A DNA stretch of 64,000 nt. Origin: Amycolatopsis benzoatilytica AK 16/65. Its GTDB lineage: Bacteria > Actinomycetota > Actinomycetes > Mycobacteriales > Pseudonocardiaceae. This document shows positions 1 to 64,000 of this stretch, in pieces; the stretch's first letter is position 1, and each line of letters starts with the position of its first letter. The notes beneath the pieces were generated by a model, which ran no database searches, had not been told where the DNA came from, and was given only the letters and a program-made list of their open reading frames with translations. The position numbers and the translations under genes were made by a program. The DNA lies in contig NZ_KB912942.1 in NCBI RefSeq assembly GCF_000383915.1, positions 814,506-878,505 on the forward strand, written 5' to 3'.

Positions 1-223
1 CCGGCACCGGGCCGTGCGGATCGGCGGCCAGCCGGGCGCGCGCGTGTCCGTCCGCGGCGAAGGCGAGATTGTTCTCCACCCGCGCGCTGATCACGCGCAC
101 GTCGTCGGCCCGGCGGAGCGCCTCGAACAGGCCGAGCGCGTGCTGGCCGGGCAGTCCGAACACGGTGTCCGCGCCGAGGGACCGCAGCGTTTCGACGACG
201 ACGTCGCCACCGATCCGGGTCAT
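1..223 (-). CDS. Thiamine diphosphate-dependent enzyme, N-terminal part (cut by window edge)
   Basis: Only the first ~74 residues are in the window. They read as the N-terminal pyrimidine-binding domain of acetolactate-synthase-like ThDP enzymes: a start of the form [20 protein letters not shown], then PGQHAL, then a [14 protein letters not shown] segment carrying the conserved glutamate that activates the cofactor. The ATG start overlaps the agmatinase stop as ATGA, so the two are probably translationally coupled. It is the third gene of the symporter-agmatinase operon and may act on a 2-oxo acid or aldehyde from the same catabolic route. The exact reaction (acetolactate synthase, decarboxylase, lyase) cannot be told from this fragment. 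Confidence 0.8.
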
Positions 224-1173
224 GCGTCGCGTCCGAGCGCCAGCAGGCTGACCAGGTCGTAGGCGACGTGCGAAGCGGCGATCGCGGTGATCTCGGCGTG
301 GTCGTAGGCCGGAGCGAGCTCCACGACGTCCGCGCCGACCAGGTTGAGCCCGCGCAGTCCGCGGAGGATCTCCAGCAGCTCGCGGCTGGTCAAGCCGCCC
401 GCTTCGGGGGTCCCGGTGCCGGGCGCGTGCGCTGGGTCGAGCACGTCGATGTCCACGGACACGTACAGCGGACGGTCCCCGATGCGCTGCCGCAGCGCGT
501 CCACCGTCTCGTCGACGCCTCGCCGCAGCACGTCGCTGGAGGTGACGATGCCGAAGCCGAGCCGTCGGTCGTCTTCGAGGTCGCGCTTGCCGTACAGCGG
601 ACCGCGCGTGCCGACGTGCGACAGCGCGCTGGTGTCGAGAATGCCTTCCTCGACAGCACGACGGAACGGCGTGCCGTGCGTGTACGGCTCGTTGAAGTAG
701 GTGTCCCAGGTGTCGAGGTGTGCGTCGAAGTGCAGCAGCGCGACCGGACCGTGCTTCTTCGCCGCCGCGCGCAGCAGCGGCAACGCGATGGTGTGGTCGC
801 CGCCGATGGTCACTAACTGGGTGTCGCCCGCGGTGAGCACTTCGGCTTCCTGCTGCAGCTTCTCGATCGCTTCGCCGATGTGGAACGGGTTCACGGCGAT
901 GTCGCCCGCGTCCACCACCTGCTTCTCCGCGAACGGAGACACGTCCAGCACCGGGTGGTACGGCCGCAGCAGCCGGCTCGCCTCGCGGAGCGAAGCCGGA
1001 CCGAACCGTGCGCCGGGACGGTACGAGACGCCCGAGTCGAACGGCACGCCGACCACCGCCACGTCAGCGTTCGACACCTCGTCGATCCGCGGCAGCCGGG
1101 CGAAGGTAGCGAAACCGGCGAAGCGCGGGATCTGCGACGAGTCGACCGGGCCGACCGGACGCTGTTCACTCAC
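220..1173 (-). CDS. speB: Agmatinase / guanidinobutyrase-type ureohydrolase
   Basis: A 317-residue ureohydrolase of the arginase/agmatinase fold, which hydrolyses guanidino compounds to urea and an amine with a binuclear manganese centre. The metal-ligand motifs are present in order: [14 protein letters not shown] and [14 protein letters not shown]. Length fits bacterial agmatinases. The start overlaps the upstream symporter stop by four bases (220..1173 against a symporter end at 1170) and its stop overlaps the next gene, so it is in the middle of a tight operon. In actinomycetes such enzymes act on agmatine, guanidinobutyrate or related compounds; I cannot fix the substrate. The divergent PucR gene is a likely regulator by position. 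Confidence 0.88.
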
Positions 1174-2630
1174 TGGGCCAACTCCTGTCGTGTTCCGGAT
1201 GTGCTGAGATCTTCAGCGGCTGCGGGGTTTTCGGACCCGTGAAGACGTTGTGTCCACACGGAAAGAATGCTGTCCGGCGTGCGCGGCGTCACGAGACTGA
1301 CAGCGACGTACACGATCAGGCTGACTCCGAGACCCCAATAAATCGGGCTGTTGGCTGCGACGCCGTCGATGATCATGAAGGCGATGACGGACACCGTGCC
1401 GGTCACCATCGACGCGTACGCGCCTTCGCGAGTACCGCGCTTCCAGAAGAGCGCGCCGATGATCGTCACCAGCAAGCCGCCGACGAGGATGTCGTACGCG
1501 ATAGTGAGCGCGTTGACGACGTCGTCCACCAGCATCGCGATGCCGATCGCGACAATGCCGAGCACCAGCGTCGTGACGCGGTTGCGCAGCACCTCGCCGC
1601 TCTTAAGACCGACCTTGCGCAGCAGGTCCGACGTCGTCGTGGTGGCGCAAGCGATCAGCGCGCCGCTGGAGGTCGACATCAGCGCGGACAGCGCCGCGGC
1701 GAGCACGAGACCGCGTACGCCGGTGGGCAACAGCCGTTCCGCGATCGTGGCGAAGGCGTCCTGCGCGCTGCCGAGATCCGGGTACAGCACCTTCGCCGCG
1801 GTGCCGATCAGTGCGCCGGCGATGCCGTACACGAGGCAGTAGACGCCGGAAATGATGCCCCCACCGGTCGCGATCTTCGGCGTGCGCGCGGTGAACACCC
1901 GCTGCCAGATGTCCTGCCCGATCAGCAGGCCGAACGTGTAGATCAGGAAGTAAGTCAGGATCGTCTCGCCGCCGATCGAGGAGAACTCGAAGTACGACGC
2001 GTCCAGCTTCTCGGCCATCCCGCCGAAGCCGCCCGCGGAGACGACCGCGATCGGCAGCAGCACCAGCAGGATGCCGACGGTTTTGATGACGAACTGGGCG
2101 ATGTCGGTCAACGTGATCGACCACATGCCGCCGAGCACCGAGTACAGCACCACGATCGACCCGCCGAGGGCGATCCCGGCCCAGCTGGGGATCGAGAACA
2201 GCACCTTGAAGATGGACGCGAAGGCCAGCGTCGAGGTGACCGTGAGCATGAGCGTGTAGCCCCACATCACCGCGCCGGACACCGCGCTGGCGCGGCCGCC
2301 ATAGCGCAGGTCGAGCATCTCGCCGACGGTGTACACGCGCAGCCGCACCAGCCGTCGCGCGAAAACCGCGTGCAGCACGAGGATCCCGACGCCGATGGTG
2401 ATCACCAGCCAGGCGCCGGAGATGCCGTAGGTGTAGCCGAGCTTCACGCCGCCGACCGTGGACGCGCCGCCGAGCACGACCGCGGACATCGTGCCGGAGT
2501 ACATGAACCAGCCGAGCCGCCGCCCGGCGACCAGGTAGTCGGACTTGGTCTTGGCCAGCCGGAGGCCGATCCAGCCGACCCCGATCATGCCCGCGATGTA
2601 CAGCGCGATCACCGCATAGTCGCCGCCCAC
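1170..2630 (-). CDS. Sodium:solute symporter (SSS family)
   Basis: Integral membrane protein with about 13 hydrophobic helices, of the sodium/solute symporter family that includes PutP and other amino acid, urea or nucleobase transporters. The N terminus has the typical [20 protein letters not shown] helix, followed by an unwound TM1-like segment and a [16 protein letters not shown] stretch. I chose the GTG at 2630 because AGGAGG lies four bases upstream; an in-frame extension to 2705 would add 25 residues that look unlike a transporter N terminus. It heads the operon with agmatinase and the ThDP enzyme, so it probably imports the guanidino or amine substrate. Substrate assignment is inference from context. 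Confidence 0.85.
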
Positions 2631-2736
2631 GGGTCCTCCTAGAAACAGGGTGGGTTCTTGCCGGACACCGTAGGTCCGGCCGACCTCACGACGGGATGGG
2701 ACCATCTATCCCGGAATTTGCGGGAGGTTGGTTCAA
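2631..2736. promoter_or_regulatory. Divergent promoter region between the symporter operon and pucR-like gene
   Basis: About 100 bases separate the two divergent start codons. It contains AGGAGG for the symporter (about 2635-2640) and GGGAGG for the regulator (2722-2727). A short imperfect palindrome CCCG-N7-CGGG lies around 2711-2725, just before the regulator start, and could be an operator. I see no confident -35/-10 pair. Confidence 0.35.
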
Positions 2737-4224
2737 ATGACCCAGCGGGATGCTGTCGTACCAGTTGAGGTGACGGTTCCATTACGCACTGTTGTCGGCA
2801 ACCCGGAGCTGGCGCTTGAGACAGTGCCCGAAACGCTGCTCCCGGGCGCGCTGGACCGGCCGGTGCGCTGGGCGCACGTCAGTGAGCTGGCCGATCCGGC
2901 GCCGTATCTCGTCGGGGCGGAGCTGGTGCTCACCGCGGGCGTGAACCTTCCGCGGGACGCGGACCGCTACGTGCGGAGACTGTGCGACGCGGGCGTGGCC
3001 GCGCTGGGTTTCGGCCTCACGCCGACCGTCTCGGAGACCCTGCCGTCCGCGTTGCGCGACGCCTGCGTCAAGAACGGGCTCCCGCTTCTCGTCGTGCGCC
3101 CGGCCACGCCGTTCTTGGCGATCAACCGCGCGGTCGCGGTCGCGCTCGCGGAGGCGGAGCGGCACGAGGAACGGCGGCTCGCCGAAGCGCGCGAGGCGTT
3201 GACTCGCGCCGCGGGCGGCGGTCTGGGCGAACTGGTCGCCGCGCTCGCCGGTCGGTTGCGCGCGTGGGTCGCTATGGTCGGCGCTGGCGACGTGCTGGCC
3301 GCGGGCTACGAGGCTCCGCAGCCGTTGCCGCTGCCGGTGAAGAAACTTCTCGCGACCCTGCGGTCCGGCACCGGAATCCGGATCGCCTCGACGGACTTGC
3401 CGGACGGCACGCACATCGTGGCGCAGCCGGTCTACCCGCAGGCGACCGCCGCGCACCTGGTCGTGATCGGGCGGGCGGACCGGTTCGGCAGCGGGGACCG
3501 GGCGATCCTGGCGGTCGGCGCGGCGCTGCTCGGGCTGGTCGGGAGGGCCGGTTCGGACAGTGCGGAACTGGGCGCCGCCGCGACCGCGTTGCTGCTCGGC
3601 GGCGCGAGCGCGGAGGCGCTCGCCGGAGTGGTCGGCAGCGATCAGGCCCGGCTTGTCGCCGGAGTCGCGCACCGCAAAGGCCCGGACGCGCTGTCCCAGC
3701 GGCCGGATTGGCTGCGCGCGCGGCTCGACACTCCGCTGGTGCGAGTGCTGCCCGGGCCCCAGTTCTACGCGATCGCCGGAGACGAGCCCGCCGACCTCGA
3801 CGGACTGCTCGAACACGGCTGGCTCGCGGTCGCCGGTCCGCCGCGCCCGGCCGCGGACCTGCCCGCCGCGGTCGCGGAGACAGAACTGCTGCTGGCCCGC
3901 GCCCGTGCGTTGTCCCGTCCGCTGGCCGCCGGCGCCGATCCGCTCGGATTCGACCAGCTGGTCCCGCCGGACGCGGCTGGCGCGTTCGCCGAGCGGCTGC
4001 TGGCTCCGCTGAAGGAACTGGACCGCGCGCACGGACGCGAACTGGTGCCGACCTTGCGGGTCTGGCTTGCCCACCATGGCAGCTGGGACCGCACCGCCGC
4101 GGAACTCGGTGTGCACCGCAACAGCGTCCGGCACCGGATCGGGCAGGTGGAGCGCGCGCTGGACGTGCGACTGGCCGACCCGGAGACCCGGATGCGGCTG
4201 TGGTTCGCGCTGCGCTGGGGCTGA
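2737..4224 (+). CDS. PucR family transcriptional regulator
   Basis: A 495-residue regulator with an N-terminal PucR-type domain (about residues 15-135, with segments such as VPETLLPGALDRPVRW and GVAALGFGL), a GGDEF-like/CdaR-like middle region, and a C-terminal helix-turn-helix (last ~60 residues: HHGSWDRTAAELGVHRNSV, then RHRIGQVERAL). Families of this architecture sense purine, amine or amino-acid metabolites. I start it at the ATG at 2737, nine bases after GGGAGG. Divergent placement from the symporter-agmatinase-ThDP operon makes it the probable local regulator. A palindromic terminator-like element follows at 4260. Confidence 0.88.
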   Translation: MTQRDAVVPVEVTVPLRTVVGNPELALETVPETLLPGALDRPVRWAHVSELADPAPYLVGAELVLTAGVNLPRDADRYVRRLCDAGVAALGFGLTPTVSETLPSALRDACVKNGLPLLVVRPATPFLAINRAVAVALAEAERHEERRLAEAREALTRAAGGGLGELVAALAGRLRAWVAMVGAGDVLAAGYEAPQPLPLPVKKLLATLRSGTGIRIASTDLPDGTHIVAQPVYPQATAAHLVVIGRADRFGSGDRAILAVGAALLGLVGRAGSDSAELGAAATALLLGGASAEALAGVVGSDQARLVAGVAHRKGPDALSQRPDWLRARLDTPLVRVLPGPQFYAIAGDEPADLDGLLEHGWLAVAGPPRPAADLPAAVAETELLLARARALSRPLAAGADPLGFDQLVPPDAAGAFAERLLAPLKELDRAHGRELVPTLRVWLAHHGSWDRTAAELGVHRNSVRHRIGQVERALDVRLADPETRMRLWFALRWG

Positions 4225-4259
4225 GCGTGCATACATCGCCTACCGCGGCCTCGGCACGT

Positions 4260-4308
4260 CGTGAAGGGAACATTGAGGGACTCAGAGTCCCTCAATGTTC
4301 CCTTCACG
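4260..4308. repeat. Perfect 49-base intergenic palindrome (terminator-like, family member 1)
   Basis: Two perfectly complementary 24-base arms (4260-4283 and 4285-4308) flank a single central A. The arms begin CGTGAAGGGAACATTGAGGG and the centre reads GACTCAGAGTC. It lies just after the pucR-like stop, so transcription termination is one plausible role. The same design occurs at 16571-16619, and a looser version at 8724-8778 and 39121-39177. No U-run follows the stem. Confidence 0.85.
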
Positions 4309-4343
4309 GACCGCAAAGCTGACCAGCGCCGGCTGAGTGTCCA

Positions 4344-4368
4344 CTGAGGTCTCTCAGGTGCTCTCAGG
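4344..4368 (+). promoter_or_regulatory. Direct repeats, candidate OmpR-type response-regulator site
   Basis: Three hexamers CTGAGG (4344-4349), CTCAGG (4353-4358) and CTCAGG (4363-4368) are spaced 9 and 10 bases apart, the last ending 21 bases before the response regulator start at 4390. Direct repeats with helical-turn spacing are the usual binding pattern of OmpR/PhoB regulators, so this may be an autoregulatory site. Binding is inferred. Confidence 0.4.
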
Positions 4369-4389
4369 AAACTGTGGGATTGTGGTCTG

Positions 4390-5061
4390 GTGCGAGTTCT
4401 GGTAGTCGAAGACGAAGAGCCGTTGGCCGATGCGATCGCCCGCGGGCTACGTCGCGAAGGCATGGCCGTCGACATTGCGCTCACCGGCGACGACGGACAC
4501 GAAAAGTCGTCCGTCACGCGGTACGACGTGGTGCTGCTCGACCGCGACCTGCCCGGCATGTCCGGCGACGACCTGTGCCGCGAGATCGTCGCCTCCGGCG
4601 AGCTGACCCGGGTCCTCATGCTCACCGCGAGCAGTTCGGTGTCCGACCGGGTGGACGGCTTGTCCTTGGGCGCGGACGACTACTTGGCCAAGCCGTTCGC
4701 GTTCCCCGAGCTGGTCGCGCGCGTGCGGGCGCTGGGCCGGCGCGCGACGCCCGCCGCGCCGCCGCTGCTCACCGCGGGCGACGTCGAGCTGGACCCGGCG
4801 AAGCGCACCGTCCGGCGGGCGAGCGGGCCGGTCGAGCTGACCCGCAAGGAGTTCGGTGTGCTCGAGGTGCTGCTGTCCGCGGCCGGTTCCGTGGTCAGCA
4901 GCGAGGAACTGCTGGAACGGGTGTGGGACGAGAACGCCGACCCGTTCACCACCACCGTCCGGGTCACGGTGATGACCTTGCGCAAGAAGCTCGGCGAACC
5001 CGGCATCATCGAGACCGTGGTCGGCTCGGGCTACCGGGTGCCGGTGGCCGGCGCCGAGTGA
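4390..5061 (+). CDS. OmpR/PhoB family two-component response regulator
   Basis: A 223-residue regulator with an N-terminal receiver domain (MRVLVVEDEEPLADAIARGL; phosphoacceptor Asp in VVLLDRDLPG; conserved Lys in DDYLAKPFAF) and a C-terminal winged helix (about residues 130-220, with VELTRKEFGVLEVLL, then TVRVTVMTLRKKLG and IETVVGSGYRVP). The GTG start immediately gives the canonical receiver strand. The stop overlaps the kinase start as GTGA, so the pair is co-translated. It phosphorelays with the next gene. Direct repeats upstream suggest autoregulation. The signal sensed is unknown. Confidence 0.93.
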   Translation: MRVLVVEDEEPLADAIARGLRREGMAVDIALTGDDGHEKSSVTRYDVVLLDRDLPGMSGDDLCREIVASGELTRVLMLTASSSVSDRVDGLSLGADDYLAKPFAFPELVARVRALGRRATPAAPPLLTAGDVELDPAKRTVRRASGPVELTRKEFGVLEVLLSAAGSVVSSEELLERVWDENADPFTTTVRVTVMTLRKKLGEPGIIETVVGSGYRVPVAGAE

Positions 5062-6182
5062 AGCTGCCCGGCGCCCGCAGCCTGCGGGTGCGCGTGACGG
5101 TGCTGGCGACGGTCCTGGTCGCCGCCGCGGGCCTGCTGCTGCTGTGGCTCGCCTGGACGCTGGTCGGCGACGCGGTCGACGCGGTGCCGCACATGCCGCC
5201 GGGCACGATCGTGCGGGTCGACGGAGTCGATGTCGACGCCTCGACGCTCGCGCAGCACCTGCGCACGCACGCGGTCACCCGGGTGCTGATCTTCGGCTCG
5301 CTCGCGTTCTGCTTCGTGGTGGCCGCCGCGGCGATCCTGGCGTGGACCTTCACGTCCCGCGTGCTGCGGCCGCTGCGCGAAATCACCGGTACCGCGCAAC
5401 GGCTGTCCATCGAATCGATGGGGGAGCGGATCGGCGAGATCCGCTCCCGCGACGAGCTGGCGGAGCTGGCCCGGACGTTCGACGACATGCTCGACCGGCT
5501 GCAGGACGCGTTCGACTCGCAGCGGCATTTCGTCGCCAACGCGAGCCACGAATTGCGGACGCCGCTGTCGGTGATCCGCACCGAGCTGGACGTGACGCTG
5601 TCGGACGAGCACGCCGACGAGGCGGAGTTCCGCCGGATGGCCGGAGTCGTGCTGGACGCGACGGAACGGGCCGGCCAGCTGGTGAATTCCCTGCTGCTGC
5701 TGGCCCGCACCGACGGCGCGGGCCTGGCGACGCGGGAACTGGTCGACCTGCCGGTGCTGGTGGAACGCGCGTGGGCCGCGGTACGCGCGGAGGCGGAGAA
5801 ACGGAACCTGCGCGCGGAGTTCTCGATGCAGCCGTCGCCGGCGATCGGAGACCCGGCGCTGCTGGAACGGATCGCGGGGAACCTGGTGGAGAACGCGGTG
5901 CGGCACAACGTGGACGGCGGATGGATCGAGGTGACCACCGAGCCTGGCGCGCAGTGGTCGACGCTGCGGGTCCGGTCGTCGGGAGGGCTGCTGGACCCGG
6001 CGTCGGTGCCGGAGCTGTTCCAGCCGTTCCGCCGCGCGGGGGTGGCCCGGACGGCCCGGTCGGGGGCGGGGCTGGGCCTGTCGATCGTGCGCGCGGCGGT
6101 GCAGGCGCACGGCGGAACGGTGACGGCAGAGCCGGTGGTCGGCGGCGGGCTGTCGGTGACGGTGCGGCTGCCGACGACGTAG
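5058..6182 (+). CDS. Sensor histidine kinase
   Basis: A 374-residue membrane kinase paired with the preceding regulator. Order seen: TM1 (about residues 10-35), a short extracytoplasmic loop of ~50 residues, TM2 (about 78-100), HAMP linker, HisKA dimerisation helix with the phosphoacceptor His in HFVANASHELRTPLSVI, and a HATPase_c domain with the N-box NLVENAVRHN and the G-box GAGLGLSIVRAAVQAHGG. The D-box between them is degenerate (the usual DxGxG reads like SSGGLLDP), so it is worth checking nucleotide binding. The start is the GTG overlapping the regulator stop. The small sensor loop does not reveal the ligand. Confidence 0.92.
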   Translation: MKLPGARSLRVRVTVLATVLVAAAGLLLLWLAWTLVGDAVDAVPHMPPGTIVRVDGVDVDASTLAQHLRTHAVTRVLIFGSLAFCFVVAAAAILAWTFTSRVLRPLREITGTAQRLSIESMGERIGEIRSRDELAELARTFDDMLDRLQDAFDSQRHFVANASHELRTPLSVIRTELDVTLSDEHADEAEFRRMAGVVLDATERAGQLVNSLLLLARTDGAGLATRELVDLPVLVERAWAAVRAEAEKRNLRAEFSMQPSPAIGDPALLERIAGNLVENAVRHNVDGGWIEVTTEPGAQWSTLRVRSSGGLLDPASVPELFQPFRRAGVARTARSGAGLGLSIVRAAVQAHGGTVTAEPVVGGGLSVTVRLPTT

Positions 6183-6188
6183 CATCGT

Positions 6189-6218
6189 TGTAGCACATTC
6201 TCAAAAAGGTGCTACATT
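6189..6218 (+). promoter_or_regulatory. Inverted-repeat operator and probable leaderless promoter of the toxin-antitoxin pair
   Basis: TGTAGCAC (6189-6196) and GTGCTACA (6209-6216) form an exact inverted repeat with half-site starts 20 bases apart, the geometry expected for an autoregulating antitoxin dimer. A -10-like TACATT (6213-6218) lies inside the right arm, 7 bases before the ATG at 6226, and a TTGTAG (6188-6193) could serve as -35. There is no Shine-Dalgarno at proper spacing, so a leaderless transcript is likely. Promoter calls are inference; the repeat is direct observation. Confidence 0.6.
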
Positions 6219-6225
6219 GGTCGTT

Positions 6226-6510
6226 ATGGTGCGCACTATCGGCCAACGGGAGCTGCGCAACGACAACGCGGAGATCATGCGGCAGGTGGCCGCGGGCGAG
6301 GAATTCATCGTGACCCGCAACGGAACCCCGGTCGCCGACCTGGTGCCGCACCGCGCCGAAGAAGCACAGCCGGAGCGGACGCTCGGCGAGATCCAGGAAG
6401 CGTTCCGCGGGCTGCCGCCGATGGACAGCGCCGAATGGCGCCGCGAGCGAGAGGCCGATGACGCGGTCTTCGGGCCGGACAACCCGCTCGACCCCGAGGA
6501 AGGGCAGTGA
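6226..6510 (+). CDS. Phd/YefM family antitoxin
   Basis: A 94-residue antitoxin. The N-terminal DNA-binding part is typical of Phd/YefM (VRTIGQRELRNDNAEIMRQV, then GEEFIVTRNGTPVADLVP), and the acidic C-terminal part (from about residue 50, ending near DNPLDPEEGQ) would fold on the toxin. I start it at ATG 6226; a TTG at 6217 would overlap the operator's edge. The stop overlaps the toxin start as GTGA. The palindrome at 6189-6216 overlapping the promoter fits autorepression by the antitoxin-toxin complex. Confidence 0.9.
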   Translation: MVRTIGQRELRNDNAEIMRQVAAGEEFIVTRNGTPVADLVPHRAEEAQPERTLGEIQEAFRGLPPMDSAEWRREREADDAVFGPDNPLDPEEGQ

Positions 6511-6908
6511 CCTCTCCGTCCAGAGTCCTGCTCGACACCTCCGTGGTCATCGACCTCGAACGGCTGGACCTGGGCACGTACGCGTCCGCGGTGCCGGTGA
6601 TCAGCTCAGTGACTCTCGCGGAGCTGGCCTACGGCCTCGCGACCGAGGACCCGATTCAGCTCTCGGAACGGGTCGAGCGTTATCACGCCGCACTCCAGTA
6701 CTTCCCGGTGCTGCCGTTCGGCGTCAGCGAAGCCAAGATGTACGGCACGGCCGCCGCGCTGGTCCGTCGGTTCGGCCGGAATCCGCGCCCGCGCCGGCTG
6801 GACCTGCAGCTCGCCGCGACCGCCGCGGTGCACCGGATCCCGCTGCTGACCCGGAATGCGAAGGACTTCGCCGGGCTCGACCGGCTGCTCACCGTCGTGG
6901 ACGTCTGA
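6507..6908 (+). CDS. VapC-like PIN-domain toxin ribonuclease
   Basis: A 133-residue PIN-domain protein that would cleave RNA when freed from its antitoxin. The acidic active-site residues are visible: D10 in RVLLDTSVVI, E39 in SSVTLAELAYG, D99 in RRLDLQLAATA and a final N/D region in TRNAKDFAG (117-120). The length is typical for VapC. The GTG start overlaps the antitoxin stop. A strong hairpin at 6910-6941 follows at once, so the pair forms a self-contained bicistronic unit. Confidence 0.9.
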   Translation: MTSPSRVLLDTSVVIDLERLDLGTYASAVPVISSVTLAELAYGLATEDPIQLSERVERYHAALQYFPVLPFGVSEAKMYGTAAALVRRFGRNPRPRRLDLQLAATAAVHRIPLLTRNAKDFAGLDRLLTVVDV

Positions 6909-6909
6909 A

Positions 6910-6941
6910 CCGGCAGGCGCGGCGGTGACCGCACCTGCCGG
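6910..6941. terminator. Bidirectional hairpin between vapC-like gene and PHP gene
   Basis: Arms CCGGCAGG (6910-6917) and CCTGCCGG (6934-6941) enclose a second stem GCGGT/ACCGC. It lies between two convergent genes whose stops are 42 bases apart, so it can serve both as terminator. There is no U-tract. Confidence 0.6.
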
Positions 6942-6950
6942 CGACCGTCC

Positions 6951-8564
6951 TCAGCGGACGTCGACGAACGTCGGGTTCCCGTACAGCCAAAGGTCTTCGT
7001 ACGGGTCAGCCTGCCCCACCACGTCCATCGCGGGCTCGATCCCGCCCGGCACGTGCCGTTTTCCGTCCGTCCCGCGCACACGCACGTAGAACGGCTCCCG
7101 CACGTTCGGGAACGTGTGCTTGAACATCACCCGCCGTCCGGCGTAGCCGCGCCAAGGCTCGAACGACTTCGCTACCCGCGTGCCAGGCGCGGTCATCGTG
7201 TCCCGATCCGCCGCCGGACCGGTGACCGGCCCGCGGATCAGGTCCAGCCGGCCCAGTTTCGGCACCGAGCCGGATCCGTTCGGCCGGTTGGCGGTCACCG
7301 CCGACACCACCACGGTCACCGTCGAGCCGCGGCGCACGCGCAGCCGTCCGCCGAAGGTTTCGCAGCCGCCGTCGCCGTACACGCCGACTTCCAGCTGCTG
7401 CACCAAACCGCCGTGAGACAGCCAGATCCGGCCGGCGCGCAGGCCCTCCAAGACACCCTCGAAACCCGGTCGGCGCACGCCGACGACAGTGCGGCTGAAC
7501 TCGCCGGGGTAGAAGTCCGCGTACGGCGCGAAAAGCTGCGGCGTTCCGCTGTCCACCGGGTCCGGGTACTTGCCGTTCTGCTCGTACCATCCGTCCGGCA
7601 CCTGGGGGCGCACGAGCTGGTCGCCGCGGTTGTAGTGCGAGTCGGAGTTCGTGGTGATCCACCACGGTTTCCCTTCGGCCAGCAGGGAATCCCACAATCC
7701 GCCGACCTTCGCGGCGGTCCAGTCCCAGCCGCCGTACGTGCGATACGCCTCGGCCGGGAAACCGGGCCACGAGTTCGCGCCGGGGTCGTTGACGTATCCG
7801 CCGCGCGCGCCGCCGTTGCCGTTCGGTTTGGGGAAGCCGTCCGCCTGCGCGCCGGGCGCGCCTTCCATGCCGATCACGATGCCCGGCGCGGTGTCGCGGT
7901 AGTTGCGCAGTTCGTGCGGCGAGACCCGGCCGTTGCGCAGCGGGTGGTTGACGAACACCACCGGAGCGTGGATCCGGCGCTTGCGTTCCTGGTCAGCCAG
8001 CCAGCGCAAGCCCTTGAGCGCCAGCTCTTCGTGCTCCGGGGAAGACGATTCGCTGCCGGTGAGCCGCCAGTCGAAGCTGCGCTCGAACTCGCGCAGCACG
8101 GTCGCCTGGTCGCGGCCGGCCTGGAAGAACAGCGTGGCGTGCTCCGCGCCCGGCACGTTCCACTCCATGCCGTGCCACAGCAGCAGGTCCGGGTGCCGGC
8201 GCTGCGCGGCGAGCACGTCGCGGGCAGTGGGCTCCACCGACGACTTCTCGTGCGTCGCGTGCCCGTGGTCGGTGAAAACGACCCACTTCGCGCCGTGTTC
8301 GCGGGCGCCGGAGGCGATCCGGTCGATGGTGTACATCGCGTCGTACGAGTACTGGCTGTGCGTATGGTGGTCGCCGACCACCCACTGGTAGTGCCGGCCG
8401 AACAGCCGGTTGAGGTCGACGTCGAGGTCCAGTCCCAGATCGAGGCCGCTCGCGTCGGCTGGTCCGGCTGCCAGCACCGGCACCCCGGCCGCCGCCGCGC
8501 CGATCAGCCCGGCGCGCTTGAAGAATCCGCGACGGCCGACGCCGTCCGGTTCGGTGGTGTTCAT
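6951..8564 (-). CDS. Tat-exported PHP-domain metal-dependent phosphoesterase-like protein
   Basis: A 537-residue protein with a twin-arginine signal peptide at its start (VGRRGFFKRAGLIGAAAAG, then an alanine-rich cleavage region around residues 20-38). The mature part opens with a PHP signature (VGDHHTHSQYSYDAM) and later metal-ligand-like stretches (FTDHGHATH, HGMEWN, VNHPLRN). These support a metal-binding phosphoesterase-like fold. The C-terminal ~150 residues are beta-rich and may be a substrate-binding module. Folded export via Tat is consistent with cofactor loading in the cytoplasm. Neighbours give no pathway. The natural substrate is unknown. Confidence 0.82.
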   Translation of the reverse strand: MNTTEPDGVGRRGFFKRAGLIGAAAAGVPVLAAGPADASGLDLGLDLDVDLNRLFGRHYQWVVGDHHTHSQYSYDAMYTIDRIASGAREHGAKWVVFTDHGHATHEKSSVEPTARDVLAAQRRHPDLLLWHGMEWNVPGAEHATLFFQAGRDQATVLREFERSFDWRLTGSESSSPEHEELALKGLRWLADQERKRRIHAPVVFVNHPLRNGRVSPHELRNYRDTAPGIVIGMEGAPGAQADGFPKPNGNGGARGGYVNDPGANSWPGFPAEAYRTYGGWDWTAAKVGGLWDSLLAEGKPWWITTNSDSHYNRGDQLVRPQVPDGWYEQNGKYPDPVDSGTPQLFAPYADFYPGEFSRTVVGVRRPGFEGVLEGLRAGRIWLSHGGLVQQLEVGVYGDGGCETFGGRLRVRRGSTVTVVVSAVTANRPNGSGSVPKLGRLDLIRGPVTGPAADRDTMTAPGTRVAKSFEPWRGYAGRRVMFKHTFPNVREPFYVRVRGTDGKRHVPGGIEPAMDVVGQADPYEDLWLYGNPTFVDVR

Positions 8565-8723
8565 CCTGCTCCTGACCTGCTGTCGTGATTCGGCAGGACG
8601 GTATGGGGCAGCGGTGAACGGCCGGTGCCCGGAAGATCACGGATGGGGGCCGGGGCGAGGAAGCTTCCCGCTCGCCCGACTACCCGTCTGCGGCAGTGCC
8701 TTGGACCGACGCGCTCCCGACTG

Positions 8724-8778
8724 GTCCGGGAAGGGCCCCTTGCCGGACTTGGATTCCCTCAAGGGGCCCTTCACGGAC
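8724..8778. repeat. Imperfect intergenic palindrome (family member 2) in a 312-base gene-free stretch
   Basis: Arms GTCCGGGAAGGGCCCCTTG (8724-8742) and CAAGGGGCCCTTCACGGAC (8760-8778) pair over 19 positions with one mismatch. The loop contains CCGGACTTGGATTCCCT. It is a looser relative of the elements at 4260 and 16571 and closely related to 39121-39177. It lies between the start of the PHP gene and the end of fadB, so it could terminate fadB transcription. I see nothing else in 8565-8876. Confidence 0.75.
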
Positions 8779-8876
8779 GCTCGGGCCGGGCCGCGAAACC
8801 CTTCGGCGGGGTTGGGGGCGCGGGTACGAAGAAGCCGCCCCCGCGCAGGCACGGGAGCGGCTTCGTCAGCAGCTGG

Positions 8877-10988
8877 TTACGCCACCGGCACCGAGGCGAC
8901 GCCCGGGGAGAGGAACGGCTTGCCGTTCACCCGCTCCGACACGCCCGCCCGGTCCAGGTACGGCGTGATGCCGCCCAGCCAGAACGGCCAGCCCGCGCCG
9001 AGGATCAGGCACAGGTCGATGTCCTGCGCCTCCGCGACCACACCCTCGTCGAGCATGATCCGGACTTCCTCGGCGATCGCGTTCAGCGCGCGGTCGCGGA
9101 CCTGCTCGGCCGTGGACGGGCTGTCGCCCTGCTTCCACAGTTCGGCGACCTCCGGGTCGACCGACGGCTTGCCGGTCGCGTCCCAGGTCCAGACGCCCTT
9201 CTTGCCCGCCTTCACGAACTTGTCCAGGTTCTCGCTGACCGTGAAGCGGTCCGGGAACGAGCCGTGCAGCGTCTCCCCGACGTGCAGCGCGATGGCCGGG
9301 CCGACGAGCTGCATCAGGTTCAGCGGCGACATCGGCAGGCCGAGCGGTTCCAGCGCGGAGTCGGCAACGTCGAACGGCGTGCCCTCGTCCACCGCCACCA
9401 GCACCTCGCCGAGGAAGCGCAGCAGCAGCCGGTTCACGACGAACGCGGTCGCGTCCTTCACCAGCACGCTGGACTTCTTCAGCTGCTTGCCGACCGAGAA
9501 CGCGGTCGCCAGCGCCGCGTCGTCGGTCTTCTCGCCGCGCACGATCTCCAGCAGCGGCAGCACGGCCACCGGGTTGAAGAAGTGCAAGCCGACCACGCGC
9601 TCCGGGTGCTGGAGCTTCGAGGCCATCGCGGTGATCGACAGCGAAGACGTGTTGGTGGCCAGGATCGCCTCGGCGGAGACGTGCTGCTCCAGCTCGGCGA
9701 ACACCTGCTGCTTCACACCCAGCTCTTCGAACACCGCCTCGATCACGAAGTCCGCGTCGGAGAAGGCGGCCTTGTCGAGCGAGCCGGTGACAAGCGCCTT
9801 AAGCCGGTTCGCGCCGTCCGGCGACACGCGCTTCTTCGCGAGCAGCTTGTCGATCTCCTCGTGGACATAGCCCACGCCCTTGTCGATCCGTGCCTGGTCG
9901 ACGTCGGTGAGCACCACTGGCACCTTGAGGCGGCGCACGAACAGCAGGGCCAGCTGACTGGCCATCAGGCCCGCACCGACGATGCCGACCTTGTTCACCT
10001 TGCGCGCCAACGATTTGTCCGGCGCACCGGCCGGCCGCTTGGCCCGCTTGTTGACCAGGTTGAACGAGTAGAGCCCGGCCCGCAGCACGTCCGACATCAG
10101 CAGCTCGGCTAGTCCGTCGGTCTCCGCCGCGTAACCGCGGTCGAGATCGTTCTCCCGTGCCAGCTCCAGCAGTTCGACCGCCTTGGTCGCGCCCGGCGAG
10201 GCACCGTGCGTGCGACCGTCCACAATGGCCTTCGCGCGCGCGATGGCCGCGTCCCACTCCGCGCCGCGGTCGATTTCTCGACGCGCCGGGGTGATTTCGC
10301 CGTTGACCACCTTCGCCAGCCACAGCAGCGACTGCTCCAGGTAGTCCGCGGAACCGAAGACCTCGTCGACGATGCCGAGTTCGGCGGCCTTGCGCACGTT
10401 GAGCATCTTGTTCTGCGCCAACGCGTTCTCGATGATGACGGTGACCGCGGCGTCCGGGCCGATCAGGTTGGGCAGCAGCTGCGTGCCGCCCCAGCCCGGG
10501 AACAGGCCGAGGAACACCTCGGGGAACGCGATCGCCGCGGTGTTCTCCGACAGCGTCCGGTAGTGACACGACAGCGCGAGCTCGAGCCCGCCGCCCATCA
10601 CCGCGCCGTTGACGAAGCCGAACGTCGGGATCTTCGACTCGGCGAGCCGGCGGAACACGTCGTGCCCGGTCTGCGCGATCTCCCGCGCCAGCTTCGGGTC
10701 CGAGACCGCCTCGACGCCGGAAAGATCCGCGCCGACCGCGAAAATGAATGGCTTGCCGGTGACCGCGATCGCGGCGGGCTCGGCGGCGAACGCCTTGTCC
10801 AGCGCGGCGTTCAGCGCCACGAGACCCTGCGGGCCGAAGGTGTTCGGCCGGGTGTGGTCGTGGCCGTTGTCCAAGGTGATGAGCGCGACCGGCTTGTCCA
10901 GCCCGGGAACCTTGACCAGGTTGGTGACCGCATTGGTCACGACCTCGTCCGGGAACGCGGCCTTCGCCTCTTCAGCGGTGAAAGTCAT
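8877..10988 (-). CDS. fadB: Multifunctional fatty-acid oxidation protein: enoyl-CoA hydratase / 3-hydroxyacyl-CoA dehydrogenase
   Basis: A 703-residue trifunctional-type alpha subunit. The N-terminal crotonase domain (about residues 25-270) has the oxyanion-hole segment FAVGADLSGV and the two catalytic-glutamate regions GAVMGGGLELALSCHYR and AFPEVFLGLFPGWGGTQ. The dehydrogenase part begins near residue 330 with the NAD-binding loop VGIVGAGLMASQLA and includes the catalytic region VVGLHFFNPV. The C-terminal helical domain has VNRLLLRFLGE. It hydrates enoyl-CoA and oxidises the 3-hydroxyacyl-CoA. Its ATG overlaps the thiolase stop by one base (TAATG), so the thiolase and FadB form the usual complex-encoding pair. 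Confidence 0.93.
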   Translation of the reverse strand: MTFTAEEAKAAFPDEVVTNAVTNLVKVPGLDKPVALITLDNGHDHTRPNTFGPQGLVALNAALDKAFAAEPAAIAVTGKPFIFAVGADLSGVEAVSDPKLAREIAQTGHDVFRRLAESKIPTFGFVNGAVMGGGLELALSCHYRTLSENTAAIAFPEVFLGLFPGWGGTQLLPNLIGPDAAVTVIIENALAQNKMLNVRKAAELGIVDEVFGSADYLEQSLLWLAKVVNGEITPARREIDRGAEWDAAIARAKAIVDGRTHGASPGATKAVELLELARENDLDRGYAAETDGLAELLMSDVLRAGLYSFNLVNKRAKRPAGAPDKSLARKVNKVGIVGAGLMASQLALLFVRRLKVPVVLTDVDQARIDKGVGYVHEEIDKLLAKKRVSPDGANRLKALVTGSLDKAAFSDADFVIEAVFEELGVKQQVFAELEQHVSAEAILATNTSSLSITAMASKLQHPERVVGLHFFNPVAVLPLLEIVRGEKTDDAALATAFSVGKQLKKSSVLVKDATAFVVNRLLLRFLGEVLVAVDEGTPFDVADSALEPLGLPMSPLNLMQLVGPAIALHVGETLHGSFPDRFTVSENLDKFVKAGKKGVWTWDATGKPSVDPEVAELWKQGDSPSTAEQVRDRALNAIAEEVRIMLDEGVVAEAQDIDLCLILGAGWPFWLGGITPYLDRAGVSERVNGKPFLSPGVASVPVA

Positions 10989-12232
10989 TACTTCGCCCCC
11001 TCAGCGCCGGTGTAGGCCGGGTTTTCCCAGATCACGGTGCCGCCCATGCCGATGCCGATGCACATCGTGGTGAGGCCGTAGCGCACGTCGGGGCGCTCGG
11101 CGAACTGGCGCGACAGCTGCGTCATCAGCCGCACGCCGGAGGAGGCCAGCGGGTGCCCGCAGGCGATCGCGCCGCCCCACTGGTTGACCCGCGGGTCGTC
11201 GTCGGCGATGCCGAAGTGGTCGAGGAACGCGAGCACCTGCACCGCGAACGCCTCGTTGATCTCGAACAGGCCGATGTCGTCGATGGACAGGCCGGTGCGC
11301 TTGAACAGCTTCTCGGTGGCCGGTACCGGTCCGATGCCCATCACCTCCGGCTCGACGCCGGCGAACGAGTAGCCGACCAGCCGCATCCCGATCGGCAGGC
11401 CCAGCTCGCGCGCGGTGTCCTCGTCGGCGAGGATCGCCGCGGTGGCTCCGTCGTTGAGACCGGCCGCGTTGCCCGCGGTGATCCGGCCGTGCGGGCGGAA
11501 CGGCGTCTTGAGCTTCGCCAGCTGCTCGACGGTCGTGCCCGGGCGCGGCGGCTCGTCCTCGGTCGCCAGACCCCAGCCGAGTTCCTTCGACTTGGTGGCG
11601 ACCGGCACCAGCTCCGGCCCGATCTTGCCGGTCTTCACGGCCTCGGCGTAGCGCTCCTGGCTGCGCGCGGCGAACGCGTCCGTGCGCTCCTTGGTGATCT
11701 CCGGGAACCGGTCGTGCAGGTTCTCCGCGGTCTGGCCCATCACGAGCGCGGTCGGATCGACCAGCTTGTCCGCGACGATCCGGGGGTTCGGGTCGACGCC
11801 CTCGCCCATCGGGTGCCGTCCCATGTGCTCGACGCCGCCGGCGATGGCGATGTCGTACGCGCCGAAGCCGATGCCGCTCGCGGTGGTGGTCACCGCGGTC
11901 ATCGCGCCCGCGCACATCCGGTCGATCGCGAAGCCGGGCACCGACTTCGGCAGCCCGGCCAGCAGCGCGGCGGTGCGGCCGATGGTCAGGCCCTGGTCGC
12001 CGATCTGCGTGGTCGCGGCGATCGCCACCTCGTCGACGCGCTCCGGCGGCAGCTCGGGATGCCGCCGCAGCAGCTCGCGGATGGCGTTGACGACGAGGTC
12101 GTCCGCCCGGGTCCCGGCGTACATGCCTTTGTCGCCCGCCTTGCCGAAGGGCGTGCGTACCCCTTCGACGAAGACGACGTTGCGCACCCCTCGCGCGGTG
12201 GGCGCGAGCGGCGGCGTAGCTGGTGCGGCCAC
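10988..12232 (-). CDS. fadA: Acetyl-CoA C-acyltransferase (3-ketoacyl-CoA thiolase)
   Basis: A 414-residue thiolase that cleaves 3-ketoacyl-CoA with CoA. The nucleophilic Cys lies in AIDRMCAGAMTAV, the HxxxA region in FEINEAFAVQVLAF, the GHP motif in GGAIACGHPLASSG, and the second active-site Cys in GLTTMCIGIGMGGTV. I use the GTG at 12232, with AGGAG four bases upstream; longer in-frame reading to 12505 crosses a tandem-repeat region and looks non-coding. Co-transcribed with fadB. Divergent from a TPR gene. Confidence 0.93.
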   Translation of the reverse strand: MAAPATPPLAPTARGVRNVVFVEGVRTPFGKAGDKGMYAGTRADDLVVNAIRELLRRHPELPPERVDEVAIAATTQIGDQGLTIGRTAALLAGLPKSVPGFAIDRMCAGAMTAVTTTASGIGFGAYDIAIAGGVEHMGRHPMGEGVDPNPRIVADKLVDPTALVMGQTAENLHDRFPEITKERTDAFAARSQERYAEAVKTGKIGPELVPVATKSKELGWGLATEDEPPRPGTTVEQLAKLKTPFRPHGRITAGNAAGLNDGATAAILADEDTARELGLPIGMRLVGYSFAGVEPEVMGIGPVPATEKLFKRTGLSIDDIGLFEINEAFAVQVLAFLDHFGIADDDPRVNQWGGAIACGHPLASSGVRLMTQLSRQFAERPDVRYGLTTMCIGIGMGGTVIWENPAYTGAEGAK

Positions 12233-12344
12233 GAATGCTCCTGAAGTCGAGAGTGTTCCTGTCCGCACCCTAGCCCTTGTTACCCGTCGGTAACCAGGGG
12301 AGTGGCCCGGTCGAGTGGGGGACGGCACACTCTCGGGGAACTGC

Positions 12345-12420
12345 GGCTCGGGACGCACTGCCAGGCTCGGGGTGGACTGCGAGGCTCGGGACGCACTGCC
12401 AGGCTCGGGCCGGGCACCAT
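12345..12420. repeat. 19-base tandem repeat, about four copies
   Basis: Unit GGCTCGGGACGCACTGCCA occurs exactly at 12345-12363 and 12383-12401. A diverged copy lies between them (12364-12382, GGCTCGGGGTGGACTGCGA), and the head of a fourth follows (GGCTCGGG at 12402-12409). It sits in the divergent region between fadA and the TPR gene. It could be a regulatory array or slipped-strand expansion; nothing decides. Confidence 0.8.
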
Positions 12421-12477
12421 CGAAGGGGCGGGGCGGCTGGCGAAGAGCTGAGCCCTCCGGACGGGCAGACTGTCCAA

Positions 12478-13554
12478 GTGGGATTCCTCCGAGGGAGAGC
12501 GGCACCGGGCGAAGACCTCGCCGCGCTCCGAGCCGCCCTGGCCAAGGCGCGCAATCCGGCGAGCGTGCAGAACCTGCGGCGTCGCCTCCAGATGGGCCAG
12601 TTGCTGGTCAAAGAGGCGGACTGGCCCGCCGCCGAACGGCACTACGCGGACCTGGTGCCCGCGTTGACCGATACGTTCGGCCCGCGTGAGCCGAACACCC
12701 TTGCCGCGTGGGCGAATCTGGCGTACTGCCAAACGATGCGGGGCCGCCCGGCGGAGGCGATCCCGCTGCTGGAACGCACTGCGGAGCTGTACGAGGAAAC
12801 CTGGGGAGCGCGCCAGCCGGCCACGTTCCAGACCCAGCTCTTCCTCGCCGAGGCCTACGGCGTGGCAGCGCACTACGAGGACGCGCTCGCGGTCGTCGAC
12901 GCGCATGTGGACTACTGCACCGCCGAACTCGGTCCGGCCCACCGGCGGACGAAAACCGGCCGGCGGCGGAAGGTCGTCCCGCTGCGCGCGCTGGCCCGAT
13001 ACGCGGCGGCGGAAACGCTGCTGTCCGACGAGGATTCCCTCGCCGACACCGTCGAGGAACGGGACGCGGTCCGCGCACTCCGGCTGGTAGTGCAAGCCGA
13101 GAGCGGCAACGCGGCGTCGACCGTCGGCCCGGTCCGCGAACTCTGCGCCCAGCGGCCGTCGGCAACCCTGCGGGAATGCCTGGCCACCGTTCTCCTGGAG
13201 GCCGGGCAAGCGGCGGAGGCGGCGGAGCTGCTTCGAGACGCCTTGGACGAGTTGCCGGTGCGGAGACGAGGCGCGCTGCAGCTCCGCAGTGCCCTCGCCC
13301 AGGCCGAGCTGGAGAGCGGCAACCTTGTCGAGGCGGAGCACTCGGCGCGGACAGTACTGGCTGCCGGGGCATGGCCCACCGGGCATCCGACCGTGCTCGG
13401 TCTCCGCGCGACGCTGGCCCGAGCCGCTGCCCAACGCGGTGCACAAACCGGCGCGGCGGAAGAACTGCGGGCGGTCGTGGCCGGGCTGACCGCGGTGCTC
13501 GGCGACGAGCATCCGCGTACCGTTCAGGCCGCCGCCTGGCTGGCGCAGTGCTGA
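12478..13554 (+). CDS. Tetratricopeptide-repeat protein
   Basis: A 358-residue helical protein built of TPR-like helix pairs: for example PAAERHYADLVPALTDTFG, then NTLAAWANLAYCQTMRGRP and EAIPLLERTAELYEET, then FLAEAYGVAAHYEDALAVVD. Later repeats include GQAAEAAELLRDALDEL and LAQAELESGNLVEAEHSA. Residues like LGDEHPRT near the end match the kinesin-light-chain-type TPRs common in actinomycete regulators, but there is no DNA-binding, ATPase or membrane part. It would act as a protein-protein scaffold. The start is uncertain: GTG 12478 has no clear ribosome site and ATG 12592 is an alternative. Confidence 0.75.
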   Translation: MGFLRGRAAPGEDLAALRAALAKARNPASVQNLRRRLQMGQLLVKEADWPAAERHYADLVPALTDTFGPREPNTLAAWANLAYCQTMRGRPAEAIPLLERTAELYEETWGARQPATFQTQLFLAEAYGVAAHYEDALAVVDAHVDYCTAELGPAHRRTKTGRRRKVVPLRALARYAAAETLLSDEDSLADTVEERDAVRALRLVVQAESGNAASTVGPVRELCAQRPSATLRECLATVLLEAGQAAEAAELLRDALDELPVRRRGALQLRSALAQAELESGNLVEAEHSARTVLAAGAWPTGHPTVLGLRATLARAAAQRGAQTGAAEELRAVVAGLTAVLGDEHPRTVQAAAWLAQC

Positions 13555-13588
13555 AGTGCCGCGGATCCGGTCCGGACCCGCGGCACTT
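13554..13588. terminator. Strong bidirectional hairpin
   Basis: Arms AAGTGCCGCGG (13554-13564) and CCGCGGCACTT (13578-13588) are perfectly complementary, 11 base pairs, with a short inner GTCC/GGAC-type pairing. It separates two convergent genes (TPR, ending 13554, and hydroxyacyl-CoA dehydrogenase, ending 13595) and can terminate both. Confidence 0.8.
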
Positions 13589-13594
13589 CTGGCA

Positions 13595-14563
13595 TCACTC
13601 CGTCGAGTCGTCCCGCACCGGGATCGGCGTCCCGTCGTGCAGGTGCGGTTCGCGCAGCTTGAAGATCTCCTCGAACTCCTGCATCCGCGCCGCCCGATAG
13701 CCGGGGACGCCTGCCGGGTCGAAGCGGTAGAAGCCGGCGCCGTCCTGGAGACCCCGGCGGTGCTCGGTCATGTTCCGCTCGACGATTTCCGGTGCCTGGA
13801 AGCGTTCCCCGAGCTCGCCGGACAGGTAGCGCGACGCGTAGTACAGGATGTCGCCGCCGCCCCAGTCGATGAACTCCAGCGGCCCGAGCACGGAGAAGCG
13901 CGGCCCGAGCCCGGCCCGCACGGCGAGGTCGATGTCGGCGGCTTCGGCCACCCCCTCCTCGACCATCCGCGCTGCTTCGTTCATCAACAGTGCCTGAAGG
14001 CGCGGCACGATGTATCCCGCGGCTGGCCCGCACACCACCGGCACCTTGCCGATTTCGCGCAGCAGCCCGGTGAGCGTTTCGACCGCGGCCGGATCGGTGT
14101 CGTCGCTGCGGCTGACCTCTACCAGCGGCATCAACTCGGCCGGGTTCAGCCAGTGCGCGTTGACCACGCGCTCCGGGTGCGTGGCGAGTTCGGCGACCTG
14201 GGTGACCAGGAAGGTCGAAGTGGTGGACGCGAGCACGGCCGTCTCCGAGACCTGGTCGCCGAGCCAGCCGAAGACCTCGCGCTTGACGTCCATGACTTCC
14301 GGCACCGCCTCGAACACCACGGTCGCGTCGGCGAGTTCCTTGGCCGACCGGTCGCCCAAGGTCAGCTTCTCCAGCGCGCCGGCGTGGCCGAACGTCGCCC
14401 GCAGCCGGTCGGCCAGGCGCGCCCGGACTTCTTCGCGGCGGGCTTCGCGCTCGTCCTCGGTACGGTCCTTGACGTCGGCGAGCAGGACCGGGTGTCCGGC
14501 GCCGAGGAAGGTCAGCGCGATGCCTTCGCCCATCCGGCCCGCGCCGACGACGGCGATGCTCAT
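13595..14563 (-). CDS. 3-hydroxyacyl-CoA dehydrogenase family protein
   Basis: A 322-residue stand-alone NAD-dependent 3-hydroxyacyl-CoA dehydrogenase. The Rossmann loop is MSIAVVGAGRMGEGIALTFL. The catalytic segment VVNAHWLNPAELMPLVEV has the His-N-P arrangement, and the C-terminal helical domain contains GYIVPRLQALLMNEAARMV. This resembles 3-hydroxybutyryl-CoA dehydrogenases and also L-carnitine or L-gulonate dehydrogenases, so acyl-CoA is not certain as substrate. Its ATG overlaps the stop of the opine-dehydrogenase-like gene (ATGA), so the two are coupled. The divergent IclR regulator suggests a dedicated catabolic pathway rather than general beta-oxidation. Confidence 0.85.
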   Translation of the reverse strand: MSIAVVGAGRMGEGIALTFLGAGHPVLLADVKDRTEDEREARREEVRARLADRLRATFGHAGALEKLTLGDRSAKELADATVVFEAVPEVMDVKREVFGWLGDQVSETAVLASTTSTFLVTQVAELATHPERVVNAHWLNPAELMPLVEVSRSDDTDPAAVETLTGLLREIGKVPVVCGPAAGYIVPRLQALLMNEAARMVEEGVAEAADIDLAVRAGLGPRFSVLGPLEFIDWGGGDILYYASRYLSGELGERFQAPEIVERNMTEHRRGLQDGAGFYRFDPAGVPGYRAARMQEFEEIFKLREPHLHDGTPIPVRDDSTE

Positions 14564-15666
14564 GCCTGGACTCCGTTCCGCAGCAACTGGTTCAGCCCGT
14601 CCCGGTCCAGCTCCGCCAGGCCGAGGTTCTCGAACGTCCGGCCCTCGGCGTAGAAATCGCGGCCGGTCATCGCGGACCCTATGGCGAGCAGCCCGGCCGC
14701 GACCGGCGTCGCGACCCCGGCCCATCGGCCGGCCGAGACCAGCAGCGACAGGCCGAGCCGGGTGTCTTCCAGCATGTACCGGTGCGAGCCGAGGTCGATC
14801 TTCTCGCGCCAGTCGCCGCTGTCGGTCACCTTGTCGTGCGCCGCGCGGCCGTACATCCACTCCTCGCCTTCGGTCGCGTAATGGTCGGCCAGCGGGAAGT
14901 GCGGCGCGCTGTAGCCGAACGCCTCGCGCACCGCGATCCGCTCGGCGTCGAGCGCGTCGGTGACCCGGCGGATCGACGGCTGGGTGCCCTCGTTGTGGAT
15001 GTCCCAGGACGCGAAGTGCTCCAGCGGACCAGCGTTCATCGTGATCAGCGGCGGGTGGATGATCGGGCCCGCGTTCATCAGCGCGCCGCTCAGCCCGTCG
15101 CCGGCGTCCTCGACGCTCGGGTACGCCTGCCGCAGGACCTCGAACGCGCTGTCGGCGAGCCGCCGGGGGAACACCCCGGTGGGCAGCCGGGTCGCGTAAC
15201 CGCTGATCACGACCTCGCTGTCGCCGTGGCGGCGCGCGAGGTAGGGCAATGTGCCTGCTTCGGCGAACGCGATGTCCGCGGGACCGTCCGCCGCGGCGAC
15301 CGCCTGCGCGAACACCATCGAGCCGAACGTGCCCGGCGGCAGGAAAACCACCTGGCCCTCGGTCAGCAGCGGCGCGAGCCGGGGAGCCAGGTCGTCGTGC
15401 GTGGTCGAGGGGAGCGGGATCACGATGAGGGCCGCGTCTCGCACGGCATCGGCGAGGTCCGCCTGCGGGTGGATCTGCCCGGCAGCGTCGCCCACCGGCA
15501 CCGCGCGGGCGCCTCGGTGGTCCCGGACGCGCACCGCGCCCGCCGCCCGCAGGGCTTCGAGTTCCTCGGTGTTGCGCCGCCACCAGCGCACCTCGTGGCC
15601 GTGCTCGGCGAGTTCCGCCGCCGTGGCCCAGGAACCGTGCCCGCCCCCGAGTACCGCGATCTTCAC
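14560..15666 (-). CDS. NAD/NADP octopine/nopaline dehydrogenase family protein
   Basis: A 368-residue two-domain oxidoreductase. The N-terminal Rossmann domain starts VKIAVLGGGHGSWATAAELA, and the C-terminal all-helical opine-dehydrogenase domain carries the family hallmarks NAGPIIHPPLITMNAG and the His/Asp region EHFASWDIHNEGTQPSI. Such enzymes reduce or oxidise imines formed from an amino acid and a 2-oxo acid. I start it at GTG 15666, eight bases after AGGAG. First gene of an operon with the hydroxyacyl-CoA dehydrogenase, divergent from an IclR regulator. Whether it makes or degrades an opine is not decidable here. Confidence 0.85.
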   Translation of the reverse strand: MKIAVLGGGHGSWATAAELAEHGHEVRWWRRNTEELEALRAAGAVRVRDHRGARAVPVGDAAGQIHPQADLADAVRDAALIVIPLPSTTHDDLAPRLAPLLTEGQVVFLPPGTFGSMVFAQAVAAADGPADIAFAEAGTLPYLARRHGDSEVVISGYATRLPTGVFPRRLADSAFEVLRQAYPSVEDAGDGLSGALMNAGPIIHPPLITMNAGPLEHFASWDIHNEGTQPSIRRVTDALDAERIAVREAFGYSAPHFPLADHYATEGEEWMYGRAAHDKVTDSGDWREKIDLGSHRYMLEDTRLGLSLLVSAGRWAGVATPVAAGLLAIGSAMTGRDFYAEGRTFENLGLAELDRDGLNQLLRNGVQA

Positions 15667-15801
15667 CAGTTCTGCTCCTGTCTCGTGCTTGTGCCTGCCC
15701 GGGGCATCGTTTCGCCACCGGCCCGGCCCGGCAAGGCCGGGGTGATCGGCTTCCGCAGTCTCGCTTGCCTTCGGGCCCGGCCTCAATCAGACTTCCGCCA
15801 C

Positions 15802-16566
15802 ATGGAAGCCCGACCGACCGCGGCCGCGCGGCTGCTGTCGGTCCTGGACTGTTTCAGCGCGGAGGCGCCGAGCCGCTCGCTCACCGAGATCGCGCGCACC
15901 GCCGGTCTTCCGCTGAGCACCGCGCACCGGCTGGTCGCCGAGTTGACCGCGTGGGGCGCCCTCTCCCGCGACGACCACGGCGACTACCACCCGGGACTGA
16001 AGCTGTGGGAACTCGGTTCGCTCGCTCCTTCGCGCGCCTCTATGCGGGAGATCGCCCTGCCGTACCTGGGCGACCTCTTCGACGCGACCGGCGAGAACGT
16101 GCACTTGTCCGTACTGGACGGTGCGGACGTGGTTTTCCTGGCTCGGCTCACCGGCCACCGGGCGGTCGGCATCCTGACCACGACCGGCAGCCGCCTGCCC
16201 GCGACGACCAGCGCGACCGGCCGGGTGCTGCTCGCGCACGCCGCGGCGGACGTCCGGGAATCGGTCCTGACCGCGCCGATCGCGGCCGAGACCTCGCATA
16301 CGACGACCGATCCGGCAGTCCTGCGCGCGCAGCTGGCCGAGATCGCCCGGACCGGATACTGCGTGGCAGACCGGCAGCTGGCCGACGACGCGGTCGCGGT
16401 GGCCGCGCCGATCCGCGACTCGTCCGGCCAGGTCATCGCGGCGGTCGCCGTGGTCGGCCGCCGGGAAACGACGTCCGTCGCGCATCTGGTGCCCGCGGTG
16501 GTCACGACGGCTACCGGGGTCGCCCGCTCGCTCGGCTACCGGCGGCCGGTCCGGCACCGGGCCTGA
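15802..16566 (+). CDS. IclR family transcriptional regulator
   Basis: A 254-residue regulator. The N-terminal winged helix-turn-helix (about residues 5-65) includes LTEIARTAGLPLSTAHRLVA. The C-terminal IclR ligand domain (about 80-245) includes ATTSATGRVLLAHAA and the GYCVADRQLADDAVAVAAPI region. IclR proteins respond to small organic acids. It is transcribed away from the opine-dehydrogenase-like operon across 135 bases (15667-15801), the usual arrangement for a local regulator. A perfect palindrome follows its stop at 16571. Confidence 0.9.
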   Translation: MEARPTAAARLLSVLDCFSAEAPSRSLTEIARTAGLPLSTAHRLVAELTAWGALSRDDHGDYHPGLKLWELGSLAPSRASMREIALPYLGDLFDATGENVHLSVLDGADVVFLARLTGHRAVGILTTTGSRLPATTSATGRVLLAHAAADVRESVLTAPIAAETSHTTTDPAVLRAQLAEIARTGYCVADRQLADDAVAVAAPIRDSSGQVIAAVAVVGRRETTSVAHLVPAVVTTATGVARSLGYRRPVRHRA

Positions 16567-16570
16567 ATGC

Positions 16571-16619
16571 CGTGAAGGGAACTTTGAGGGACTCAGAGTC
16601 CCTCAAAGTTCCCTTCACG
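16571..16619. repeat. Perfect 49-base intergenic palindrome (family member 1b)
   Basis: Arms of 24 bases (16571-16594 and 16596-16619) around a central A. It differs from the copy at 4260 in one arm base (AACTTTGAGGG instead of AACATTGAGGG), and the opposite arm carries the matching change, so pairing is kept. It sits between the convergent iclR-like and rnd genes, fitting a bidirectional terminator. Confidence 0.85.
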
Positions 16620-16628
16620 AACGGCTGG

Positions 16629-17894
16629 TCAGGAAGCGGTGCTGTGCAGCGCCTTGGTCAACGCCGTGACGGTCAGCTCCACCTGCCACGGCCGGGCCCC
16701 GCCAGCCCGCAGTGCGTCGGCGACCGAGTCCTCGGCGAGGTCGGCCGGCGGACGCCAGCAGGTGCGCCGGAGCAGGTCCGGCAGCAGCAGGTTCTCCACC
16801 GGCAGCCGCCGGTCCTCCGCGATCGCGGCCAGCGCTGTGCGGGCGGCGGCGAGCCGGGCGGCGGCGTCCGGGTCCTTGTCGGCCCAGCGGTTCACCGGCG
16901 GCGGCCCGTCGGTCGGCTGGTTCGGGCTGGGCAGCTCGCTCGACGGCAGCTTCTTCGCCGCTTGCAGGTGCCGCAGCCAGCTCGCCGTGTACTTGCGTTG
17001 CACGCGTCCGCTGAACACCGGCAGCGCCTGCAGTTCCTCGATCGTCTTCGGGTCCGCCGTGACCGCGTTGATGATCGCGCTGTCCGGCAGGATCCGGCTC
17101 GGCGCGCGGTCGCGTTTGCGGGCCAGCTCGTCTCGGGCCTGCCACATCTCCCGCACCGCGGCGAGACCGCGCGGGCTGCGGACTTTGTGCACGCCGGACG
17201 TGCGCCGCCATGGTTCGGCGCGCGGCGCGGGCGGCGGCGCGGTGCGGACCGCCTCGAACTCCTGCTCCGCCCACTCCAGCTTGCCCTGCTCAGCCAGCTC
17301 GGTTTCGAGCTTCGCGCGCAGTTCGTTCAGCAGTTCGACGTCGAGCGCGGCGTAATTGAGCCAGTCGACCGGCAGCGGCCGCTTCGACCAGTCCGCGGCG
17401 CTGTGCCCCTTCTCCAGGGTGTAGCCCAGCAGCCGCTCCACGAGCGTGCCCAGCGCGACGCGTTCGTACCCGGCCAGCCGTCCGGCCAGCTCGGTGTCGA
17501 ACAGCGAACGCGGGCGCAGGTCCAGTTCCGCCAGACAAGGCAGATCCTGGGACGCGGCGTGCAGCACCCACTCGGTGTCGTTGAGGACTTCGCGCAGCGG
17601 GGCGAGGTCGTCGGCGAGCGCGATCGGGTCGACCAGCACCGTGCCGGACCCTTCGCGGCGAAGCTGGACGAGATAAGCCTTCGGCCAGTAGCGGTAGCCC
17701 GACGCGCGCTCGGTGTCGACCGCTACCGCGCCGGTGCCCGCGGCGAGCCGCGCGCACGCTTCGGCGAGCGCGGCCGGATCGGCCACCACGGGAGGGGTGC
17801 CTTCGGCCGGTTCGCGCAGCAGCACTGGCGGCGGTCCGGAATCCGCGGTGATCGGTTCTCCGGTCCGGGGTCCGTCCGCCTGTGCAGTTCCCAT
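16629..17894 (-). CDS. rnd: Ribonuclease D family 3'-5' exonuclease with HRDC domain
   Basis: A 421-residue DEDDy exonuclease. Exo I motif VAVDTERASGYRY (Asp and Glu), Exo II HAASQDLPCLAEL and Exo III LNYAALDVELLNEL supply the metal-binding acids and the Tyr. An HRDC domain (about residues 225-300, WQARDELARKRDRAPSRIL and PDSAIINAV) would bind RNA, and a second HRDC-like region closes the protein. It trims structured RNA 3' ends. It lies two genes from DUF3000 and hemE, a neighbourhood I recall as conserved in actinobacteria. Confidence 0.92.
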   Translation of the reverse strand: MGTAQADGPRTGEPITADSGPPPVLLREPAEGTPPVVADPAALAEACARLAAGTGAVAVDTERASGYRYWPKAYLVQLRREGSGTVLVDPIALADDLAPLREVLNDTEWVLHAASQDLPCLAELDLRPRSLFDTELAGRLAGYERVALGTLVERLLGYTLEKGHSAADWSKRPLPVDWLNYAALDVELLNELRAKLETELAEQGKLEWAEQEFEAVRTAPPPAPRAEPWRRTSGVHKVRSPRGLAAVREMWQARDELARKRDRAPSRILPDSAIINAVTADPKTIEELQALPVFSGRVQRKYTASWLRHLQAAKKLPSSELPSPNQPTDGPPPVNRWADKDPDAAARLAAARTALAAIAEDRRLPVENLLLPDLLRRTCWRPPADLAEDSVADALRAGGARPWQVELTVTALTKALHSTAS

Positions 17895-17965
17895 GTCCGA
17901 CGACCCTACGGGACGAGCGGACCGCGCCTGGTCCGCCCGCCCCGCAGGGTCGTGGTTCGTCGTCG

Positions 17966-18688
17966 TCAGCGGATCACGCCGGCTCGCATCGCCAGCGCGA
18001 CCATCTGCGCCCGGTCGCCCGTGCCGAGCTTGCGCCCGATGCGGGACAGGTGGGACTTGACGGTGAGCGCGGAGAGGGAAAGTTCCTCCCCGATCTCCTT
18101 GTTCGACTGCCCGTCCGCGACGAGCTGGAGCACCTCCACCTCACGAGCGGACAGCTCGCGCGGGGTGTTGTCGGTGCCCGCGACTCGCGTGCCGGTCGCC
18201 AGGACCGGGGCCACGCTCGGGTCGGCGTACACGCCGCCTTCGAGAACCCGGCGCACGCCGTCGGTGACTACCACCGGCGAAGCCGACTTCAGCAGGTATG
18301 CCTGAGCGCCGGCCTGGAACGCGGAGCGCACCGCGTACGGGTCGTCGGAGGATGCCAGGACCACCACGCGCGGCCAGCCGTGGCTACGGAGTTCCGTAAC
18401 CAGTTCGATGCCGCTGCCGTCCGGCAGTCCGAGATCGAGGATCGCCAGGTCGCACGGGCCGGTGGCCTGTGCTCGCGCCCTCGCCTCGGCCACCGTGGCG
18501 GCCTCGTGGACAGTGCCCGCACCCATCTGTGCGAGTCGTGCTGAGATTGCCTCCCTCAACAGCGGGTGGTCATCGACCACCAACACGGAAAAAAAGTTCT
18601 TCCCGCGGGTGCGGAACCATGCTCGCCGGCAAAGCACCGGCTGGCGTGGATCGGACGGCCTGCGATAAGCCGACGGTAGCCACGTCAC
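17966..18688 (-). CDS. NarL/LuxR family response regulator (5' end uncertain)
   Basis: A receiver domain starting VLVVDDHPLLREAISARL, with phosphoacceptor Asp in DLAILDLGLPDG and Lys in QAYLLKSASP, is joined to a LuxR-type helix-turn-helix (TPRELSAREVEVLQLVADGQ, then SNKEIGEELSLSALTVKSHL). No partner kinase is adjacent. The receiver begins right after a T7 run (minus strand, plus 18589-18595), and the stretch upstream is open in two frames. The annotated frame could start at GTG 18688, whose GGGAGG is only two bases away, or at GTG 18586, giving 206 residues without a clear ribosome site. A different frame has a well-spaced GTG at 18682 and would join after a one-base shift at the T run. Confidence 0.85.
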   Translation of the reverse strand: MTWLPSAYRRPSDPRQPVLCRRAWFRTRGKNFFSVLVVDDHPLLREAISARLAQMGAGTVHEAATVAEARARAQATGPCDLAILDLGLPDGSGIELVTELRSHGWPRVVVLASSDDPYAVRSAFQAGAQAYLLKSASPVVVTDGVRRVLEGGVYADPSVAPVLATGTRVAGTDNTPRELSAREVEVLQLVADGQSNKEIGEELSLSALTVKSHLSRIGRKLGTGDRAQMVALAMRAGVIR

Positions 18689-19356
18689 TACCTCCCTGGA
18701 GTCGGTCGTGCCCCCCGACCGGCACCGGGACCTTCGGCCGTTCAGCCGCGCCAGCTTTAGACCGAAAGTGGTGTCGTCCCAGGCACTGTAGCCGCCCGGA
18801 CGCCGTTACGGGGGGATCGAACGGGTATCTATCCGAAACAGTTCGTCACTCAGCGCGGTCGTTGTCACACGATCGGACTAACGATCGGCAACTTGTTAAC
18901 AACTGTCGAGCTCGCCGCGATGCACCTGAGTTACCGGCAATGAAACGGGCGTGCAGATGGCACGTGCACCTGCGGGTGCTGCCGGGGCGAGCCGGTCCGG
19001 CCGGTCGGTCCGGCCCGGAAATGGGCCTCGGCCGGGGCAAGATCACTTTCTTTCATGTTTCGCCGCGGGCGCGGCTCGTCCGGCCGTCCCCCAGCGGACG
19101 CCGCTGCGCAGGGTCCGGGAGCCGGTCCGGGGCGGTGACCTGGGGTTGACTGCCTGTGATCGCGCGCGGCCACGAACGGGCAGCCGTGGCCTCCCGGGCC
19201 GCTGACGTCCACCGTGGACGGTCCGCGCCAACCCGCGGAAACGTGCGCCGGCGCCGTCGGAGGCCGCCGGAGAGTGCTGCCGAGCGGTTCAGAACTCGCT
19301 CGTGCGCGCGTGCAGAGGCGCCGGACGGGCGGCCCGTCCGGGTGAACTTCGCGAAA
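18689..19356. other. 668-base gene-free region upstream of the response regulator
   Basis: No open frame here looks protein-like. It contains a perfect 10-base palindrome TTGTTAACAA at 18893-18902 and two CGATCGG copies near 18870-18888. These lie about 200 bases upstream of the response regulator and could be operator or promoter elements. AT content locally rises around 18830-18905, as expected of a promoter. Nothing else is evident. Confidence 0.4.
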
Positions 19357-19920
19357 TCAGGAGCTCTGGCGCTGCTCGAACAGCGTGACGCCCACCGGCG
19401 GCAGCCCCACGACGCTCGCCATCACCTGGCAGAACGCGAGCCCGTGCGGCCCGAGCGCGCCGTCGGTCGGGGTCCAGGACGCCCGGAGTTCCAGGTCGTC
19501 GGTGCGCGCCGGCCCGGAGATGTCGCCGAACCGGGCCGAGGACGTCTCGGTGACCGTGCCGCCGAGCGCCTTCCACGCCGCTCCGGACGCCTCGAGCGCG
19601 TCGGTGAGCCAGGACCAGCCGACCGCGGGCAGGAACGGGTCGGTGGCGAGCTCATTGTCCAGCTCCGCGCGCACGTACATGACCAGCCGCAGCACGCCGT
19701 CCCAGCCTTCCTGGCCGTCCGGATCGTGCAGCAGCACCAGCCGGCCGGACGCCATCACGTCGGCCGGTCCGGACACGTCGCAGCTCAGTGCGTACGACCA
19801 CGGCGCGAGCCGCTGCGGCGCGCGCATGGTTTCCAGCCGGATCTCCGGGCGGGGCCGGACGGCTTGCAGCGCCGCGACAGCTTCGCGGAAGAGCTCGGGC
19901 ACTGGCGTCATCGCGGTCAC
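19357..19920 (-). CDS. DUF3000 family protein
   Basis: A 187-residue cytoplasmic protein matching my memory of DUF3000, an actinobacterial family found next to hemE and rnd. Recognisable stretches are TPVPELFREAVAALQAV, LAPWSYALSCDVSG, and the C-terminal FCQVMASVVGLPPVGV. There are no membrane segments or known catalytic motifs. It is transcribed divergently from hemE. I start at GTG 19920; ATG 19911 is equally possible. Function unknown. Confidence 0.8.
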   Translation of the reverse strand: MTAMTPVPELFREAVAALQAVRPRPEIRLETMRAPQRLAPWSYALSCDVSGPADVMASGRLVLLHDPDGQEGWDGVLRLVMYVRAELDNELATDPFLPAVGWSWLTDALEASGAAWKALGGTVTETSSARFGDISGPARTDDLELRASWTPTDGALGPHGLAFCQVMASVVGLPPVGVTLFEQRQSS

Positions 19921-20075
19921 GCATCGACTGTAGGGCGGCACCGCCCGGTTGCGGACGCAGGCGCGCCGAGCGAGGCTGGTGCGCCCCGGGATAACGGGCA
20001 TCCCGGGCGATTGCCCGGGAGAAGGACCGAGGCTGGCCTGGGGCCGCCCGAGGGCATCCGGTCCGCGGTGGGACC

Positions 20076-21158
20076 ATGGGGTTCGTGCCTCAGGTTTCGT
20101 CCGCGCCCGTCGGCGCCCCGCCCGTCCCGAAGCGCCGCGCTCTGCCCGGCTCCGCCTTCCTCGCCGCCGCGCGCGGCGAGCGGCCGGCGCACGTGCCGGT
20201 GTGGTTCATGCGCCAGGCCGGCCGTTCGCTGCCGGAATACCGCGCGCTGCGCGAGGGCGTTCCGATGCTCGACGCGTGCTTCGACCCGGAGATGCTCGCC
20301 GAGATCACCATCCAGCCGGTCCGGCGGCACGGCGTCGACGCGGCAGTGCTCTTCAGCGACATCGTGGTCCCGCTCAAGGCGGCTGGCCTCGACATCGACA
20401 TCGTCCCAGGCACCGGGCCGGTCGTGGCCTCGCCGATCCGCGATGCGGAGGCGGTGCGCGCGCTGCCGAAGCTCGAACCCGATCAGGTCGCGAAGGTCGC
20501 CGAAGGCGTCGGGCTGCTGGTCGAGCGGCTGGGCGAGACCCCGCTGATCGGGTTCGCCGGCGCGCCGTTCACCCTCGCCAGCTACCTGATCGAGGGCGGG
20601 CCGAGCCGCAACCACGAGCACACCAAAGCGCTGATGCACTCGCAGCCCGAGGTCTGGCACGACCTCGCCGCGCGGCTCGCCGACATCGCTGCCACCTTCC
20701 TGCGCGCGCAGCTCGACGCTGGCGCGGACGCGGTGCAGCTGTTCGATTCGTGGGCCGGCGCGCTGTCCGAGCGCGACTACCGCGAGTTCGTGCTGCCGCA
20801 TTCGGCTCGGGTGCTGGCGGTGGCTGGCGAGTACGACGTTCCCCGCATCCACTTCGGCGTCGGCACCGGCGAACTGCTGCGTGCGATGCGCGAGGCGGGC
20901 GCGGACGTGATCGGCGTCGATTGGCGGGTACCGCTCGACGTCGCGTTCGAGCGCGTCGGCGGCGATGTCGCGGTGCAGGGCAATCTGGACCCGGCGCTGC
21001 TGTACGCGTCTTGGCCGGTGCTGGAGGCCGAGGTGCGCCGGATCGTCGAGGAAGGCCGCGCCGCGCGCGGGCACGTGTTCAATCTCGGCCACGGCGTGCT
21101 GCCGAGCGTCGACCCGCAGGTGCTGACCCGCGTCGTCGAGCTGGTGCACTCGCTGTGA
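20076..21158 (+). CDS. hemE: Uroporphyrinogen decarboxylase
   Basis: A 360-residue enzyme converting uroporphyrinogen III to coproporphyrinogen III in the cytoplasm. The N-terminal signature [20 protein letters not shown] carries the conserved Arg residues, and [20 protein letters not shown] holds the catalytic Asp. [17 protein letters not shown] and [16 protein letters not shown] near the end are also family-typical. Its stop overlaps the start of the next gene as GTGA. With the two following genes it makes a haem module leading to coprohaem. Confidence 0.96.
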
Positions 21159-22564
21159 AGCAGGTCGCCGTCATCGGCGGCGGGATTTCCGGGCTGGCGG
21201 CGGCTTACCGGTTGCGCCGGCTGCTCGGCGACCAGGTCCAGCTCACGGTCTTCGAAAGCACTGCCGCGGTCGGCGGCAAGCTGCGGACGGCGGAGGTCGG
21301 CGGGGTCGGCTACGACGTCGGCGCGGAAGCGTTCCTCGCCCGGCGGCCGGAGGTCCTCGCGCTGGTCGAGGAGATCGGTCTGGCCGACCGGCTGGTGCAT
21401 CCGACGAAAGCCCGCGCCAAGATCCACGCCGGCGGATCGGTCCAAGGGCTGCCGCCCGGCACGGTGATGGGCGTCCCGGCGTCCGCGGAAGCAGTTGCCG
21501 GCGTGCTGTCCGAGGACGGTCGGCACGCGGTCGAGAAGGAACGTTCGCTCGGCCCGGTGCAGCTGGGTTCCGGCGACGTGGCGCTCGGCCCGCTGCTGCG
21601 CGAGCGGTTCGGCGACGAGCTGGTGGACCGGCTGGTCGACCCGCTGCTCGGCGGGGTCTACGCCGGTGGCGCGGACGGTCTGGGCCTGCGCGCGACGATG
21701 CCGGGATTGGCCGGCGCGGTCGAGGCGGGCGCGGATTCGCTCACCGCCGCCGCCAAGTCACTGTTGCCCAAGACTCCCGGGACCGCGCCGGTTTTCGGCA
21801 CGCTCACCGGCGGTCTGGGCGGCTTGGCCGAACGGCTGCTGGAGCTGTCCGGCGCTCGCTTGCGCACGTCGTCCACCGTGCGCGCGTTGTCCCGGACCGA
21901 ATCGGGCTGGCGGATCGAATTCGGTGCGGCGGCCCCGGCGCACGCCCCCGCAGACAGCCCGGTCGACGTCGACGCGGTGGTCCTCGCCGTGCCTGCGCCT
22001 GCCGCGCGGAAGCTGCTGGACGGCGTCGTCCCGGCGGCGTCGGCCGCGTTCGGCGAGGTCGAACTGGCGTCGATGGCGGTCGTCGCGTTCGCGTTCCCGC
22101 CCGGTACCGAACTGCCCGATGCGTCCGGAATCCTCATCGGCGCGGGGGAGCGGGACGCCGAGGGCGTTCCGTACGCCTCGAAAGCGTTCACGTTCTCCTC
22201 CAACAAGTGGGCGCACCTCGGCGGCGACGGCCCGGTGCTGGTCCGCGGCTCGGTCGGCCGGTTCGGCGAGCCCGGCGTCCTGACCGAGGACGACGACGCG
22301 CTGGTCGCCGCCGTGCGCGCCGACCTGGCGCGGCTCGCCGGAGTCACCGCGCGGCCGATCGACCTCCTGGTCACCCGCTGGGGCGGCGGGCTGCCGCAGT
22401 ACGGCACCGGCCACCTGGACCGGGTGGCGCGGATCGAGACCGCAGTGGCGGACGTGCCGGGTTTGGCGGTCGCCGGCGCGACGCTGCACGGAGTGGGACT
22501 GCCCGCGTGCGTGGCGACCGCGGACGCGGCCGCCCGGCGGATCGCGGACCAGCTGCTCGAGTGA
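21155..22564 (+). CDS. hemG: Coproporphyrinogen III / protoporphyrinogen oxidase (HemY/CgoX type)
   Basis: A 469-residue FAD enzyme with the dinucleotide-binding start [20 protein letters not shown] and the GG motif ([12 protein letters not shown]). The C terminus has the second FAD signature [18 protein letters not shown]. HemY-type enzymes oxidise porphyrinogens with O2; next to a ChdC gene in an actinobacterium the physiological reaction is most likely coproporphyrinogen III to coproporphyrin III (CgoX). Co-translated with hemE through a GTGA overlap; 47 bases separate it from chdC. Confidence 0.93.
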
Positions 22565-22611
22565 CCAGAGCCCCATGGCGACTTCCCGGCCCGGAGTGCC
22601 AGGATGGGGGT

Positions 22612-23304
22612 ATGGCGCGGCTGAATTACAACGAACTCAACGACACCATCCGCTACACCACGTGGTCGGTCTTCCGGATCGAGCCGGGGAAGTTGGGGGA
22701 GGACCGCGGCGCCGCGGGCCGCGAGACGGCCGAGTACCTCGACGGGCTCGAGGCCAAGGGCGTCGTTGTCCGGGGCGTTTACGACGTGTCCGGCCTGCGC
22801 GCCGACGCGGACTACCTGATCTGGTGGCACGCCGAAGAGATCGAACAGGTCCAGGCTGCCTACACCGGCTTCCGGCGCACGCCGCTGGGCCGCGCGTCCA
22901 CGCCGGTCTGGAGCCAGACCGCGCTGCACCGGCCCGCCGAGTTCAACAAGAGCCACGTCCCCGCGTTCCTGGCCGGCGAAGAGGCGCGCAAGTACATCTG
23001 CGTGTACCCGTTCGTCCGGTCCTACGACTGGTACCTGCTGCCCGACGAAGACCGCCGCAAGATGCTCGCCGACCACGGCAAGGAAGCGCGGGACTACCCG
23101 GACGTGCGCGCCAACACGGTCGCGTCGTTCGCTCTCGGCGACTACGAGTGGATCCTCGCCTTCGAGGCGGACGAGCTGCACCGGATCGTCGACCTGATGC
23201 GGCACCTGCGCAACACCGAGGCCCGCCGCCACGTGCGCATCGAGATCCCGTTCTACACCGGCACCAAGATCGCGCCGGCCGAGCTCGTCGCGGCTCTGCC
23301 GTAA
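22612..23304 (+). CDS. chdC: Coprohaem decarboxylase (HemQ)
   Basis: A 230-residue member of the chlorite-dismutase fold family, which removes two propionates from coprohaem to give haem b. The actinobacterial start [19 protein letters not shown] is recognisable. The [12 protein letters not shown] segment contains the catalytic Tyr region, and the axial-ligand helix is near [15 protein letters not shown]. The ATG has a GGATGGGGG-like purine tract upstream. It completes the hemE-cgoX-chdC set of the coproporphyrin-dependent pathway. Confidence 0.95.
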
Positions 23305-23309
23305 CGCCG

Positions 23310-24677
23310 GTGCAGGACGTACTTGCCGGGGCCTGGCAGGCGCTTGCCGGGGAACCGTTGCCCGCCGTGTCGCTGACCGGCGACGAATCTGTGCTGCCCG
23401 GGCCTTTCCGGGTCCCCGCGATGGCGACCGCGAGCATTGCCGCGGCCACCCTCTCCGCGGGTGAACTGCTGCGCCTGCGCGGTATCGAGCCCGGCACGGT
23501 GTCCGTCGACACCCGGCACGCGGCCGCCGCGTTCCGCAGCGAACAGCTGCTGCGCATCGACGGCGAGCCCGCGCCGAGCCCGTGGGGCCGGATCGCGGGC
23601 GACTACCGCGCGTCCGACGGCTGGATCAAGCTGCACTGCAACACCCCGCGGCATGAGGCGGCGGTCTGCTGGGCGCTCGGTGTTCCGGCGGTGCGTGACT
23701 CGGTGGCCAAGACAGTCGCGGCGAAGACGATGGCGGAGGTCGAATCCGCGGTGGTCACCGCGGGCGGCGTGGCCGCGTTGATGCGCTCGCGCGAAGACTG
23801 GCTCGCGCACCCGCAGGGCCGAGCGGTCGCCGAGCTGCCGCTGGCGGAACTGAACCGGATCGGCGACGCGCCCAAGCGCACGCTGTTCGATTCGGAGCGT
23901 CCGATGGGCGGTGTGCGCGTGCTGGAGCTGACGCACGTGCTCGCCGGTCCGGTCGCCGGGCGGGTGCTCGCCGCGCACGGCGCGAATGTGCTGCACATCG
24001 GCGCGGTGCACCTGCCGCGGATCCCGATGCTGACCATGGACACCGGGCAGGGGAAGCGATCCGCGTTCGTCGCGCTCGACACCGAGGGCGGTCGTGCGAA
24101 GCTGAAGAAGCTCATCGCCCGCGCGGACGTCCTGGTGCAGTCCTTCCGCCCGGGCGCGCTCGCCCGGATCGGATTCGGGCCCGAACAGCTCGCGGAGCTG
24201 CGGCCCGGCCTGGTCGTGGCCGACCTGTCGGCGTACGGCTGGCGGGGCCCGTGGGCTCGCCGGCGCGGTTTCGACAGCCTGGTGCAGATGTCGTCCGGCA
24301 TCGCCGAGGAATACGCGACTGACACGCCGGCCCCGCTGCCCGCGCAAGCGCTGGACCACGCGACCGGCTGGCTGGCCGCCGCCGCGGTCATGACCGCGGT
24401 CCGCCGCACGGTGACCGAAGGCGGCAGCTGGCACATCCGGCTGTCCCTCGCCGGTACTGGCCGGTGGCTGGACTCGTTGGGCCGCAAGGACCCGGAACCG
24501 TCCGAAGTGGACTTCTCGGAAGTGCTGGAGACGGTGGACAGCGACTTCGGCCGGATGACCCGGGTGCGGATGGCCGGTGACCTGCCCGGCGCGCAGCCGT
24601 ACTGGGACCACGCCTCGCACCGGCCGGGCGCGGATACCGCGGTCTGGTCGCCGGTGGTGCCGCACGCGGTTTCCTGA
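23310..24677 (+). CDS. Class III (CaiB/BaiF-type) CoA-transferase family protein
   Basis: A 455-residue protein made of two partial CaiB/BaiF-like halves. The second half (from about residue 195) shows the family start MGGVRVLELTHVLAGPVAGR and the LVQSFRPGALARIGFG and LVVADLSAYGWRGPW stretches. The first half contains a DGWIKLHCNTPRHEAAV region typical of the C-terminal part. CoA-transferases of this class move CoA between carboxylates via an aspartyl-CoA intermediate; the usual catalytic Asp is not obvious to me at the MTMDTGQGKR stretch, though the Asp there is a candidate. It follows chdC by five bases. Substrate unknown. Confidence 0.75.
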   Translation: MQDVLAGAWQALAGEPLPAVSLTGDESVLPGPFRVPAMATASIAAATLSAGELLRLRGIEPGTVSVDTRHAAAAFRSEQLLRIDGEPAPSPWGRIAGDYRASDGWIKLHCNTPRHEAAVCWALGVPAVRDSVAKTVAAKTMAEVESAVVTAGGVAALMRSREDWLAHPQGRAVAELPLAELNRIGDAPKRTLFDSERPMGGVRVLELTHVLAGPVAGRVLAAHGANVLHIGAVHLPRIPMLTMDTGQGKRSAFVALDTEGGRAKLKKLIARADVLVQSFRPGALARIGFGPEQLAELRPGLVVADLSAYGWRGPWARRRGFDSLVQMSSGIAEEYATDTPAPLPAQALDHATGWLAAAAVMTAVRRTVTEGGSWHIRLSLAGTGRWLDSLGRKDPEPSEVDFSEVLETVDSDFGRMTRVRMAGDLPGAQPYWDHASHRPGADTAVWSPVVPHAVS

Positions 24678-24711
24678 GCCGCGCTTGCTCGACCGTCGCT
24701 GCTGGGCCAGT

Positions 24712-25038
24712 TCAGCGGCGCAACCATCGCCGCCGCGGTCTGGCCAGCTCGCCCCGGGAGACGAGCCATTCCGCGAACGCGTCCGCGTATTCGCGGGCTC
24801 GAATGGACGTGGTTTTCGGGTTTTCCGCGGCATACGCGTCGAACAACGGCCGGTACCGTTCGCCTAGCGAGTCCGGCAGGTCTGGCCGGAGATACGCGAC
24901 CAATCGCCGCCGCTTGGCGCGCAGCACGTCGGCTTCGACCCGCAGCCGCGACGGGTCGAAGCCGGCCGGCGCGGCGGCTCCGGTGAGCAGGCTGTCCAGC
25001 AGCGCGGCCTGCCGTGCCGCCAGTTCTTCGCGGCTCAC
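24712..25038 (-). CDS. Small partner protein of the DUF692/MNIO enzyme (SCO6045-like)
   Basis: A 108-residue, charged, mostly helical protein. It starts at GTG 25038, overlapping the MNIO stop (GTGA), so it is translated from the same message. The pattern ARQAALLDSLLTG, then an LRxxRRxLVAYLRPDLP stretch and LGERYRPLFDAYAAENP, follows the spacing of the N-terminal domain of DUF2063-type partners that present substrates to DUF692 enzymes. That likeness is my reading of the pattern, not a search. The C terminus is very basic (RPRRRWLRR). I recall Streptomyces homologues in the same context. Likely role: substrate recognition or delivery. Confidence 0.7.
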   Translation of the reverse strand: MSREELAARQAALLDSLLTGAAAPAGFDPSRLRVEADVLRAKRRRLVAYLRPDLPDSLGERYRPLFDAYAAENPKTTSIRAREYADAFAEWLVSRGELARPRRRWLRR

Positions 25039-25838
25039 CGCGTCACCGCGGTCCGCAGCGCGGCCAGTTCGGACGCCAATTCGGAATCGGTGGGGTAGTC
25101 GTCGTCGCGTTCCAGCAGCACGCCTGACGGATTCGTCCGGAGACGCAATTCGGCGAGCAAGTCCAGCACTTCCGGCAGCAGCGGATGTGCGTGCGTGTCG
25201 TGGTAGACGCCGTCGCGTTCGATCCCGCCCGCCATGTGCACGTACGCGAGCCTTTCCCACGGAATCCCGTCCAGGAAAGCGGCTGGATCGGTGCCGAGGT
25301 TCCGCGCGTTCGCGTACAGATTCGCCACGTCGACGATCAGCAGACAGCCGGTCCGTTCGGTCAGCTCAGTGAGGAATTGTTCTTCGGACAGCTCGGTTTC
25401 CGGCCACTCCAGCAGTGCGGCGATGTTCTCCAGCGCGATCGGTACCTCCACAATGGACTGTGCCAGCCGGACGTTGTCCACCAGTACGTCCAGTGCCTCG
25501 CGGGTGCGCGGCAGCGGCATCAAGTGCCCGGAGTCGAGCCCGCCTGCCCGGACGAAGCAGACGTGGTCACTGGCCAGCGGCGCGTCCAGGGCGCGGGCCA
25601 GTTCGGCGAGATGCTCCACCCGCGCGGTGTCCAACGGCTCCGCGCCGCCCAGCGACAGCGACACCGCGTGCGGCAGCACCGGCATTCCGCGCTCCTTCAA
25701 CGCCAGCAGGCTTTCCGGCAGGTGCGGCGCGTGCAGGTTCTCCGCCACCACCTCGACCCAGTCGACGCCCGCCATCCGCGCGATCGACAGGTCCAGCTCC
25801 GGCCGCCAGCCGATGCCGATCCCCAGCCGGTCAACCAC
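25035..25838 (-). CDS. DUF692 / MNIO family multinuclear iron-dependent oxidase
   Basis: A 267-residue TIM-barrel enzyme of the DUF692 family, now known to include MbnB, TglH and related enzymes that oxidatively modify Cys-containing peptides with a multi-iron centre. Candidate metal ligands are conserved in order: H57 (LPHAVSL), D91-H92 (ASDHVCF), E137-N138 (IALENIA), D170 and N173 (VDVANLY), H201 (YVHMAGG), D214 and H216/H218 (YHDTHAH), and E243 (LLERDDD). The N terminus GIGIGWRPEL is typical. The GTG start overlaps the preceding membrane protein by eight bases, and its AGGAGG lies inside that protein's Gly-rich coding tail. Family identity is firm; the substrate is inferred. Confidence 0.9.
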   Translation of the reverse strand: MVDRLGIGIGWRPELDLSIARMAGVDWVEVVAENLHAPHLPESLLALKERGMPVLPHAVSLSLGGAEPLDTARVEHLAELARALDAPLASDHVCFVRAGGLDSGHLMPLPRTREALDVLVDNVRLAQSIVEVPIALENIAALLEWPETELSEEQFLTELTERTGCLLIVDVANLYANARNLGTDPAAFLDGIPWERLAYVHMAGGIERDGVYHDTHAHPLLPEVLDLLAELRLRTNPSGVLLERDDDYPTDSELASELAALRTAVTR

Positions 25839-26676
25839 CGCAGCCTCCTCCGCCGCAACCGCCGCCGCCGCCTCCGCCGCAGGAAGACCCTCCGCCGGAA
25901 GAACCCCCGCCGCTCATGAGCGCTGCACTCGTCACGCCGTCCGGATACTGCGCGAACCCGCCCACTGCGACCAGCGAAGCCGCGCCGGCCACCAGTGCCG
26001 TGCCCAGGACGCCCGCGGTTTGCCGATCGGCCCGCGTGCTGTCCACCAGCGCTCGGCCGGCCTTCGTCGGGCGCGCTTTCGTCCGGTCGCGGGTGGAGAA
26101 CGCGAGAACCGCCAGGATCGCGGTGACGACCAGGAAGACGTTCAGATTGCTGGTGGGCCGGTGCAGATGCGCGCCGTTCACCGACCGGATCGCTCCCACC
26201 GCGAACAGCGCCAGGAACGCCAACGCGATTCCGACCCGGTACCGGCCGGACACCACGACGACCAGGCCGCGCCGTTCGAGATCGCGGCCGAGTTCCTGTG
26301 TCGGCGGCAGGACGGCTTTCGACGCCCGCACCTGAGCGACCGTGCGAGAAGACTGTCCGACGGCCTCGTAGATCGCCGCTTCGATCGGAGTGGCGAGCAA
26401 TCCCGAGGCGATCCGGCTGAGCCGCCCGCCGGAACTGGCGCGCAACCGGTTCTGTTCCAGCAACGCCGCGATCGCAGTGTCGACCACCCGGTTGGGCCCG
26501 CCCGCGAGATACGCGAACCGGTAGACGTCGAGCGGACTGGCCAGGTCGGCTTGCGTCCCGCCGCGCAATGCCAGTGCGACGCTCGGCCACAGCAGCCAGG
26601 CCACGCCCACTGCGACCAGTGCCGTTCCGTAGAGCAGCAGGAATTGCGGTCCGGAAAGACCCCACGGTTCCGCCAT
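25831..26676 (-). CDS. TIGR04222-like membrane protein with C-terminal Gly/Cys tail (short-tail paralogue)
   Basis: A 281-residue membrane protein. One helix follows the start MAEPWGLSGPQFLLLYGTAL, a cytoplasmic winged-helix-like region covers about residues 45-130 (YLAGGPNRVVDTAIAALL), then come two or three more helices. The last 16 residues contain three cysteines (C266, C274, C279) separated only by glycines, ending CGGGGCGG, and I see no other Cys in the protein. I start at ATG 26676 (GAGGAGG four bases upstream). It resembles the family I know as TIGR04222. It precedes and overlaps the DUF692 gene, so its tail is a candidate substrate. Paralogue of the next upstream gene. Confidence 0.8.
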   Translation of the reverse strand: MAEPWGLSGPQFLLLYGTALVAVGVAWLLWPSVALALRGGTQADLASPLDVYRFAYLAGGPNRVVDTAIAALLEQNRLRASSGGRLSRIASGLLATPIEAAIYEAVGQSSRTVAQVRASKAVLPPTQELGRDLERRGLVVVVSGRYRVGIALAFLALFAVGAIRSVNGAHLHRPTSNLNVFLVVTAILAVLAFSTRDRTKARPTKAGRALVDSTRADRQTAGVLGTALVAGAASLVAVGGFAQYPDGVTSAALMSGGGSSGGGSSCGGGGGGGCGGGGCGG

Positions 26677-26710
26677 CGCGCCTCCTCTTCCCAACGCCAG
26701 CTTAGGGTTC

Positions 26711-27670
26711 CTACCCGCCGCAGCCGCTCCCGCCACCGCAGCTGCTGCCTCCGCCGCAGGAAGACCCGCTGCTGCAGGACGATCCGCTGCTGCACGACGA
26801 GCCGGACGACGAACCGCCGCTCCAGCCGCCTCCGCCGGACCACGCGCTGCCGCCGCTCAGCAGAGCCGCGCTGATCTCGTCGTCCGGGTAGAACGCGATT
26901 CCGCTCAGCGCCACCACCGTCGCCGCTCCGGCGAACAACATGCCGCCGCCTGGGTTCGCCGCGGCGAACTCCTCGGGACGTTCCTGCGCGGCTTTCGCGT
27001 CTTCGCGGGCTCGCGTGACGAGCGCGTGGCCGGCCTCGGTCGTCCTTGCCGTCTGCGTGCGCTTCCGCGTCGCGAACGCGATCACTGCCAGGAGCCCGGT
27101 GCCGATCAGCAGCGCCACCAGCCCGCCGATCGGCCGGTGCAGCTGGGATCCGTTGACGGCCCGGACGATGCCGATCAACAGCAGCAGGACGTACGCCAGC
27201 GCGACGCAGTCGCGGAAACCGCCGGCCGGGTCGCCGACAGTCACCAGGCCGTGGTCGTCGAGCCCGGCCCGGATCTTGGCCAGCTCCGGCTGCACCCACC
27301 GGGACGCGCGAATCTCCGCGGTCGTGCGCGACGTCCCCTGCGTCGCGTCGTGCACCGCGCGTTCCAAGCCGTGCAGATCCAGCCGGTCGCCGACCGCGGT
27401 GAGCTTGCCGCGGGTGCTCACCCGCAGCTCTTGGCGTTCCAGCAGCGTCGCGATCGCGGTGTCGACCGCGCGGGGCGCGCCGCCGGAGAGGTACGCGAGC
27501 TGGTAGACGGTCGGCTGCGCGAGCGGGACAGCCGGGCGCGTCCGCCCTTCTTTCTGCCGCCGCGACCGGACAACGCCCGGCCCGATGAGTTGCGCGAGCA
27601 GTACTGCCGCCACTGCCAGCCCGTAGACCAGCAGGAACTGCGGCCCGGAAATACCCCAGGGCTCGTCCAC
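26711..27670 (-). CDS. TIGR04222-like membrane protein with period-six Cys tail (long-tail paralogue)
   Basis: A 319-residue paralogue of the downstream gene, sharing the start (V/M)DEPWGISGPQFLLVYG, the YLSGGAPRAVDTAIATLL region and the RAVNGSQLHRP loop between helices. The C-terminal tail holds cysteines at 293, 299, 305, 311 and 317, exactly every six residues in SSGSSC, GGGSSC and GGGSGC units, ending CGG. Only one other Cys is present (FRDC, at a helix start). GTG start at 27670 with a GGGGG tract upstream. Thirty-four bases separate it from the paralogue. First gene of the four-gene DUF692 operon and the best candidate substrate. Confidence 0.8.
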   Translation of the reverse strand: MDEPWGISGPQFLLVYGLAVAAVLLAQLIGPGVVRSRRQKEGRTRPAVPLAQPTVYQLAYLSGGAPRAVDTAIATLLERQELRVSTRGKLTAVGDRLDLHGLERAVHDATQGTSRTTAEIRASRWVQPELAKIRAGLDDHGLVTVGDPAGGFRDCVALAYVLLLLIGIVRAVNGSQLHRPIGGLVALLIGTGLLAVIAFATRKRTQTARTTEAGHALVTRAREDAKAAQERPEEFAAANPGGGMLFAGAATVVALSGIAFYPDDEISAALLSGGSAWSGGGGWSGGSSSGSSCSSGSSCSSGSSCGGGSSCGGGSGCGG

Positions 27671-27981
27671 AGTGTGCCCCCTTTCTCCTGTGTCGCCGGA
27701 CTTTATCCGTCCTGGTCAACGGAGCTTGTCGGCAGAACTGACGGGGCTGAGGTCCGTGTCGTTCCCGGATTTCAGCCCGGACGGAAGCCAGCACGAAGCC
27801 GTCTAACAGGTCCACGACCATCGCGGTCGCGGCTGTCGCCACGCCGCGAGTCGTCCATTCCATTCCGGGCCCCCTTCCCGTTGCGCGTTCGACGCTGGGC
27901 GGGTCGCCGGGGTTGCCTTCGCGGCAAAGAAAACCGCCCTCCCCGGAACAATCCGGGAAGGGCGGGCAGGAGAGATCCGGC
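27671..27981. other. 311-base gene-free region upstream of the MNIO operon
   Basis: It lies between the msrB stop and the first membrane-protein start on the same strand. It should hold the operon promoter, but I cannot pick a clear -35/-10. A 70-codon open stretch starting at ATG 27861 (minus strand) contains a TTA codon and runs out of frame into the membrane gene, so I do not call it. A hairpin GGAAGGGCGG near 27955-27965 and a CCGCCCTCCCCGG near 27930-27943 could form the msrB terminator. Confidence 0.35.
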
Positions 27982-28413
27982 TCAGTCGCCGGACTCCTCC
28001 GGGACAAGCTTCAGCGAAATCGAGTTGATGCAGTAACGCTGATCGGTCGGAGTGGCGTAACCCTCGCCCTCGAAGACGTGCCCGAGATGGCTGTGGCAGG
28101 ACGCGCACAGCACCTCGATGCGCCGCATGCCCATCGTGCGGTCCTCGCGCAGCAGCACCGCGTCGGAGTCCGCCGGGTCGTAGAACGACGGCCAGCCGCA
28201 GTGGCTCTCGAACTTCGTGCCGCTGCGGAACAGCTCCGCGCCGCAGGCCCGGCACTCGTAGACGCCGGTGGTCTTCGTGTCGGTGTACTCGCCGGTGAAC
28301 GGCCGTTCGGTGCCCGCCTGCCGAAGCACCGCGTACTCCTCGGGAGCCAGCTGTTCCCGCCATTCCTGATCGGACTTCACCACGCGCGGGGTGGTGCCGA
28401 CCACGGGTTTCAT
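27982..28413 (-). CDS. msrB: Peptide-methionine (R)-S-oxide reductase MsrB
   Basis: A 143-residue enzyme that reduces methionine-R-sulfoxide in proteins. Structural zinc ligands are C54/C57 (YECRACG) and C103/C106 (LCASCHSH). The catalytic Cys is C128 in RYCINSISL, and C72 lies in HCGWPSFYDP. I start at ATG 28413, nine bases after GAGAGG. It sits near chdC and hemE, an arrangement I also recall from mycobacteria. Confidence 0.95.
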   Translation of the reverse strand: MKPVVGTTPRVVKSDQEWREQLAPEEYAVLRQAGTERPFTGEYTDTKTTGVYECRACGAELFRSGTKFESHCGWPSFYDPADSDAVLLREDRTMGMRRIEVLCASCHSHLGHVFEGEGYATPTDQRYCINSISLKLVPEESGD

Positions 28414-28432
28414 ACCTTTCACCCTCTCCACG

Positions 28433-28738
28433 TTACCTGGACAGGAAAGCGGCCGCGTGCACCGCGATGTCCCAGGCGGTGACCAGCAGCCCGAGCACGA
28501 TCAGCACCACGACCAGCGCGGACACCCAGTACCGCAGCCCGCCGCTGCGATTGCTGGACTCGGCGAAATCGGCGACCTGGTCCAGGCACGCCTCGACGGT
28601 GAAGGTCGGCCCGGTGCGCTCCATGCGGTCGAGATGAGCGGCGAACGCACGGGCTTCCGGGTCGTACGGATCCAGCCCGACCAGGTCCTCGTGAAACCGA
28701 GGATTCCAGCCCGGCGGCGGAGCTCCGTTCTCGGCCAT
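28433..28738 (-). CDS. Small single-pass membrane protein
   Basis: A 101-residue protein with a soluble N-terminal part of about 65 residues, including NPRFHEDLVGLDPYDPEARA, and one strong C-terminal transmembrane helix (YWVSALVVVLIVLGLLVTAW). It lies 19 bases upstream of msrB on the same strand and could be co-transcribed with it. I do not recognise a family. Confidence 0.65.
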   Translation of the reverse strand: MAENGAPPPGWNPRFHEDLVGLDPYDPEARAFAAHLDRMERTGPTFTVEACLDQVADFAESSNRSGGLRYWVSALVVVLIVLGLLVTAWDIAVHAAAFLSR

Positions 28739-28810
28739 GCCTCAACGGTAGGCCATCAACGCGACTCGACCCACCTCTGCGGCGCGTGTCACTGGGCTGG
28801 CGGCAGGCGA

Positions 28811-30544
28811 TCAGTCGCCTGAAGCCGATGCGTCCAGCTTGGTGTTGCTGTCAATGAGCAGCTGTCCACCGATCGCGACGATGTGATACGCGCGGCGGGT
28901 GCCGTTGAGCTCCATCGTGATGTTCAGCGACCCGTCGGGGTTGTTGCCGCCGTCCGCGAGCGCCTTCTTGTAGCTCTTGATGTTGTTGGTGTTCTCGGCC
29001 CAGTACGCCGTGTAGGCATCCTGGGTGCCGTAGACCGCCTGAGCCGCAGGCGTCAGCAAGTTCCAGCTTGCTCCGGGATTCGGATAAAAGCTGTCGGTGA
29101 GCAGGCGGCCAGCGGCACCGTAATCGGTGATCTTGCTCTCGGACGGCGTCTTTCCCAGCTCCGCGGGATTGGCAGAACTGCGAGGCGGGCTGGATTTGGG
29201 CGTCGTCTGACCTGCCGCGGGCTCTCCGCCCGGCGGCTGCGCGCTCGATCCGCCGCCGTTGTCCCGGCTGCTGCTCAACACCAGGAACACCACCAGCGCC
29301 ACCGCGACCACCGCCGCGGCGCCGCCGGCGAGCATCGCCGTTTTCCGCTTCCGCGCCGCGGCGGCGGAAACCCGCTCGCCCGAGCCGGCTCCGGAGTAAT
29401 TCGGCGCGGCCGCGGTCGGTGCCTGCCGAACCGGCGGCTGCGGACGCGGCGGCGTGCCCGGCCCGGGGTTCTGCGCAGGCGGCCCGCCCATCGGCATAAA
29501 CGCCGCGGTCGGCGTCCGAGGCGGGTTCGACGGAGCCTTCGGCGTCGCACCAGCAGCACCAGCTGCCCCACCCGCCGCAGCAGCACCAGCCGCCGCCGGG
29601 GGAGTCGACCGCTGCCACGGCGTACGCGACCCGGTGCCCGATCCGCGACCGGACAGCAGCTGCTGCGTCGCAGCCGGTTCCCCGGTCGCCAGTGCGGCCA
29701 GCCGCTCCCGCGCCTCGGCCATGCTCGGCCGCTCGGAAGCTTCGCTGCGCAGCAAGCTCATCAGCAACGCGGTCGCCGGACCGGCTTGTGTCGGCGGGTT
29801 GACCTGCCCGTTCGCCGCCGCGTACAGCAGCGCGAGCTGGTTCGTGGTGTTGCCGTACGGCGTCTGCCCCTCGATCGCCTGGTACAGCGTCGCGCCGAGC
29901 GCGAAGACGTCCGAACTCGGCACCGGGTCCGCGCCCCGGGCCAGCTCCGGCGCGAGGTAGGCCGGAGTGCCGCCGATGAGACCGGTCTGGGTGAGCGTCA
30001 TGTCGCCGGCCGCGCGGGAGATGCCGAAGTCGGTGATCTTCGCGGTGCCGGTCTCGTCGATCAGGATGTTGCCCGGCTTGACGTCCCGGTGCACGATCCC
30101 GGCGCGGTGCGCGGCGACCAGCGCGGCGGCGACCTGCTCGCCGATCCGCGCGACCTGGCCGACCGGCAGCGTGCCCTGTTCGGCGAGCACCGCCGACAGG
30201 CTCGGGCCGTTGAGGTACTCCATCACCAGGCACGGGTCGCCGCTGTGCTCGGCGACGTCGAACACGACGATCGCGTTCGGGTGCTGGAAGCGGGCGGCGT
30301 TCTTCGCCTCGCGCATCGCGCGCTGGCGCATGTTGTCGCGCTCGGCCTCGGACACGCCCGGCTGCGGCAGGATCTGCTTGATCGCCACCGACCGCTCCAG
30401 GCGCACGTCCACCGCGCGCCACACCACGCCCATGGCACCGCTACCAATGTGCTCGACGAGGCGGTAATGCCCCGCGATCAGCTGCCCGGTGTCGATGTCG
30501 TCCGCTCCTGACGAAAGTCCCGTGATCGTGGTCGTGCGCAGCAC
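28811..30544 (-). CDS. Transmembrane serine/threonine protein kinase (PknB-like)
   Basis: A 577-residue kinase. Glycine loop IGSGAMGVV (33-41), Lys in VAIKQIL (K56), catalytic loop VHRDVKPGNIL (151-161) and DFG at 172-174 are intact, so it should be active. A proline/alanine-rich linker (about 290-390) leads to one transmembrane helix (AAAVVAVALVVFLVLSSS, near 405-425). The extracytoplasmic domain of ~110 residues, with QAVYGTQDAYTAYWAENTNN, looks NTF2-like rather than PASTA, so the ligand differs from PknB. The gene stands alone with no phosphatase or FHA partner nearby. Confidence 0.92.
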   Translation of the reverse strand: MLRTTTITGLSSGADDIDTGQLIAGHYRLVEHIGSGAMGVVWRAVDVRLERSVAIKQILPQPGVSEAERDNMRQRAMREAKNAARFQHPNAIVVFDVAEHSGDPCLVMEYLNGPSLSAVLAEQGTLPVGQVARIGEQVAAALVAAHRAGIVHRDVKPGNILIDETGTAKITDFGISRAAGDMTLTQTGLIGGTPAYLAPELARGADPVPSSDVFALGATLYQAIEGQTPYGNTTNQLALLYAAANGQVNPPTQAGPATALLMSLLRSEASERPSMAEARERLAALATGEPAATQQLLSGRGSGTGSRTPWQRSTPPAAAGAAAAGGAAGAAGATPKAPSNPPRTPTAAFMPMGGPPAQNPGPGTPPRPQPPVRQAPTAAAPNYSGAGSGERVSAAAARKRKTAMLAGGAAAVVAVALVVFLVLSSSRDNGGGSSAQPPGGEPAAGQTTPKSSPPRSSANPAELGKTPSESKITDYGAAGRLLTDSFYPNPGASWNLLTPAAQAVYGTQDAYTAYWAENTNNIKSYKKALADGGNNPDGSLNITMELNGTRRAYHIVAIGGQLLIDSNTKLDASASGD

Positions 30545-30598
30545 GGATACCCCTCGCGCACCCGAATGAGTGTAGCGGCAGGGAGTACCTGCCTGCCG

Positions 30599-31273
30599 TC
30601 AGCCAGCCGGTGCCGTCACCTCAGCGGCCTCCGGTTCGGCGGCGGGAACGCGCTTCCGCAGCACCCGCACCAGTCCCGCTCCGCCGAGAATGGCGAAGAC
30701 CGCGTAGCAGGCGAGCAGCGCGGGCGGCGTGTCGCCGGTCAGCGCGTCCGCGAAGACCACCACCACGACCGTTCCCGGCACGCTGCCGAGCGCGGTTCCG
30801 GCAAGGTACGGAAGGAGCTTCACGGACGAAACGCCGCACAGGTAGTTCATCGCCGAGAACGGGACGATCGGGATCAGCCGCAGCGATGTGATGGCGAGCA
30901 CTCCGCCGTCGGAGAGCCGGTCGTTGACCGCTCGCACCGGCGCGCGGTGCAGATGCCGCAGGATCAGGTCCCGCCCGAGCAGGCGGGCCAGCCCGTACGC
31001 CAGCGCGGCGGCGATCGTGGTGGCCGCCAACGCGATCACGATGCCCGGGATGCTGCCGACGAGCAGTCCGGCCGCCAGATTGAACACGGTGCGGGGGATG
31101 GGCGCCACTGTCAGCAACGCGTAAGCCACGAGGAGTACCAGCGGCGTCATCGGCGCGGTCGCCGCGGCCCACTGGCGCAGCTGCGACGGGCCCGGGATCG
31201 GCAGCCACACCGCAGCAGCCGCGAGAAGGGCTAGCACGACCAGGGCGATGATCAGCTTGGTTCTCCCGGACAC
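30599..31273 (-). CDS. TVP38/TMEM64 family (DedA-like) membrane protein
   Basis: A 224-residue protein with about six hydrophobic segments. The family core is visible: FNLAAGLLVGSIPGIVIAL, then a R-x-x-PxxPFSAMNYLCG stretch (LRLIPIVPFSAMNYLCGV) and GTALGSVPGTVVVVVFADAL. These proteins act as lipid scramblases or transporters in related families; the function of this one is unknown. Starts at GTG 31273; the upstream ribosome site is weak. Its 3' end is 55 bases from the start of the kinase gene, so an operon is possible. Confidence 0.85.
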   Translation of the reverse strand: MSGRTKLIIALVVLALLAAAAVWLPIPGPSQLRQWAAATAPMTPLVLLVAYALLTVAPIPRTVFNLAAGLLVGSIPGIVIALAATTIAAALAYGLARLLGRDLILRHLHRAPVRAVNDRLSDGGVLAITSLRLIPIVPFSAMNYLCGVSSVKLLPYLAGTALGSVPGTVVVVVFADALTGDTPPALLACYAVFAILGGAGLVRVLRKRVPAAEPEAAEVTAPAG

Positions 31274-31439
31274 GCCGCCACGGTACGGCACGCCCGGCTG
31301 CGGTGACGGCACGGCCAAGAACGGTGACCCGGTCGGATATTGGGTGGGGGAAAGCACCGTCCGCGTGTCCAGCCCGGCCGAGTGCTAGGCGCCAGCTGTG
31401 CGGCGAAGCCGCTCCGGCGAGGGTGGCGGCGAGCAGGCA

Positions 31440-31571
31440 CAGTACCTCACGGTGGCCGATCTGTTGCTGTACGCAATTGGCGAGCGGCCGGCCACGCTGA
31501 AACGCTGTCGGCACGGCGTCGCTGGAGAGTGGTTCTCCGCCAAGCGCGTCCCGAACTGGCGTGACCGTTCG
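31440..31571 (+). pseudogene. Decayed fragment of a LigD-type polymerase (NHEJ primase) domain
   Basis: One frame reads QYLTVADLLLYAIGERPATL then KRCRHGVAGEWFSAKRVPNW. It resembles the start of the LigD polymerase domain, where TKADL(x)xYY is followed by GRPxTLKRxxxGVxGxxFxxKxxP. The segment between the first helix and the GxRP motif is missing most of its length, and the frame stops at 31598 long before the catalytic aspartates. It looks like a remnant in the 486-base stretch 31274-31759. Assignment rests on motif likeness over about 40 residues only. Confidence 0.4.
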
Positions 31572-31759
31572 ATAGCCGGCCGTGATCACTGTCGGTGATC
31601 AACTTCGGGAGAATTTTTGACGGTAGTCTTCGCAGGTCGCGCTGAGTTTTTCGAGATGAGTCGACGGCGAGTTCGGTGCCGGCTGGTAACGCGCCGGGTT
31701 CACGGTGCGACTATTGCCGGGGCCGGAGGGGGAGCCGGCCCCGGAGGAGGGAGGCTGTC

Positions 31760-32152
31760 GTGGACGACCTGATCGCGTTCCTTGCCGCGCGCGTCGGGCA
31801 ACGGCAGGCACTGATCATGCAGGCGGTGCAGAAGGGGAAGGCCGGTGGGCCGCGCGACCGCGGCGAAACCAAGGTCGCGCTGGAACAGCGGGTGCGCTCG
31901 CTCGGCGATCTCGAACTCGACGTCGTCAACCAGATGATCAACGAGATCGAGGCGACCCGGCGGATCATGCTCGCGCACCGCACGACGGTGTCCGAGAAGG
32001 TTCCGGGTTTTCCCCTCTACGGCAGCGAGTACTGGTGCGAGACGTGCCACGTGCCCGCGGACGAAGCCGGCTCGAATTGGTGCTTGACCTTGCGATTGCT
32101 GGCGTTGCCGTACGCGGATCACCCGGACTACAGCGAACGCTGGCGGCCGTAA
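31760..32152 (+). CDS. DUF6221 family protein
   Basis: A 130-residue soluble protein. It begins VDDLIAFLAARVGQRQALIM and has the middle segment NQMINEIEATRRIMLAH, then GSEYWCETCHVPADEAGSNW with two cysteines in a CETCH arrangement, and finishes LRLLALPYADHPDYSERW. That order matches my memory of DUF6221, common in actinomycetes. The GTG start at 31760 has a clear GGAGGGAGG upstream. The Cys pair and His could bind a metal, but I cannot assign a role. The gene stands alone. Confidence 0.7.
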   Translation: MDDLIAFLAARVGQRQALIMQAVQKGKAGGPRDRGETKVALEQRVRSLGDLELDVVNQMINEIEATRRIMLAHRTTVSEKVPGFPLYGSEYWCETCHVPADEAGSNWCLTLRLLALPYADHPDYSERWRP

Positions 32153-32228
32153 AGGCCCCCTTCGGGAGTTCTTCCCCGACAGCGGGGCGGACCGGTGGGG
32201 AATTCGCCTGGCTGGTCCGGTGTTGGCC

Positions 32229-33239
32229 ATGATCGTGGACGTTCCGATTTCCGTGCTGGACCGCTCGCCCGTACGGCGGGGACGGGGGGCCGCGCAGGCG
32301 ATCCGGGACACCGTCGAGTTCGCGCGCGAGATCGAAGCTCTGGGCTACCACCGGTTCTGGGTCTCCGAGCACCACGGCGTGCCCGGCGTCGCCGGTTCCG
32401 CGCCGGCCGTGCTCGCTTCGGCGGTCGCGTCCGCGACCACCCGGATCCGCGTCGGGTCCGGCGGCGTGATGCTGCCGAACCATCGGCCGCTGGTCGTCGC
32501 CGAGCAGTTCGGGATCCTGGCATCTCTGTTCCCCGGCCGGATCGATCTGGGCCTGGGCCGGTCGGTCGGCTTCACCGAGGGCGTGCGCCGGGCACTGGGC
32601 CAGGACAAGGACGCCGCCCACGGTTTCGACGCGCAAGTCCGCGAACTGATGTCTTTCTTCCGCGGCGACTACCCCGGAATGCACGCCGTCCCCGTCGAGG
32701 GCCAGTCCGTGCCGATCTTCCTGCTGGCGACCGGTGCCGGCGCGGCTCTCGCGGCCGAGCTGGGCCTGCCGCTGGTGATCGCCCCGGCTCGCGGCGAACG
32801 CGCGATGATCGACGCGATCACGCGCTACCGGGCGAACTTCCGGTCCGATGCGGCCGATCCGCGGGTCGTCGTGTCGACCGCCGTCGCGGTCGCTTCAACG
32901 GCCGAGAAAGCCCGCCGGCTGCTGGTTCCCGAGGCGTGGTCGACGGTGTATTCGCGCAGCCACGGGGTTTTCCCTCCGCTGTCGCCGGCGGAGGAGATCC
33001 TGGCGCTGCCGATGACCGACCGCGAGCGGCATCGCCTGGACGAGGTCCTCGCCGGACAGATCAGCGGCACGCCGGGCGAGGTCGCCGCCCGCCTCGCCGA
33101 TCTGGTCGCCGCCACTGGAGCGGACGAGGTGCTGGTCAGTACCAGCACCTACGATCCGGCCGAGCGGGTGGAGTCGTTCGCCGCACTGGCCCGGCTCGCG
33201 GATCTGCCCGCCGGGCACCCGGTTTCGGTTGGCGCTTGA
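32229..33239 (+). CDS. LLM class flavin-dependent oxidoreductase (MsnO8-like group)
   Basis: A 336-residue luciferase-like TIM-barrel oxidoreductase. Typical stretches are GYHRFWVSEHHGVPGVAGSA, TTRIRVGSGGVMLPNHRPL, FPGRIDLGLGRSVGFTEG and, near the C terminus, VLAGQISGTPGEVAARLADL. Proteins of this kind use reduced FMN to oxidise small molecules. I start at ATG 32229, giving the family-typical MIVDVPISVLDRSPV. No neighbour indicates the substrate. It converges with the DinB-fold gene, 28 bases apart. Confidence 0.85.
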   Translation: MIVDVPISVLDRSPVRRGRGAAQAIRDTVEFAREIEALGYHRFWVSEHHGVPGVAGSAPAVLASAVASATTRIRVGSGGVMLPNHRPLVVAEQFGILASLFPGRIDLGLGRSVGFTEGVRRALGQDKDAAHGFDAQVRELMSFFRGDYPGMHAVPVEGQSVPIFLLATGAGAALAAELGLPLVIAPARGERAMIDAITRYRANFRSDAADPRVVVSTAVAVASTAEKARRLLVPEAWSTVYSRSHGVFPPLSPAEEILALPMTDRERHRLDEVLAGQISGTPGEVAARLADLVAATGADEVLVSTSTYDPAERVESFAALARLADLPAGHPVSVGA

Positions 33240-33267
33240 GACGCTCGGCGGCGGCTGGCCGCTAGTC

Positions 33268-33924
33268 TCACCCCAGAACCACCGGCAGCTTTCCCGCCAG
33301 GTCGCCCAGCATCGCCGTTTCGTCCTCGGTCGCGGACCGCCGCCCGGTCCGCACCAGCAACGCCGCTCGGTCGTCCAGCTCCGCGGGCAGCTTTTCCCCC
33401 AGCACCGTCTCCACTGTCTGCCGGGCCGCCGCCAGGCACTGCGCGCTCGGACCGTCCACACCGGACAGATAGGCGACCAGATCCAGGTGGTGCAACGTCG
33501 ACTCCACCACGTACGTCTCGAAATAGTCCGCCACCGTCAGCACCTGGCCTCGCGTCTCGACCCGCGCCGCCCGGTCCGCGAGGACCGCGGCCCGTCCGGC
33601 GGCCGCGGCCAAGTCCTCGAAGTGGTGCACCAGCGACGCGCCCGACCGGTAGCATGCCGCCGACCGGCGAGTGAATTTGTCCTCGTCGGACAGTCCGGTC
33701 GGCGGTTCGCCGCCGAGCTCCCAGTACCCGGAGGCAGTGCGGGTCGGCTCGGCGCCGGTCGGCGTGGCGAGCGTGATGAGGACGTCTTGCGCGTCGATGA
33801 TCAGGTGAAACACCAAGTCCTGGACCAGCCAGCCAGTACAGCCGGACGGGGTCAGCCACTGGCCGCCCTCGAGCGAGCGGACTGCCCTGCGAAGGTCATT
33901 CCAGGCGCGGGAGAAGAGGTCCAC
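33268..33924 (-). CDS. Maleylpyruvate isomerase N-terminal / mycothiol-dependent DinB-fold protein
   Basis: A 218-residue four-helix-bundle protein. The N-terminal helix FSRAWNDLRRAVRSLEGGQW then TPSGCTGWLVQDLVFHLII carries the first His of the metal triad, and ETYVVESTLHHLDLVAYL supplies the others (about residues 130-150). This is the family of mycothiol-dependent isomerases and S-transferases found in actinomycetes. No substrate indication comes from the neighbours. The start ATG at 33924 gives the normal N terminus. Confidence 0.75.
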   Translation of the reverse strand: MDLFSRAWNDLRRAVRSLEGGQWLTPSGCTGWLVQDLVFHLIIDAQDVLITLATPTGAEPTRTASGYWELGGEPPTGLSDEDKFTRRSAACYRSGASLVHHFEDLAAAAGRAAVLADRAARVETRGQVLTVADYFETYVVESTLHHLDLVAYLSGVDGPSAQCLAAARQTVETVLGEKLPAELDDRAALLVRTGRRSATEDETAMLGDLAGKLPVVLG

Positions 33925-33966
33925 GCCGGCAGCCTAGCCATCACCCCCGGTCACGGCAGCCGATTT

Positions 33967-35559
33967 TCACAACCGCAGCAACAGTTCGGTGAGCAGCCGC
34001 TGGGCCGGGTCGGTCAAGTCGATTCCGGATACCTCCGAGGCGCGCCGGACCCGGTATCGCACGGTGTTCGGGTGGATGTTCAGGCTGCTCGCCGCCGCCC
34101 GGACGTCCCCGAAAGCGTTCAGGTACGCCAGCACCGCGGGCACCAGGATCGCGCCGTGCTCGGCGTCGTGCGCCGTCAGGTCCGCCAGCCGGGGATCTCG
34201 CAACCGCGGTTGATCGGCCAAGTAGGCCAGCACTTCCGACAGCAGGACGTCTGCCCGGACATCGGCCAGCGACGCGACATCCGACGGCCAGTGTCCGCGT
34301 GTCATCGCCATCAGGACCCGGTCCGCGTCGCCTCGGGACGATGCCGCCTCGGACAGTCGCGCCACGATGCCGCCGAGTGCTGCGCGTACCGGAGTGTCGA
34401 GGTGTTTCCGTGCTGCGCCAACGATTTCCTTTGCCAGTGCGAGCACTGCGGCATCCGAGTGTTCCGGCAGGTCGGGCAGCAGCGCGTACACGCGGCCGTT
34501 GAGCACGCTGACCAGCGCGGTCCGCCGATACGCCGCGGTGTGCACGGCGATCAGATGCACGAGTTCCGCACGGCGCAGCAACCGATCCGATGCGGCGGCC
34601 GACTGCTGCCTAGCGAGCGTGAACGCCAGTACCTGCGCCGGACGTGCCGGATCCGCGCCGATGTCGTCCGCGACCGACTCGGCGTCCACGCGTCCTTCCA
34701 ACAGCCCGGCAAGCAGGTCTTCCCGAAGCCGCAGCTGCGGATCGGGCAGCGTCCGAGCGCGAATGAGCTGCGGCGCCAACGTCCGGCTCGCGCCGAGCAG
34801 CGCCACTTCCGCTTGCTCGGTAAGGGGTTTCGCGCCTTCCTGGACCCAGATGGTGCCGAGCGGCTGCGAACCCGCGTGAATGCCGGCGGCGATGCGCCGG
34901 CGGATCCCGAGATCGGGCCGCTCGTCGACGCGCACGATCCCTTCCCCGGCGCGCAGCCGCTGATAGACGCCCCACTCGCGAAGCATCGCGAGGTACCGCT
35001 CCGGCCCTTCTCGGCCCAGGATCGACAGCCGGCGCAACTCGTCCACCTCGTCGCCGCCGCGCGAGTACGCGAGTACGCGGCTCGCGGTGTCCTCGATGCT
35101 GACCAGACCGCCGGTCAGCGTCGCGATGGTCTGCGCCAGCGCGAAGAGGTCGCCCAGCACCTCGCCGGTCTCCGCTTCGCCTCCGGCACGCGCCGCGTCG
35201 ACCACCCCGCGCGCCAGGGCTTCGACCTGTTCCCACCGTGCTTCGGCGCCGACCGTAAGCAACGCGACGCCCGCGTCTGCTGCGACCTCGATGCCGCCTT
35301 CGCCCTTTACGGCTACCGCAGCCGCTCCGCCGCGTCCGGCCGCGCGGATCGCCGCCGCCGCGGATCGGCCTCGTGCGCCGATGACCAGCACCAGGTCGCC
35401 GGGATGCGCCTCCGGCGGGTCCTCCGGGTCGAGAATCACCACGTCCTGCACCGGGACGCCCAGTCCGCGCGGGGCGACCAGCACCCGGACGAGCGGCTCG
35501 CCGAGGGTCGCGAGGACGTGCCGCAGCGACGCGCCGGAAAGCGGTTCGTCGGCGGTCAC
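33967..35559 (-). CDS. PucR family regulator, likely proline-catabolism activator
   Basis: A 530-residue regulator with a N-terminal PucR-like sensing part (LRHVLATLGEPLVRVLVAPR and QDVVILDPEDPPEAHPGDLV), a middle GGDEF-like/CdaR region and a C-terminal PucR helix-turn-helix (LAYLNAFGDVRAAASSLNIH then PNTVRYRVRRASEVSG). It is divergent from the P5C dehydrogenase/proline dehydrogenase operon. In actinomycetes PutR-type PucR proteins activate exactly such genes in response to proline, so that role is likely by context. Starts at GTG 35559. Confidence 0.88.
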   Translation of the reverse strand: MTADEPLSGASLRHVLATLGEPLVRVLVAPRGLGVPVQDVVILDPEDPPEAHPGDLVLVIGARGRSAAAAIRAAGRGGAAAVAVKGEGGIEVAADAGVALLTVGAEARWEQVEALARGVVDAARAGGEAETGEVLGDLFALAQTIATLTGGLVSIEDTASRVLAYSRGGDEVDELRRLSILGREGPERYLAMLREWGVYQRLRAGEGIVRVDERPDLGIRRRIAAGIHAGSQPLGTIWVQEGAKPLTEQAEVALLGASRTLAPQLIRARTLPDPQLRLREDLLAGLLEGRVDAESVADDIGADPARPAQVLAFTLARQQSAAASDRLLRRAELVHLIAVHTAAYRRTALVSVLNGRVYALLPDLPEHSDAAVLALAKEIVGAARKHLDTPVRAALGGIVARLSEAASSRGDADRVLMAMTRGHWPSDVASLADVRADVLLSEVLAYLADQPRLRDPRLADLTAHDAEHGAILVPAVLAYLNAFGDVRAAASSLNIHPNTVRYRVRRASEVSGIDLTDPAQRLLTELLLRL

Positions 35560-35571
35560 CGGATAGGCCGA

Positions 35572-35612
35572 TCGAACAAAACCATATCGACGATTCTAGC
35601 CGCTCGAACAAA
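35572..35612. promoter_or_regulatory. Direct repeat in the proline operon control region
   Basis: TCGAACAAA occurs at 35572-35580 and again at 35604-35612, 32 bases apart (about three helical turns), in the 115-base divergent region between the PucR gene and pruA. A -10-like TATGTT lies near 35634. This could be the regulator's binding site; no binding data are available here. Confidence 0.4.
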
Positions 35613-35674
35613 CACCTGAACGGCCTACGGAGTTATGTTTCGGGCAACGACCAGTAACCAACGAGGGAGCCGCC

Positions 35675-37312
35675 GTGGACGCCGTGACCCAGACCCCCGC
35701 CCCGAAGAACGAGCCGGTGCTGACGTACGCGCCGGGCAGCGCCGAGCGCGCCGAGCTGGAGGGTGCGCTGAAGAAACTGGGTCAGGCCGGTCCCGTCGAC
35801 CTGACGGTCACCGTCGGCGGCGAGCAGCGCGCGGGCGGCGGCGAGAAGATCGACGTCGTGCAGCCGCACAACCACGGCCATGTCCTCGGCACCATCCAAA
35901 GCGCGACCGGGCAGGACGCGACCGACGCGATCGCTGCCGCCGCGAAGGCCGCTCCGGAGTGGCGCGCCCTGTCCTACGACGACCGCGCGGCCATCCTGCT
36001 GCGTGCGGCCGATCTGCTGAGCGGCCCGTGGCGCGCGACGCTGAACGCCGCCACCATGCTCGGCCAGTCGAAGACCGCCACCCAGGCCGAGATCGACTCC
36101 GCGTGCGAGCTCGCCGACTTCTGGCGCTTCAACGTCAAGTTCGGCCGCGAGATCCTCGATCACCAGCCGGTCAGCTCGCCGGGCGTGTGGAACCGCATGG
36201 AGCACCGTCCGCTTGAGGGCTTCGTCTACGCGATCACGCCGTTCAACTTCACCGCGATCGCCGGCAACCTGCCGACCGCGCCCGCGCTGATGGGCAACAC
36301 CGTGCTGTGGAAGCCGTCGCCGACGCAGAGCTTCGCCGCGCACCTGACCATGCGGCTGCTCGAAGAAGCCGGCATGCCGCCGGGCGTGATCAACCTGCTG
36401 CCGGGTGACGGCAAGGCCGTCTCGGAGGTCGCGCTGACGCACCGCGATCTGGCGGGCATCCACTTCACCGGCTCCACCGCCACGTTCCAGCACCTGTGGG
36501 GCACTGTCGGCGCGAACATCGCCGGCTACCGCAGCTACCCGCGCCTCGTCGGCGAGACCGGCGGCAAGGACTTCGTGCTCGCGCACCCGTCCGCGGACAT
36601 CGACGTGCTTCGTACCGCGCTCGTCCGCGGCGCGTTCGAGTACCAGGGCCAGAAGTGCTCCGCTGCTTCGCGGGCGTACGTGCCGCGCAGCATCTGGGAA
36701 CAGCTGAAGGACGGCCTTGCGTCCGAGACCGCCGCGCTCAGCTACGGGGACGTCACCGACCTGTCGAACTTCGGCGGCGCGGTGATCGACCGTCGTGCGT
36801 TCGACAAGCACGCCTCGCTCTTCGAGCGCGTGAAGAACGACAGCGAGGTCGAGATCCTCGTCGGTGGCACTGCGGACGACAGCGTCGGCTACTTCGTGCA
36901 GCCGACTGTCCTCGTCTCGACCAACCCGAAGCACGAGATCTTCAGTACCGAGTACTTCGGCCCGATCCTGTCCGTCTACGTCTACGACGACCGGGATGAC
37001 ACCGCTTTCGACGCCGTCCTGCGGCTGGTCGACGAGACCGCCTCGTACGCCCTCACCGGCGCTGTGATCGCGAACGACCGCACGGCCGTCGCGAAGGCGT
37101 CCGAGGCGCTGCGGTTCACCGCGGGCAACTTCTACGTCAACGACAAGCCGACCGGCGCGGTCGTCGGCCAGCAGCCGTTCGGCGGGGCGCGCGCCTCGGG
37201 CACCAACGACAAGGCCGGCTCGGTCTTCAACCTGCTCCGCTGGACGAGCCCGCGCTCGATCAAGGAGACCTTCGTGCCGCCGACCTCAGTGCGTTACCCG
37301 CACCAGGGCTGA
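35675..37312 (+). CDS. pruA: 1-pyrroline-5-carboxylate (L-glutamate gamma-semialdehyde) dehydrogenase
   Basis: A 545-residue aldehyde dehydrogenase of the RocA/PruA group that oxidises glutamate semialdehyde to glutamate with NAD. Visible motifs: FNFTAIAGNLPTAPALMGN (cofactor and substrate), HFTGSTATFQHLW, the catalytic-Glu loop LVGETGGKDFVLAHP, and the catalytic Cys in FEYQGQKCSAASRAYVP. Length is typical for the monofunctional enzyme. Starts at GTG 35675. Proline dehydrogenase follows 13 bases later, giving the two-gene proline-to-glutamate pathway. Confidence 0.96.
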   Translation: MDAVTQTPAPKNEPVLTYAPGSAERAELEGALKKLGQAGPVDLTVTVGGEQRAGGGEKIDVVQPHNHGHVLGTIQSATGQDATDAIAAAAKAAPEWRALSYDDRAAILLRAADLLSGPWRATLNAATMLGQSKTATQAEIDSACELADFWRFNVKFGREILDHQPVSSPGVWNRMEHRPLEGFVYAITPFNFTAIAGNLPTAPALMGNTVLWKPSPTQSFAAHLTMRLLEEAGMPPGVINLLPGDGKAVSEVALTHRDLAGIHFTGSTATFQHLWGTVGANIAGYRSYPRLVGETGGKDFVLAHPSADIDVLRTALVRGAFEYQGQKCSAASRAYVPRSIWEQLKDGLASETAALSYGDVTDLSNFGGAVIDRRAFDKHASLFERVKNDSEVEILVGGTADDSVGYFVQPTVLVSTNPKHEIFSTEYFGPILSVYVYDDRDDTAFDAVLRLVDETASYALTGAVIANDRTAVAKASEALRFTAGNFYVNDKPTGAVVGQQPFGGARASGTNDKAGSVFNLLRWTSPRSIKETFVPPTSVRYPHQG

Positions 37313-37325
37313 GAGGAGAACCGTC

Positions 37326-38255
37326 ATGCTGCGTGCCCCGTTGCTCGCCGCCGCTCGTTCCCAGCGGATGCGTGCGCTGGTCGAGGCGGTTCCGGTGACC
37401 CGGTCCGTCGTGCGCCGGTTCGTGTCCGGCTCGGCTACCGCCGACGCCGTGCGCGCCGCTCGGGAGCTGGCCGCCGACGGCCGGAAGATCACCATCGACC
37501 ACCTCGGCGAAGACACCACGGACGCTGCCCAGGCCACCGCCACCGTGCAGGCGTACGAGGAGTTGCTGACGGCACTGTCCGAGCAGGGGCTCGCCGAAGG
37601 CGCCGATGTCTCGGTCAAGCTGTCCGCGGTCGGGCAGTTCCTGCCGGGTGACGGCGAAGGCGTCGCGCTGGAGAACGCGCGAAAGATCTGTGCCGCTGCG
37701 GAAGCGGTCGGGGCAACCGTGACGCTGGACATGGAAGACCACACCACCACGGACTCGACGCTCGGCATCCTCCGCGAGCTGCGTGCCGAGTACCCGTGGG
37801 TGGGCGCGGTCCTGCAGGCGTACTTGCACCGCACCGAGCAGGACTGCCGCGACCTGTCCGGCCCTGGGTCGCGCGTGCGGCTGTGCAAGGGCGCGTACGC
37901 CGAGCCGGAGACGGTGGCGTTCCAGGACAAGGCCGAAGTGGACAAGTCCTATGTGCGGTGCCTGCGCGTGCTGATGGCCGGGCAGGGCTACCCGATGGTC
38001 GCGTCGCACGACCCGCGGATGATCGCGATCGCCGGCAAGCTGGCGGCGGACGCCGGCCGGACCGCAGGCGACCACGAGTACCAGATGCTGTACGGCATCC
38101 GGCCGGAGGAGCAGAAGCGGCTGGCCGCCGAAGGCGAGACGGTGCGCGTGTACGTGCCGTGCGGCGACGAGTGGTACGGGTACTTCATGCGCCGGCTGGC
38201 CGAACGCCCGGCGAACCTCGTGTTCTTCCTGCGCGGACTGGTCACCCGGTCCTGA
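37326..38255 (+). CDS. Proline dehydrogenase (monofunctional)
   Basis: A 309-residue FAD-dependent (beta-alpha)8 enzyme that oxidises proline to P5C and feeds electrons to the membrane. Family motifs: DVSVKLSAVGQFLPGDG, TVTLDMEDHTTTDSTLG, GSRVRLCKGAYAEPE, and the C-terminal substrate-binding YVPCGDEWYGYFMRRLAERP with the paired arginines. It is the short actinobacterial form, co-transcribed with pruA. A clear hairpin terminator follows at 38288. Confidence 0.95.
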   Translation: MLRAPLLAAARSQRMRALVEAVPVTRSVVRRFVSGSATADAVRAARELAADGRKITIDHLGEDTTDAAQATATVQAYEELLTALSEQGLAEGADVSVKLSAVGQFLPGDGEGVALENARKICAAAEAVGATVTLDMEDHTTTDSTLGILRELRAEYPWVGAVLQAYLHRTEQDCRDLSGPGSRVRLCKGAYAEPETVAFQDKAEVDKSYVRCLRVLMAGQGYPMVASHDPRMIAIAGKLAADAGRTAGDHEYQMLYGIRPEEQKRLAAEGETVRVYVPCGDEWYGYFMRRLAERPANLVFFLRGLVTRS

Positions 38256-38287
38256 CCGGACTCGCCGTCCGGACTTGACGACAGCAG

Positions 38288-38317
38288 AGGCCCGGCACCC
38301 TTTCGGGTGCCGGGCCT
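38288..38317 (+). terminator. Rho-independent-like terminator of the proline operon
   Basis: Perfect 12-base arms GGCCCGGCACCC (38289-38300) and GGGTGCCGGGCC (38305-38316) with a TTTC loop, followed by TTCGTCTGTTC. It is placed 33 bases after the proline dehydrogenase stop and 38 bases before the converging thioredoxin gene's end, so it can serve both. Confidence 0.85.
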
Positions 38318-38355
38318 TCGTCTGTTCCCCGGGTCTTGCGCTTGTGCTCGCCAGG

Positions 38356-38727
38356 TCAGGCTTGCTTGGCCTGCTCGGCGGCGGCGGCCTCGCGAACCTT
38401 GTCCATGTCGACCTCGCGCGCCTGCCGGATGACGTCTTCCAGCGCGGCCTCCGGCAGAGCACCCGGCTGGGAGTAGATGAGAGTCCGGTCCCGGATCACC
38501 GCGAGGGTCGGGATGGACCGGATGTTGAACGCGGCGGCCAGCTGCTGCTGGTCCTCGGTGTCCACCTTGGTGAACGCGATGTCGCCGTGCTTCTCCGACG
38601 CCTTTTCGAACACCGGTGCGAACTGGCGGCACGGGCCGCACCAGCTCGCCCAGAAATCGATCAGCACGAAATCGTTGTCGGTCACGGTCTGGTCGAAGTT
38701 CTCCGCGGTCAGTTCGACTGTGCTCAT
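38356..38727 (-). CDS. trxA: Thioredoxin
   Basis: A 123-residue thioredoxin with the active site WCGPC (C30/C33 within FVLIDFWASWCGPCRQF), the cis-Pro region RSIPTLAVI, and a short charged C-terminal extension ending AAAAEQAKQA. The ATG at 38727 gives a normal N terminus (MSTVELTAENF); an upstream open extension to 39066 overlaps the opposite-strand DUF2630 gene and is not coding. The gene is in divergent orientation to DUF2630. Confidence 0.95.
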   Translation of the reverse strand: MSTVELTAENFDQTVTDNDFVLIDFWASWCGPCRQFAPVFEKASEKHGDIAFTKVDTEDQQQLAAAFNIRSIPTLAVIRDRTLIYSQPGALPEAALEDVIRQAREVDMDKVREAAAAEQAKQA

Positions 38728-38820
38728 GTCCGGTTCAACGAGCGAGCCGGGCCGGGAATTCCCCGGGACGGGGTAGCGTCCCTGTTCGGTGACCGTTGTT
38801 CCTTGTTCGTGGAGGTCGAT

Positions 38821-39060
38821 GTGGCTGACGGGATTCTCGGGCGGATCGATGAGCTGATCGCTGAGGAGAAGGAGTTGCGAGGACGGGCGGTCGGCGTCGG
38901 GCTGTCCTCGGACGAGCGGGGACGGCTGGCCAGGGCCGAGGAGGAACTGGACCAGTGCTGGGACCTGCTGCGGCAGCGGCGGGCGCGGGTCGAGTTCGAC
39001 GAGGACCCCGACGACGCCACGGTGCGTTCGGCGCGGGAGGTAAAGGGCTATCGGCAATAA
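38821..39060 (+). CDS. DUF2630 family protein
   Basis: A 79-residue, highly charged helical protein: IDELIAEEKELRGRA, then DERGRLARAEEELDQCWDLL and RQRRARVEFDEDPDDATVR. It matches the small actinobacterial DUF2630 family, probably a coiled-coil. Start at GTG 38821 with GGAGG five bases upstream. Divergent from thioredoxin across 93 bases. Function unknown. Confidence 0.8.
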   Translation: MADGILGRIDELIAEEKELRGRAVGVGLSSDERGRLARAEEELDQCWDLLRQRRARVEFDEDPDDATVRSAREVKGYRQ

Positions 39061-39120
39061 GAGCATGTCTCACCCGGTGCTGTCGCGAGGCATCGGTGGC
39101 GGGCGACCAGGTTGCCGGTC

Positions 39121-39177
39121 TGTCCGTGAAGGGCCCCTTGAAGGAATCCAAGTCCCTGAAGGGGCCTTGCCCGGACG
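39121..39177. repeat. Imperfect intergenic palindrome (family member 2b)
   Basis: Left arm TGTCCGTGAAGGGCCCCTTG begins at 39121 and the partly complementary right arm CTGAAGGGGCCTTGCCCGGAC ends at 39177. An inner AAGGAATCCAAGTCCCT forms the degenerate centre. It is the same family as the copy at 8724. It lies downstream of DUF2630, in the gene-poor stretch 39061-39295. Confidence 0.7.
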
Positions 39178-39295
39178 GGACCTGGCGGGCCGTTCGGTAC
39201 GTGGCCACCTCAGCCAAGCTCTAAGCCGTGGCCCTCGATCGCGCTCGCGGTTCGCCGAGGAAGAGGTGCCTCGGCGAACCGCTGCCGCAGGTCTT

Positions 39296-39589
39296 TCAGA
39301 CAGTGATCACCCGGCGGCCCCGGGTATGGCCGGATTTGCTGTCTCGATGCGCGGCCGCGGCGTCCGCCAGCGCATAAATCTTTTCGTTCGGGATATGCAG
39401 TTCGCCGTTGCCGATCAGCCGCACCGTCTCGGCCAATGCCGCGGGCATGTCGCCGGGGGTGCCGGCGAAGCGCACGCCGCGGTCGGGTGCGGTCAGATCG
39501 GCGATAGAGACGACTTTGTCCGGGACGCCGGTCAGCGCGACGAGTTCTTCGATGACATCGGAGCCGGACAAGTCCAGTGCCGCGTGCAT
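39296..39589 (-). pseudogene. C-terminal fragment of a zinc-type quinone/alcohol oxidoreductase (MDR family)
   Basis: Ninety-seven codons read like the last third of a medium-chain dehydrogenase/quinone oxidoreductase: ALDLSGSDVIEELVALTGVP, then DKVVSIADLTAPDRGVRF, then LAETVRLIGNGELHIPNEKI and a SGHTRGRRVITV end. The N-terminal catalytic and NADP-binding parts (about 200 residues) are missing upstream. I conclude it is a truncated gene. A 97-residue product from the ATG at 39589 could still be made but would lack the cofactor fold. Confidence 0.6.
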
Positions 39590-40142
39590 GGCGCCGAACG
39601 CGCGGACGCGAGCGGGTCAGCCTCGGCGGTGGACGAGGTTTTCCGGCTGATCGACGCCGCTTGGGCGGCGGCCCGTCCGGCGGTGGCTCGCTAGGAAAGC
39701 TCGCTAGGAAAGCCGGACTCGCGGCGGTCCTTCGCGGCTCGCCGTACGGCGGCTGCGGCAGTTCGCCGTCCGGTGGCTGTGCTGCGCGAGATTCTGTCGT
39801 TTCCGCTACTCTCGGTGATCTTCTTACTCTCGAGTGGGTGAGGCGGTAAGGCCGAGTTGAGTGATGCGGAATCGAACAGGCGTTCGACAAGCTGGTGAGG
39901 TGTCCGAAACGACCTTCCCGGTGGAGCAGCCCCGCCTCCGCCCTCTCAGACAGCCGCGGGGCACCCGCCGGCAGACCTCTGTCCGACAGCTGCTCCACAG
40001 CGATCGACCACGGTTCAGCTTGCCGCGGCACCTGCTGGGCGTCGCGTCTGGAGTGCTGATGAAGGCGGCGCGCGCCGTACCCGCGGTCGTTCTATCGTTC
40101 AGCAGGCCGGCCCCGGCCGCCGACCGTTCCCGCTCTGGCAGC
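39590..40142. other. 553-base gene-free stretch
   Basis: No frame looks like a real protein. A short + strand stretch ending at 39694 (SAVDEVFRLIDAAWAAARPA) resembles the tail of some helical protein and may be another decayed gene, but it is too short to assign. Around 39690-39715 GCTCGCTAGGAAA is duplicated in tandem. Together with the truncated oxidoreductase this looks like a region of gene decay. Confidence 0.35.
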
Positions 40143-41711
40143 TCAGGCGGGGCAGAGCGTCCCGCCGTCCGGGATCTTGCCGTCGACCAGGAACGCCTGC
40201 GCGGCGGCTGTGACACAAGGAGACTGTCCGACTGCGCCGTGCCCGACACCCTGCCATGTGATGGTGACCGCGCTGGGCATCTGGTCGGCGGCCCTGGTGG
40301 TGCCGATTCCCGGCGTCACCGGGTCGGTCGCGGTGGCAGCGACCAGGATGGGCGGCGCGCCCGGAGCGCCGGCAGGCGGCAGCGGCTCGCGGCGGACCGG
40401 CCAAGCACCGCACCAAGCGAGTTCCTGGGCGACCGCCACGCCGAACTGCGGGTACTTGGCGCGCATCGCGTCGGCGGCGCGGTCCAGCTGGTCGGCGGGC
40501 AGCCGCGTGGCGGAGTCGTTGCAGCGGGTCGCGATGGTGCCGCCGATGCGTGCCGTCCGGCCGTGGAGGTCGGCCAGCGCCGGATCGACGAACCCGGCCA
40601 GCGCGGTCACGTCGCCGTTCTTGGCCGCGGCGAGCGCGTCGGCGAGCGCCGTCCAGTTCGACCGGTTGGCGAGGCCCAGGTAAACCGCGTAGGTCGCGAC
40701 GCCGGGGTCCATCGTCACGCCGTCCGGGGTGTCCACCGGAGAAGTGCGGAGGCGGTCGGTCACCGTTTTGAGCGCGGCCTTCGCGTCGCCCAGCGAGCAG
40801 CTGCGGGCGGCGCAGTCCGCGGAGAACGCGTCGAAGGTGGCCTGCGCGCCAGCGGCGACCGCGTCCAGGACCGCCGCGCGATCTTGACCGGGGTCCGGCA
40901 CGCCGTCCAGCGCCATGCGGCCGACCTGCGCCGGGTAGCGCACCGCGTAGTCCGAAAGCACTTTCGAACCGTCTCCGCGGCCCAGCGCGTTCAGCCGGTC
41001 CATGCCGAGCTGACGGCGCAGCTGGTCGAGATCCCCAGCAGTACGCCAGCTGTCCAGCGCGGTCTTCGCGGTGTCGAGGTCGAGCGAGCACTGCTGGCCC
41101 GCGCGGCGGGAGGCGTCCAGGACGTCGCCGAGGCCGCCCTGTGCCGGGTCCGCACCGAGCAGCGCCGAACGCACCTCGAGCGGCACACACTGGACGATGC
41201 CGGACTGTCCGGTGCCACGGCGGTCCACGCCGATCAGCGAAAACTTCTTCAAGAAGTCCGGCGGCAGCTGGGTGGCCAGCCGCGCGGCGAACAGCGAACC
41301 CGGTTCGCCGCCGACGTCGTTCACCACCACCAGCGGAATCGGTCCGTCTCCGGCCTTGAGCACGAAGATGCGGGCGAGCAGGTGCTGGGTGTCGTCGGGA
41401 GCGTCGAGCGGCGAGTTGATCCGCGCGCAGGTGAGATGCAGCGAGTCGGGCAGGGCCGGCTCGGGCATCCGCTGCCGGGTTTCCGCGTCGCAGTTGGCCC
41501 AGCGCAGGCTGGTCTTCTTGGGCTCGGCCAGCGGCGGCAGCGGCACCGCGGCGGAGCTCGGCGGGGGAGCGGCGCCAGGGTGCCCGTCGTTGTCGATCAC
41601 CGCGGGCCGCACCGACGGTCCGGTGGTGCACCCGGCCAGCGCGAACACCCCCAGCGTCGCCGCCGCCAGCCGGGCGCGCAGACGGGAACGGCTGGGGGAA
41701 CGGCGGTGCAC
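40143..41711 (-). CDS. Lipoprotein alpha/beta-hydrolase (TAP/CaeA-like) with lost nucleophile
   Basis: A 522-residue exported lipoprotein: a Lys/Arg-rich signal, hydrophobic core and lipobox (LGVFALAGC, lipidated Cys about 27). The hydrolase fold follows, with VNDVGGEPGS and FSLIGVDRRGTGQSG, then the nucleophile elbow region. Where relatives have GxSxG, this one reads LGRGDGSKVL, so the serine is Gly. The late acid (TDPVTPG) and the His (GVGHGAVGQSPC) plus several Cys pairs remain. It is therefore probably inactive as a hydrolase, or uses the nearby Ser; a binding role is possible. Adjacent to the DNA ligase only by chance, I think. Confidence 0.8.
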   Translation of the reverse strand: MHRRSPSRSRLRARLAAATLGVFALAGCTTGPSVRPAVIDNDGHPGAAPPPSSAAVPLPPLAEPKKTSLRWANCDAETRQRMPEPALPDSLHLTCARINSPLDAPDDTQHLLARIFVLKAGDGPIPLVVVNDVGGEPGSLFAARLATQLPPDFLKKFSLIGVDRRGTGQSGIVQCVPLEVRSALLGADPAQGGLGDVLDASRRAGQQCSLDLDTAKTALDSWRTAGDLDQLRRQLGMDRLNALGRGDGSKVLSDYAVRYPAQVGRMALDGVPDPGQDRAAVLDAVAAGAQATFDAFSADCAARSCSLGDAKAALKTVTDRLRTSPVDTPDGVTMDPGVATYAVYLGLANRSNWTALADALAAAKNGDVTALAGFVDPALADLHGRTARIGGTIATRCNDSATRLPADQLDRAADAMRAKYPQFGVAVAQELAWCGAWPVRREPLPPAGAPGAPPILVAATATDPVTPGIGTTRAADQMPSAVTITWQGVGHGAVGQSPCVTAAAQAFLVDGKIPDGGTLCPA

Positions 41712-41825
41712 GGGCTGATCCTCACGTCTACTCGGCGGAACTCTCGGACGAGCTTGGCACGGCCGATGTGGGAAGCCAGTGAGCGGGTCCCGCGGCGTGT
41801 CCGGCCCGCGCTGGCCCGGCCCGGG

Positions 41826-42899
41826 TCAGTGCGTCCGCACGACCTCGCCCCGGAACACCGCCGAAAGGTCGTACCGCGCCGGCTCGTCCAGCTGCGCGTA
41901 GCCGCACGAAGCTGGTTCCCGGTCCGGCCGCCAGCGCGCGAACTGGGCGGTGTGGCGGAAGCGCGAAGGGTAGCCGCCCTCGGTGTGCTCGTACGAAACT
42001 TCCACCACGCGCTCCAGCCGCAGCGGCACCCACGGCTGTTCCTTCGAGCGCCAGCGTGTGACGCCGCCCGGAATGCGCTGGCCCTCGCACACCTCGTCGC
42101 CCAGCCACGGATGGCCCGCCCCGTCGCTGATCAACGGAGCCAGCTCCTGTGCCAGTTCGCGCCGGCGCGCGGCAGGGAAAGAGCCGACGACGCCCACGTG
42201 GTGCAGCAGCCCGTTGCCGTCGTACAAGCCCAGCAAGAAGGAGCCGACGGCTTCGCCCGGTCCGCCGTCCACGTGCCAGCGCAGACCGGCCAGCACGCAG
42301 TCCGCGGTGCGGGAATGCTTGTACTTGAACAAAACCCGCTTGCCCGGCGCGTACGGCTCGTCCAGCGGTTTTCCGATCACGCCGTCCAGCCCGGCGCCTT
42401 CGAAAAGCTCGAACCAGCGCCGCGCGGTGTCCGGATCGGTCGTCGCCGGGGTCAGGGCGATGCCGGGCAGCCCCGCCAGCCGCTCGCGCCGCGCCGAGGT
42501 CGGTTCAGCCACCAAGGACTCGTCGCCGATCGCGAGCACATCGAAGGCCACGAACTGCGCGGGCGTCTGTTCCGCGAGGAGCTGGACCCGGCTGTCCGCA
42601 GGGTGGATGCGCTCGGTCAGCGCGTCGAAGTCGAGCTTGCCGTCCCGCGCGACGACCAGTTCGCCATCGAGCACGACCCGGTCCGGCAAGGTTTCCCACA
42701 GCGCGGCGAGCACTTCCGGGAAGTACCGGTTCAACGGCTTTTCCGCGCGCGACTGCAAGGTGATCTCGTCCCCGTCGCGGAACACCAGGCAGCGGAACCC
42801 GTCCCACTTCGGCTCGAACAGCAGACCGCCGGAATCCGGGATGGCCTTCGCCGGCTTCGCGAGCATGGGCTTGATCGGTGCCTGCACAGGGAGGGCCAT
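41826..42899 (-). CDS. ligC: ATP-dependent DNA ligase (LigC type)
   Basis: A 357-residue ligase. Motif I (EPKWDGFRC, adenylated Lys), motif III (VVLDGELVV), motif IV (GLDGVIGK) and motif V (RVLFKYKHSRTADCVLAG) are present. The C-terminal OB-fold part contains LRLERVVEVSYEHTEGG. Length and order fit the actinobacterial LigC enzymes implicated in repair of single-strand breaks; the LigD polymerase and nuclease domains are absent. Starts at ATG 42899. It is the last gene on this strand after the Asp23/AmaP operon, 26 bases from it, so co-transcription is possible. Confidence 0.92.
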   Translation of the reverse strand: MALPVQAPIKPMLAKPAKAIPDSGGLLFEPKWDGFRCLVFRDGDEITLQSRAEKPLNRYFPEVLAALWETLPDRVVLDGELVVARDGKLDFDALTERIHPADSRVQLLAEQTPAQFVAFDVLAIGDESLVAEPTSARRERLAGLPGIALTPATTDPDTARRWFELFEGAGLDGVIGKPLDEPYAPGKRVLFKYKHSRTADCVLAGLRWHVDGGPGEAVGSFLLGLYDGNGLLHHVGVVGSFPAARRRELAQELAPLISDGAGHPWLGDEVCEGQRIPGGVTRWRSKEQPWVPLRLERVVEVSYEHTEGGYPSRFRHTAQFARWRPDREPASCGYAQLDEPARYDLSAVFRGEVVRTH

Positions 42900-42925
42900 G
42901 CGGGCATTCTCGGGGAAACCCGGGG

Positions 42926-43525
42926 TCAGCGCACGCGTGCCGAGCCCGCCGTGTCGAGTTCGATCCGCACCGCGGTCGGCAGCGTCTCCACTCCAAGCGA
43001 ATTCCGGGCTCTGGTCAGCACAAACGAGTCCAGCTCTTCCCACACCTGCCGAACCTCGGTGCCTTCCGCCAGCCAGAGCGTGATCCGGACAGCGGGTTCG
43101 GCCACCGTGCCGACCGATCGAACCCGCGCGCGGGTAACGCCTTCGAGGCTTTCCGCGTCGGTCTGCACCGCGCCGGCCAGCGCGCCGCCCGTGACGGTCA
43201 GCTCCGCGCCGACGGTTTCGTCCAGTCGCAGGTCCGGGCGGCGTTCCGGGCGCAATGAACGGAAGAACCACCGCAAGCCCAGCACCAGCAACAGCACCCC
43301 GAGCACGACCGCACCGATCCGCGCGTACAGCGCGTGGCCGCTGAGCCAGTCGACCGCGATCGGGTCCAGCACGGGCCGATGCCCGCGGAACTGGCCTAGC
43401 CAGCCCATGCCGACCACCAAAGCGCCGGCCCCGGCCAGCACCGCGAGCACTCCGACCAGAGCGGTCAGGGTGCGCTCACCACGGTACGAACGTCCTTGCG
43501 CGCGACGCGCAGCCGAAACACTCAT
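42926..43525 (-). CDS. AmaP-type alkaline-shock membrane anchor protein
   Basis: A 199-residue protein with two transmembrane helices near residues 20-45 and 70-92 (TALVGVLAVLAGAGALVVG; IGAVVLGVLLLVLGLRWFF) followed by a soluble domain resembling the Asp23 fold (EGVTRARVRSVGTVAEPAVR, ITLWLAEGTEVRQVWEELD). This is the arrangement of AmaP, which tethers Asp23 to the membrane. The ATG at 43525 overlaps the preceding gene's stop by four bases. Last gene of the envelope-stress operon. Confidence 0.8.
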   Translation of the reverse strand: MSVSAARRAQGRSYRGERTLTALVGVLAVLAGAGALVVGMGWLGQFRGHRPVLDPIAVDWLSGHALYARIGAVVLGVLLLVLGLRWFFRSLRPERRPDLRLDETVGAELTVTGGALAGAVQTDAESLEGVTRARVRSVGTVAEPAVRITLWLAEGTEVRQVWEELDSFVLTRARNSLGVETLPTAVRIELDTAGSARVR

Positions 43526-44058
43526 CGTCGGTCCTTCGGGGAGTCGACCACCACGGAGACTTTCGGCCGACGCTGCAGGGGGAGATCGTCCAGCACGCCA
43601 GCGACGGTCTCCAACAGCCGCGGCCGCAACTGTTCCTCGTTCTCCAGCCGGCTTGTCGCGCGCACCCGCACCCGGCGGGCGCTGGCTGTCACAGACGCGC
43701 CGCGCACGTTGTCCTGTGCGCGGACCGCCACGCCCACCATCCTCGCGAGCGCCCGCGGCGAAGTGCTGACCGTGATGCCTTCCGACGGGTCCGTCATCCG
43801 CACGGCGCGGTCCCCGGCGCTCAACGCCAGCAGCACCAGGACGACCCCGGCCACCACGACGATCCCAGCGGCGATCCGCACCGGCGTGCTGGTCCAGTCG
43901 ACCGCGGCGAGCTCGGCCTTCCATCGCGGCCAGGGCACCAGCAGAGGTGTCTTGCCCGGCTGCCACCAGGACCATCCGACCTCCAGCGCCAGCAGCGCGC
44001 CGCCGGCCGCGACGGCCAGCGCTAGCAACGTGGACAGGAGCCGAACGAGGACGCGCAT
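43522..44058 (-). CDS. DUF6286-like Asp23-associated membrane protein
   Basis: A 178-residue protein with two helices (VLVRLLSTLLALAVAAGGAL; IAAGIVVVAGVVLVLLALS) and a C-terminal Asp23-like soluble domain (ARMVGVAVRAQDNVRGASVT, LETVAGVLDDLPLQRRPKVS). It has a design parallel to the next gene but divergent sequence. Starts at ATG 44058, which overlaps the Asp23 stop (TGATG); GTG 44061 is an alternative. Belongs to the envelope-stress operon. I match it to DUF6286 from memory. Confidence 0.75.
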   Translation of the reverse strand: MRVLVRLLSTLLALAVAAGGALLALEVGWSWWQPGKTPLLVPWPRWKAELAAVDWTSTPVRIAAGIVVVAGVVLVLLALSAGDRAVRMTDPSEGITVSTSPRALARMVGVAVRAQDNVRGASVTASARRVRVRATSRLENEEQLRPRLLETVAGVLDDLPLQRRPKVSVVVDSPKDRR

Positions 44059-44444
44059 CACTGCACCCTCGGCCGGAGGTCCGGCAGCAGCGCGGTGACC
44101 GTCACCGCCACCGAACGCACGTGATAGGAGGTGATCCGCTCGACTTCCTCGACCACTCTGTCGCGCACCTGCCCGGTCACCTCGCGCACCGGCGCCGGGT
44201 ACCGCAGCGCGAGATCGAGCGACAGATCGACGTCGTTGTCCGAGCCCCCGACTTTGGCGGACGTACCAGAGGTCCCGGTGCTGACCCCCGCGACGCGACG
44301 CTCGGCCGGCACGGTGCCCGGCACCTGGTCGGCGGCGTGCTGGGCGACCTTGCGCACGACGGTCTGCGCGATGCTGAGCGAACCGCGCTCGGCCGGCTCG
44401 GGCAGGTCGGTGCGGGACGGCGCGGCCTCGACCGCCTGGGTCAC
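44058..44444 (-). CDS. Asp23/Gls24 family envelope stress response protein (second paralogue)
   Basis: A 128-residue Asp23-fold protein: SLSIAQTVVRKVAQHAADQV, a GVSTGTSGTSAKVGGS loop, DVDLSLDLALRYPAPVREV and a typical TSYHVRSVAVTVTALLP strand. Its GTG start overlaps the stop of the small membrane protein (GTGA). Asp23 proteins form membrane-associated assemblies with AmaP. The other Asp23 gene in this operon is at 44799-45254. Confidence 0.85.
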   Translation of the reverse strand: MTQAVEAAPSRTDLPEPAERGSLSIAQTVVRKVAQHAADQVPGTVPAERRVAGVSTGTSGTSAKVGGSDNDVDLSLDLALRYPAPVREVTGQVRDRVVEEVERITSYHVRSVAVTVTALLPDLRPRVQ

Positions 44445-44617
44445 TTGTCCCGGCCCTTCCCGAACAGATCGCTGAGGTCGAGCTCGCCGTCGAGGATCCG
44501 GCCGACCACGAGCCCGATGATGCCGACCGCGAGAGTCACCAGAAAGGCGGTGAATCCCTGAGTCGCGGCCAGGCCGAGAATCAGCCCGGCGAGAATCCCG
44601 GTCTGCGTAGCGTTCAA
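44441..44617 (-). CDS. Small DUF2273-like membrane protein with TTG start
   Basis: A 58-residue protein I find by extending upstream of the Asp23 start: AGGAGG, seven bases, then TTG at 44617. It has two hydrophobic helices (GILAGLILGLAATQGFTAF and LAVGIIGLVVGRILDGEL) and an acidic/basic tail LSDLFGKGRDK. Its size and topology match the small DUF2273/Asp23-operon membrane proteins. Its stop overlaps the Asp23 GTG, and its start overlaps the stop of the ORF at 44614-44802. A short gene with a TTG start is easily missed. Confidence 0.75.
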   Translation of the reverse strand: MNATQTGILAGLILGLAATQGFTAFLVTLAVGIIGLVVGRILDGELDLSDLFGKGRDK

Positions 44618-44802
44618 CGTGCGCCCTCCTGGGATATGCGTGCTGCGAATGCTGTGCGGGTTGCCGCCTCGGCGGCAGTGTCCGTGCCTGGGCCGCCGGT
44701 GCCCGCGGTCCGAGAGCTGTGCCGTTTCTGCCGGGCCCGGCCTTGCCGCGCCGGTCCCTCCGCACCAGGCGGCCGCACCGGCAACACCGGCTTCCCGGTC
44801 AC
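44614..44802 (-). CDS. Hypothetical 62-residue basic protein, coupled on both sides
   Basis: An open frame fills the whole space between the first Asp23 gene and the small membrane gene. Its GTG (44802) overlaps the Asp23 stop as GTGA, and its stop (44614) overlaps the next TTG start. The product is rich in Arg, Gly, Ala and Pro (RPPGAEGPARQGRARQKRHS) with an amphipathic C-terminal stretch (AAEAATRTAFAARISQEGAR). It has no recognisable domain, so expression as a protein is supported only by the perfect overlaps. It also carries the AGGAGG of the following gene. Confidence 0.5.
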   Translation of the reverse strand: MTGKPVLPVRPPGAEGPARQGRARQKRHSSRTAGTGGPGTDTAAEAATRTAFAARISQEGAR

Positions 44803-45254
44803 TCGACCCGGCTCGACTCGGGCTCGTCTTCCTCGCCCGGCAGGTGGACGTCGTTCACCGAGATGTTCACCTCGACCACGTCGAGCGCAGTGATCTGCTC
44901 GACCGCGGTGATCACGTTGCGCCGCACTTCGCGGGCAACCTCGGCAATCCGCGCGCCGTACTCGACGACGACGTCGAGGTCGATCGCAGCCTGCTTCTCG
45001 CCGACCTCCACCGAGACCCCAGCGGTCGAAGTCGCCCCGGAGCCCGGAATCTTGTCCCGCAGCGCGCCAAGAGCCCGCGACACCCCGCCGCCGAGCGCGT
45101 GGACGCCCGGCACCTCCCGCGCAGCCAGCGCGGCGATCTTCTGCACGACCAGCGAAGCGATTGTCGTGCGCCCAGCGGTATCTGCTTGTTCCACCGCGGC
45201 AAGAGCAGCGGAAGGGACAGCGGTCGGTGCGTCGGGCCGGTTCGGGGTCGGCAT
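44799..45254 (-). CDS. Asp23/Gls24 family envelope stress response protein (first paralogue)
   Basis: A 151-residue Asp23-fold protein, first gene of the operon. A disordered N terminus of ~25 residues is followed by TTIASLVVQKIAALAAREV, a GVSRALGALRDKIPGSG loop, AAIDLDVVVEYGARIAEVA and the conserved VRRNVITAVEQITALDVVEV then NISVNDVHLP. The acidic tail is EEDEPESSRVE. The start ATG at 45254 fits. It should interact with the membrane-anchored paralogues downstream. Confidence 0.88.
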   Translation of the reverse strand: MPTPNRPDAPTAVPSAALAAVEQADTAGRTTIASLVVQKIAALAAREVPGVHALGGGVSRALGALRDKIPGSGATSTAGVSVEVGEKQAAIDLDVVVEYGARIAEVAREVRRNVITAVEQITALDVVEVNISVNDVHLPGEEDEPESSRVE

Positions 45255-45583
45255 GGTTTCTCGCTCCCTGTAGCAGTCGTGGCGCGTCCAGTGTCACCGT
45301 GCGCGGCGCTCGGCGCCGGAGACGTGCCCACCAGAACGATGTCCCGACCGGGCGAAAACTCACGGGGCATCACCCAAATGGGTGAGCGCGCTGTGCTGGG
45401 ACGACGACACATCGCCAGGGCTGCCGCCCACGACGCGAGACAACGCCCGCGCCAGCCGGTGACAGTCGACACACGCACCCCTCGCCGACCGCGTTCCGCG
45501 GCCCCGGAACCCCCTGCGACCGGGCGATTCGCCGACCCGGGCGCGCCGCGGCGGCCGAACCGGTCCGGATAGGCTCTCCGACC
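45255..45583. promoter_or_regulatory. 329-base divergent region between the Asp23 operon and zapE-like gene
   Basis: Non-coding by inspection. A palindrome CACCC-AAAT-GGGTG lies at 45371-45384 near the middle and may be an operator. I see no certain -35/-10 pairs. A GCGGCGG-rich stretch lies just before the zapE-like start. Confidence 0.35.
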
Positions 45584-46627
45584 ATGCCCGCAGCTGCCCT
45601 GACCGACCGGTTTCCCGAGCTCGGGCCCGACGAGCTGATCGCGTCCCTCGTGCCGCCGCCCCGGTTCGGCGAGGCCCGGTTCTCCACCTACCTGCCCAAC
45701 CCCGACGAGCCCAGCCAGGCCGCCGCGGTCGAGGCGTGTTCCGCGTTCGCGTCGCGGATCGGCGCGGCGAAGGCGAAGAAGTCGCGGCTGCGCACGCTGT
45801 TCGGCGGCGGGGCGGCGATCCCGGACGGGCCGATGGGGCTCTATCTCGACGGCGGGTTCGGAGTCGGCAAGACCCATCTGCTCGCTTCGACCTGGCACGA
45901 GACGCCCGGCCCCAAGGCGTACGGCACCTTCGTGGAGCTGACCCACCTCGTCGGCGCGCTCGGATTCGGCAACGCGGTCGAGCGGCTGTCCGAGCACCGG
46001 CTGCTCGCGATCGACGAGTTCGAACTCGACGACCCCGGCGACACGACGCTGGTCAGCCGGCTGCTGCAGGAGCTGACCGACGCCGGCGTGTACGTCGCGG
46101 CGACGTCCAACACCCTGCCGGACAAGCTCGGCGAAGGCCGGTTCGCGGCGGAGGACTTCCTGCGCGAAATCCAGGCGTTGTCGCGGCGGTTCGGCGTCGT
46201 CCGGGTCGACGGGCCCGACTACCGGCACCGCGGCCTGCCCGATGCGCCGCCGCCAGTCAGCGACGAGGAGCTGGACGCTTCCGCCGAGGCTCGCGAGGGT
46301 TCCACTTTGGACGACTTCGGTGCGCTGATGGCTCATCTCGAACGGCTGCACCCGTCCCGTTACGGGAAGCTGCTCGACGGCGTACAGCGAGTGCATCTCA
46401 AGCACGTGGCCCCGGCACCGGACCAGAACGTCGGCCTCCGGCTCGTCGCGTTCGCGGACCGGCTGTACGACCGCGCGATCCCGCTGGTCGTCTCGGGAGT
46501 GCCGTTGCCGGAGCTGTTCGGCGAGGAGATGCTGAACGGCGGTTACCGCAAGAAGTACTTGCGCGCGATCAGCCGCTTGACTGCGCTGGCTCGCGACGCA
46601 GTGACAGCGCCGCCCGCAACGCGGTGA
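45584..46627 (+). CDS. zapE: ZapE/AFG1-type ATPase
   Basis: A 347-residue AAA-type ATPase: Walker A GGFGVGKTHLLAS, Walker B RLLAIDEFELDDP, sensor region YVAATSNTLPDKLG, and the AFG1-typical C terminus SGVPLPELFGEEMLNGGYR then KKYLRAISRL. ZapE/AFG1 proteins associate with the cell-division ring or with membrane-protein turnover. Starts at ATG 45584. Its 3' end overlaps the convergent PAP2 gene by 59 bases, so antisense transcription is possible. Confidence 0.9.
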   Translation: MPAAALTDRFPELGPDELIASLVPPPRFGEARFSTYLPNPDEPSQAAAVEACSAFASRIGAAKAKKSRLRTLFGGGAAIPDGPMGLYLDGGFGVGKTHLLASTWHETPGPKAYGTFVELTHLVGALGFGNAVERLSEHRLLAIDEFELDDPGDTTLVSRLLQELTDAGVYVAATSNTLPDKLGEGRFAAEDFLREIQALSRRFGVVRVDGPDYRHRGLPDAPPPVSDEELDASAEAREGSTLDDFGALMAHLERLHPSRYGKLLDGVQRVHLKHVAPAPDQNVGLRLVAFADRLYDRAIPLVVSGVPLPELFGEEMLNGGYRKKYLRAISRLTALARDAVTAPPATR

Positions 46628-47150
46628 CGACGCCGGTGGCGAAACACGCGCCGCCGGCGATGTCGGTGAGGTAGTGGTAGCCGAGACCGATCATGCCGAC
46701 GGCTCCGCACCCGAGCAGAACCACGCTGACCAGCGTTGCGGCCATCCTCAGCCGAACCAGCAGCACCACGACCACGAGTACCGCCACCAGACTCACTGTG
46801 TGGCCGCTCGGATACACGAGCGTGCCGCCCTTCCACCGGTCGAAGACGGGTTTCAACGCCCAGGTGTTCAGCGCGACCGCGAGCACCGGCCCGGCCACGG
46901 CCAGCACTGCGTCCCGCCGTCGGTGCAGGTACAAGCAAATCCCGGCGATGACGGCGATCGCGGGGATCAGCACGTACGGCTCAGTCGGCAGCACCAATGC
47001 GTTGAGCAGGCCGGTGCTCAACCCGTCAACTCTCCCGTAAGCCCAATTGTCCAGCGCACCAGGCGGATTCGGCGAGACCAGCAGGCCCACCGCCACCGCC
47101 ACGAGTACGCACAAAGCAGCGAAGAGGGCAAGCGCTCGCCTCGCGTTCAC
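46569..47150 (-). CDS. PAP2 family phosphatase (membrane)
   Basis: A 193-residue polytopic protein with the PAP2 motifs KPVFDRWKGG (near residue 100), YPSGHTVSL and GYHYLTDIAGG, the last two supplying the catalytic His and Asp. There are about five to six helices. It dephosphorylates lipid phosphates at the membrane. It overlaps zapE tail-to-tail. Confidence 0.9.
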   Translation of the reverse strand: MNARRALALFAALCVLVAVAVGLLVSPNPPGALDNWAYGRVDGLSTGLLNALVLPTEPYVLIPAIAVIAGICLYLHRRRDAVLAVAGPVLAVALNTWALKPVFDRWKGGTLVYPSGHTVSLVAVLVVVVLLVRLRMAATLVSVVLLGCGAVGMIGLGYHYLTDIAGGACFATGVVTALRAALSLRREPAQSSG

Positions 47151-47371
47151 GGAGCCGAGCCTACGTCAGCGAGTCGCCCTCGACCTGACTCATCGGTCTA
47201 GCCCGCGCCCGAGTGCTGCGGACTGCCGAATAGTCCGTGCCGAGTGGTCGCAGCTGACCTTGTCCGGCAGTCAGGAGCGGCCCGGAGACGATCGGGCCCG
47301 CCGCCTCCGGCCCCGCGTCGTGCACTCTGCCCGGCCCGAGGCCAGCAGCCGCAAAATGACATGATCGCCTG

Positions 47372-47722
47372 ATGTCCCTGTTCTCCCGCCGTCCCGCCAA
47401 AAGTCCTGCCGGTCCGTTTCGGTTCCGGATTTCCGAGATCTACCAGATCCCGATGCGTGGCGTCGTGGTCACCGGGACCGTCACCGACGGGACGGTCCAT
47501 GCCGGTGCCAGCGCGCTGATCCACTTGCCCAGCGGCGCTCGCGAGGTGGTGGTGACCCGGATCGAGGCGGCTCGCCGCAAGCGCCAATCCGCGGAGGCCG
47601 GTGCCGAAGCGGGTCTCTACCTGTCCGGACTCGGCGGGGCCGACATTCCCGTCGTTCCCAGCGGAGACGGCCAGCAGCAGGACAACACCGGGCTGAGCGG
47701 AGTCGAAGTCACGTCCGCATGA
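47372..47722 (+). CDS. Small protein with EF-Tu-domain-2-like beta barrel
   Basis: A 116-residue protein whose core (FRFRISEIYQIPMRGVVVTG, then GTVHAGASALIHLPSGAREV and VVTRIEAARRKRQS) follows the pattern of translation-factor domain II (VxxVxxxxxxGxVVTGxVxxGxI). It has no GTPase part. The C terminus is acidic and Ser/Gly-rich. Similar stand-alone proteins occur in actinomycetes; the role is unknown. Starts at ATG 47372. A hairpin follows at 47851-47878. Confidence 0.7.
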   Translation: MSLFSRRPAKSPAGPFRFRISEIYQIPMRGVVVTGTVTDGTVHAGASALIHLPSGAREVVVTRIEAARRKRQSAEAGAEAGLYLSGLGGADIPVVPSGDGQQQDNTGLSGVEVTSA

Positions 47723-47850
47723 CCTCCCGGGACAGCTGGCTGCGGCCCGCCCCGCCTGGGCGGCGCGCCGTAGTCGCCAAGGCGGGGCGGGCGCGGCATC
47801 GAGGTCGCCGTCCGCGTCGGGCTCACCGCAAGGCCGCCGAACAGCAGGGA

Positions 47851-47878
47851 GCGCCGCCGCCTCGAAGGGCGGCGGCGC
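47851..47878. terminator. GC-rich hairpin between convergent genes
   Basis: Arms GCGCCGCCGCC (47851-47861) and GGCGGCGGCGC (47868-47878) around TCGAAG. It sits between the EF-Tu-like gene (+) and rocD (-), so it may terminate both. There is no U-run. Confidence 0.7.
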
Positions 47879-47889
47879 ATCCGGTCAGA

Positions 47890-49128
47890 TCAACGCTGGA
47901 CGACCTTGGCGATCGCGTCGATGCCGCGGTCCAGTTCGGCTTCGGTGATCACCAGCGGCGGCGCGACGCGCAGCGTGCGGTCGTGCGTTTCCTTGCACAG
48001 CACGCCCAATCCGGCGAGCGCCTCGGACGCTTCCCGCCCGGCCGGACCGTCGGATGCGATGTCCACCCCGGCCCACAGGCCGCGTCCGCGGACTTCGGCG
48101 ACGCCGTTGCCGACCAGCTTCGCCAGCCGTTCGTGCAGGTGCGCGCCAAGCTCAGCAGAGCGCCGCTGGTATTCGCCGGTCTGCAGCATCCGCACCACGG
48201 CACGCCCGACGGCGCAGGCGAGCGGGTTGCCGCCGAACGTCGAGCCGTGTTCGCCCGGCTTCAGCACGCCCAGAACGGCACGGCTGCCGACCACCGCCGA
48301 CACCGGGACGATGCCGCCGCCGAGTGCCTTGCCCAGCGTGTACAAGTCAGCGCGGACCCCCTCGTGCTCCAGGGCGAGCACGGTGCCGGTACGCGCGAGA
48401 CCGGATTGGATTTCGTCGGCGATCATCAGCACGCTGTTTTCGTCGCACAGCCGGCGTACTTCGGCGAAGAAGCCGGGCGGCGGCACGATCACGCCGGCCT
48501 CGCCCTGGATCGGCTCCAGCAGCACCGCTGCGGTGCGCGGCGTGATCGCCGCTTTCAGCGCTGCGGCGTCGCCGTAGGGCACCTGGACGAAGCCCGGCGT
48601 GAACGGGCCGTAGTCGGCGCGGGCGGTTTCGTCGTCGGAGAACGAGATGATCGTGGTCGTGCGGCCGTGGAAATTCGACCGGGCTACCACGATCTCGGCG
48701 GTGCCCGCCGGCACGCCCTTCACCTGGTAGGCCCACTTGCGCGCGACTTTCACCGCCGACTCCACGGCTTCGGCGCCGGTGTTCATCGGCAGCACCATTT
48801 CGGTGCCGGTCAGCTCGGCCAGTTCGCGGCAGAACAGGCCCAGCTGGTCGTGATGGAACGCGCGGGAGGTCAGCGTGACTCGGCCCAGCTGCTCGGTCGC
48901 GGCGGCGATCAGTTCCGGGTTGCGGTGGCCGAAGTTGAGCGCCGAGTAGCCGGCCAGGAAGTCCAGATAGGACTTCCCGGCGACGTCGGTCACCGACGCG
49001 CCGGAAGCCTCGGCGATCACGATCGGAAGCGGATGGTAGTTGTGCGTGCTCCATTGCTCGTCGAGTGCGATGAAGTCGTCGGCGGAGGCGGGCTGGGCGG
49101 TCCCGGCAGGCTGGGCGGACGCGGTCAT
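47890..49128 (-). CDS. rocD: Ornithine--oxo-acid transaminase
   Basis: A 412-residue class III aminotransferase that converts ornithine to glutamate semialdehyde. MNTGAEAVESAVKVARKWAY, RSNFHGRTTTIISFSDD, LEPIQGEAGVIVPPPG, the PLP-Asp in LMIADEIQSGLARTG and the PLP-Lys in YTLGKALGGGIVPVSAV are all characteristic of RocD. The HEHG/GEHGSTFGGNPLAC segment closes the active site. The product is the same P5C that pruA (35.7 kb) uses, but the genes are 12 kb apart. Starts at ATG 49128. Confidence 0.95.
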   Translation of the reverse strand: MTASAQPAGTAQPASADDFIALDEQWSTHNYHPLPIVIAEASGASVTDVAGKSYLDFLAGYSALNFGHRNPELIAAATEQLGRVTLTSRAFHHDQLGLFCRELAELTGTEMVLPMNTGAEAVESAVKVARKWAYQVKGVPAGTAEIVVARSNFHGRTTTIISFSDDETARADYGPFTPGFVQVPYGDAAALKAAITPRTAAVLLEPIQGEAGVIVPPPGFFAEVRRLCDENSVLMIADEIQSGLARTGTVLALEHEGVRADLYTLGKALGGGIVPVSAVVGSRAVLGVLKPGEHGSTFGGNPLACAVGRAVVRMLQTGEYQRRSAELGAHLHERLAKLVGNGVAEVRGRGLWAGVDIASDGPAGREASEALAGLGVLCKETHDRTLRVAPPLVITEAELDRGIDAIAKVVQR

Positions 49129-49313
49129 GCGTTCAGGCTAGAGGGCGTTCCCGGGGAGTTCAGCCGGGAAACGTTGCTTTTCCCCGTTGTTCGTTGCGCA
49201 ATCCGCGGGTCGGACCGGCGAATCGCTGCGCGGCTCGCTCGACTGGATGACACTGGCTCCCGGCCCGCGAGACGGTCCCGGGGATCGGGCGCGGATGCGG
49301 TTATCGTCCCGGG

Positions 49314-50168
49314 ATGGCGAAGAAGCAGCAGAACGGGAACCAGGTCCGCGACGCACTCCGGGTGAACGGCGAACTGCCGGACCCGGCTTCCTCGCCGGTG
49401 GGGCCGGAGAAGAAGGAGAAGGGCGGCAAGAAGCTCGCGACGGCGGGGGAGCGGCTCGCCTCCCTGCAGGAAGCGCTGTATGCCGAGGGCGCCGGCGGCG
49501 GCGAGCGCAGCGTGCTGCTGGTGCTGCAGGGCATGGACACGTCCGGCAAGGGCGGCACCGTCGGGCACGTGCTCGGCCTGGTGAACCCGATGGGCGTGCA
49601 GTACTCCGGGTTCAAGAAACCGACGGCCGCCGAGCGCAGGCACGACTTCCTGTGGCGGATCAAGCGCCGCCTGCCGACTCCGGGCCACCTCGGCGTGTTC
49701 GACCGGTCGCATTACGAGGACATCCTCGTGCCGCGCGTGCTCGGCCAGCTCGGCGCGGCCGAACGGCGGCAGCGCTACACGCAGATCAACGCCTTCGAGA
49801 AGGAGCTGGCGGACAACGGCACCACGGTGCTGAAGGTGTTCCTGCACATTTCGCCGGAGGAACAGCTGCGCCGGCTCACCGCGCGACTGGACCGGCCGGA
49901 GAAGCGGTGGAAGTTCGACCCGTCGGACATCGAGGCGCGGCGGCAGTGGCCTGCGTACCAATCCGCCTACGAGGACGTGTTCAAGCGCACCTCGACCGGC
50001 CATGCGCCGTGGTTCGTCGTGCCCGCCGACCGCAAGTGGTACCGGAACTGGGCGGTCGCCGAGCTGCTGATCGAGACGCTGACCGAGCTGGACCCGCAGT
50101 TCCCCGAGCCCGGTTACGACATCGAAGAGCAGCGCATCGCGCTCAAGGGTGTTGACGTGACCGGCTGA
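49314..50168 (+). CDS. PPK2 family polyphosphate kinase
   Basis: A 284-residue PPK2. Walker A GMDTSGKGGTV (73-83), the lid/R-rich region ERRHDFLWRIKRRLP, and Walker B LGVFDRSHYEDILVPRV are clear. PPK2 enzymes transfer phosphate between polyphosphate and nucleotides. The class (nucleoside mono- or diphosphate) is not decidable by eye. The N terminus is Lys/Gln-rich. ATG 49314 has no strong Shine-Dalgarno. Confidence 0.9.
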   Translation: MAKKQQNGNQVRDALRVNGELPDPASSPVGPEKKEKGGKKLATAGERLASLQEALYAEGAGGGERSVLLVLQGMDTSGKGGTVGHVLGLVNPMGVQYSGFKKPTAAERRHDFLWRIKRRLPTPGHLGVFDRSHYEDILVPRVLGQLGAAERRQRYTQINAFEKELADNGTTVLKVFLHISPEEQLRRLTARLDRPEKRWKFDPSDIEARRQWPAYQSAYEDVFKRTSTGHAPWFVVPADRKWYRNWAVAELLIETLTELDPQFPEPGYDIEEQRIALKGVDVTG

Positions 50169-50189
50169 TCGTCTGAAAGAGTGCTCGGC

Positions 50190-52292
50190 GTGACCGATTC
50201 CGCTCTCGAAGACGTTCCGTTCCTCCGCCAGCAGTCCCGCACCCAGCGGTTCACGCTCGGCTCGCCCAAGGCGTTCCGGGTCTCCCCGGACGGCGCGCGG
50301 GTGCTGTTCCTGCGCAGCGCCACCGGCGCCGATCCGCGGCACAGCCTGTGGTCGTTCGACCTCGCGACCGGCGAGGAAACGAAGCTGGTGGACGCCGCCG
50401 AACTGGTCTCCGGCGAAGAGGACCTGCCGCCCGAGGAGCGGGCGCGGCGCGAGCGGGCCCGCGAGACCGGCGGCGGCGTGGTGGCGTTCGGGGTGGACGA
50501 TGCGTTCACCGTCGTCACGTTCACCTTGTCGGGCAAGCTGTACACGCTCGACCTCGCCAGCGGCGAGACGCGAGTGCTGGTCGACGGCTCGGTGATCGAC
50601 CCGCGTCCCAACCCGGCTGGCACGCACGTCGCGTACGTGCGCGAGCGACGGCTGCGCGTGGTCGAGCTGGCGTCGGGCGACGACCGGGTGCTGGCCGGCG
50701 AAGACGGCGAAGACGTCACGTGGGGGCTCGCGGAGTTCATCGCGGGCGAGGAAATGGACCGCACGCGCGGGTACTGGTGGGCGCCGGACGGGCGCAGCCT
50801 GATCGTGGAGCGCGTGGACAACGGGCCGGTGCCGCGCTGGACGATCGGCGACCCGGCGAACCCGCAGCAGCCGGCGAATGTCGTGGCGTACCCGTCGGCC
50901 GGCTCGCCGAACGCCGAGGTCTCGCTGGCCGTGTTCGGCCTCGACGGCAGCCGCGTCGACGTGGCGAGGGGCGACTGGGAGTACCTGGCCACCGTGCACT
51001 GGTCGGCGGGCGGGCAGCCGCTGCTGGCCGTCCAGCCGCGGGACCAGAAGCAGCTGGCGGTGCTGGAGCTGGACCCGGCAGACGGTTCGCTGAACGAGCT
51101 GCACGTCGAGACCGACGAGCACTGGGTGGAGCTGGTTCACGGCCTCCCGGCGTGGACCGCGGACGGCAGGCTGGTGGTGGAGAGCGCTGCGGACGGCGAT
51201 CACCGGCTTCTCGTCGACGGGAAGCCCGTTACGCCGCAGGGGATGCAGCTGCGCGCAGTGGTGCACGTCGGCGAGGAAGTCCTCTTCACCGCTTCGGAAG
51301 ACGACCCGACGCAGATCCACCTGTACCGCACGGAAGGCGGCGAAGTACGGAGGCTGTCTACTGCCGACGGCGTACACGTCGGTGCAGGCAGCGCGGCGCT
51401 GACGGTCCTTTCTTCGTGGAGCCTTGAGTACAGCGGTCCGAAGGTGACCGTGCTGCGAGACGGGGTCGAGGCAGGCTCGATCAGCACGGCGACGGTGGAC
51501 CCGGAGATCGTGCCTAACCTGACCTTGCTCACGCTCGGCGAGCGTCAGCTGCGCGCGGCGTTGGTGCTGCCGCGCGGCTACGAAGCCAGTGAAGGCAGAC
51601 TGCCGGTGCTAATGGACCCGTACGGCGGCCCGCACGCACAGCGTGTCCTGCAGAGCCGCAACGCGTTCCTCGTGCCGCAGTGGCTTGCAGATCAGGGCTT
51701 CGCAGTGCTGATTGTCGATGGTCGCGGTTCGCCGGGCCGGGGGCCGGCCTGGGAGAAGGAGATCGCCGGGAAGCTCGCTGACGTCACGCTCGCAGACCAG
51801 GTCGACGCGCTGCACGCGGCCGCCGCGCGCTATCCCGAGCTGGACCTGGACCGCGTCGCGATCCGCGGTTGGTCGTACGGCGGCTACCTGTCCGCGCTCG
51901 CCGTGCTTCGTCGTCCGGACGTCTTCCACGCTGGTGTCGCGGGCGCGCCCGTCACCGACTGGTCGCTGTACGACACGCACTACACCGAGCGCTACCTCGG
52001 CAAACCGCAGGACGAGCCGGCGAGCTACGAGCACAACTCGCTCATCGCGGACGCTGGCGAGCTTTCGCGCGCACTGTTGATCGTGCACGGTTTGGCCGAC
52101 GACAACGTCTTCCCGGCGCACGCGCTTCGGCTCTCGTCGGCGCTGCTGGCGAAGGGCCGCCCGCACGGGTTCCTGCCGCTCGCCGGTGCGACGCACATGA
52201 CGCCGCAGGCCGAGGAGGTCGCGGAGAATCTCATGCGGCTTCAGGTCGACTGGATCCATCGCGAACTGGCCGAGGCCGGGAAGGAACGCTGA
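50190..52292 (+). CDS. S9 family peptidase (dipeptidyl-peptidase IV-like)
   Basis: A 700-residue protein with an N-terminal beta-propeller (about residues 30-450; WSPDG-like repeats such as RVSPDGARVLFLRSATGADP, and the ELSGEE/GLAEFIAGEEMDR helix that bears the dipeptidyl Glu pair) and a C-terminal alpha/beta hydrolase. The nucleophile is S562 in RGWSYGGYLSA; Asp is in GLADDNVFPAHA and His in AGATHMTPQ. It trims dipeptides or small peptides. No signal peptide is visible, so it is probably cytoplasmic. I start at GTG 50190 (GAAAGAG upstream), and the stop overlaps the next gene (TGATG). Confidence 0.9.
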   Translation: MTDSALEDVPFLRQQSRTQRFTLGSPKAFRVSPDGARVLFLRSATGADPRHSLWSFDLATGEETKLVDAAELVSGEEDLPPEERARRERARETGGGVVAFGVDDAFTVVTFTLSGKLYTLDLASGETRVLVDGSVIDPRPNPAGTHVAYVRERRLRVVELASGDDRVLAGEDGEDVTWGLAEFIAGEEMDRTRGYWWAPDGRSLIVERVDNGPVPRWTIGDPANPQQPANVVAYPSAGSPNAEVSLAVFGLDGSRVDVARGDWEYLATVHWSAGGQPLLAVQPRDQKQLAVLELDPADGSLNELHVETDEHWVELVHGLPAWTADGRLVVESAADGDHRLLVDGKPVTPQGMQLRAVVHVGEEVLFTASEDDPTQIHLYRTEGGEVRRLSTADGVHVGAGSAALTVLSSWSLEYSGPKVTVLRDGVEAGSISTATVDPEIVPNLTLLTLGERQLRAALVLPRGYEASEGRLPVLMDPYGGPHAQRVLQSRNAFLVPQWLADQGFAVLIVDGRGSPGRGPAWEKEIAGKLADVTLADQVDALHAAAARYPELDLDRVAIRGWSYGGYLSALAVLRRPDVFHAGVAGAPVTDWSLYDTHYTERYLGKPQDEPASYEHNSLIADAGELSRALLIVHGLADDNVFPAHALRLSSALLAKGRPHGFLPLAGATHMTPQAEEVAENLMRLQVDWIHRELAEAGKER

Positions 52293-53245
52293 TGTCCCGC
52301 TGGGGTTTGACGATCCCGCTCACCGGGGTCCCGCTGGTCGAGCACCGGGCGCTGATCGAGGAGCTGCCGGATCTCGGGTACACCGACGCCTGGAGCGCCG
52401 AGACCGCGGGGACAGACGCGTTCACGCCGCTGGCTCTCGCGTCGCAGTGGGCGCCGCAGCTGCGGCTGGGCACCGCGATCGTGCCGGTGTACACGCGCGG
52501 GCCGGGACTGCTGGCGATGAGCGCGTCGACCCTGGCGGAGCTGGCTCCCGGCCGGTTCGTGCTCGGCATCGGGGCGTCGTCGCCGGTGATCGTGGAGGGC
52601 TGGAACTCGGCGGAGTTCGCCAAGCCGTATCAGCGCACCCGCGACACGCTGCGGTTCCTGCGTTCGGCGTTGGCGGGGGAGAAGGTGACCGCGGACTACG
52701 AGACGTTCTCGGTCGGCAAGTTCCGGTTGGAACGGGCGGCCGACCCCGCGCCGTCGATCATGCTGGCCGCGCTGCGGCCGGGGATGCTCCGGCTGGCGGC
52801 CGAGGAGGCGGACGGGGCGATCACGAACTGGCTGGCCGCCGCCGACGTGCCGAAGGTGCGCGAGGTCGTCGGCCCGGACGTCGAGCTGGCGGCGCGGATT
52901 TTCGTCTGTCCGACCGAGGACGCCGCGGCGGCGCGCGGGCTCGGCCGGATGCTGATCTCGTCGTACCTCACCGTGCCCGCCTACGCCGCGTTCCACGATT
53001 GGCTCGGCCGCGGCGACCAGCTGCGTCCGATGCACGAGGCATGGGCGGCCGGCGAACGGAAGAAGGCGAACGAGGCGATCCCGGACGAGGTGGTCGATTC
53101 GCTGGTGATCCACGGCAGCGTCGAGTCGTGCCGGGAACAGGTTCAGTCGTATGTGGACAACGGGCTGACCACCCCGGTGCTGGCGGTGCTGCCGACCGGC
53201 GGCGACGTTTTCGAGCAGGTGCGCGGCCTGGCCCCGGCACGCTGA
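52292..53245 (+). CDS. F420-dependent LLM class oxidoreductase
   Basis: A 317-residue luciferase-like protein. The order MSRWGLTIPLTGVPLVEHRA, TDAWSAETAGTDAFTPLALA, LRLGTAIVPVYTRGPGLLAM and FVLGIGASSPVIVEGWNSAE is typical of F420-dependent oxidoreductases; then MLAALRPGMLRLAAEEADG. It is coupled to the peptidase gene by a TGATG overlap. Its very end is part of the 62-base tandem repeat array. Substrate unknown. Confidence 0.85.
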   Translation: MSRWGLTIPLTGVPLVEHRALIEELPDLGYTDAWSAETAGTDAFTPLALASQWAPQLRLGTAIVPVYTRGPGLLAMSASTLAELAPGRFVLGIGASSPVIVEGWNSAEFAKPYQRTRDTLRFLRSALAGEKVTADYETFSVGKFRLERAADPAPSIMLAALRPGMLRLAAEEADGAITNWLAAADVPKVREVVGPDVELAARIFVCPTEDAAAARGLGRMLISSYLTVPAYAAFHDWLGRGDQLRPMHEAWAAGERKKANEAIPDEVVDSLVIHGSVESCREQVQSYVDNGLTTPVLAVLPTGGDVFEQVRGLAPAR

Positions 53246-53520
53246 GCCGCGATCCTCGCGGGATCGCGCACTGCCTCCGGCCCGCTCTGCCCCCCCGCCC
53301 GCTCCGCCCGAAACCACTCCCGCGAGTTCGCGCTCCGCCTCCGCCCCACTCTGCCCCGGCACGCTCGATCCGGAACCACTCCCGCGAGTTCGTGCTCTGC
53401 CTCCGCCCCACTCTGCCCCGGCACGCTCGATCCGGAACCACTCCCGCGAGTTCGTGCTCTGCCTCCGCCCCACTCTGCCCCGGCACGCTCGGTCCGGAAC
53501 CACCCCGCGAGATCGCGCCG
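53229..53520. repeat. 62-base tandem repeat array
   Basis: Units of 62 bases (AACCACTCCCGCGAGTTCG and neighbours) start at 53312, 53374, 53436 and 53498, exactly 62 apart. The middle copies are almost identical, the first is more diverged and the last is truncated and altered. A still weaker copy runs into the end of the LLM oxidoreductase gene, whose final codons (GCCCCGGCACGCTGA) match the repeat's GCCCCGGCACGCT segment. It precedes a large hairpin and the siderophore operon. Confidence 0.9.
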
Positions 53521-53598
53521 ATTTCTGGACTGAGCGATCCGCTCGGCCCCCAGGCCGAGCGGATCGGGAAGGAAGAAATCGGCTAACGGCGATCTCGC
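53507..53598. terminator. Large nested hairpin before the siderophore operon
   Basis: Three stacked stems are visible: GCGAGATCGC (53507-53516) with GCGATCTCGC (53589-53598), GCCGATTTCT (53517-53526) with AGAAATCGGC (53574-53583), and CGATCCGCTCGGCC (53535-53548) with GGCCGAGCGGATCG (53553-53566). Thirty-four pairs in all, with small internal loops. It could terminate the upstream genes or act as an RNA or DNA cruciform element. No U-run. Confidence 0.75.
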
Positions 53599-53745
53599 AC
53601 GCCGCGGCGAGCCGCGGCAATCAAACACAGCAATCAAACACGGCTGGCCGACGCGTGGGACCGGCTGTGCCCAGCATGCTGGGGGCGCGGGTACCCACCC
53701 GGTCGTGGACTGTCGGTGGGTATCCGTATCGTTGCGGAGGGTAAG

Positions 53746-53764
53746 GTAGGCAAGGGTACCCTAA
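53746..53764 (+). promoter_or_regulatory. Iron-box-like DtxR/IdeR site before the siderophore operon
   Basis: The 19-mer GTAGGCAAGGGTACCCTAA matches the DtxR/IdeR consensus TTAGGTTAGGCTAACCTAA at 14 of 19 positions. It lies 13 bases before the ATG at 53778, just upstream of the ribosome site AAAGG. Overlap with transcription start and ribosome-binding region fits iron-dependent repression. A weak -10 (TATCGT, 53727-53732) is upstream. Binding is inference from the match and the context. Confidence 0.55.
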
Positions 53765-53777
53765 GAAAGGCGGTTCC

Positions 53778-55304
53778 ATGGCGGATGCGCCCTCGGCCTC
53801 GGCAGGCGCGCCGGGCCCCCAGCTCTCCTCGGCGGAGTGGCTGGCCGGCGGACCCGGCGGCGCGGACCGGCTGGCCCGGCTGCTTCCGGCGGCCCTGCGC
53901 GGAATGGCGGCCGGCACGGCGGAGCGCGGCGGCCCGGTCCCGGCCGGTGGTCCGGTCGCGGTGGCGGCTTCGCTCGCTCGCGCGGCGGACGCCGGTTCGC
54001 CGGACGGATCCGTCGCCGCCGGCGGCCTCCCGAAGCACGGTGTCGGAGCGGAACAAGCGCTGGAAGAACTCGCGACTCTCCTGGCGGCCGGGTCGGCCGA
54101 TCCGGCGGATCCGGCGTGCGCGGCGCACTTGCACTGTCCGCCGCTGGCGGTCGCGGTCGCGGCTGACGCGGTGGCGTCCGCGCTGAACCCGTCGATGGAT
54201 TCCTGGGACCAGGCGCCGGTGGCGAGCGAGATCGAACGGCAGTTCACCTCCGGCATCGCCGGGCTCTGCTACCCGGACGCCGCGCGTCCGGACGCGGTCG
54301 TCACGTCCGGCGGCACCGAGGGCAACCTGCTCGGCCTGCTCCTGGCTCGGGAATCGGGGGTCACCCGGCCGGTCTGCGGCGCGAATTCGCACCACAGCGT
54401 CGCCAGGGCCGCCTGGCTGCTGGGCCTCCCCGCGCCGGTCGTGGTGCCGTGCGCGGACGACCGGATGGTCCCGTCGGCGCTCGCCGAGGCTCTCGCGCCG
54501 CTCGGTGCGCAGGCGGTCGTCGTGGCGACCGCGGGCACCACGAACACCGGCCGGATCGATCCGTTGCCGGAGATCGCGGAGATCTGCCGTCGCACGGGTG
54601 CCCGTCTGCACGTCGATGCCGCATATGGCGGCATGGCGCTGTGCAGCGAAACGCTCCGCCGTCGCGTGGCCGGGCTGGAACTGGCCGATTCGGTGGCCCT
54701 TGACCTGCACAAATTCGGCTGGCAGCCGGTCGCGGCCGGGGTGTTCGCCGCTCGCGCGGAAGCGGATCTGCAAGCGCTCACCGTCCGCGCCGAGTATCTG
54801 AACGCCGATGACGACACTGAGGCCGGTCTGCCGGATCTGCTCGGCCGATCGCTGCGTACGTCGCGCCGGCCGGATGCGTTCCGGATGGCCGTCACCGTGC
54901 GCGCGCTCGGCACGTCCGGGCTTGGTGCGCTGGTGGAACGCTGCTGCGCCAACGCCTCCGCTGTGCACGAGATGGTCAGCGCCCATCCCGCGCTGCGTTC
55001 ATGGGGCGTGCCGGAGCTGTCCACAGTGGTCTTCCGGCCGCTGGCGGCGGACGAGCTGGCCGGGCTGGCTGGCGACGATCTCGTCGCGCAGGTGCGCCGG
55101 AGGTTGCTGGAGGACGGCACCGCGGTGGTCGGCCGCGGCGCGTTGCCGACCGGTCCGGACGGTGCGGCCCAGCTGTGGCTCAAGCTCACTTTGCTGCATC
55201 CGCACACGTCGCCGGCCGACTACCGGGCGGTGCTGGACGCGGTCGCGGCGAGCGCGGCGGACCTTCGGGCGAACGTCGCGCGGGAAAGCCCGGTCGCCTC
55301 GTGA
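53778..55304 (+). CDS. desA: PLP-dependent amino-acid decarboxylase, DesA-like (diamine-forming)
   Basis: A 508-residue group II PLP decarboxylase. An Ala/Gly-rich leader of ~100 residues is followed by HCPPLAVAVAADAVASALNP then SMDSWDQAPVASEIE. The cofactor region reads VTSGGTEGNLLGLLLARE and HVDAAYGGMALCSETL, with the Schiff-base Lys in SVALDLHKFGWQP. The family covers lysine and diaminobutyrate decarboxylases of siderophore clusters; here, upstream of a hydroxylase and an IucA/IucC synthetase, it most likely makes cadaverine or another diamine. Its stop overlaps the next start as GTGA. Iron-box site upstream. Confidence 0.9.
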   Translation: MADAPSASAGAPGPQLSSAEWLAGGPGGADRLARLLPAALRGMAAGTAERGGPVPAGGPVAVAASLARAADAGSPDGSVAAGGLPKHGVGAEQALEELATLLAAGSADPADPACAAHLHCPPLAVAVAADAVASALNPSMDSWDQAPVASEIERQFTSGIAGLCYPDAARPDAVVTSGGTEGNLLGLLLARESGVTRPVCGANSHHSVARAAWLLGLPAPVVVPCADDRMVPSALAEALAPLGAQAVVVATAGTTNTGRIDPLPEIAEICRRTGARLHVDAAYGGMALCSETLRRRVAGLELADSVALDLHKFGWQPVAAGVFAARAEADLQALTVRAEYLNADDDTEAGLPDLLGRSLRTSRRPDAFRMAVTVRALGTSGLGALVERCCANASAVHEMVSAHPALRSWGVPELSTVVFRPLAADELAGLAGDDLVAQVRRRLLEDGTAVVGRGALPTGPDGAAQLWLKLTLLHPHTSPADYRAVLDAVAASAADLRANVARESPVAS

Positions 55305-56593
55305 GGCGCTACCACCTCGCGGGCGTCGGGATCGGCCCGTTCAACCTGTCGCTGGCGGCGCTGGCGGACCCGCTCGACCACCTGGACGTCGTGCTGTTCG
55401 ACGCGCGGCCGGAGTTCCGCTGGCATCCGGGTCTGCTCCTGGACGGCGCGACGCTGCAGGTGCCGTTCCTGGCCGACCTGGTGACCCTGGTCGACCCCAC
55501 CAGCCGCCATTCGTTCCTGAACTACCTGCGCGAACGCGGCCGGCTGCTGCCGTTCTATTTCGCCGAGCGATTCCACCTGCCGCGCGCCGAATACGACGAC
55601 TACGGCCGCTGGGCGGCGGAACGGCTGCCGTCGTGCCGGTTCGGGCACGAGGTGACCGGGCTGCGCTGGATCGGCGGCGAAGAAGCGTTCGAGCTGACTG
55701 TCGCCGGGTCCGAGCCGGTGCTGGCCGAGTCGGTCGTGCTCGGCGTCGGTACCCAGCCGAGCGTGCCGGAACCGTTGCGACCCTTGGTGTCCGCGCCGGA
55801 CGTGCTCGCCCTGCACGCGGCGGACTACCTCGCGTTCCGGCCCGAGCTGCTCGCCGCGGACCGGGTGACGGTGGTCGGTTCCGGGCAATCGGGCGCCGAG
55901 GTGTTCCTCGACCTGCTGCGCTCGAGGTCCACTGTGGACGGATTGCGCTGGCTCGCGCGGACGCCGGCGTTCGCGCCGATGGAGTACTCGAAGCTCGGAC
56001 TGGAACACTTCACCCCGGACTACACCGCGTACTTCCACCGTCTTCCGGAACCGGTCCGCGACCAGTTGCTCCCGACGCAATGGCAGCTCTACCAAGGGAT
56101 CGACGCCGAAACGATGGCGGAGATCCACGACGAGCTGTACCGCAGGAGCATCGGCGGCGGCTGGCCGGGCGCGGTGCTGACCCCCGGCGTCGAGGTGGTG
56201 TCCGCGACCGGCGGGGACGAGATCGAGCTGGGCCTGCGGCACCTCCAGCAAGGAACGGCCGCGACCCATCGCACGTCCGCGGTGGTCGCCGCGACCGGCT
56301 ACGCGGACACGCCGACCGGTCCGTTGCTGCACGGGCTCGGCGACGCGGTGCACCGCGACGAGCGAGGGCGGCTCGTGATCGGCGCCGATTACCGCGTCGG
56401 GCTCGACGTGCCCGGCGCGTTGTTCGTGCAGAACGCGGAGCTGCACACACACGGCCCCGGCGCGCCGGACCTCGGCCTCGGCGCGTGGCGGGCCGCGGCG
56501 ATTCTCAACGAGGTGTGCGGAAAACCGGTCTACGACCTGCCCGAGCGCACCGCCTTCACCACGTTCGGCCTTGACCAGACGGAGGACCAGTGA
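55301..56593 (+). CDS. desB: Lysine/ornithine/diamine N-monooxygenase, DesB-like
   Basis: A 430-residue flavin monooxygenase of the N-hydroxylase family. FAD site YHLAGVGIGPFNLSLAALAD, then the PFLADLVTLVDPTSRHSFLN stretch, NADPH site VTVVGSGQSGAEVFLDLL, and the C-terminal VVAATGYADTPTGPLL are characteristic. It hydroxylates the amine of the diamine to set up a hydroxamate. GTG start overlaps DesA, and its stop overlaps the synthetase start, so the four genes are fully coupled. Confidence 0.93.
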   Translation: MRRYHLAGVGIGPFNLSLAALADPLDHLDVVLFDARPEFRWHPGLLLDGATLQVPFLADLVTLVDPTSRHSFLNYLRERGRLLPFYFAERFHLPRAEYDDYGRWAAERLPSCRFGHEVTGLRWIGGEEAFELTVAGSEPVLAESVVLGVGTQPSVPEPLRPLVSAPDVLALHAADYLAFRPELLAADRVTVVGSGQSGAEVFLDLLRSRSTVDGLRWLARTPAFAPMEYSKLGLEHFTPDYTAYFHRLPEPVRDQLLPTQWQLYQGIDAETMAEIHDELYRRSIGGGWPGAVLTPGVEVVSATGGDEIELGLRHLQQGTAATHRTSAVVAATGYADTPTGPLLHGLGDAVHRDERGRLVIGADYRVGLDVPGALFVQNAELHTHGPGAPDLGLGAWRAAAILNEVCGKPVYDLPERTAFTTFGLDQTEDQ

Positions 56594-58383
56594 CCCTGAC
56601 CGACGACGCCGCTTGGCGGGCCGCGGGCTCGCTCGTCACGCACAAGATGCTCGGCGAGCTGTCCTACGAGGCGATGCTGGTACCCCGGCCCGGCGAACCG
56701 ACGCAGGCCGGGCACCGCAGCTGGCAGCTCGACCTGCCCGGCGACGTCTCGTACCGCTTCGAAGCCCGCCGCGGCGCGTTCGAGTCATGGACGGTCCTGG
56801 CGGGCAGCGCGAGCCGGGTTCACCGCGAGGTCGAGACTCCGGCGGACGATCCGCGCACGCTGGTGGTCGATGCCCGCGAACGCCTTGGCCTGACCGGGCT
56901 CAGGCTGGCCGACGTCCTCGCCGAGCTGACCGCGACGGTCGCCAACGAAGCTACCCGGCTGCGCCGCGCCCCCAGCGCGGCCGCACTGTCCAAGATGGAC
57001 TACAACTTGGCCGACGGGCACCTCACCGGGCACCCGCGGCTGGTGCTGAACAAGGGCCGCGTCGGCTTCTCCGCCCGTGACCGGGCCCGCTACGCGCCGG
57101 AGTCCGGCGCGGACATCCGGCTCCGCTGGTACGCCGTGCACCGGGACCTCGCGCAGTTCCGCAGCGTGGCCGGCCTGGACGCGGAATCCTTGCTGCGCGA
57201 GGAGCTGGACGCCGAAACCCGGGCCGAATTCGCCGCGCGTACCGCGAAACTGGGCGATCCGGCCGAATACCTCTGGGTGCCGGTCCACCCGTGGCAGGCC
57301 GACGAGATCATCGGCACGCTCTACGCCGCCGAGCTGGCCGTCGGCCGGATGGCGGATCTGGGCGAGAGCAGCGACGTGTACCGTCCGCACCAGACGGTCC
57401 GGACGCTGGCCAACCGCTCGGCGCCGAGCCGGCGGGACGTGAAAACCGCGGTGTCCGTGCGCAACACCCTCGTCTACCGCGGTCTGAACTCCGCCGCGAC
57501 GCTCGCCGGGCCGTCGGTCACCGAATGGCTGCGCCGGATCGACGCCGCGGACCCGCTGCTGTCCGAGAAGTACCGCTTCGAGCTGCTCGGCGAGGTGGCG
57601 AGCGTGTCCGTCCGGCATCCGCTGTTCGGCTCGCTCGAGGAGCTGCCGTACCGGTTCCACGAGACCCTCGGCGCGTTGTGGCGCGAGCCGCTGGCCGCTC
57701 GCCTCGACGAAGGCGAACAGGCGATTTCCTTCGCTGCCCTGCCCTACCGCGACATCGCCGGTGAAACCGTGCTGACCAGGCTCATCACCCAGTCCGGCGA
57801 AGGAACGGAGGCGTGGCTGGCGCGGCTGTTCGACCTGCTGCTCACGCCGCTGCTGCAATGGCTGCTCCGGTACGGCGTCGGCTTCTGCCCGCACGGGCAG
57901 AACCTGGTCCTCGTGGTCGACCCGGCTGGCCGGCCGCTGCGCGTCGCGATCAAGGACTTCGCCCAGGGTGTCGACCTGATGGACGAAGACCTGCCCTGTT
58001 ACGCGGATCTCCCGCCGGAAGCCGACGCGGACATGCTGCGCTGGCCCGCGCACCTGCTCGCGCAGTCGCTGTTCAGCTCGGTCTTCTCCGGGCAGCTGCG
58101 GTTCTGGGCGGAGATCCTGCTGGACGACCTGGGCTTCGCGCGCAGCGAGTTCTGGGCGCTGGTGCGCGAGGTCGTCGGCCGCTACCGCGACGAAAACCCG
58201 GACGTGGCCGGGCGGTTCGACGCCTGCCGGCTGTTCGCGCCGGACGTCGAGCGCGTCACGCTCAACCGCGAACACTTCGCCGGGCAAGGCTTCGACAAGG
58301 TCGAACGGGACGACGAGTTCGACGTCCGCTGGGGCCGGGTGCCGAATCCTTTGCACCGCCCCGATCCGGACGGCGTGTGGTGA
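56590..58383 (+). CDS. desD: IucA/IucC family NRPS-independent siderophore synthetase, DesD-like
   Basis: A 597-residue ATP-dependent amide synthetase. The N-terminal part shows AWRAAGSLVTHKMLGELSYE. The core has HPWQADEII and LTGHPRLVLNKGRVGFS, the nucleotide region TLANRSAPSRRDVKTAVSVR and RNTLVYRGLNSAATL, and the fingers domain VGFCPHGQNLVLVVD then AIKDFAQGVDL. Length is that of DesD. It would condense succinyl- or acyl-hydroxydiamine units. The usual acyltransferase desC is absent, so the acyl donor here is uncertain. Confidence 0.93.
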   Translation: MTLTDDAAWRAAGSLVTHKMLGELSYEAMLVPRPGEPTQAGHRSWQLDLPGDVSYRFEARRGAFESWTVLAGSASRVHREVETPADDPRTLVVDARERLGLTGLRLADVLAELTATVANEATRLRRAPSAAALSKMDYNLADGHLTGHPRLVLNKGRVGFSARDRARYAPESGADIRLRWYAVHRDLAQFRSVAGLDAESLLREELDAETRAEFAARTAKLGDPAEYLWVPVHPWQADEIIGTLYAAELAVGRMADLGESSDVYRPHQTVRTLANRSAPSRRDVKTAVSVRNTLVYRGLNSAATLAGPSVTEWLRRIDAADPLLSEKYRFELLGEVASVSVRHPLFGSLEELPYRFHETLGALWREPLAARLDEGEQAISFAALPYRDIAGETVLTRLITQSGEGTEAWLARLFDLLLTPLLQWLLRYGVGFCPHGQNLVLVVDPAGRPLRVAIKDFAQGVDLMDEDLPCYADLPPEADADMLRWPAHLLAQSLFSSVFSGQLRFWAEILLDDLGFARSEFWALVREVVGRYRDENPDVAGRFDACRLFAPDVERVTLNREHFAGQGFDKVERDDEFDVRWGRVPNPLHRPDPDGVW

Positions 58384-59693
58384 CGCCGTTCGACCGCCCG
58401 CTCGGGCCGCGCTCGCTGGCCGTGCGTGCCGAAGCGGGCGCTGCGGGCGCTGCGGTGCTGCGCCGGGTGCTGGCCGAGGACGGCGCCAGGTTGCTGCTGC
58501 TGGTCCCCGATCCGCACGCCCGATTCGCCGCGGTGGAGCTGGCCGCGCCGTTCGCCGCCGAGGTCTTGGACCGCGGGTACGGCGTCTGCAGTTACGTCTT
58601 CGCCTGGACCCCGGAGCGCGAGCCATTGCCGGAGACCGAACAGCTGCGGTCCTACCTCGGTGGCTTCGGTGACCTGCGAGTCCGGCTCGACGCGGCGACC
58701 GCGTTCCCGCTCGGCGATCGCACCTGGGCGGTGGTCGGGGACGCCGAGCTGCCGTCCGGCGCACCGGCCGGGCTCGCTCCCCGGACCGTCCTGCGGGAGC
58801 AGCTGGCAACGCTGGAGAAACACGGGCTGGTCCCCTCGATCGGGATCGAGCACGAGGTCGTTTTCCGCACTGCCGAAGGAACTCCGCTCACCGGGCACGG
58901 CGTGGACTACGCCGTCGGCGGCACCGAACGGCTCGCTCCGCTGCTGTCCGACCTGCGCTCGGCGACCGCGGGGCTGGGCGTCGAATCGGCACGCGCGGAG
59001 TGTCATCCGGGCCAGTACGAAGTGGTCCTGCGTCATCGCGACGCGCTCGCTGCCTGCGACGACGCCTTGCTGCTGCGGCTGCTGACCCGCCGGGTGGCCG
59101 CGCGGCACGGGGTGCAGGCCGACTATTCGGCCGCGCCGGAACCGGGCCAGGGCAACTCGGGCCATGTCCATCTGTCGCTGTCCGCTTCGGACGGTCCGGT
59201 CGGGTTTCCGTTCGCGCTGGGCGCTTTCCTGGCCGGGGTCCTGCGCGATGCCCGAGCCTTGTCCGCGGTGTGGGCGCCGACCTGGAACAGCTATGTCCGG
59301 CTGCGCACCGCCCCGTTCTCGCCGCGCGAGCTGCGCTGGGGCCCGGACGATCGCACCTGCGCGGTCCGGCTGTGCGGCACGTCGTCCGCGCCGCGGCTGG
59401 AGTTCCGGTTCGCCGGAGCGGACGCGCAGCCGCATCTCGTCGTCGCCGCGCTGCTCGCCGCGGGCGCCGCCGGGCTTGCCGACGAGCTGACGCCGCCCGC
59501 GGACGGCGTCCCGGTCGGAGAGCTGGCAGCGTCGCCGTGGGAGGCGTTGGCGCTGATAGCCGAGGGGCGCGTGGCGAAATTGCTCGGGGAGGAGGTGGCT
59601 GCGCAACAGGCCGCGTTGCTACGCGAAGAACTCGACGCCGCGCTCGGGTCGGTGACGGATCTGCAGCGCCGCCGGAGCGCGCTGCGGTCCTGA
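58380..59693 (+). CDS. Glutamine-synthetase-like ligase in the siderophore operon
   Basis: A 437-residue protein with glutamine synthetase catalytic-domain signatures in order: [16 protein letters not shown] (ExE-type metal ligands), [38 protein letters not shown] (ATP/glutamate loop), [32 protein letters not shown] and [18 protein letters not shown]. The N-terminal beta-grasp part is weak (about residues 1-100, with [18 protein letters not shown]). It is translationally coupled to DesD (GTGA), so it is part of the pathway. By family it would ligate glutamate or another acid to an amine, for example to the diamine. The substrate is inference. Confidence 0.85.
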
Positions 59694-59776
59694 CGGTTGA
59701 ACTGTCGGGGTACGGCCGGCGCCGACACGGCCCGCGAGACTTGCGCGGACCGATGCGGTTGCGCAGGCTCTGGTCG

Positions 59777-61189
59777 GTGAGCGAATACGAGTACGACCTC
59801 ATCGTCATCGGTTCGGGTCCGGGAGGACAGAAAGCCGCCATCGCGGCGGCGAAACTGGGGAAGAAAGTAGCGGTCGTCGACCGGCACGACATGGTCGGCG
59901 GCGTGTGCGTGAACACGGGCACTATCCCGTCGAAGACGCTGCGCGAAGCCGTGCTGTACCTGACCGGCATGAACCAGCGCGAGCTGTACGGCGCGAGCTA
60001 CCGGGTCAAACAGGACATCACTGTCGCCGACCTGATGGCTCGGACGCAGCACGTGATCGGCCGCGAGGTCCAGGTGGTGCGCGCGCAACTGCTGCGCAAC
60101 CACGTCGACCTGATCCGCGGCATCGGTTCGTTCGCCGACCCGCACACCGTCCTGGTCGACGGCAAGCACCGAGGCGACCGGCGCACGATCACCGGCGACT
60201 ACGTGGTGATCGCGACCGGCACCCGCCCGGCGCGCCCGGACCACGTCGACTTCGACGCCGCCCGCGTGCTCGACTCGGACGAGATCCTGGCGCTGGAGTC
60301 GATCCCGTCGTCGCTGGTCGTCGTCGGGGCCGGGGTGATCGGCATCGAGTACGCGTCGATGTTCGCCGCGCTCGGCTCGCGGGTGACGGTGGTCGAACAG
60401 CGCGACCAGATGCTCGACTTCTGCGACCCGGAGATCGTCGAGTCGCTCAAGTTCCAGCTGCGCGACCTCGGCGTCACGTTCCGGTTCGGGGAGAAGGTCG
60501 CGAACGTCGCGGTGTCCGACGACGCCACTGTGACGACGCTGGTCAGCGGCAAGCGGATCCCGGCGGACGCGGTGATGTACTCGGCCGGACGGCAGGGCAT
60601 GACCGGTGAGCTGGGGCTGGAAAACGCCGGCCTGGCCGCGGACCGCCGAGGCCGGCTCGAGGTCGACGAGCACTACCGGACGTCGGTCGAGCACGTGTAC
60701 GCGGTCGGCGACGTGATTGGCTTCCCGGCGCTCGCCGCGACGTCGATGGACCAGGGCAGGCTCGCCGCGTACCACGCGTTCGGCGAGCCGGCGCACGACA
60801 TCGGGGCGCTGCAACCGATCGGGATCTACACGATTCCGGAGATCTCCTACGTCGGCGCGACCGAGGCGCAGCTGACCTCGTCGTCGGTGCCCTACGAGGT
60901 CGGCATCGCGCGGTACCGGGAGCTCGCGCGCGGGCAGATCTCCGGGGACAGCTACGGGATGCTGAAGCTGCTGGTGTCGACCGCCGACCGGAAGCTGCTG
61001 GGCGTCCACGTGTTCGGTACCGGCGCGACCGATCTGGTGCACATCGGCCAGGCCGTGATGGGCTGCGGCGGCACGGTGGATTACCTGGTGGACGCGGTGT
61101 TCAACTACCCGACGTTGTCGGAGGCGTACAAGGTCGCGGCGCTGGACGCGACGAACAAGATCCGGGCGCTCGAGCGGTTCGGCGGCTGA
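59777..61189 (+). CDS. sthA: Soluble pyridine nucleotide transhydrogenase (SthA-type)
   Basis: A 470-residue FAD flavoprotein. The N-terminal signature [20 protein letters not shown] and [20 protein letters not shown] are typical of SthA, which has Val-Cys-Val-Asn-Thr-Gly-Thr instead of the redox-active Cys pair of lipoamide dehydrogenase. The second nucleotide site is [16 protein letters not shown], and the C-terminal [19 protein letters not shown] is family-specific. It interconverts NADPH and NADH. I start at GTG 59777; ATG 59753 would add eight residues. No link to the siderophore operon other than position. Confidence 0.92.
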
Positions 61190-61224
61190 TCCCGAAAGGT
61201 CCGCCTCGTTCGCTCGAGGGGTGT

Positions 61225-61264
61225 TCGAACATATGTTTGACAGCGGTTTAGAACATGTGTTCGA
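61225..61264 (+). promoter_or_regulatory. Two tandem LexA (SOS) boxes
   Basis: TCGAAC-ATAT-GTTTGA at 61225-61240 and TAGAAC-ATGT-GTTCGA at 61249-61264 both fit the actinobacterial SOS box TCGAAC-N4-GTTCGA (one mismatch each) and lie 24 bases apart. A TTGACA (61237-61242) is in the first box, placing a start near 61273, which is the GTG I choose for the radical SAM gene. LexA repression is therefore likely. Binding is inference. Confidence 0.75.
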
Positions 61265-61272
61265 CTGGTGGG

Positions 61273-63225
61273 GTGCGTTGGGAACAGTTGCGAGCGGGGA
61301 AGGAGGAGACGCTCCCCGGTCTCGGTGCGTTTGGGGAGGTCGTGCGTTCGGTACGGGCTCCCGAGTTCGGCGGCGTCACCTTTCACGAGGTGCGCGCCCG
61401 GTCGGTGCTGAACCGGGTGCCCGAGTCGTCCGCGGTGCCGTTCCGGTGGTCGGTGAACCCTTATCGCGGGTGTTCCCACGCGTGCACCTACTGCCTCGAA
61501 GGCGATACGCCGGTGCTGATGGCGGACGGCCGGGCCAAGCCGATCGCGGACCTGCGCGTCGGCGACCGCATCATGGGCACCCGCGGGCACGGCGTCGCGC
61601 GCCGGCTCGTGCCCACCGAGGTGCTCGCGCACTGGACCACGGTGCGCGAGGCGTACCGCGTCGCGCTGGACGACGGCACGCAGATCATCGCCGGGCCGGA
61701 CCACCGGTTCCTGAGCGCGCGCGGCTGGAAGTACGTCACCGGCAGCAAACTGGGCGCCGCGCAACGCCCGCGACTGGAGGCGGGCACCGAGCTCGTCGGC
61801 GGCGGCCGGTTCGTCCGGACCCCGGACGACACGCTCGGCTACCGGGCCGGCTACCTGTGCGGAATGCTCCGGTCCGGCGGTTTCGCCGCGGAACCGGACG
61901 CGGCCGCGCGAGCCTTGGCCTACCTGCCGGATTTCGGCTCGTCGGTGGGTTTCATGCGCATCCCGCCGGAACCGGACGCGCACTGGTCGCGCGGTTTCCT
62001 GGCCGGTTTGTTCGACCTCGCGGGCGGCTACCGGCGCGGCACGCTGTCCATCGCGCACGACGAGAACGAAGTGGTGGACATGCTGTTCGCCGCGCTGGAC
62101 CGGTTCTCGTTCGGCTACGAGACGGTCGGCCACCGGCAGCACCCCGGCCGCAGGCAGGCCCGGCTCACCGGCGGAACCGCCGAAGTCCTGCGGTTCCTGC
62201 ACCTGGTGGACCCGGCCGTCGAATGGAAGCGTTCGCTGGAGGGCACCGTGATCGGCGGCGTCCGGCGCACTGTCACCAGCGTCCTGTCGCTGGGCCTGGA
62301 ACTGCCGCTGTTCGACATCACCACCGGCACCGGCGATTTCATCGCGGACGGCATGGTGTCGCACAACTGCTTCGCCCGCAACACCCATACGTACCTGGAT
62401 TTCGACGCCGGGCACGATTTCGACAGCCAGGTCGTGGTCAAGATCAACGCGCCAGAAGTCCTTGCCGCCCAAGTGAATCGACCGAGCTGGCAACGGGAAC
62501 CGGTCGCGATGGGCACCAACACGGATCCGTACCAGCGCGTCGAGGGCCGCTACCGGCTGATGCCCGGCATCATCCGGGCGCTGGCGGATTCCGGAACGCC
62601 GCTGTCGATTCTCACCAAAGGCACCATGCTGAGCCGGGACCTTCCGCTGCTGGCGGCGGCGCGCCAGGACGTACCGGTGCATCTGGCAGTATCGCTGGCG
62701 CTGCTGGACGGCGAGCTGCAACGCCGGCTGGAACCCGGCACGCCCAGCCCGCGCGCCAGACTCGACCTAATCCGCAAGGCCGCCGCCGCCGGACTGCCGT
62801 GCTCGGTGATGGTCGCGCCGGTGCTGCCGTACCTGACCGATTCGCCGGACGCGCTGGACCCGCTGTTCGCGCAACTGGCCGAGGCTGGCGCGACCAGAGT
62901 GACTGTGCTGCCGCTGCACCTTCGACCGGGCGCGCGAGAGTGGTTCGCGGCCTGGCTGAAGCGGGAGTACCCGGACCTGGCCCCGCGGTACCGGCGGCTG
63001 TACGCCCGAGGCAGCTACGTCGACCGGGGCTACCGGGAACGGCTGGCCACGGTGGTGGCGCCGCTGCTGCGCCGGCACGGGTTGGATCCGCGGGCTCCCC
63101 GGGCGCACTCGGAGACCCGGGCGCCGGCGGAGGGAGCGGGGGAGAAGGGCGTGGCGCTGCCGGAGCAACGCGACGCGGAAGCGGGACAACGAGCCGGAGA
63201 AGCGGAACAGCTGCGGCTGCTGTGA
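61273..63225 (+). CDS. Rv2578c-family radical SAM protein interrupted by an intein
   Basis: A 650-residue precursor. The radical SAM Fe-S motif is [16 protein letters not shown] with cysteines 67, 71 and 74. Cys 74 is at once the first intein residue, and the sequence resumes after VSHN with [15 protein letters not shown]. After splicing the third Fe-S Cys is the extein Cys, giving the CxxxCxYC of the family. The mature protein (about 358 residues) continues [24 protein letters not shown] text ([19 protein letters not shown]). The family is COG1533-like, often called DNA repair photolyase-like (SplB relatives). GTG 61273 gives a leaderless message from the LexA-controlled promoter. Confidence 0.88.
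61492..62367 (+). other. Intein (292 residues) with a degenerate LAGLIDADG endonuclease
   Basis: Begins [20 protein letters not shown] (Cys1 nucleophile) and ends [20 protein letters not shown], with the extein +1 residue Cys. Block B is [11 protein letters not shown], where the usual Thr is Gly and the His is kept. Two LAGLIDADG-type helices are seen: [11 protein letters not shown] (about 121-131) and [12 protein letters not shown] (about 169-180). The catalytic Asp of each is replaced (Gly in the first, Ala in the second), so splicing is probably intact but homing activity lost. The element is in frame throughout. Confidence 0.9.
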
Positions 63226-63365
63226 CCCGCCCTCTCCGCCGCCCGACCCAAACCTGCCCGCACCCCCCGGCACCGGGTTCGTTAGCCTCTGTACTCGGCG
63301 AAAACCGCGTTCGGCACCGGACGCCCGCCGCACCGAATCTCGTGGACCTAGGGAGAGCAGTCGCA

Positions 63366-64000
63366 GTGCTCCGCACTCATCAAGCCGGCACCCTGCGTGC
63401 CGGGCAGGCCGGTCAGACCGTCACCCTCACCGGATGGGTGGCCCGGCGGCGCGATCACGGCGGAGTCATCTTCATCGACCTCCGGGACGCCAGCGGGGTC
63501 GCGCAGGTCGTCTTCCGCGAGGGCGAGATGGCCGAGCGCGCGCACGCTCTGCGGTCGGAGTTCTGCGTGAAGGTCGTCGGCGAGGTGTCGCGGCGGCCGG
63601 AGGGCAACGCGAACCCGGACATCCCCACCGGCGAGATCGAGGTGCTGGCCACCGAACTGGTCGTGCTGTCCGAGGCCGCTCCGCTGCCGTTCCCGATCGA
63701 CGACCGGGTCGAGGTCGGCGAAGAAGTCCGGCTCAAGTACCGCTACCTCGACCTGCGCCGCAGCGGCCCGGCGGCCGCCATCCGGCTGCGCAGCGAGGTC
63801 AGCCGGGTGGCTCGCGAGGTGCTGCACGCGCAGGACTTCGTCGAGATCGAGACGCCGACGATGACCCGGTCCACCCCGGAAGGCGCCCGCGACTTCCTCG
63901 TCCCGGCCCGCCTCAAGCCGGGCTCCTGGTACGCCCTGCCGCAGTCGCCGCAGCTGTTCAAGCAGCTGCTGATGGTCGGCGGCATGGAGCGCTACTTCCA
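63366..64000 (+). CDS. aspS: Aspartyl-tRNA synthetase, N-terminal part (cut by window edge)
   Basis: The first 211 residues. The N-terminal OB-fold anticodon-binding domain is seen ([60 protein letters not shown]). The start of the class II catalytic domain follows, with [38 protein letters not shown] and the [18 protein letters not shown] motif 2 region. The gene starts at GTG 63366, 140 bases after the radical SAM gene. It charges tRNA-Asp; whether it also uses tRNA-Asn cannot be told from this part. Confidence 0.96.

Follow-up and report, generated by a model that had tools for sequence, protein, structure and literature searches.

A predicted MNIO operon in Amycolatopsis whose candidate substrates are the Cys-rich tails of two TIGR04222 membrane proteins

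Architecture and surroundings of the operon

The window examined here, meaning the whole 64,000-nucleotide stretch of DNA that was analysed, comes from the 8,704,271-base genome of an Amycolatopsis soil bacterium and carries a four-gene operon on the minus strand, in the order TIGR04222-A, TIGR04222-B, MNIO and partner. The first two genes code for membrane proteins A (26711..27670; 319 aa) and B (25831..26676; 281 aa), which score 126.4 and 110.8 bits, respectively, with NCBIfam model TIGR04222.1 (cut-off 43). An earlier note on this DNA had given this family name, and the name is right. The third gene (25035..25838) codes for a DUF692/MNIO enzyme of 267 aa that matches PF05114 with 274.2 bits (cut-off 25; E 1.3e-81). 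The fourth (24712..25038), which begins with GTG, codes for a small partner of 108 aa that lacks Cys and carries PF26136 as precomputed for its relatives. All four genes lie where the earlier note had placed them. That note had also described the enzyme gene as overlapped by the partner gene on one side and by both membrane protein genes on the other. Gene B indeed overlaps the MNIO gene by 8 nt, and the end of the MNIO gene shares 4 nt with the partner gene, but gene A sits upstream of B at a spacing of 34 nt and does not overlap the enzyme gene. B could also begin at a GTG further upstream (26736), but we place its start at the ATG at 26676, which aligns with the start of relatives.

The neighbour upstream of the operon on the same strand is msrB, and a terminator-like hairpin (27934..27965, minus strand) lies 3' of msrB, between it and the operon; two such sites were found versus 1.4 expected in shuffled sequences, which is not significant by count. 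Among named relatives, which are the best 80 of at least 571 confirmed loci, msrB is present within 6-kb flanks in 39, comprising 38 of the 44 loci L187-L230 and one of the 36 loci L231-L266. The hemQ gene and a CoA-transferase gene reside on the plus strand and are convergent toward the operon. The haem genes do adjoin it, as had been claimed, but as convergent neighbours outside the operon, and as a hint of iron or copper handling they are weak. Specifically, of the best 80 of at least 571 loci, 47 have hemQ no more than about 6 kb away, and each of these 47 has it on the opposite strand. We therefore reject a functional haem link and read the association as gene neighbourhood.

Sigma-R promoters carry GGAAT or GGAAC followed, after 16-20 bases, by GTT, and no motif of this type is present in the 311-base gap upstream of the operon. 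Likewise, no sigma-70-like site was found in 24600-28100. Two stretches within 27692-27990 (minus strand) match the two flanks of the first TIGR04222 gene of locus L187, with 67.6% identity over 142 bases and 76.9% over 78 bases; about 80 bases separate them in the window and about 900 in L187. This segment seems to be what is left of an additional paralogue that lacks its body.

The enzyme and its partner

The PF05114 score and the conserved ligand positions place the enzyme in this family of iron enzymes, which is known for remodelling Cys chemically, and an oxidising activity is predicted for it. Residues H57, H92, E137, D170, N173, H201, D214, H216 and E243, which we take to be the iron-ligand positions when read against alignments to 3bww, TglH and MbnB, do not vary among 16 aligned sequences, one of which is the window's. 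This agrees with the intact metal-ligand pattern that had been reported on the basis of H57, D170 and H201. The MNIO profile is related to the solved 3bww, TglH and MbnB chains. The best model for the enzyme is BufB, at 200.3 bits and under the equivalog cut-off of 310, and the MbnB model gives 42.2 bits, far under its cut-off of 325. The genome contains one MNIO match.

The claim of a small partner protein adjoining the enzyme is supported as well. This protein scores 15.3 bits with DUF2063, below the cut-off of 27.2, and appears to be a distant relative of the domain. It lies directly 3' of the MNIO gene and has a sub-cut-off DUF2063 match, which are the features of PME-type 2 partners, and it is too short and too weakly scoring for PME-type 1, in which an above-cut-off DUF2063 is combined with an RRE in about 250-260 aa. 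The predicted partner model is closest to MbnC, and a PDB sequence search with the partner profile returned nothing at E up to 10. In a set of 295 Actinomycetes genomes, the partner profile is matched in 54 of 54 MNIO loci linked to TIGR04222, and in 31 of these the partner is fused in frame to the enzyme. Three loci in which the two are out of frame (L155, L087 and L176) were counted as separate. The fused named loci are from Streptomyces (best 80 of at least 571 loci).

The membrane proteins and their Cys tails

The Cys residues of A are at positions 155, 293, 299, 305, 311 and 317, and those of B are at positions 266, 274 and 279. Five of the six in A fall within the last 27 residues and all three in B within the last 16, so that Cys is indeed confined almost wholly to C-terminal Gly/Ser/Cys tails, as the earlier note had it. 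An AlphaFold2 model of A has long helices at 9-42, 148-176 and 182-204, and a tail with pLDDT below 50. The same genome codes for a third TIGR04222 protein above cut-off (L003, G000:C1:5375519-5376199), which is located 4.5 Mb from the operon, carries a Gly/His/Cys tail and is a candidate substrate in trans; one further match is under cut-off. Several loci of L187-L232 contain tandem arrays in which as many as four TIGR04222 genes lie close to a single MNIO gene and the tails differ in Cys spacing.

The TIGR04222 proteins are likely to be distantly related to the DUF2207 C-terminal domain, which is matched by 47 of 100 aligned relatives of 26711-27670 at E up to 1 (best 1.9e-5). GPP34 is matched at E up to 1 by five of these 100 sequences (best 0.0028; none for P0004), none above the Pfam cut-off, and TIGR04222 proteins are set apart from GPP34 (GOLPH3/Vps74) by a helix at the N-terminus, a pair of inserted helices and the tail. 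A PDB sequence search with the membrane-protein profile gave top matches to the low-complexity tail and weak matches (E 0.16-1) to winged-helix regulators. Foldseek searches with the predicted models of the membrane protein and the partner gave no match at E 0.001 or better.

Distribution of tails and MNIO enzymes

Among the 295 genomes, an MNIO above cut-off is present in 75, a TIGR04222 protein in 85 and both in 62. Regions were taken with flanks of 1.5 kb. With at most nine candidates scored per genome, weak TIGR04222 copies can be missing from the 112 proteins above cut-off that were compared. We classified a protein as Cys-tailed if its last 50 residues contain at least three Cys and at least 50% G+S+C, a rule that was chosen after the tails had been seen. 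By this measure 52 of the 112 proteins are Cys-tailed, and 50 of these 52 are from MNIO-bearing genomes, whereas the other 60 divide into 37 from genomes with an MNIO and 23 from genomes without (Fisher p 7e-6, not corrected for descent). When genomes with TIGR04222 are counted instead, 45 have a tail and an MNIO, two a tail only, 17 an MNIO only and 21 neither.

In one of the two exceptions (G060), the contig breaks off inside an MNIO gene, leaving only its first residues to be read. The other (G149) is a stretch rich in Ser that lacks the usual pattern. We found no MNIO in G049, which belongs to the genus of G060, and the tail there is devoid of the Gly/Cys pattern. Seven Cys-tailed TIGR04222 proteins are encoded away from an MNIO, yet in genomes that bear one.

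Linkage and co-occurrence had been proposed in the earlier note as a check, and the outcome is mixed. Of the 112 TIGR04222 genes, 63 lie within 6 kb of an MNIO. Nearly all Cys tails are from MNIO genomes, but 14 of the 54 linked MNIO loci have no Cys-tailed TIGR04222. Thirteen of these 14 belong to group f17, in which 13 of 24 linked loci keep the enzyme and partner without a Cys-tailed TIGR04222 protein; because the fused named loci are Streptomyces, we regard f17 as probably Streptomycetaceae. At L078, L082, L147 and L163, a fused MNIO-partner gene is accompanied by a DUF4142-like protein and a tail-less TIGR04222 protein with EPDLRAA near its end, and no Cys tail is present at the locus. 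In four inspected loci that lack a Cys-tailed TIGR04222, a DUF4142-like gene (recognized with Pfam in one and by eye in three) lies between the enzyme and tail-less TIGR04222 genes. A paired tree test of tail against MNIO presence, covering 103 of the 112 proteins, had six supported contrasts and no power, and the coupling is not separable from shared descent.

Other carriers of the tail

When at least three Cys and at least 65% G+S+C are demanded in the last 45 residues, the same kind of tail appears on another open frame in nine of 18 MNIO-partner loci without TIGR04222, in one (L096) of 12 MNIO loci for which no partner was found, and in none of 47 TIGR04222-only loci. With starts chosen by us, seven of the nine other carriers would be short proteins that have a single helix at the N-terminus. 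The remaining two (L141 and L162) are about 450 aa long, have a Gly/Cys tail, lie next to a fused MNIO-partner gene and match nothing in Pfam or NCBIfam at E up to 0.1. Two tailed frames were listed in the 54 linked loci. The frame at L086 is probably the TIGR04222 gene itself. The other, L103:3469-3663, is a Ser/Gly/Cys frame of 65 aa that immediately follows a tail-less TIGR04222 gene, and represents either a detached tail gene or a frameshift.

Proposed modification of the tails

We are fairly confident that the MNIO enzyme and its small partner oxidise Cys in the disordered Gly/Ser/Cys tails of both TIGR04222 proteins. This is the best explanation, and the features visible in the sequence are the intact ligand positions, the partner distantly related to DUF2063, the overlapping genes, the tails and their near-restriction to MNIO-bearing genomes. 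The sequence data favour the proposal of the earlier note that the tails are MNIO substrates, an idea that the accessible text of PMC12452194 had already put forward as a prediction.

In the mechanism that we propose, the partner would dock on the enzyme and activate it in the way that HvfC activates HvfB. Every Cys that is modified would be turned into a Cys-derived heterocycle. A 5-thiooxazole (-4 Da per Cys) would be the likeliest form, since the bufferin-maturase model gives the enzyme its highest score and Gly follows most of the Cys residues in the tails. In the available portions of two reports, FonA loses 4 Da at each Lys-Cys motif, assigned as 5-thiooxazole (PMC13097082), and HvfB installs copper-binding 5-thiooxazoles, its active iron state requiring HvfC (PMC13419390). 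Together with the BufB score, this chemistry makes the thiooxazole our first guess for the tail Cys. The tail would stay on the cytosolic membrane face, within reach of the soluble enzyme, and the product, an array of soft-metal or redox ligands tethered to the membrane, would be used under metal or oxidative stress.

Cys-rich chains bind soft metals without modification, and the tails might do so through plain Cys while the MNIO modifies another substrate. The f17 loci that retain enzyme and partner without a Cys-tailed TIGR04222 protein agree with this view. We nevertheless consider it improbable, since Cys tails, including the unlinked ones, are nearly restricted to MNIO genomes, similar tails occur on other proteins at MNIO loci, and the genes of the operon overlap. 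There is a far smaller chance that the tail is a neutral low-complexity extension in which Cys arises by chance from Gly/Ser codons. Tail length and sequence are variable, and Gly/Ser-rich tails exist in genomes without an MNIO too. However, at least three Cys are found in 51 of 58 such tails from MNIO-bearing genomes versus two of nine from genomes without (67 tails; not corrected for descent), and these two are the exceptions G060 and G149.

Side of the membrane

The AlphaFold model and the charge bias suggest that the tail is on the cytosolic side, contrary to PMC12452194, whose accessible text states an outside tail from predicted topology. In that arrangement the enzyme-substrate relation is the same, but the proteins have a fourth transmembrane helix, and a modified tail on the outside would make them membrane-anchored counterparts of bufferins. 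Region 243-261 could be such a helix, given a mean hydropathy of 1.25, little charge and acidic residues after it (K+R 0.66, D+E 2.16 in 100 aligned relatives). The model instead has three long helices and breaks this region into short helices at 244-247, 249-256 and 264-272.

We compiled charges, with the window's protein left out, for 49 Cys-tailed proteins, 19 tail-less linked paralogues and 19 proteins from genomes without an MNIO. The K+R/D+E values after helix 3 and at the N-terminus are 4.33/1.07 and 0.10/1.48 in the 100 aligned sequences and 3.88/1.02 and 0.39/1.06 in the 49 Cys-tailed proteins, which argues against an outside tail, as do the 1.58 K+R within region 243-261 of tail-less paralogues. 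The short tail proteins have positive charges after the helix in seven of seven cases, predicting a tail inside, with starts again chosen by us. On the other side, the segment after helix 1 is acidic in the 19 tail-less linked paralogues (K+R 1.89, D+E 3.89) and their N-terminus, where present (seven), is basic (K+R 2.29, D+E 0.29), a combination that does not fit with a cytosolic domain. An outside tail is unlikely in our judgement.

If the tail is cytosolic, it might even be a portable MNIO-modified module on unrelated carriers (TIGR04222 proteins, short single-helix proteins and a ~450-aa protein) that forms a brush of modified Cys ligands on the cytosolic membrane face, is served in many Streptomyces by a natural enzyme-partner fusion, and functions in peroxide or metal stress. 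We offer this broader reading tentatively and with some doubt; if true, the target of the post-translational modification would be resident membrane proteins and not an exported peptide.

Relation to known MNIO systems

According to the available portions of PMC12452194 (2025), more than 3,500 TIGR04222 proteins, mostly from Actinomycetota, have been collected, their C-terminal Ser/Gly/Cys tails described, and subsets of them proposed, as a prediction only, to be MNIO substrates. The named PME-type 2 partners include a 115-residue Saccharothrix protein. The operon is a further example of the kind predicted there, sharing the enzyme family, the membrane family, the tail and a short DUF2063-like partner, and the 295-genome comparison strengthens that pairing prediction at the sequence level. 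Many of the clusters in that account appear to lack partner genes and the tails are placed outside, whereas here every linked locus has a partner, often fused, and the tail is predicted to be inside.

Bufferins, oxazolins and fontiphorins (BufABC, HvfABC, FonABC) likewise employ an MNIO with a DUF2063-type partner on several Cys of one chain, and BufB is the nearest enzyme model. In contrast, the accessible text on those systems gives their precursors Sec signal peptides and their partners a DUF2063-RRE architecture (PMC12452194, PMC13097082). The candidate substrates of the operon are integral membrane proteins, its partner is about as long as a DUF2063 domain by itself, and a Pfam search with the four proteins (E up to 1) gave no DUF2282 precursor of the bufferin type. 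The MbnB/MbnC pair of methanobactin biosynthesis also combines an MNIO with a helical partner, and MbnC is the closest to our partner model, but the enzyme is far from the MbnB model and no small precursor peptide was seen.

The MNIO reactions in the accessible parts of the literature cited here act on small precursor peptides. If cytosolic modified Cys tails on resident membrane proteins are real, a common but unassigned actinomycete family would gain a function that could be tested directly in laboratory Streptomyces. With the natural fusions, MNIOs would be available as a single chain, a form that had to be engineered for HvfB-HvfC (available text of PMC13419390). PF26136 is named by its sources ‘SCO6045-like C-terminal domain’, from which we infer that SCO6045 of S. 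coelicolor is a fused MNIO-partner enzyme. As a clue to the role, the available portion of PMC4991794 lists SCO6045, alongside cysteine biosynthesis genes, among 28 genes that peroxide upregulates in the wild type and that are deregulated in an hbpS-senS-senR mutant (3.0-fold for SCO6045).
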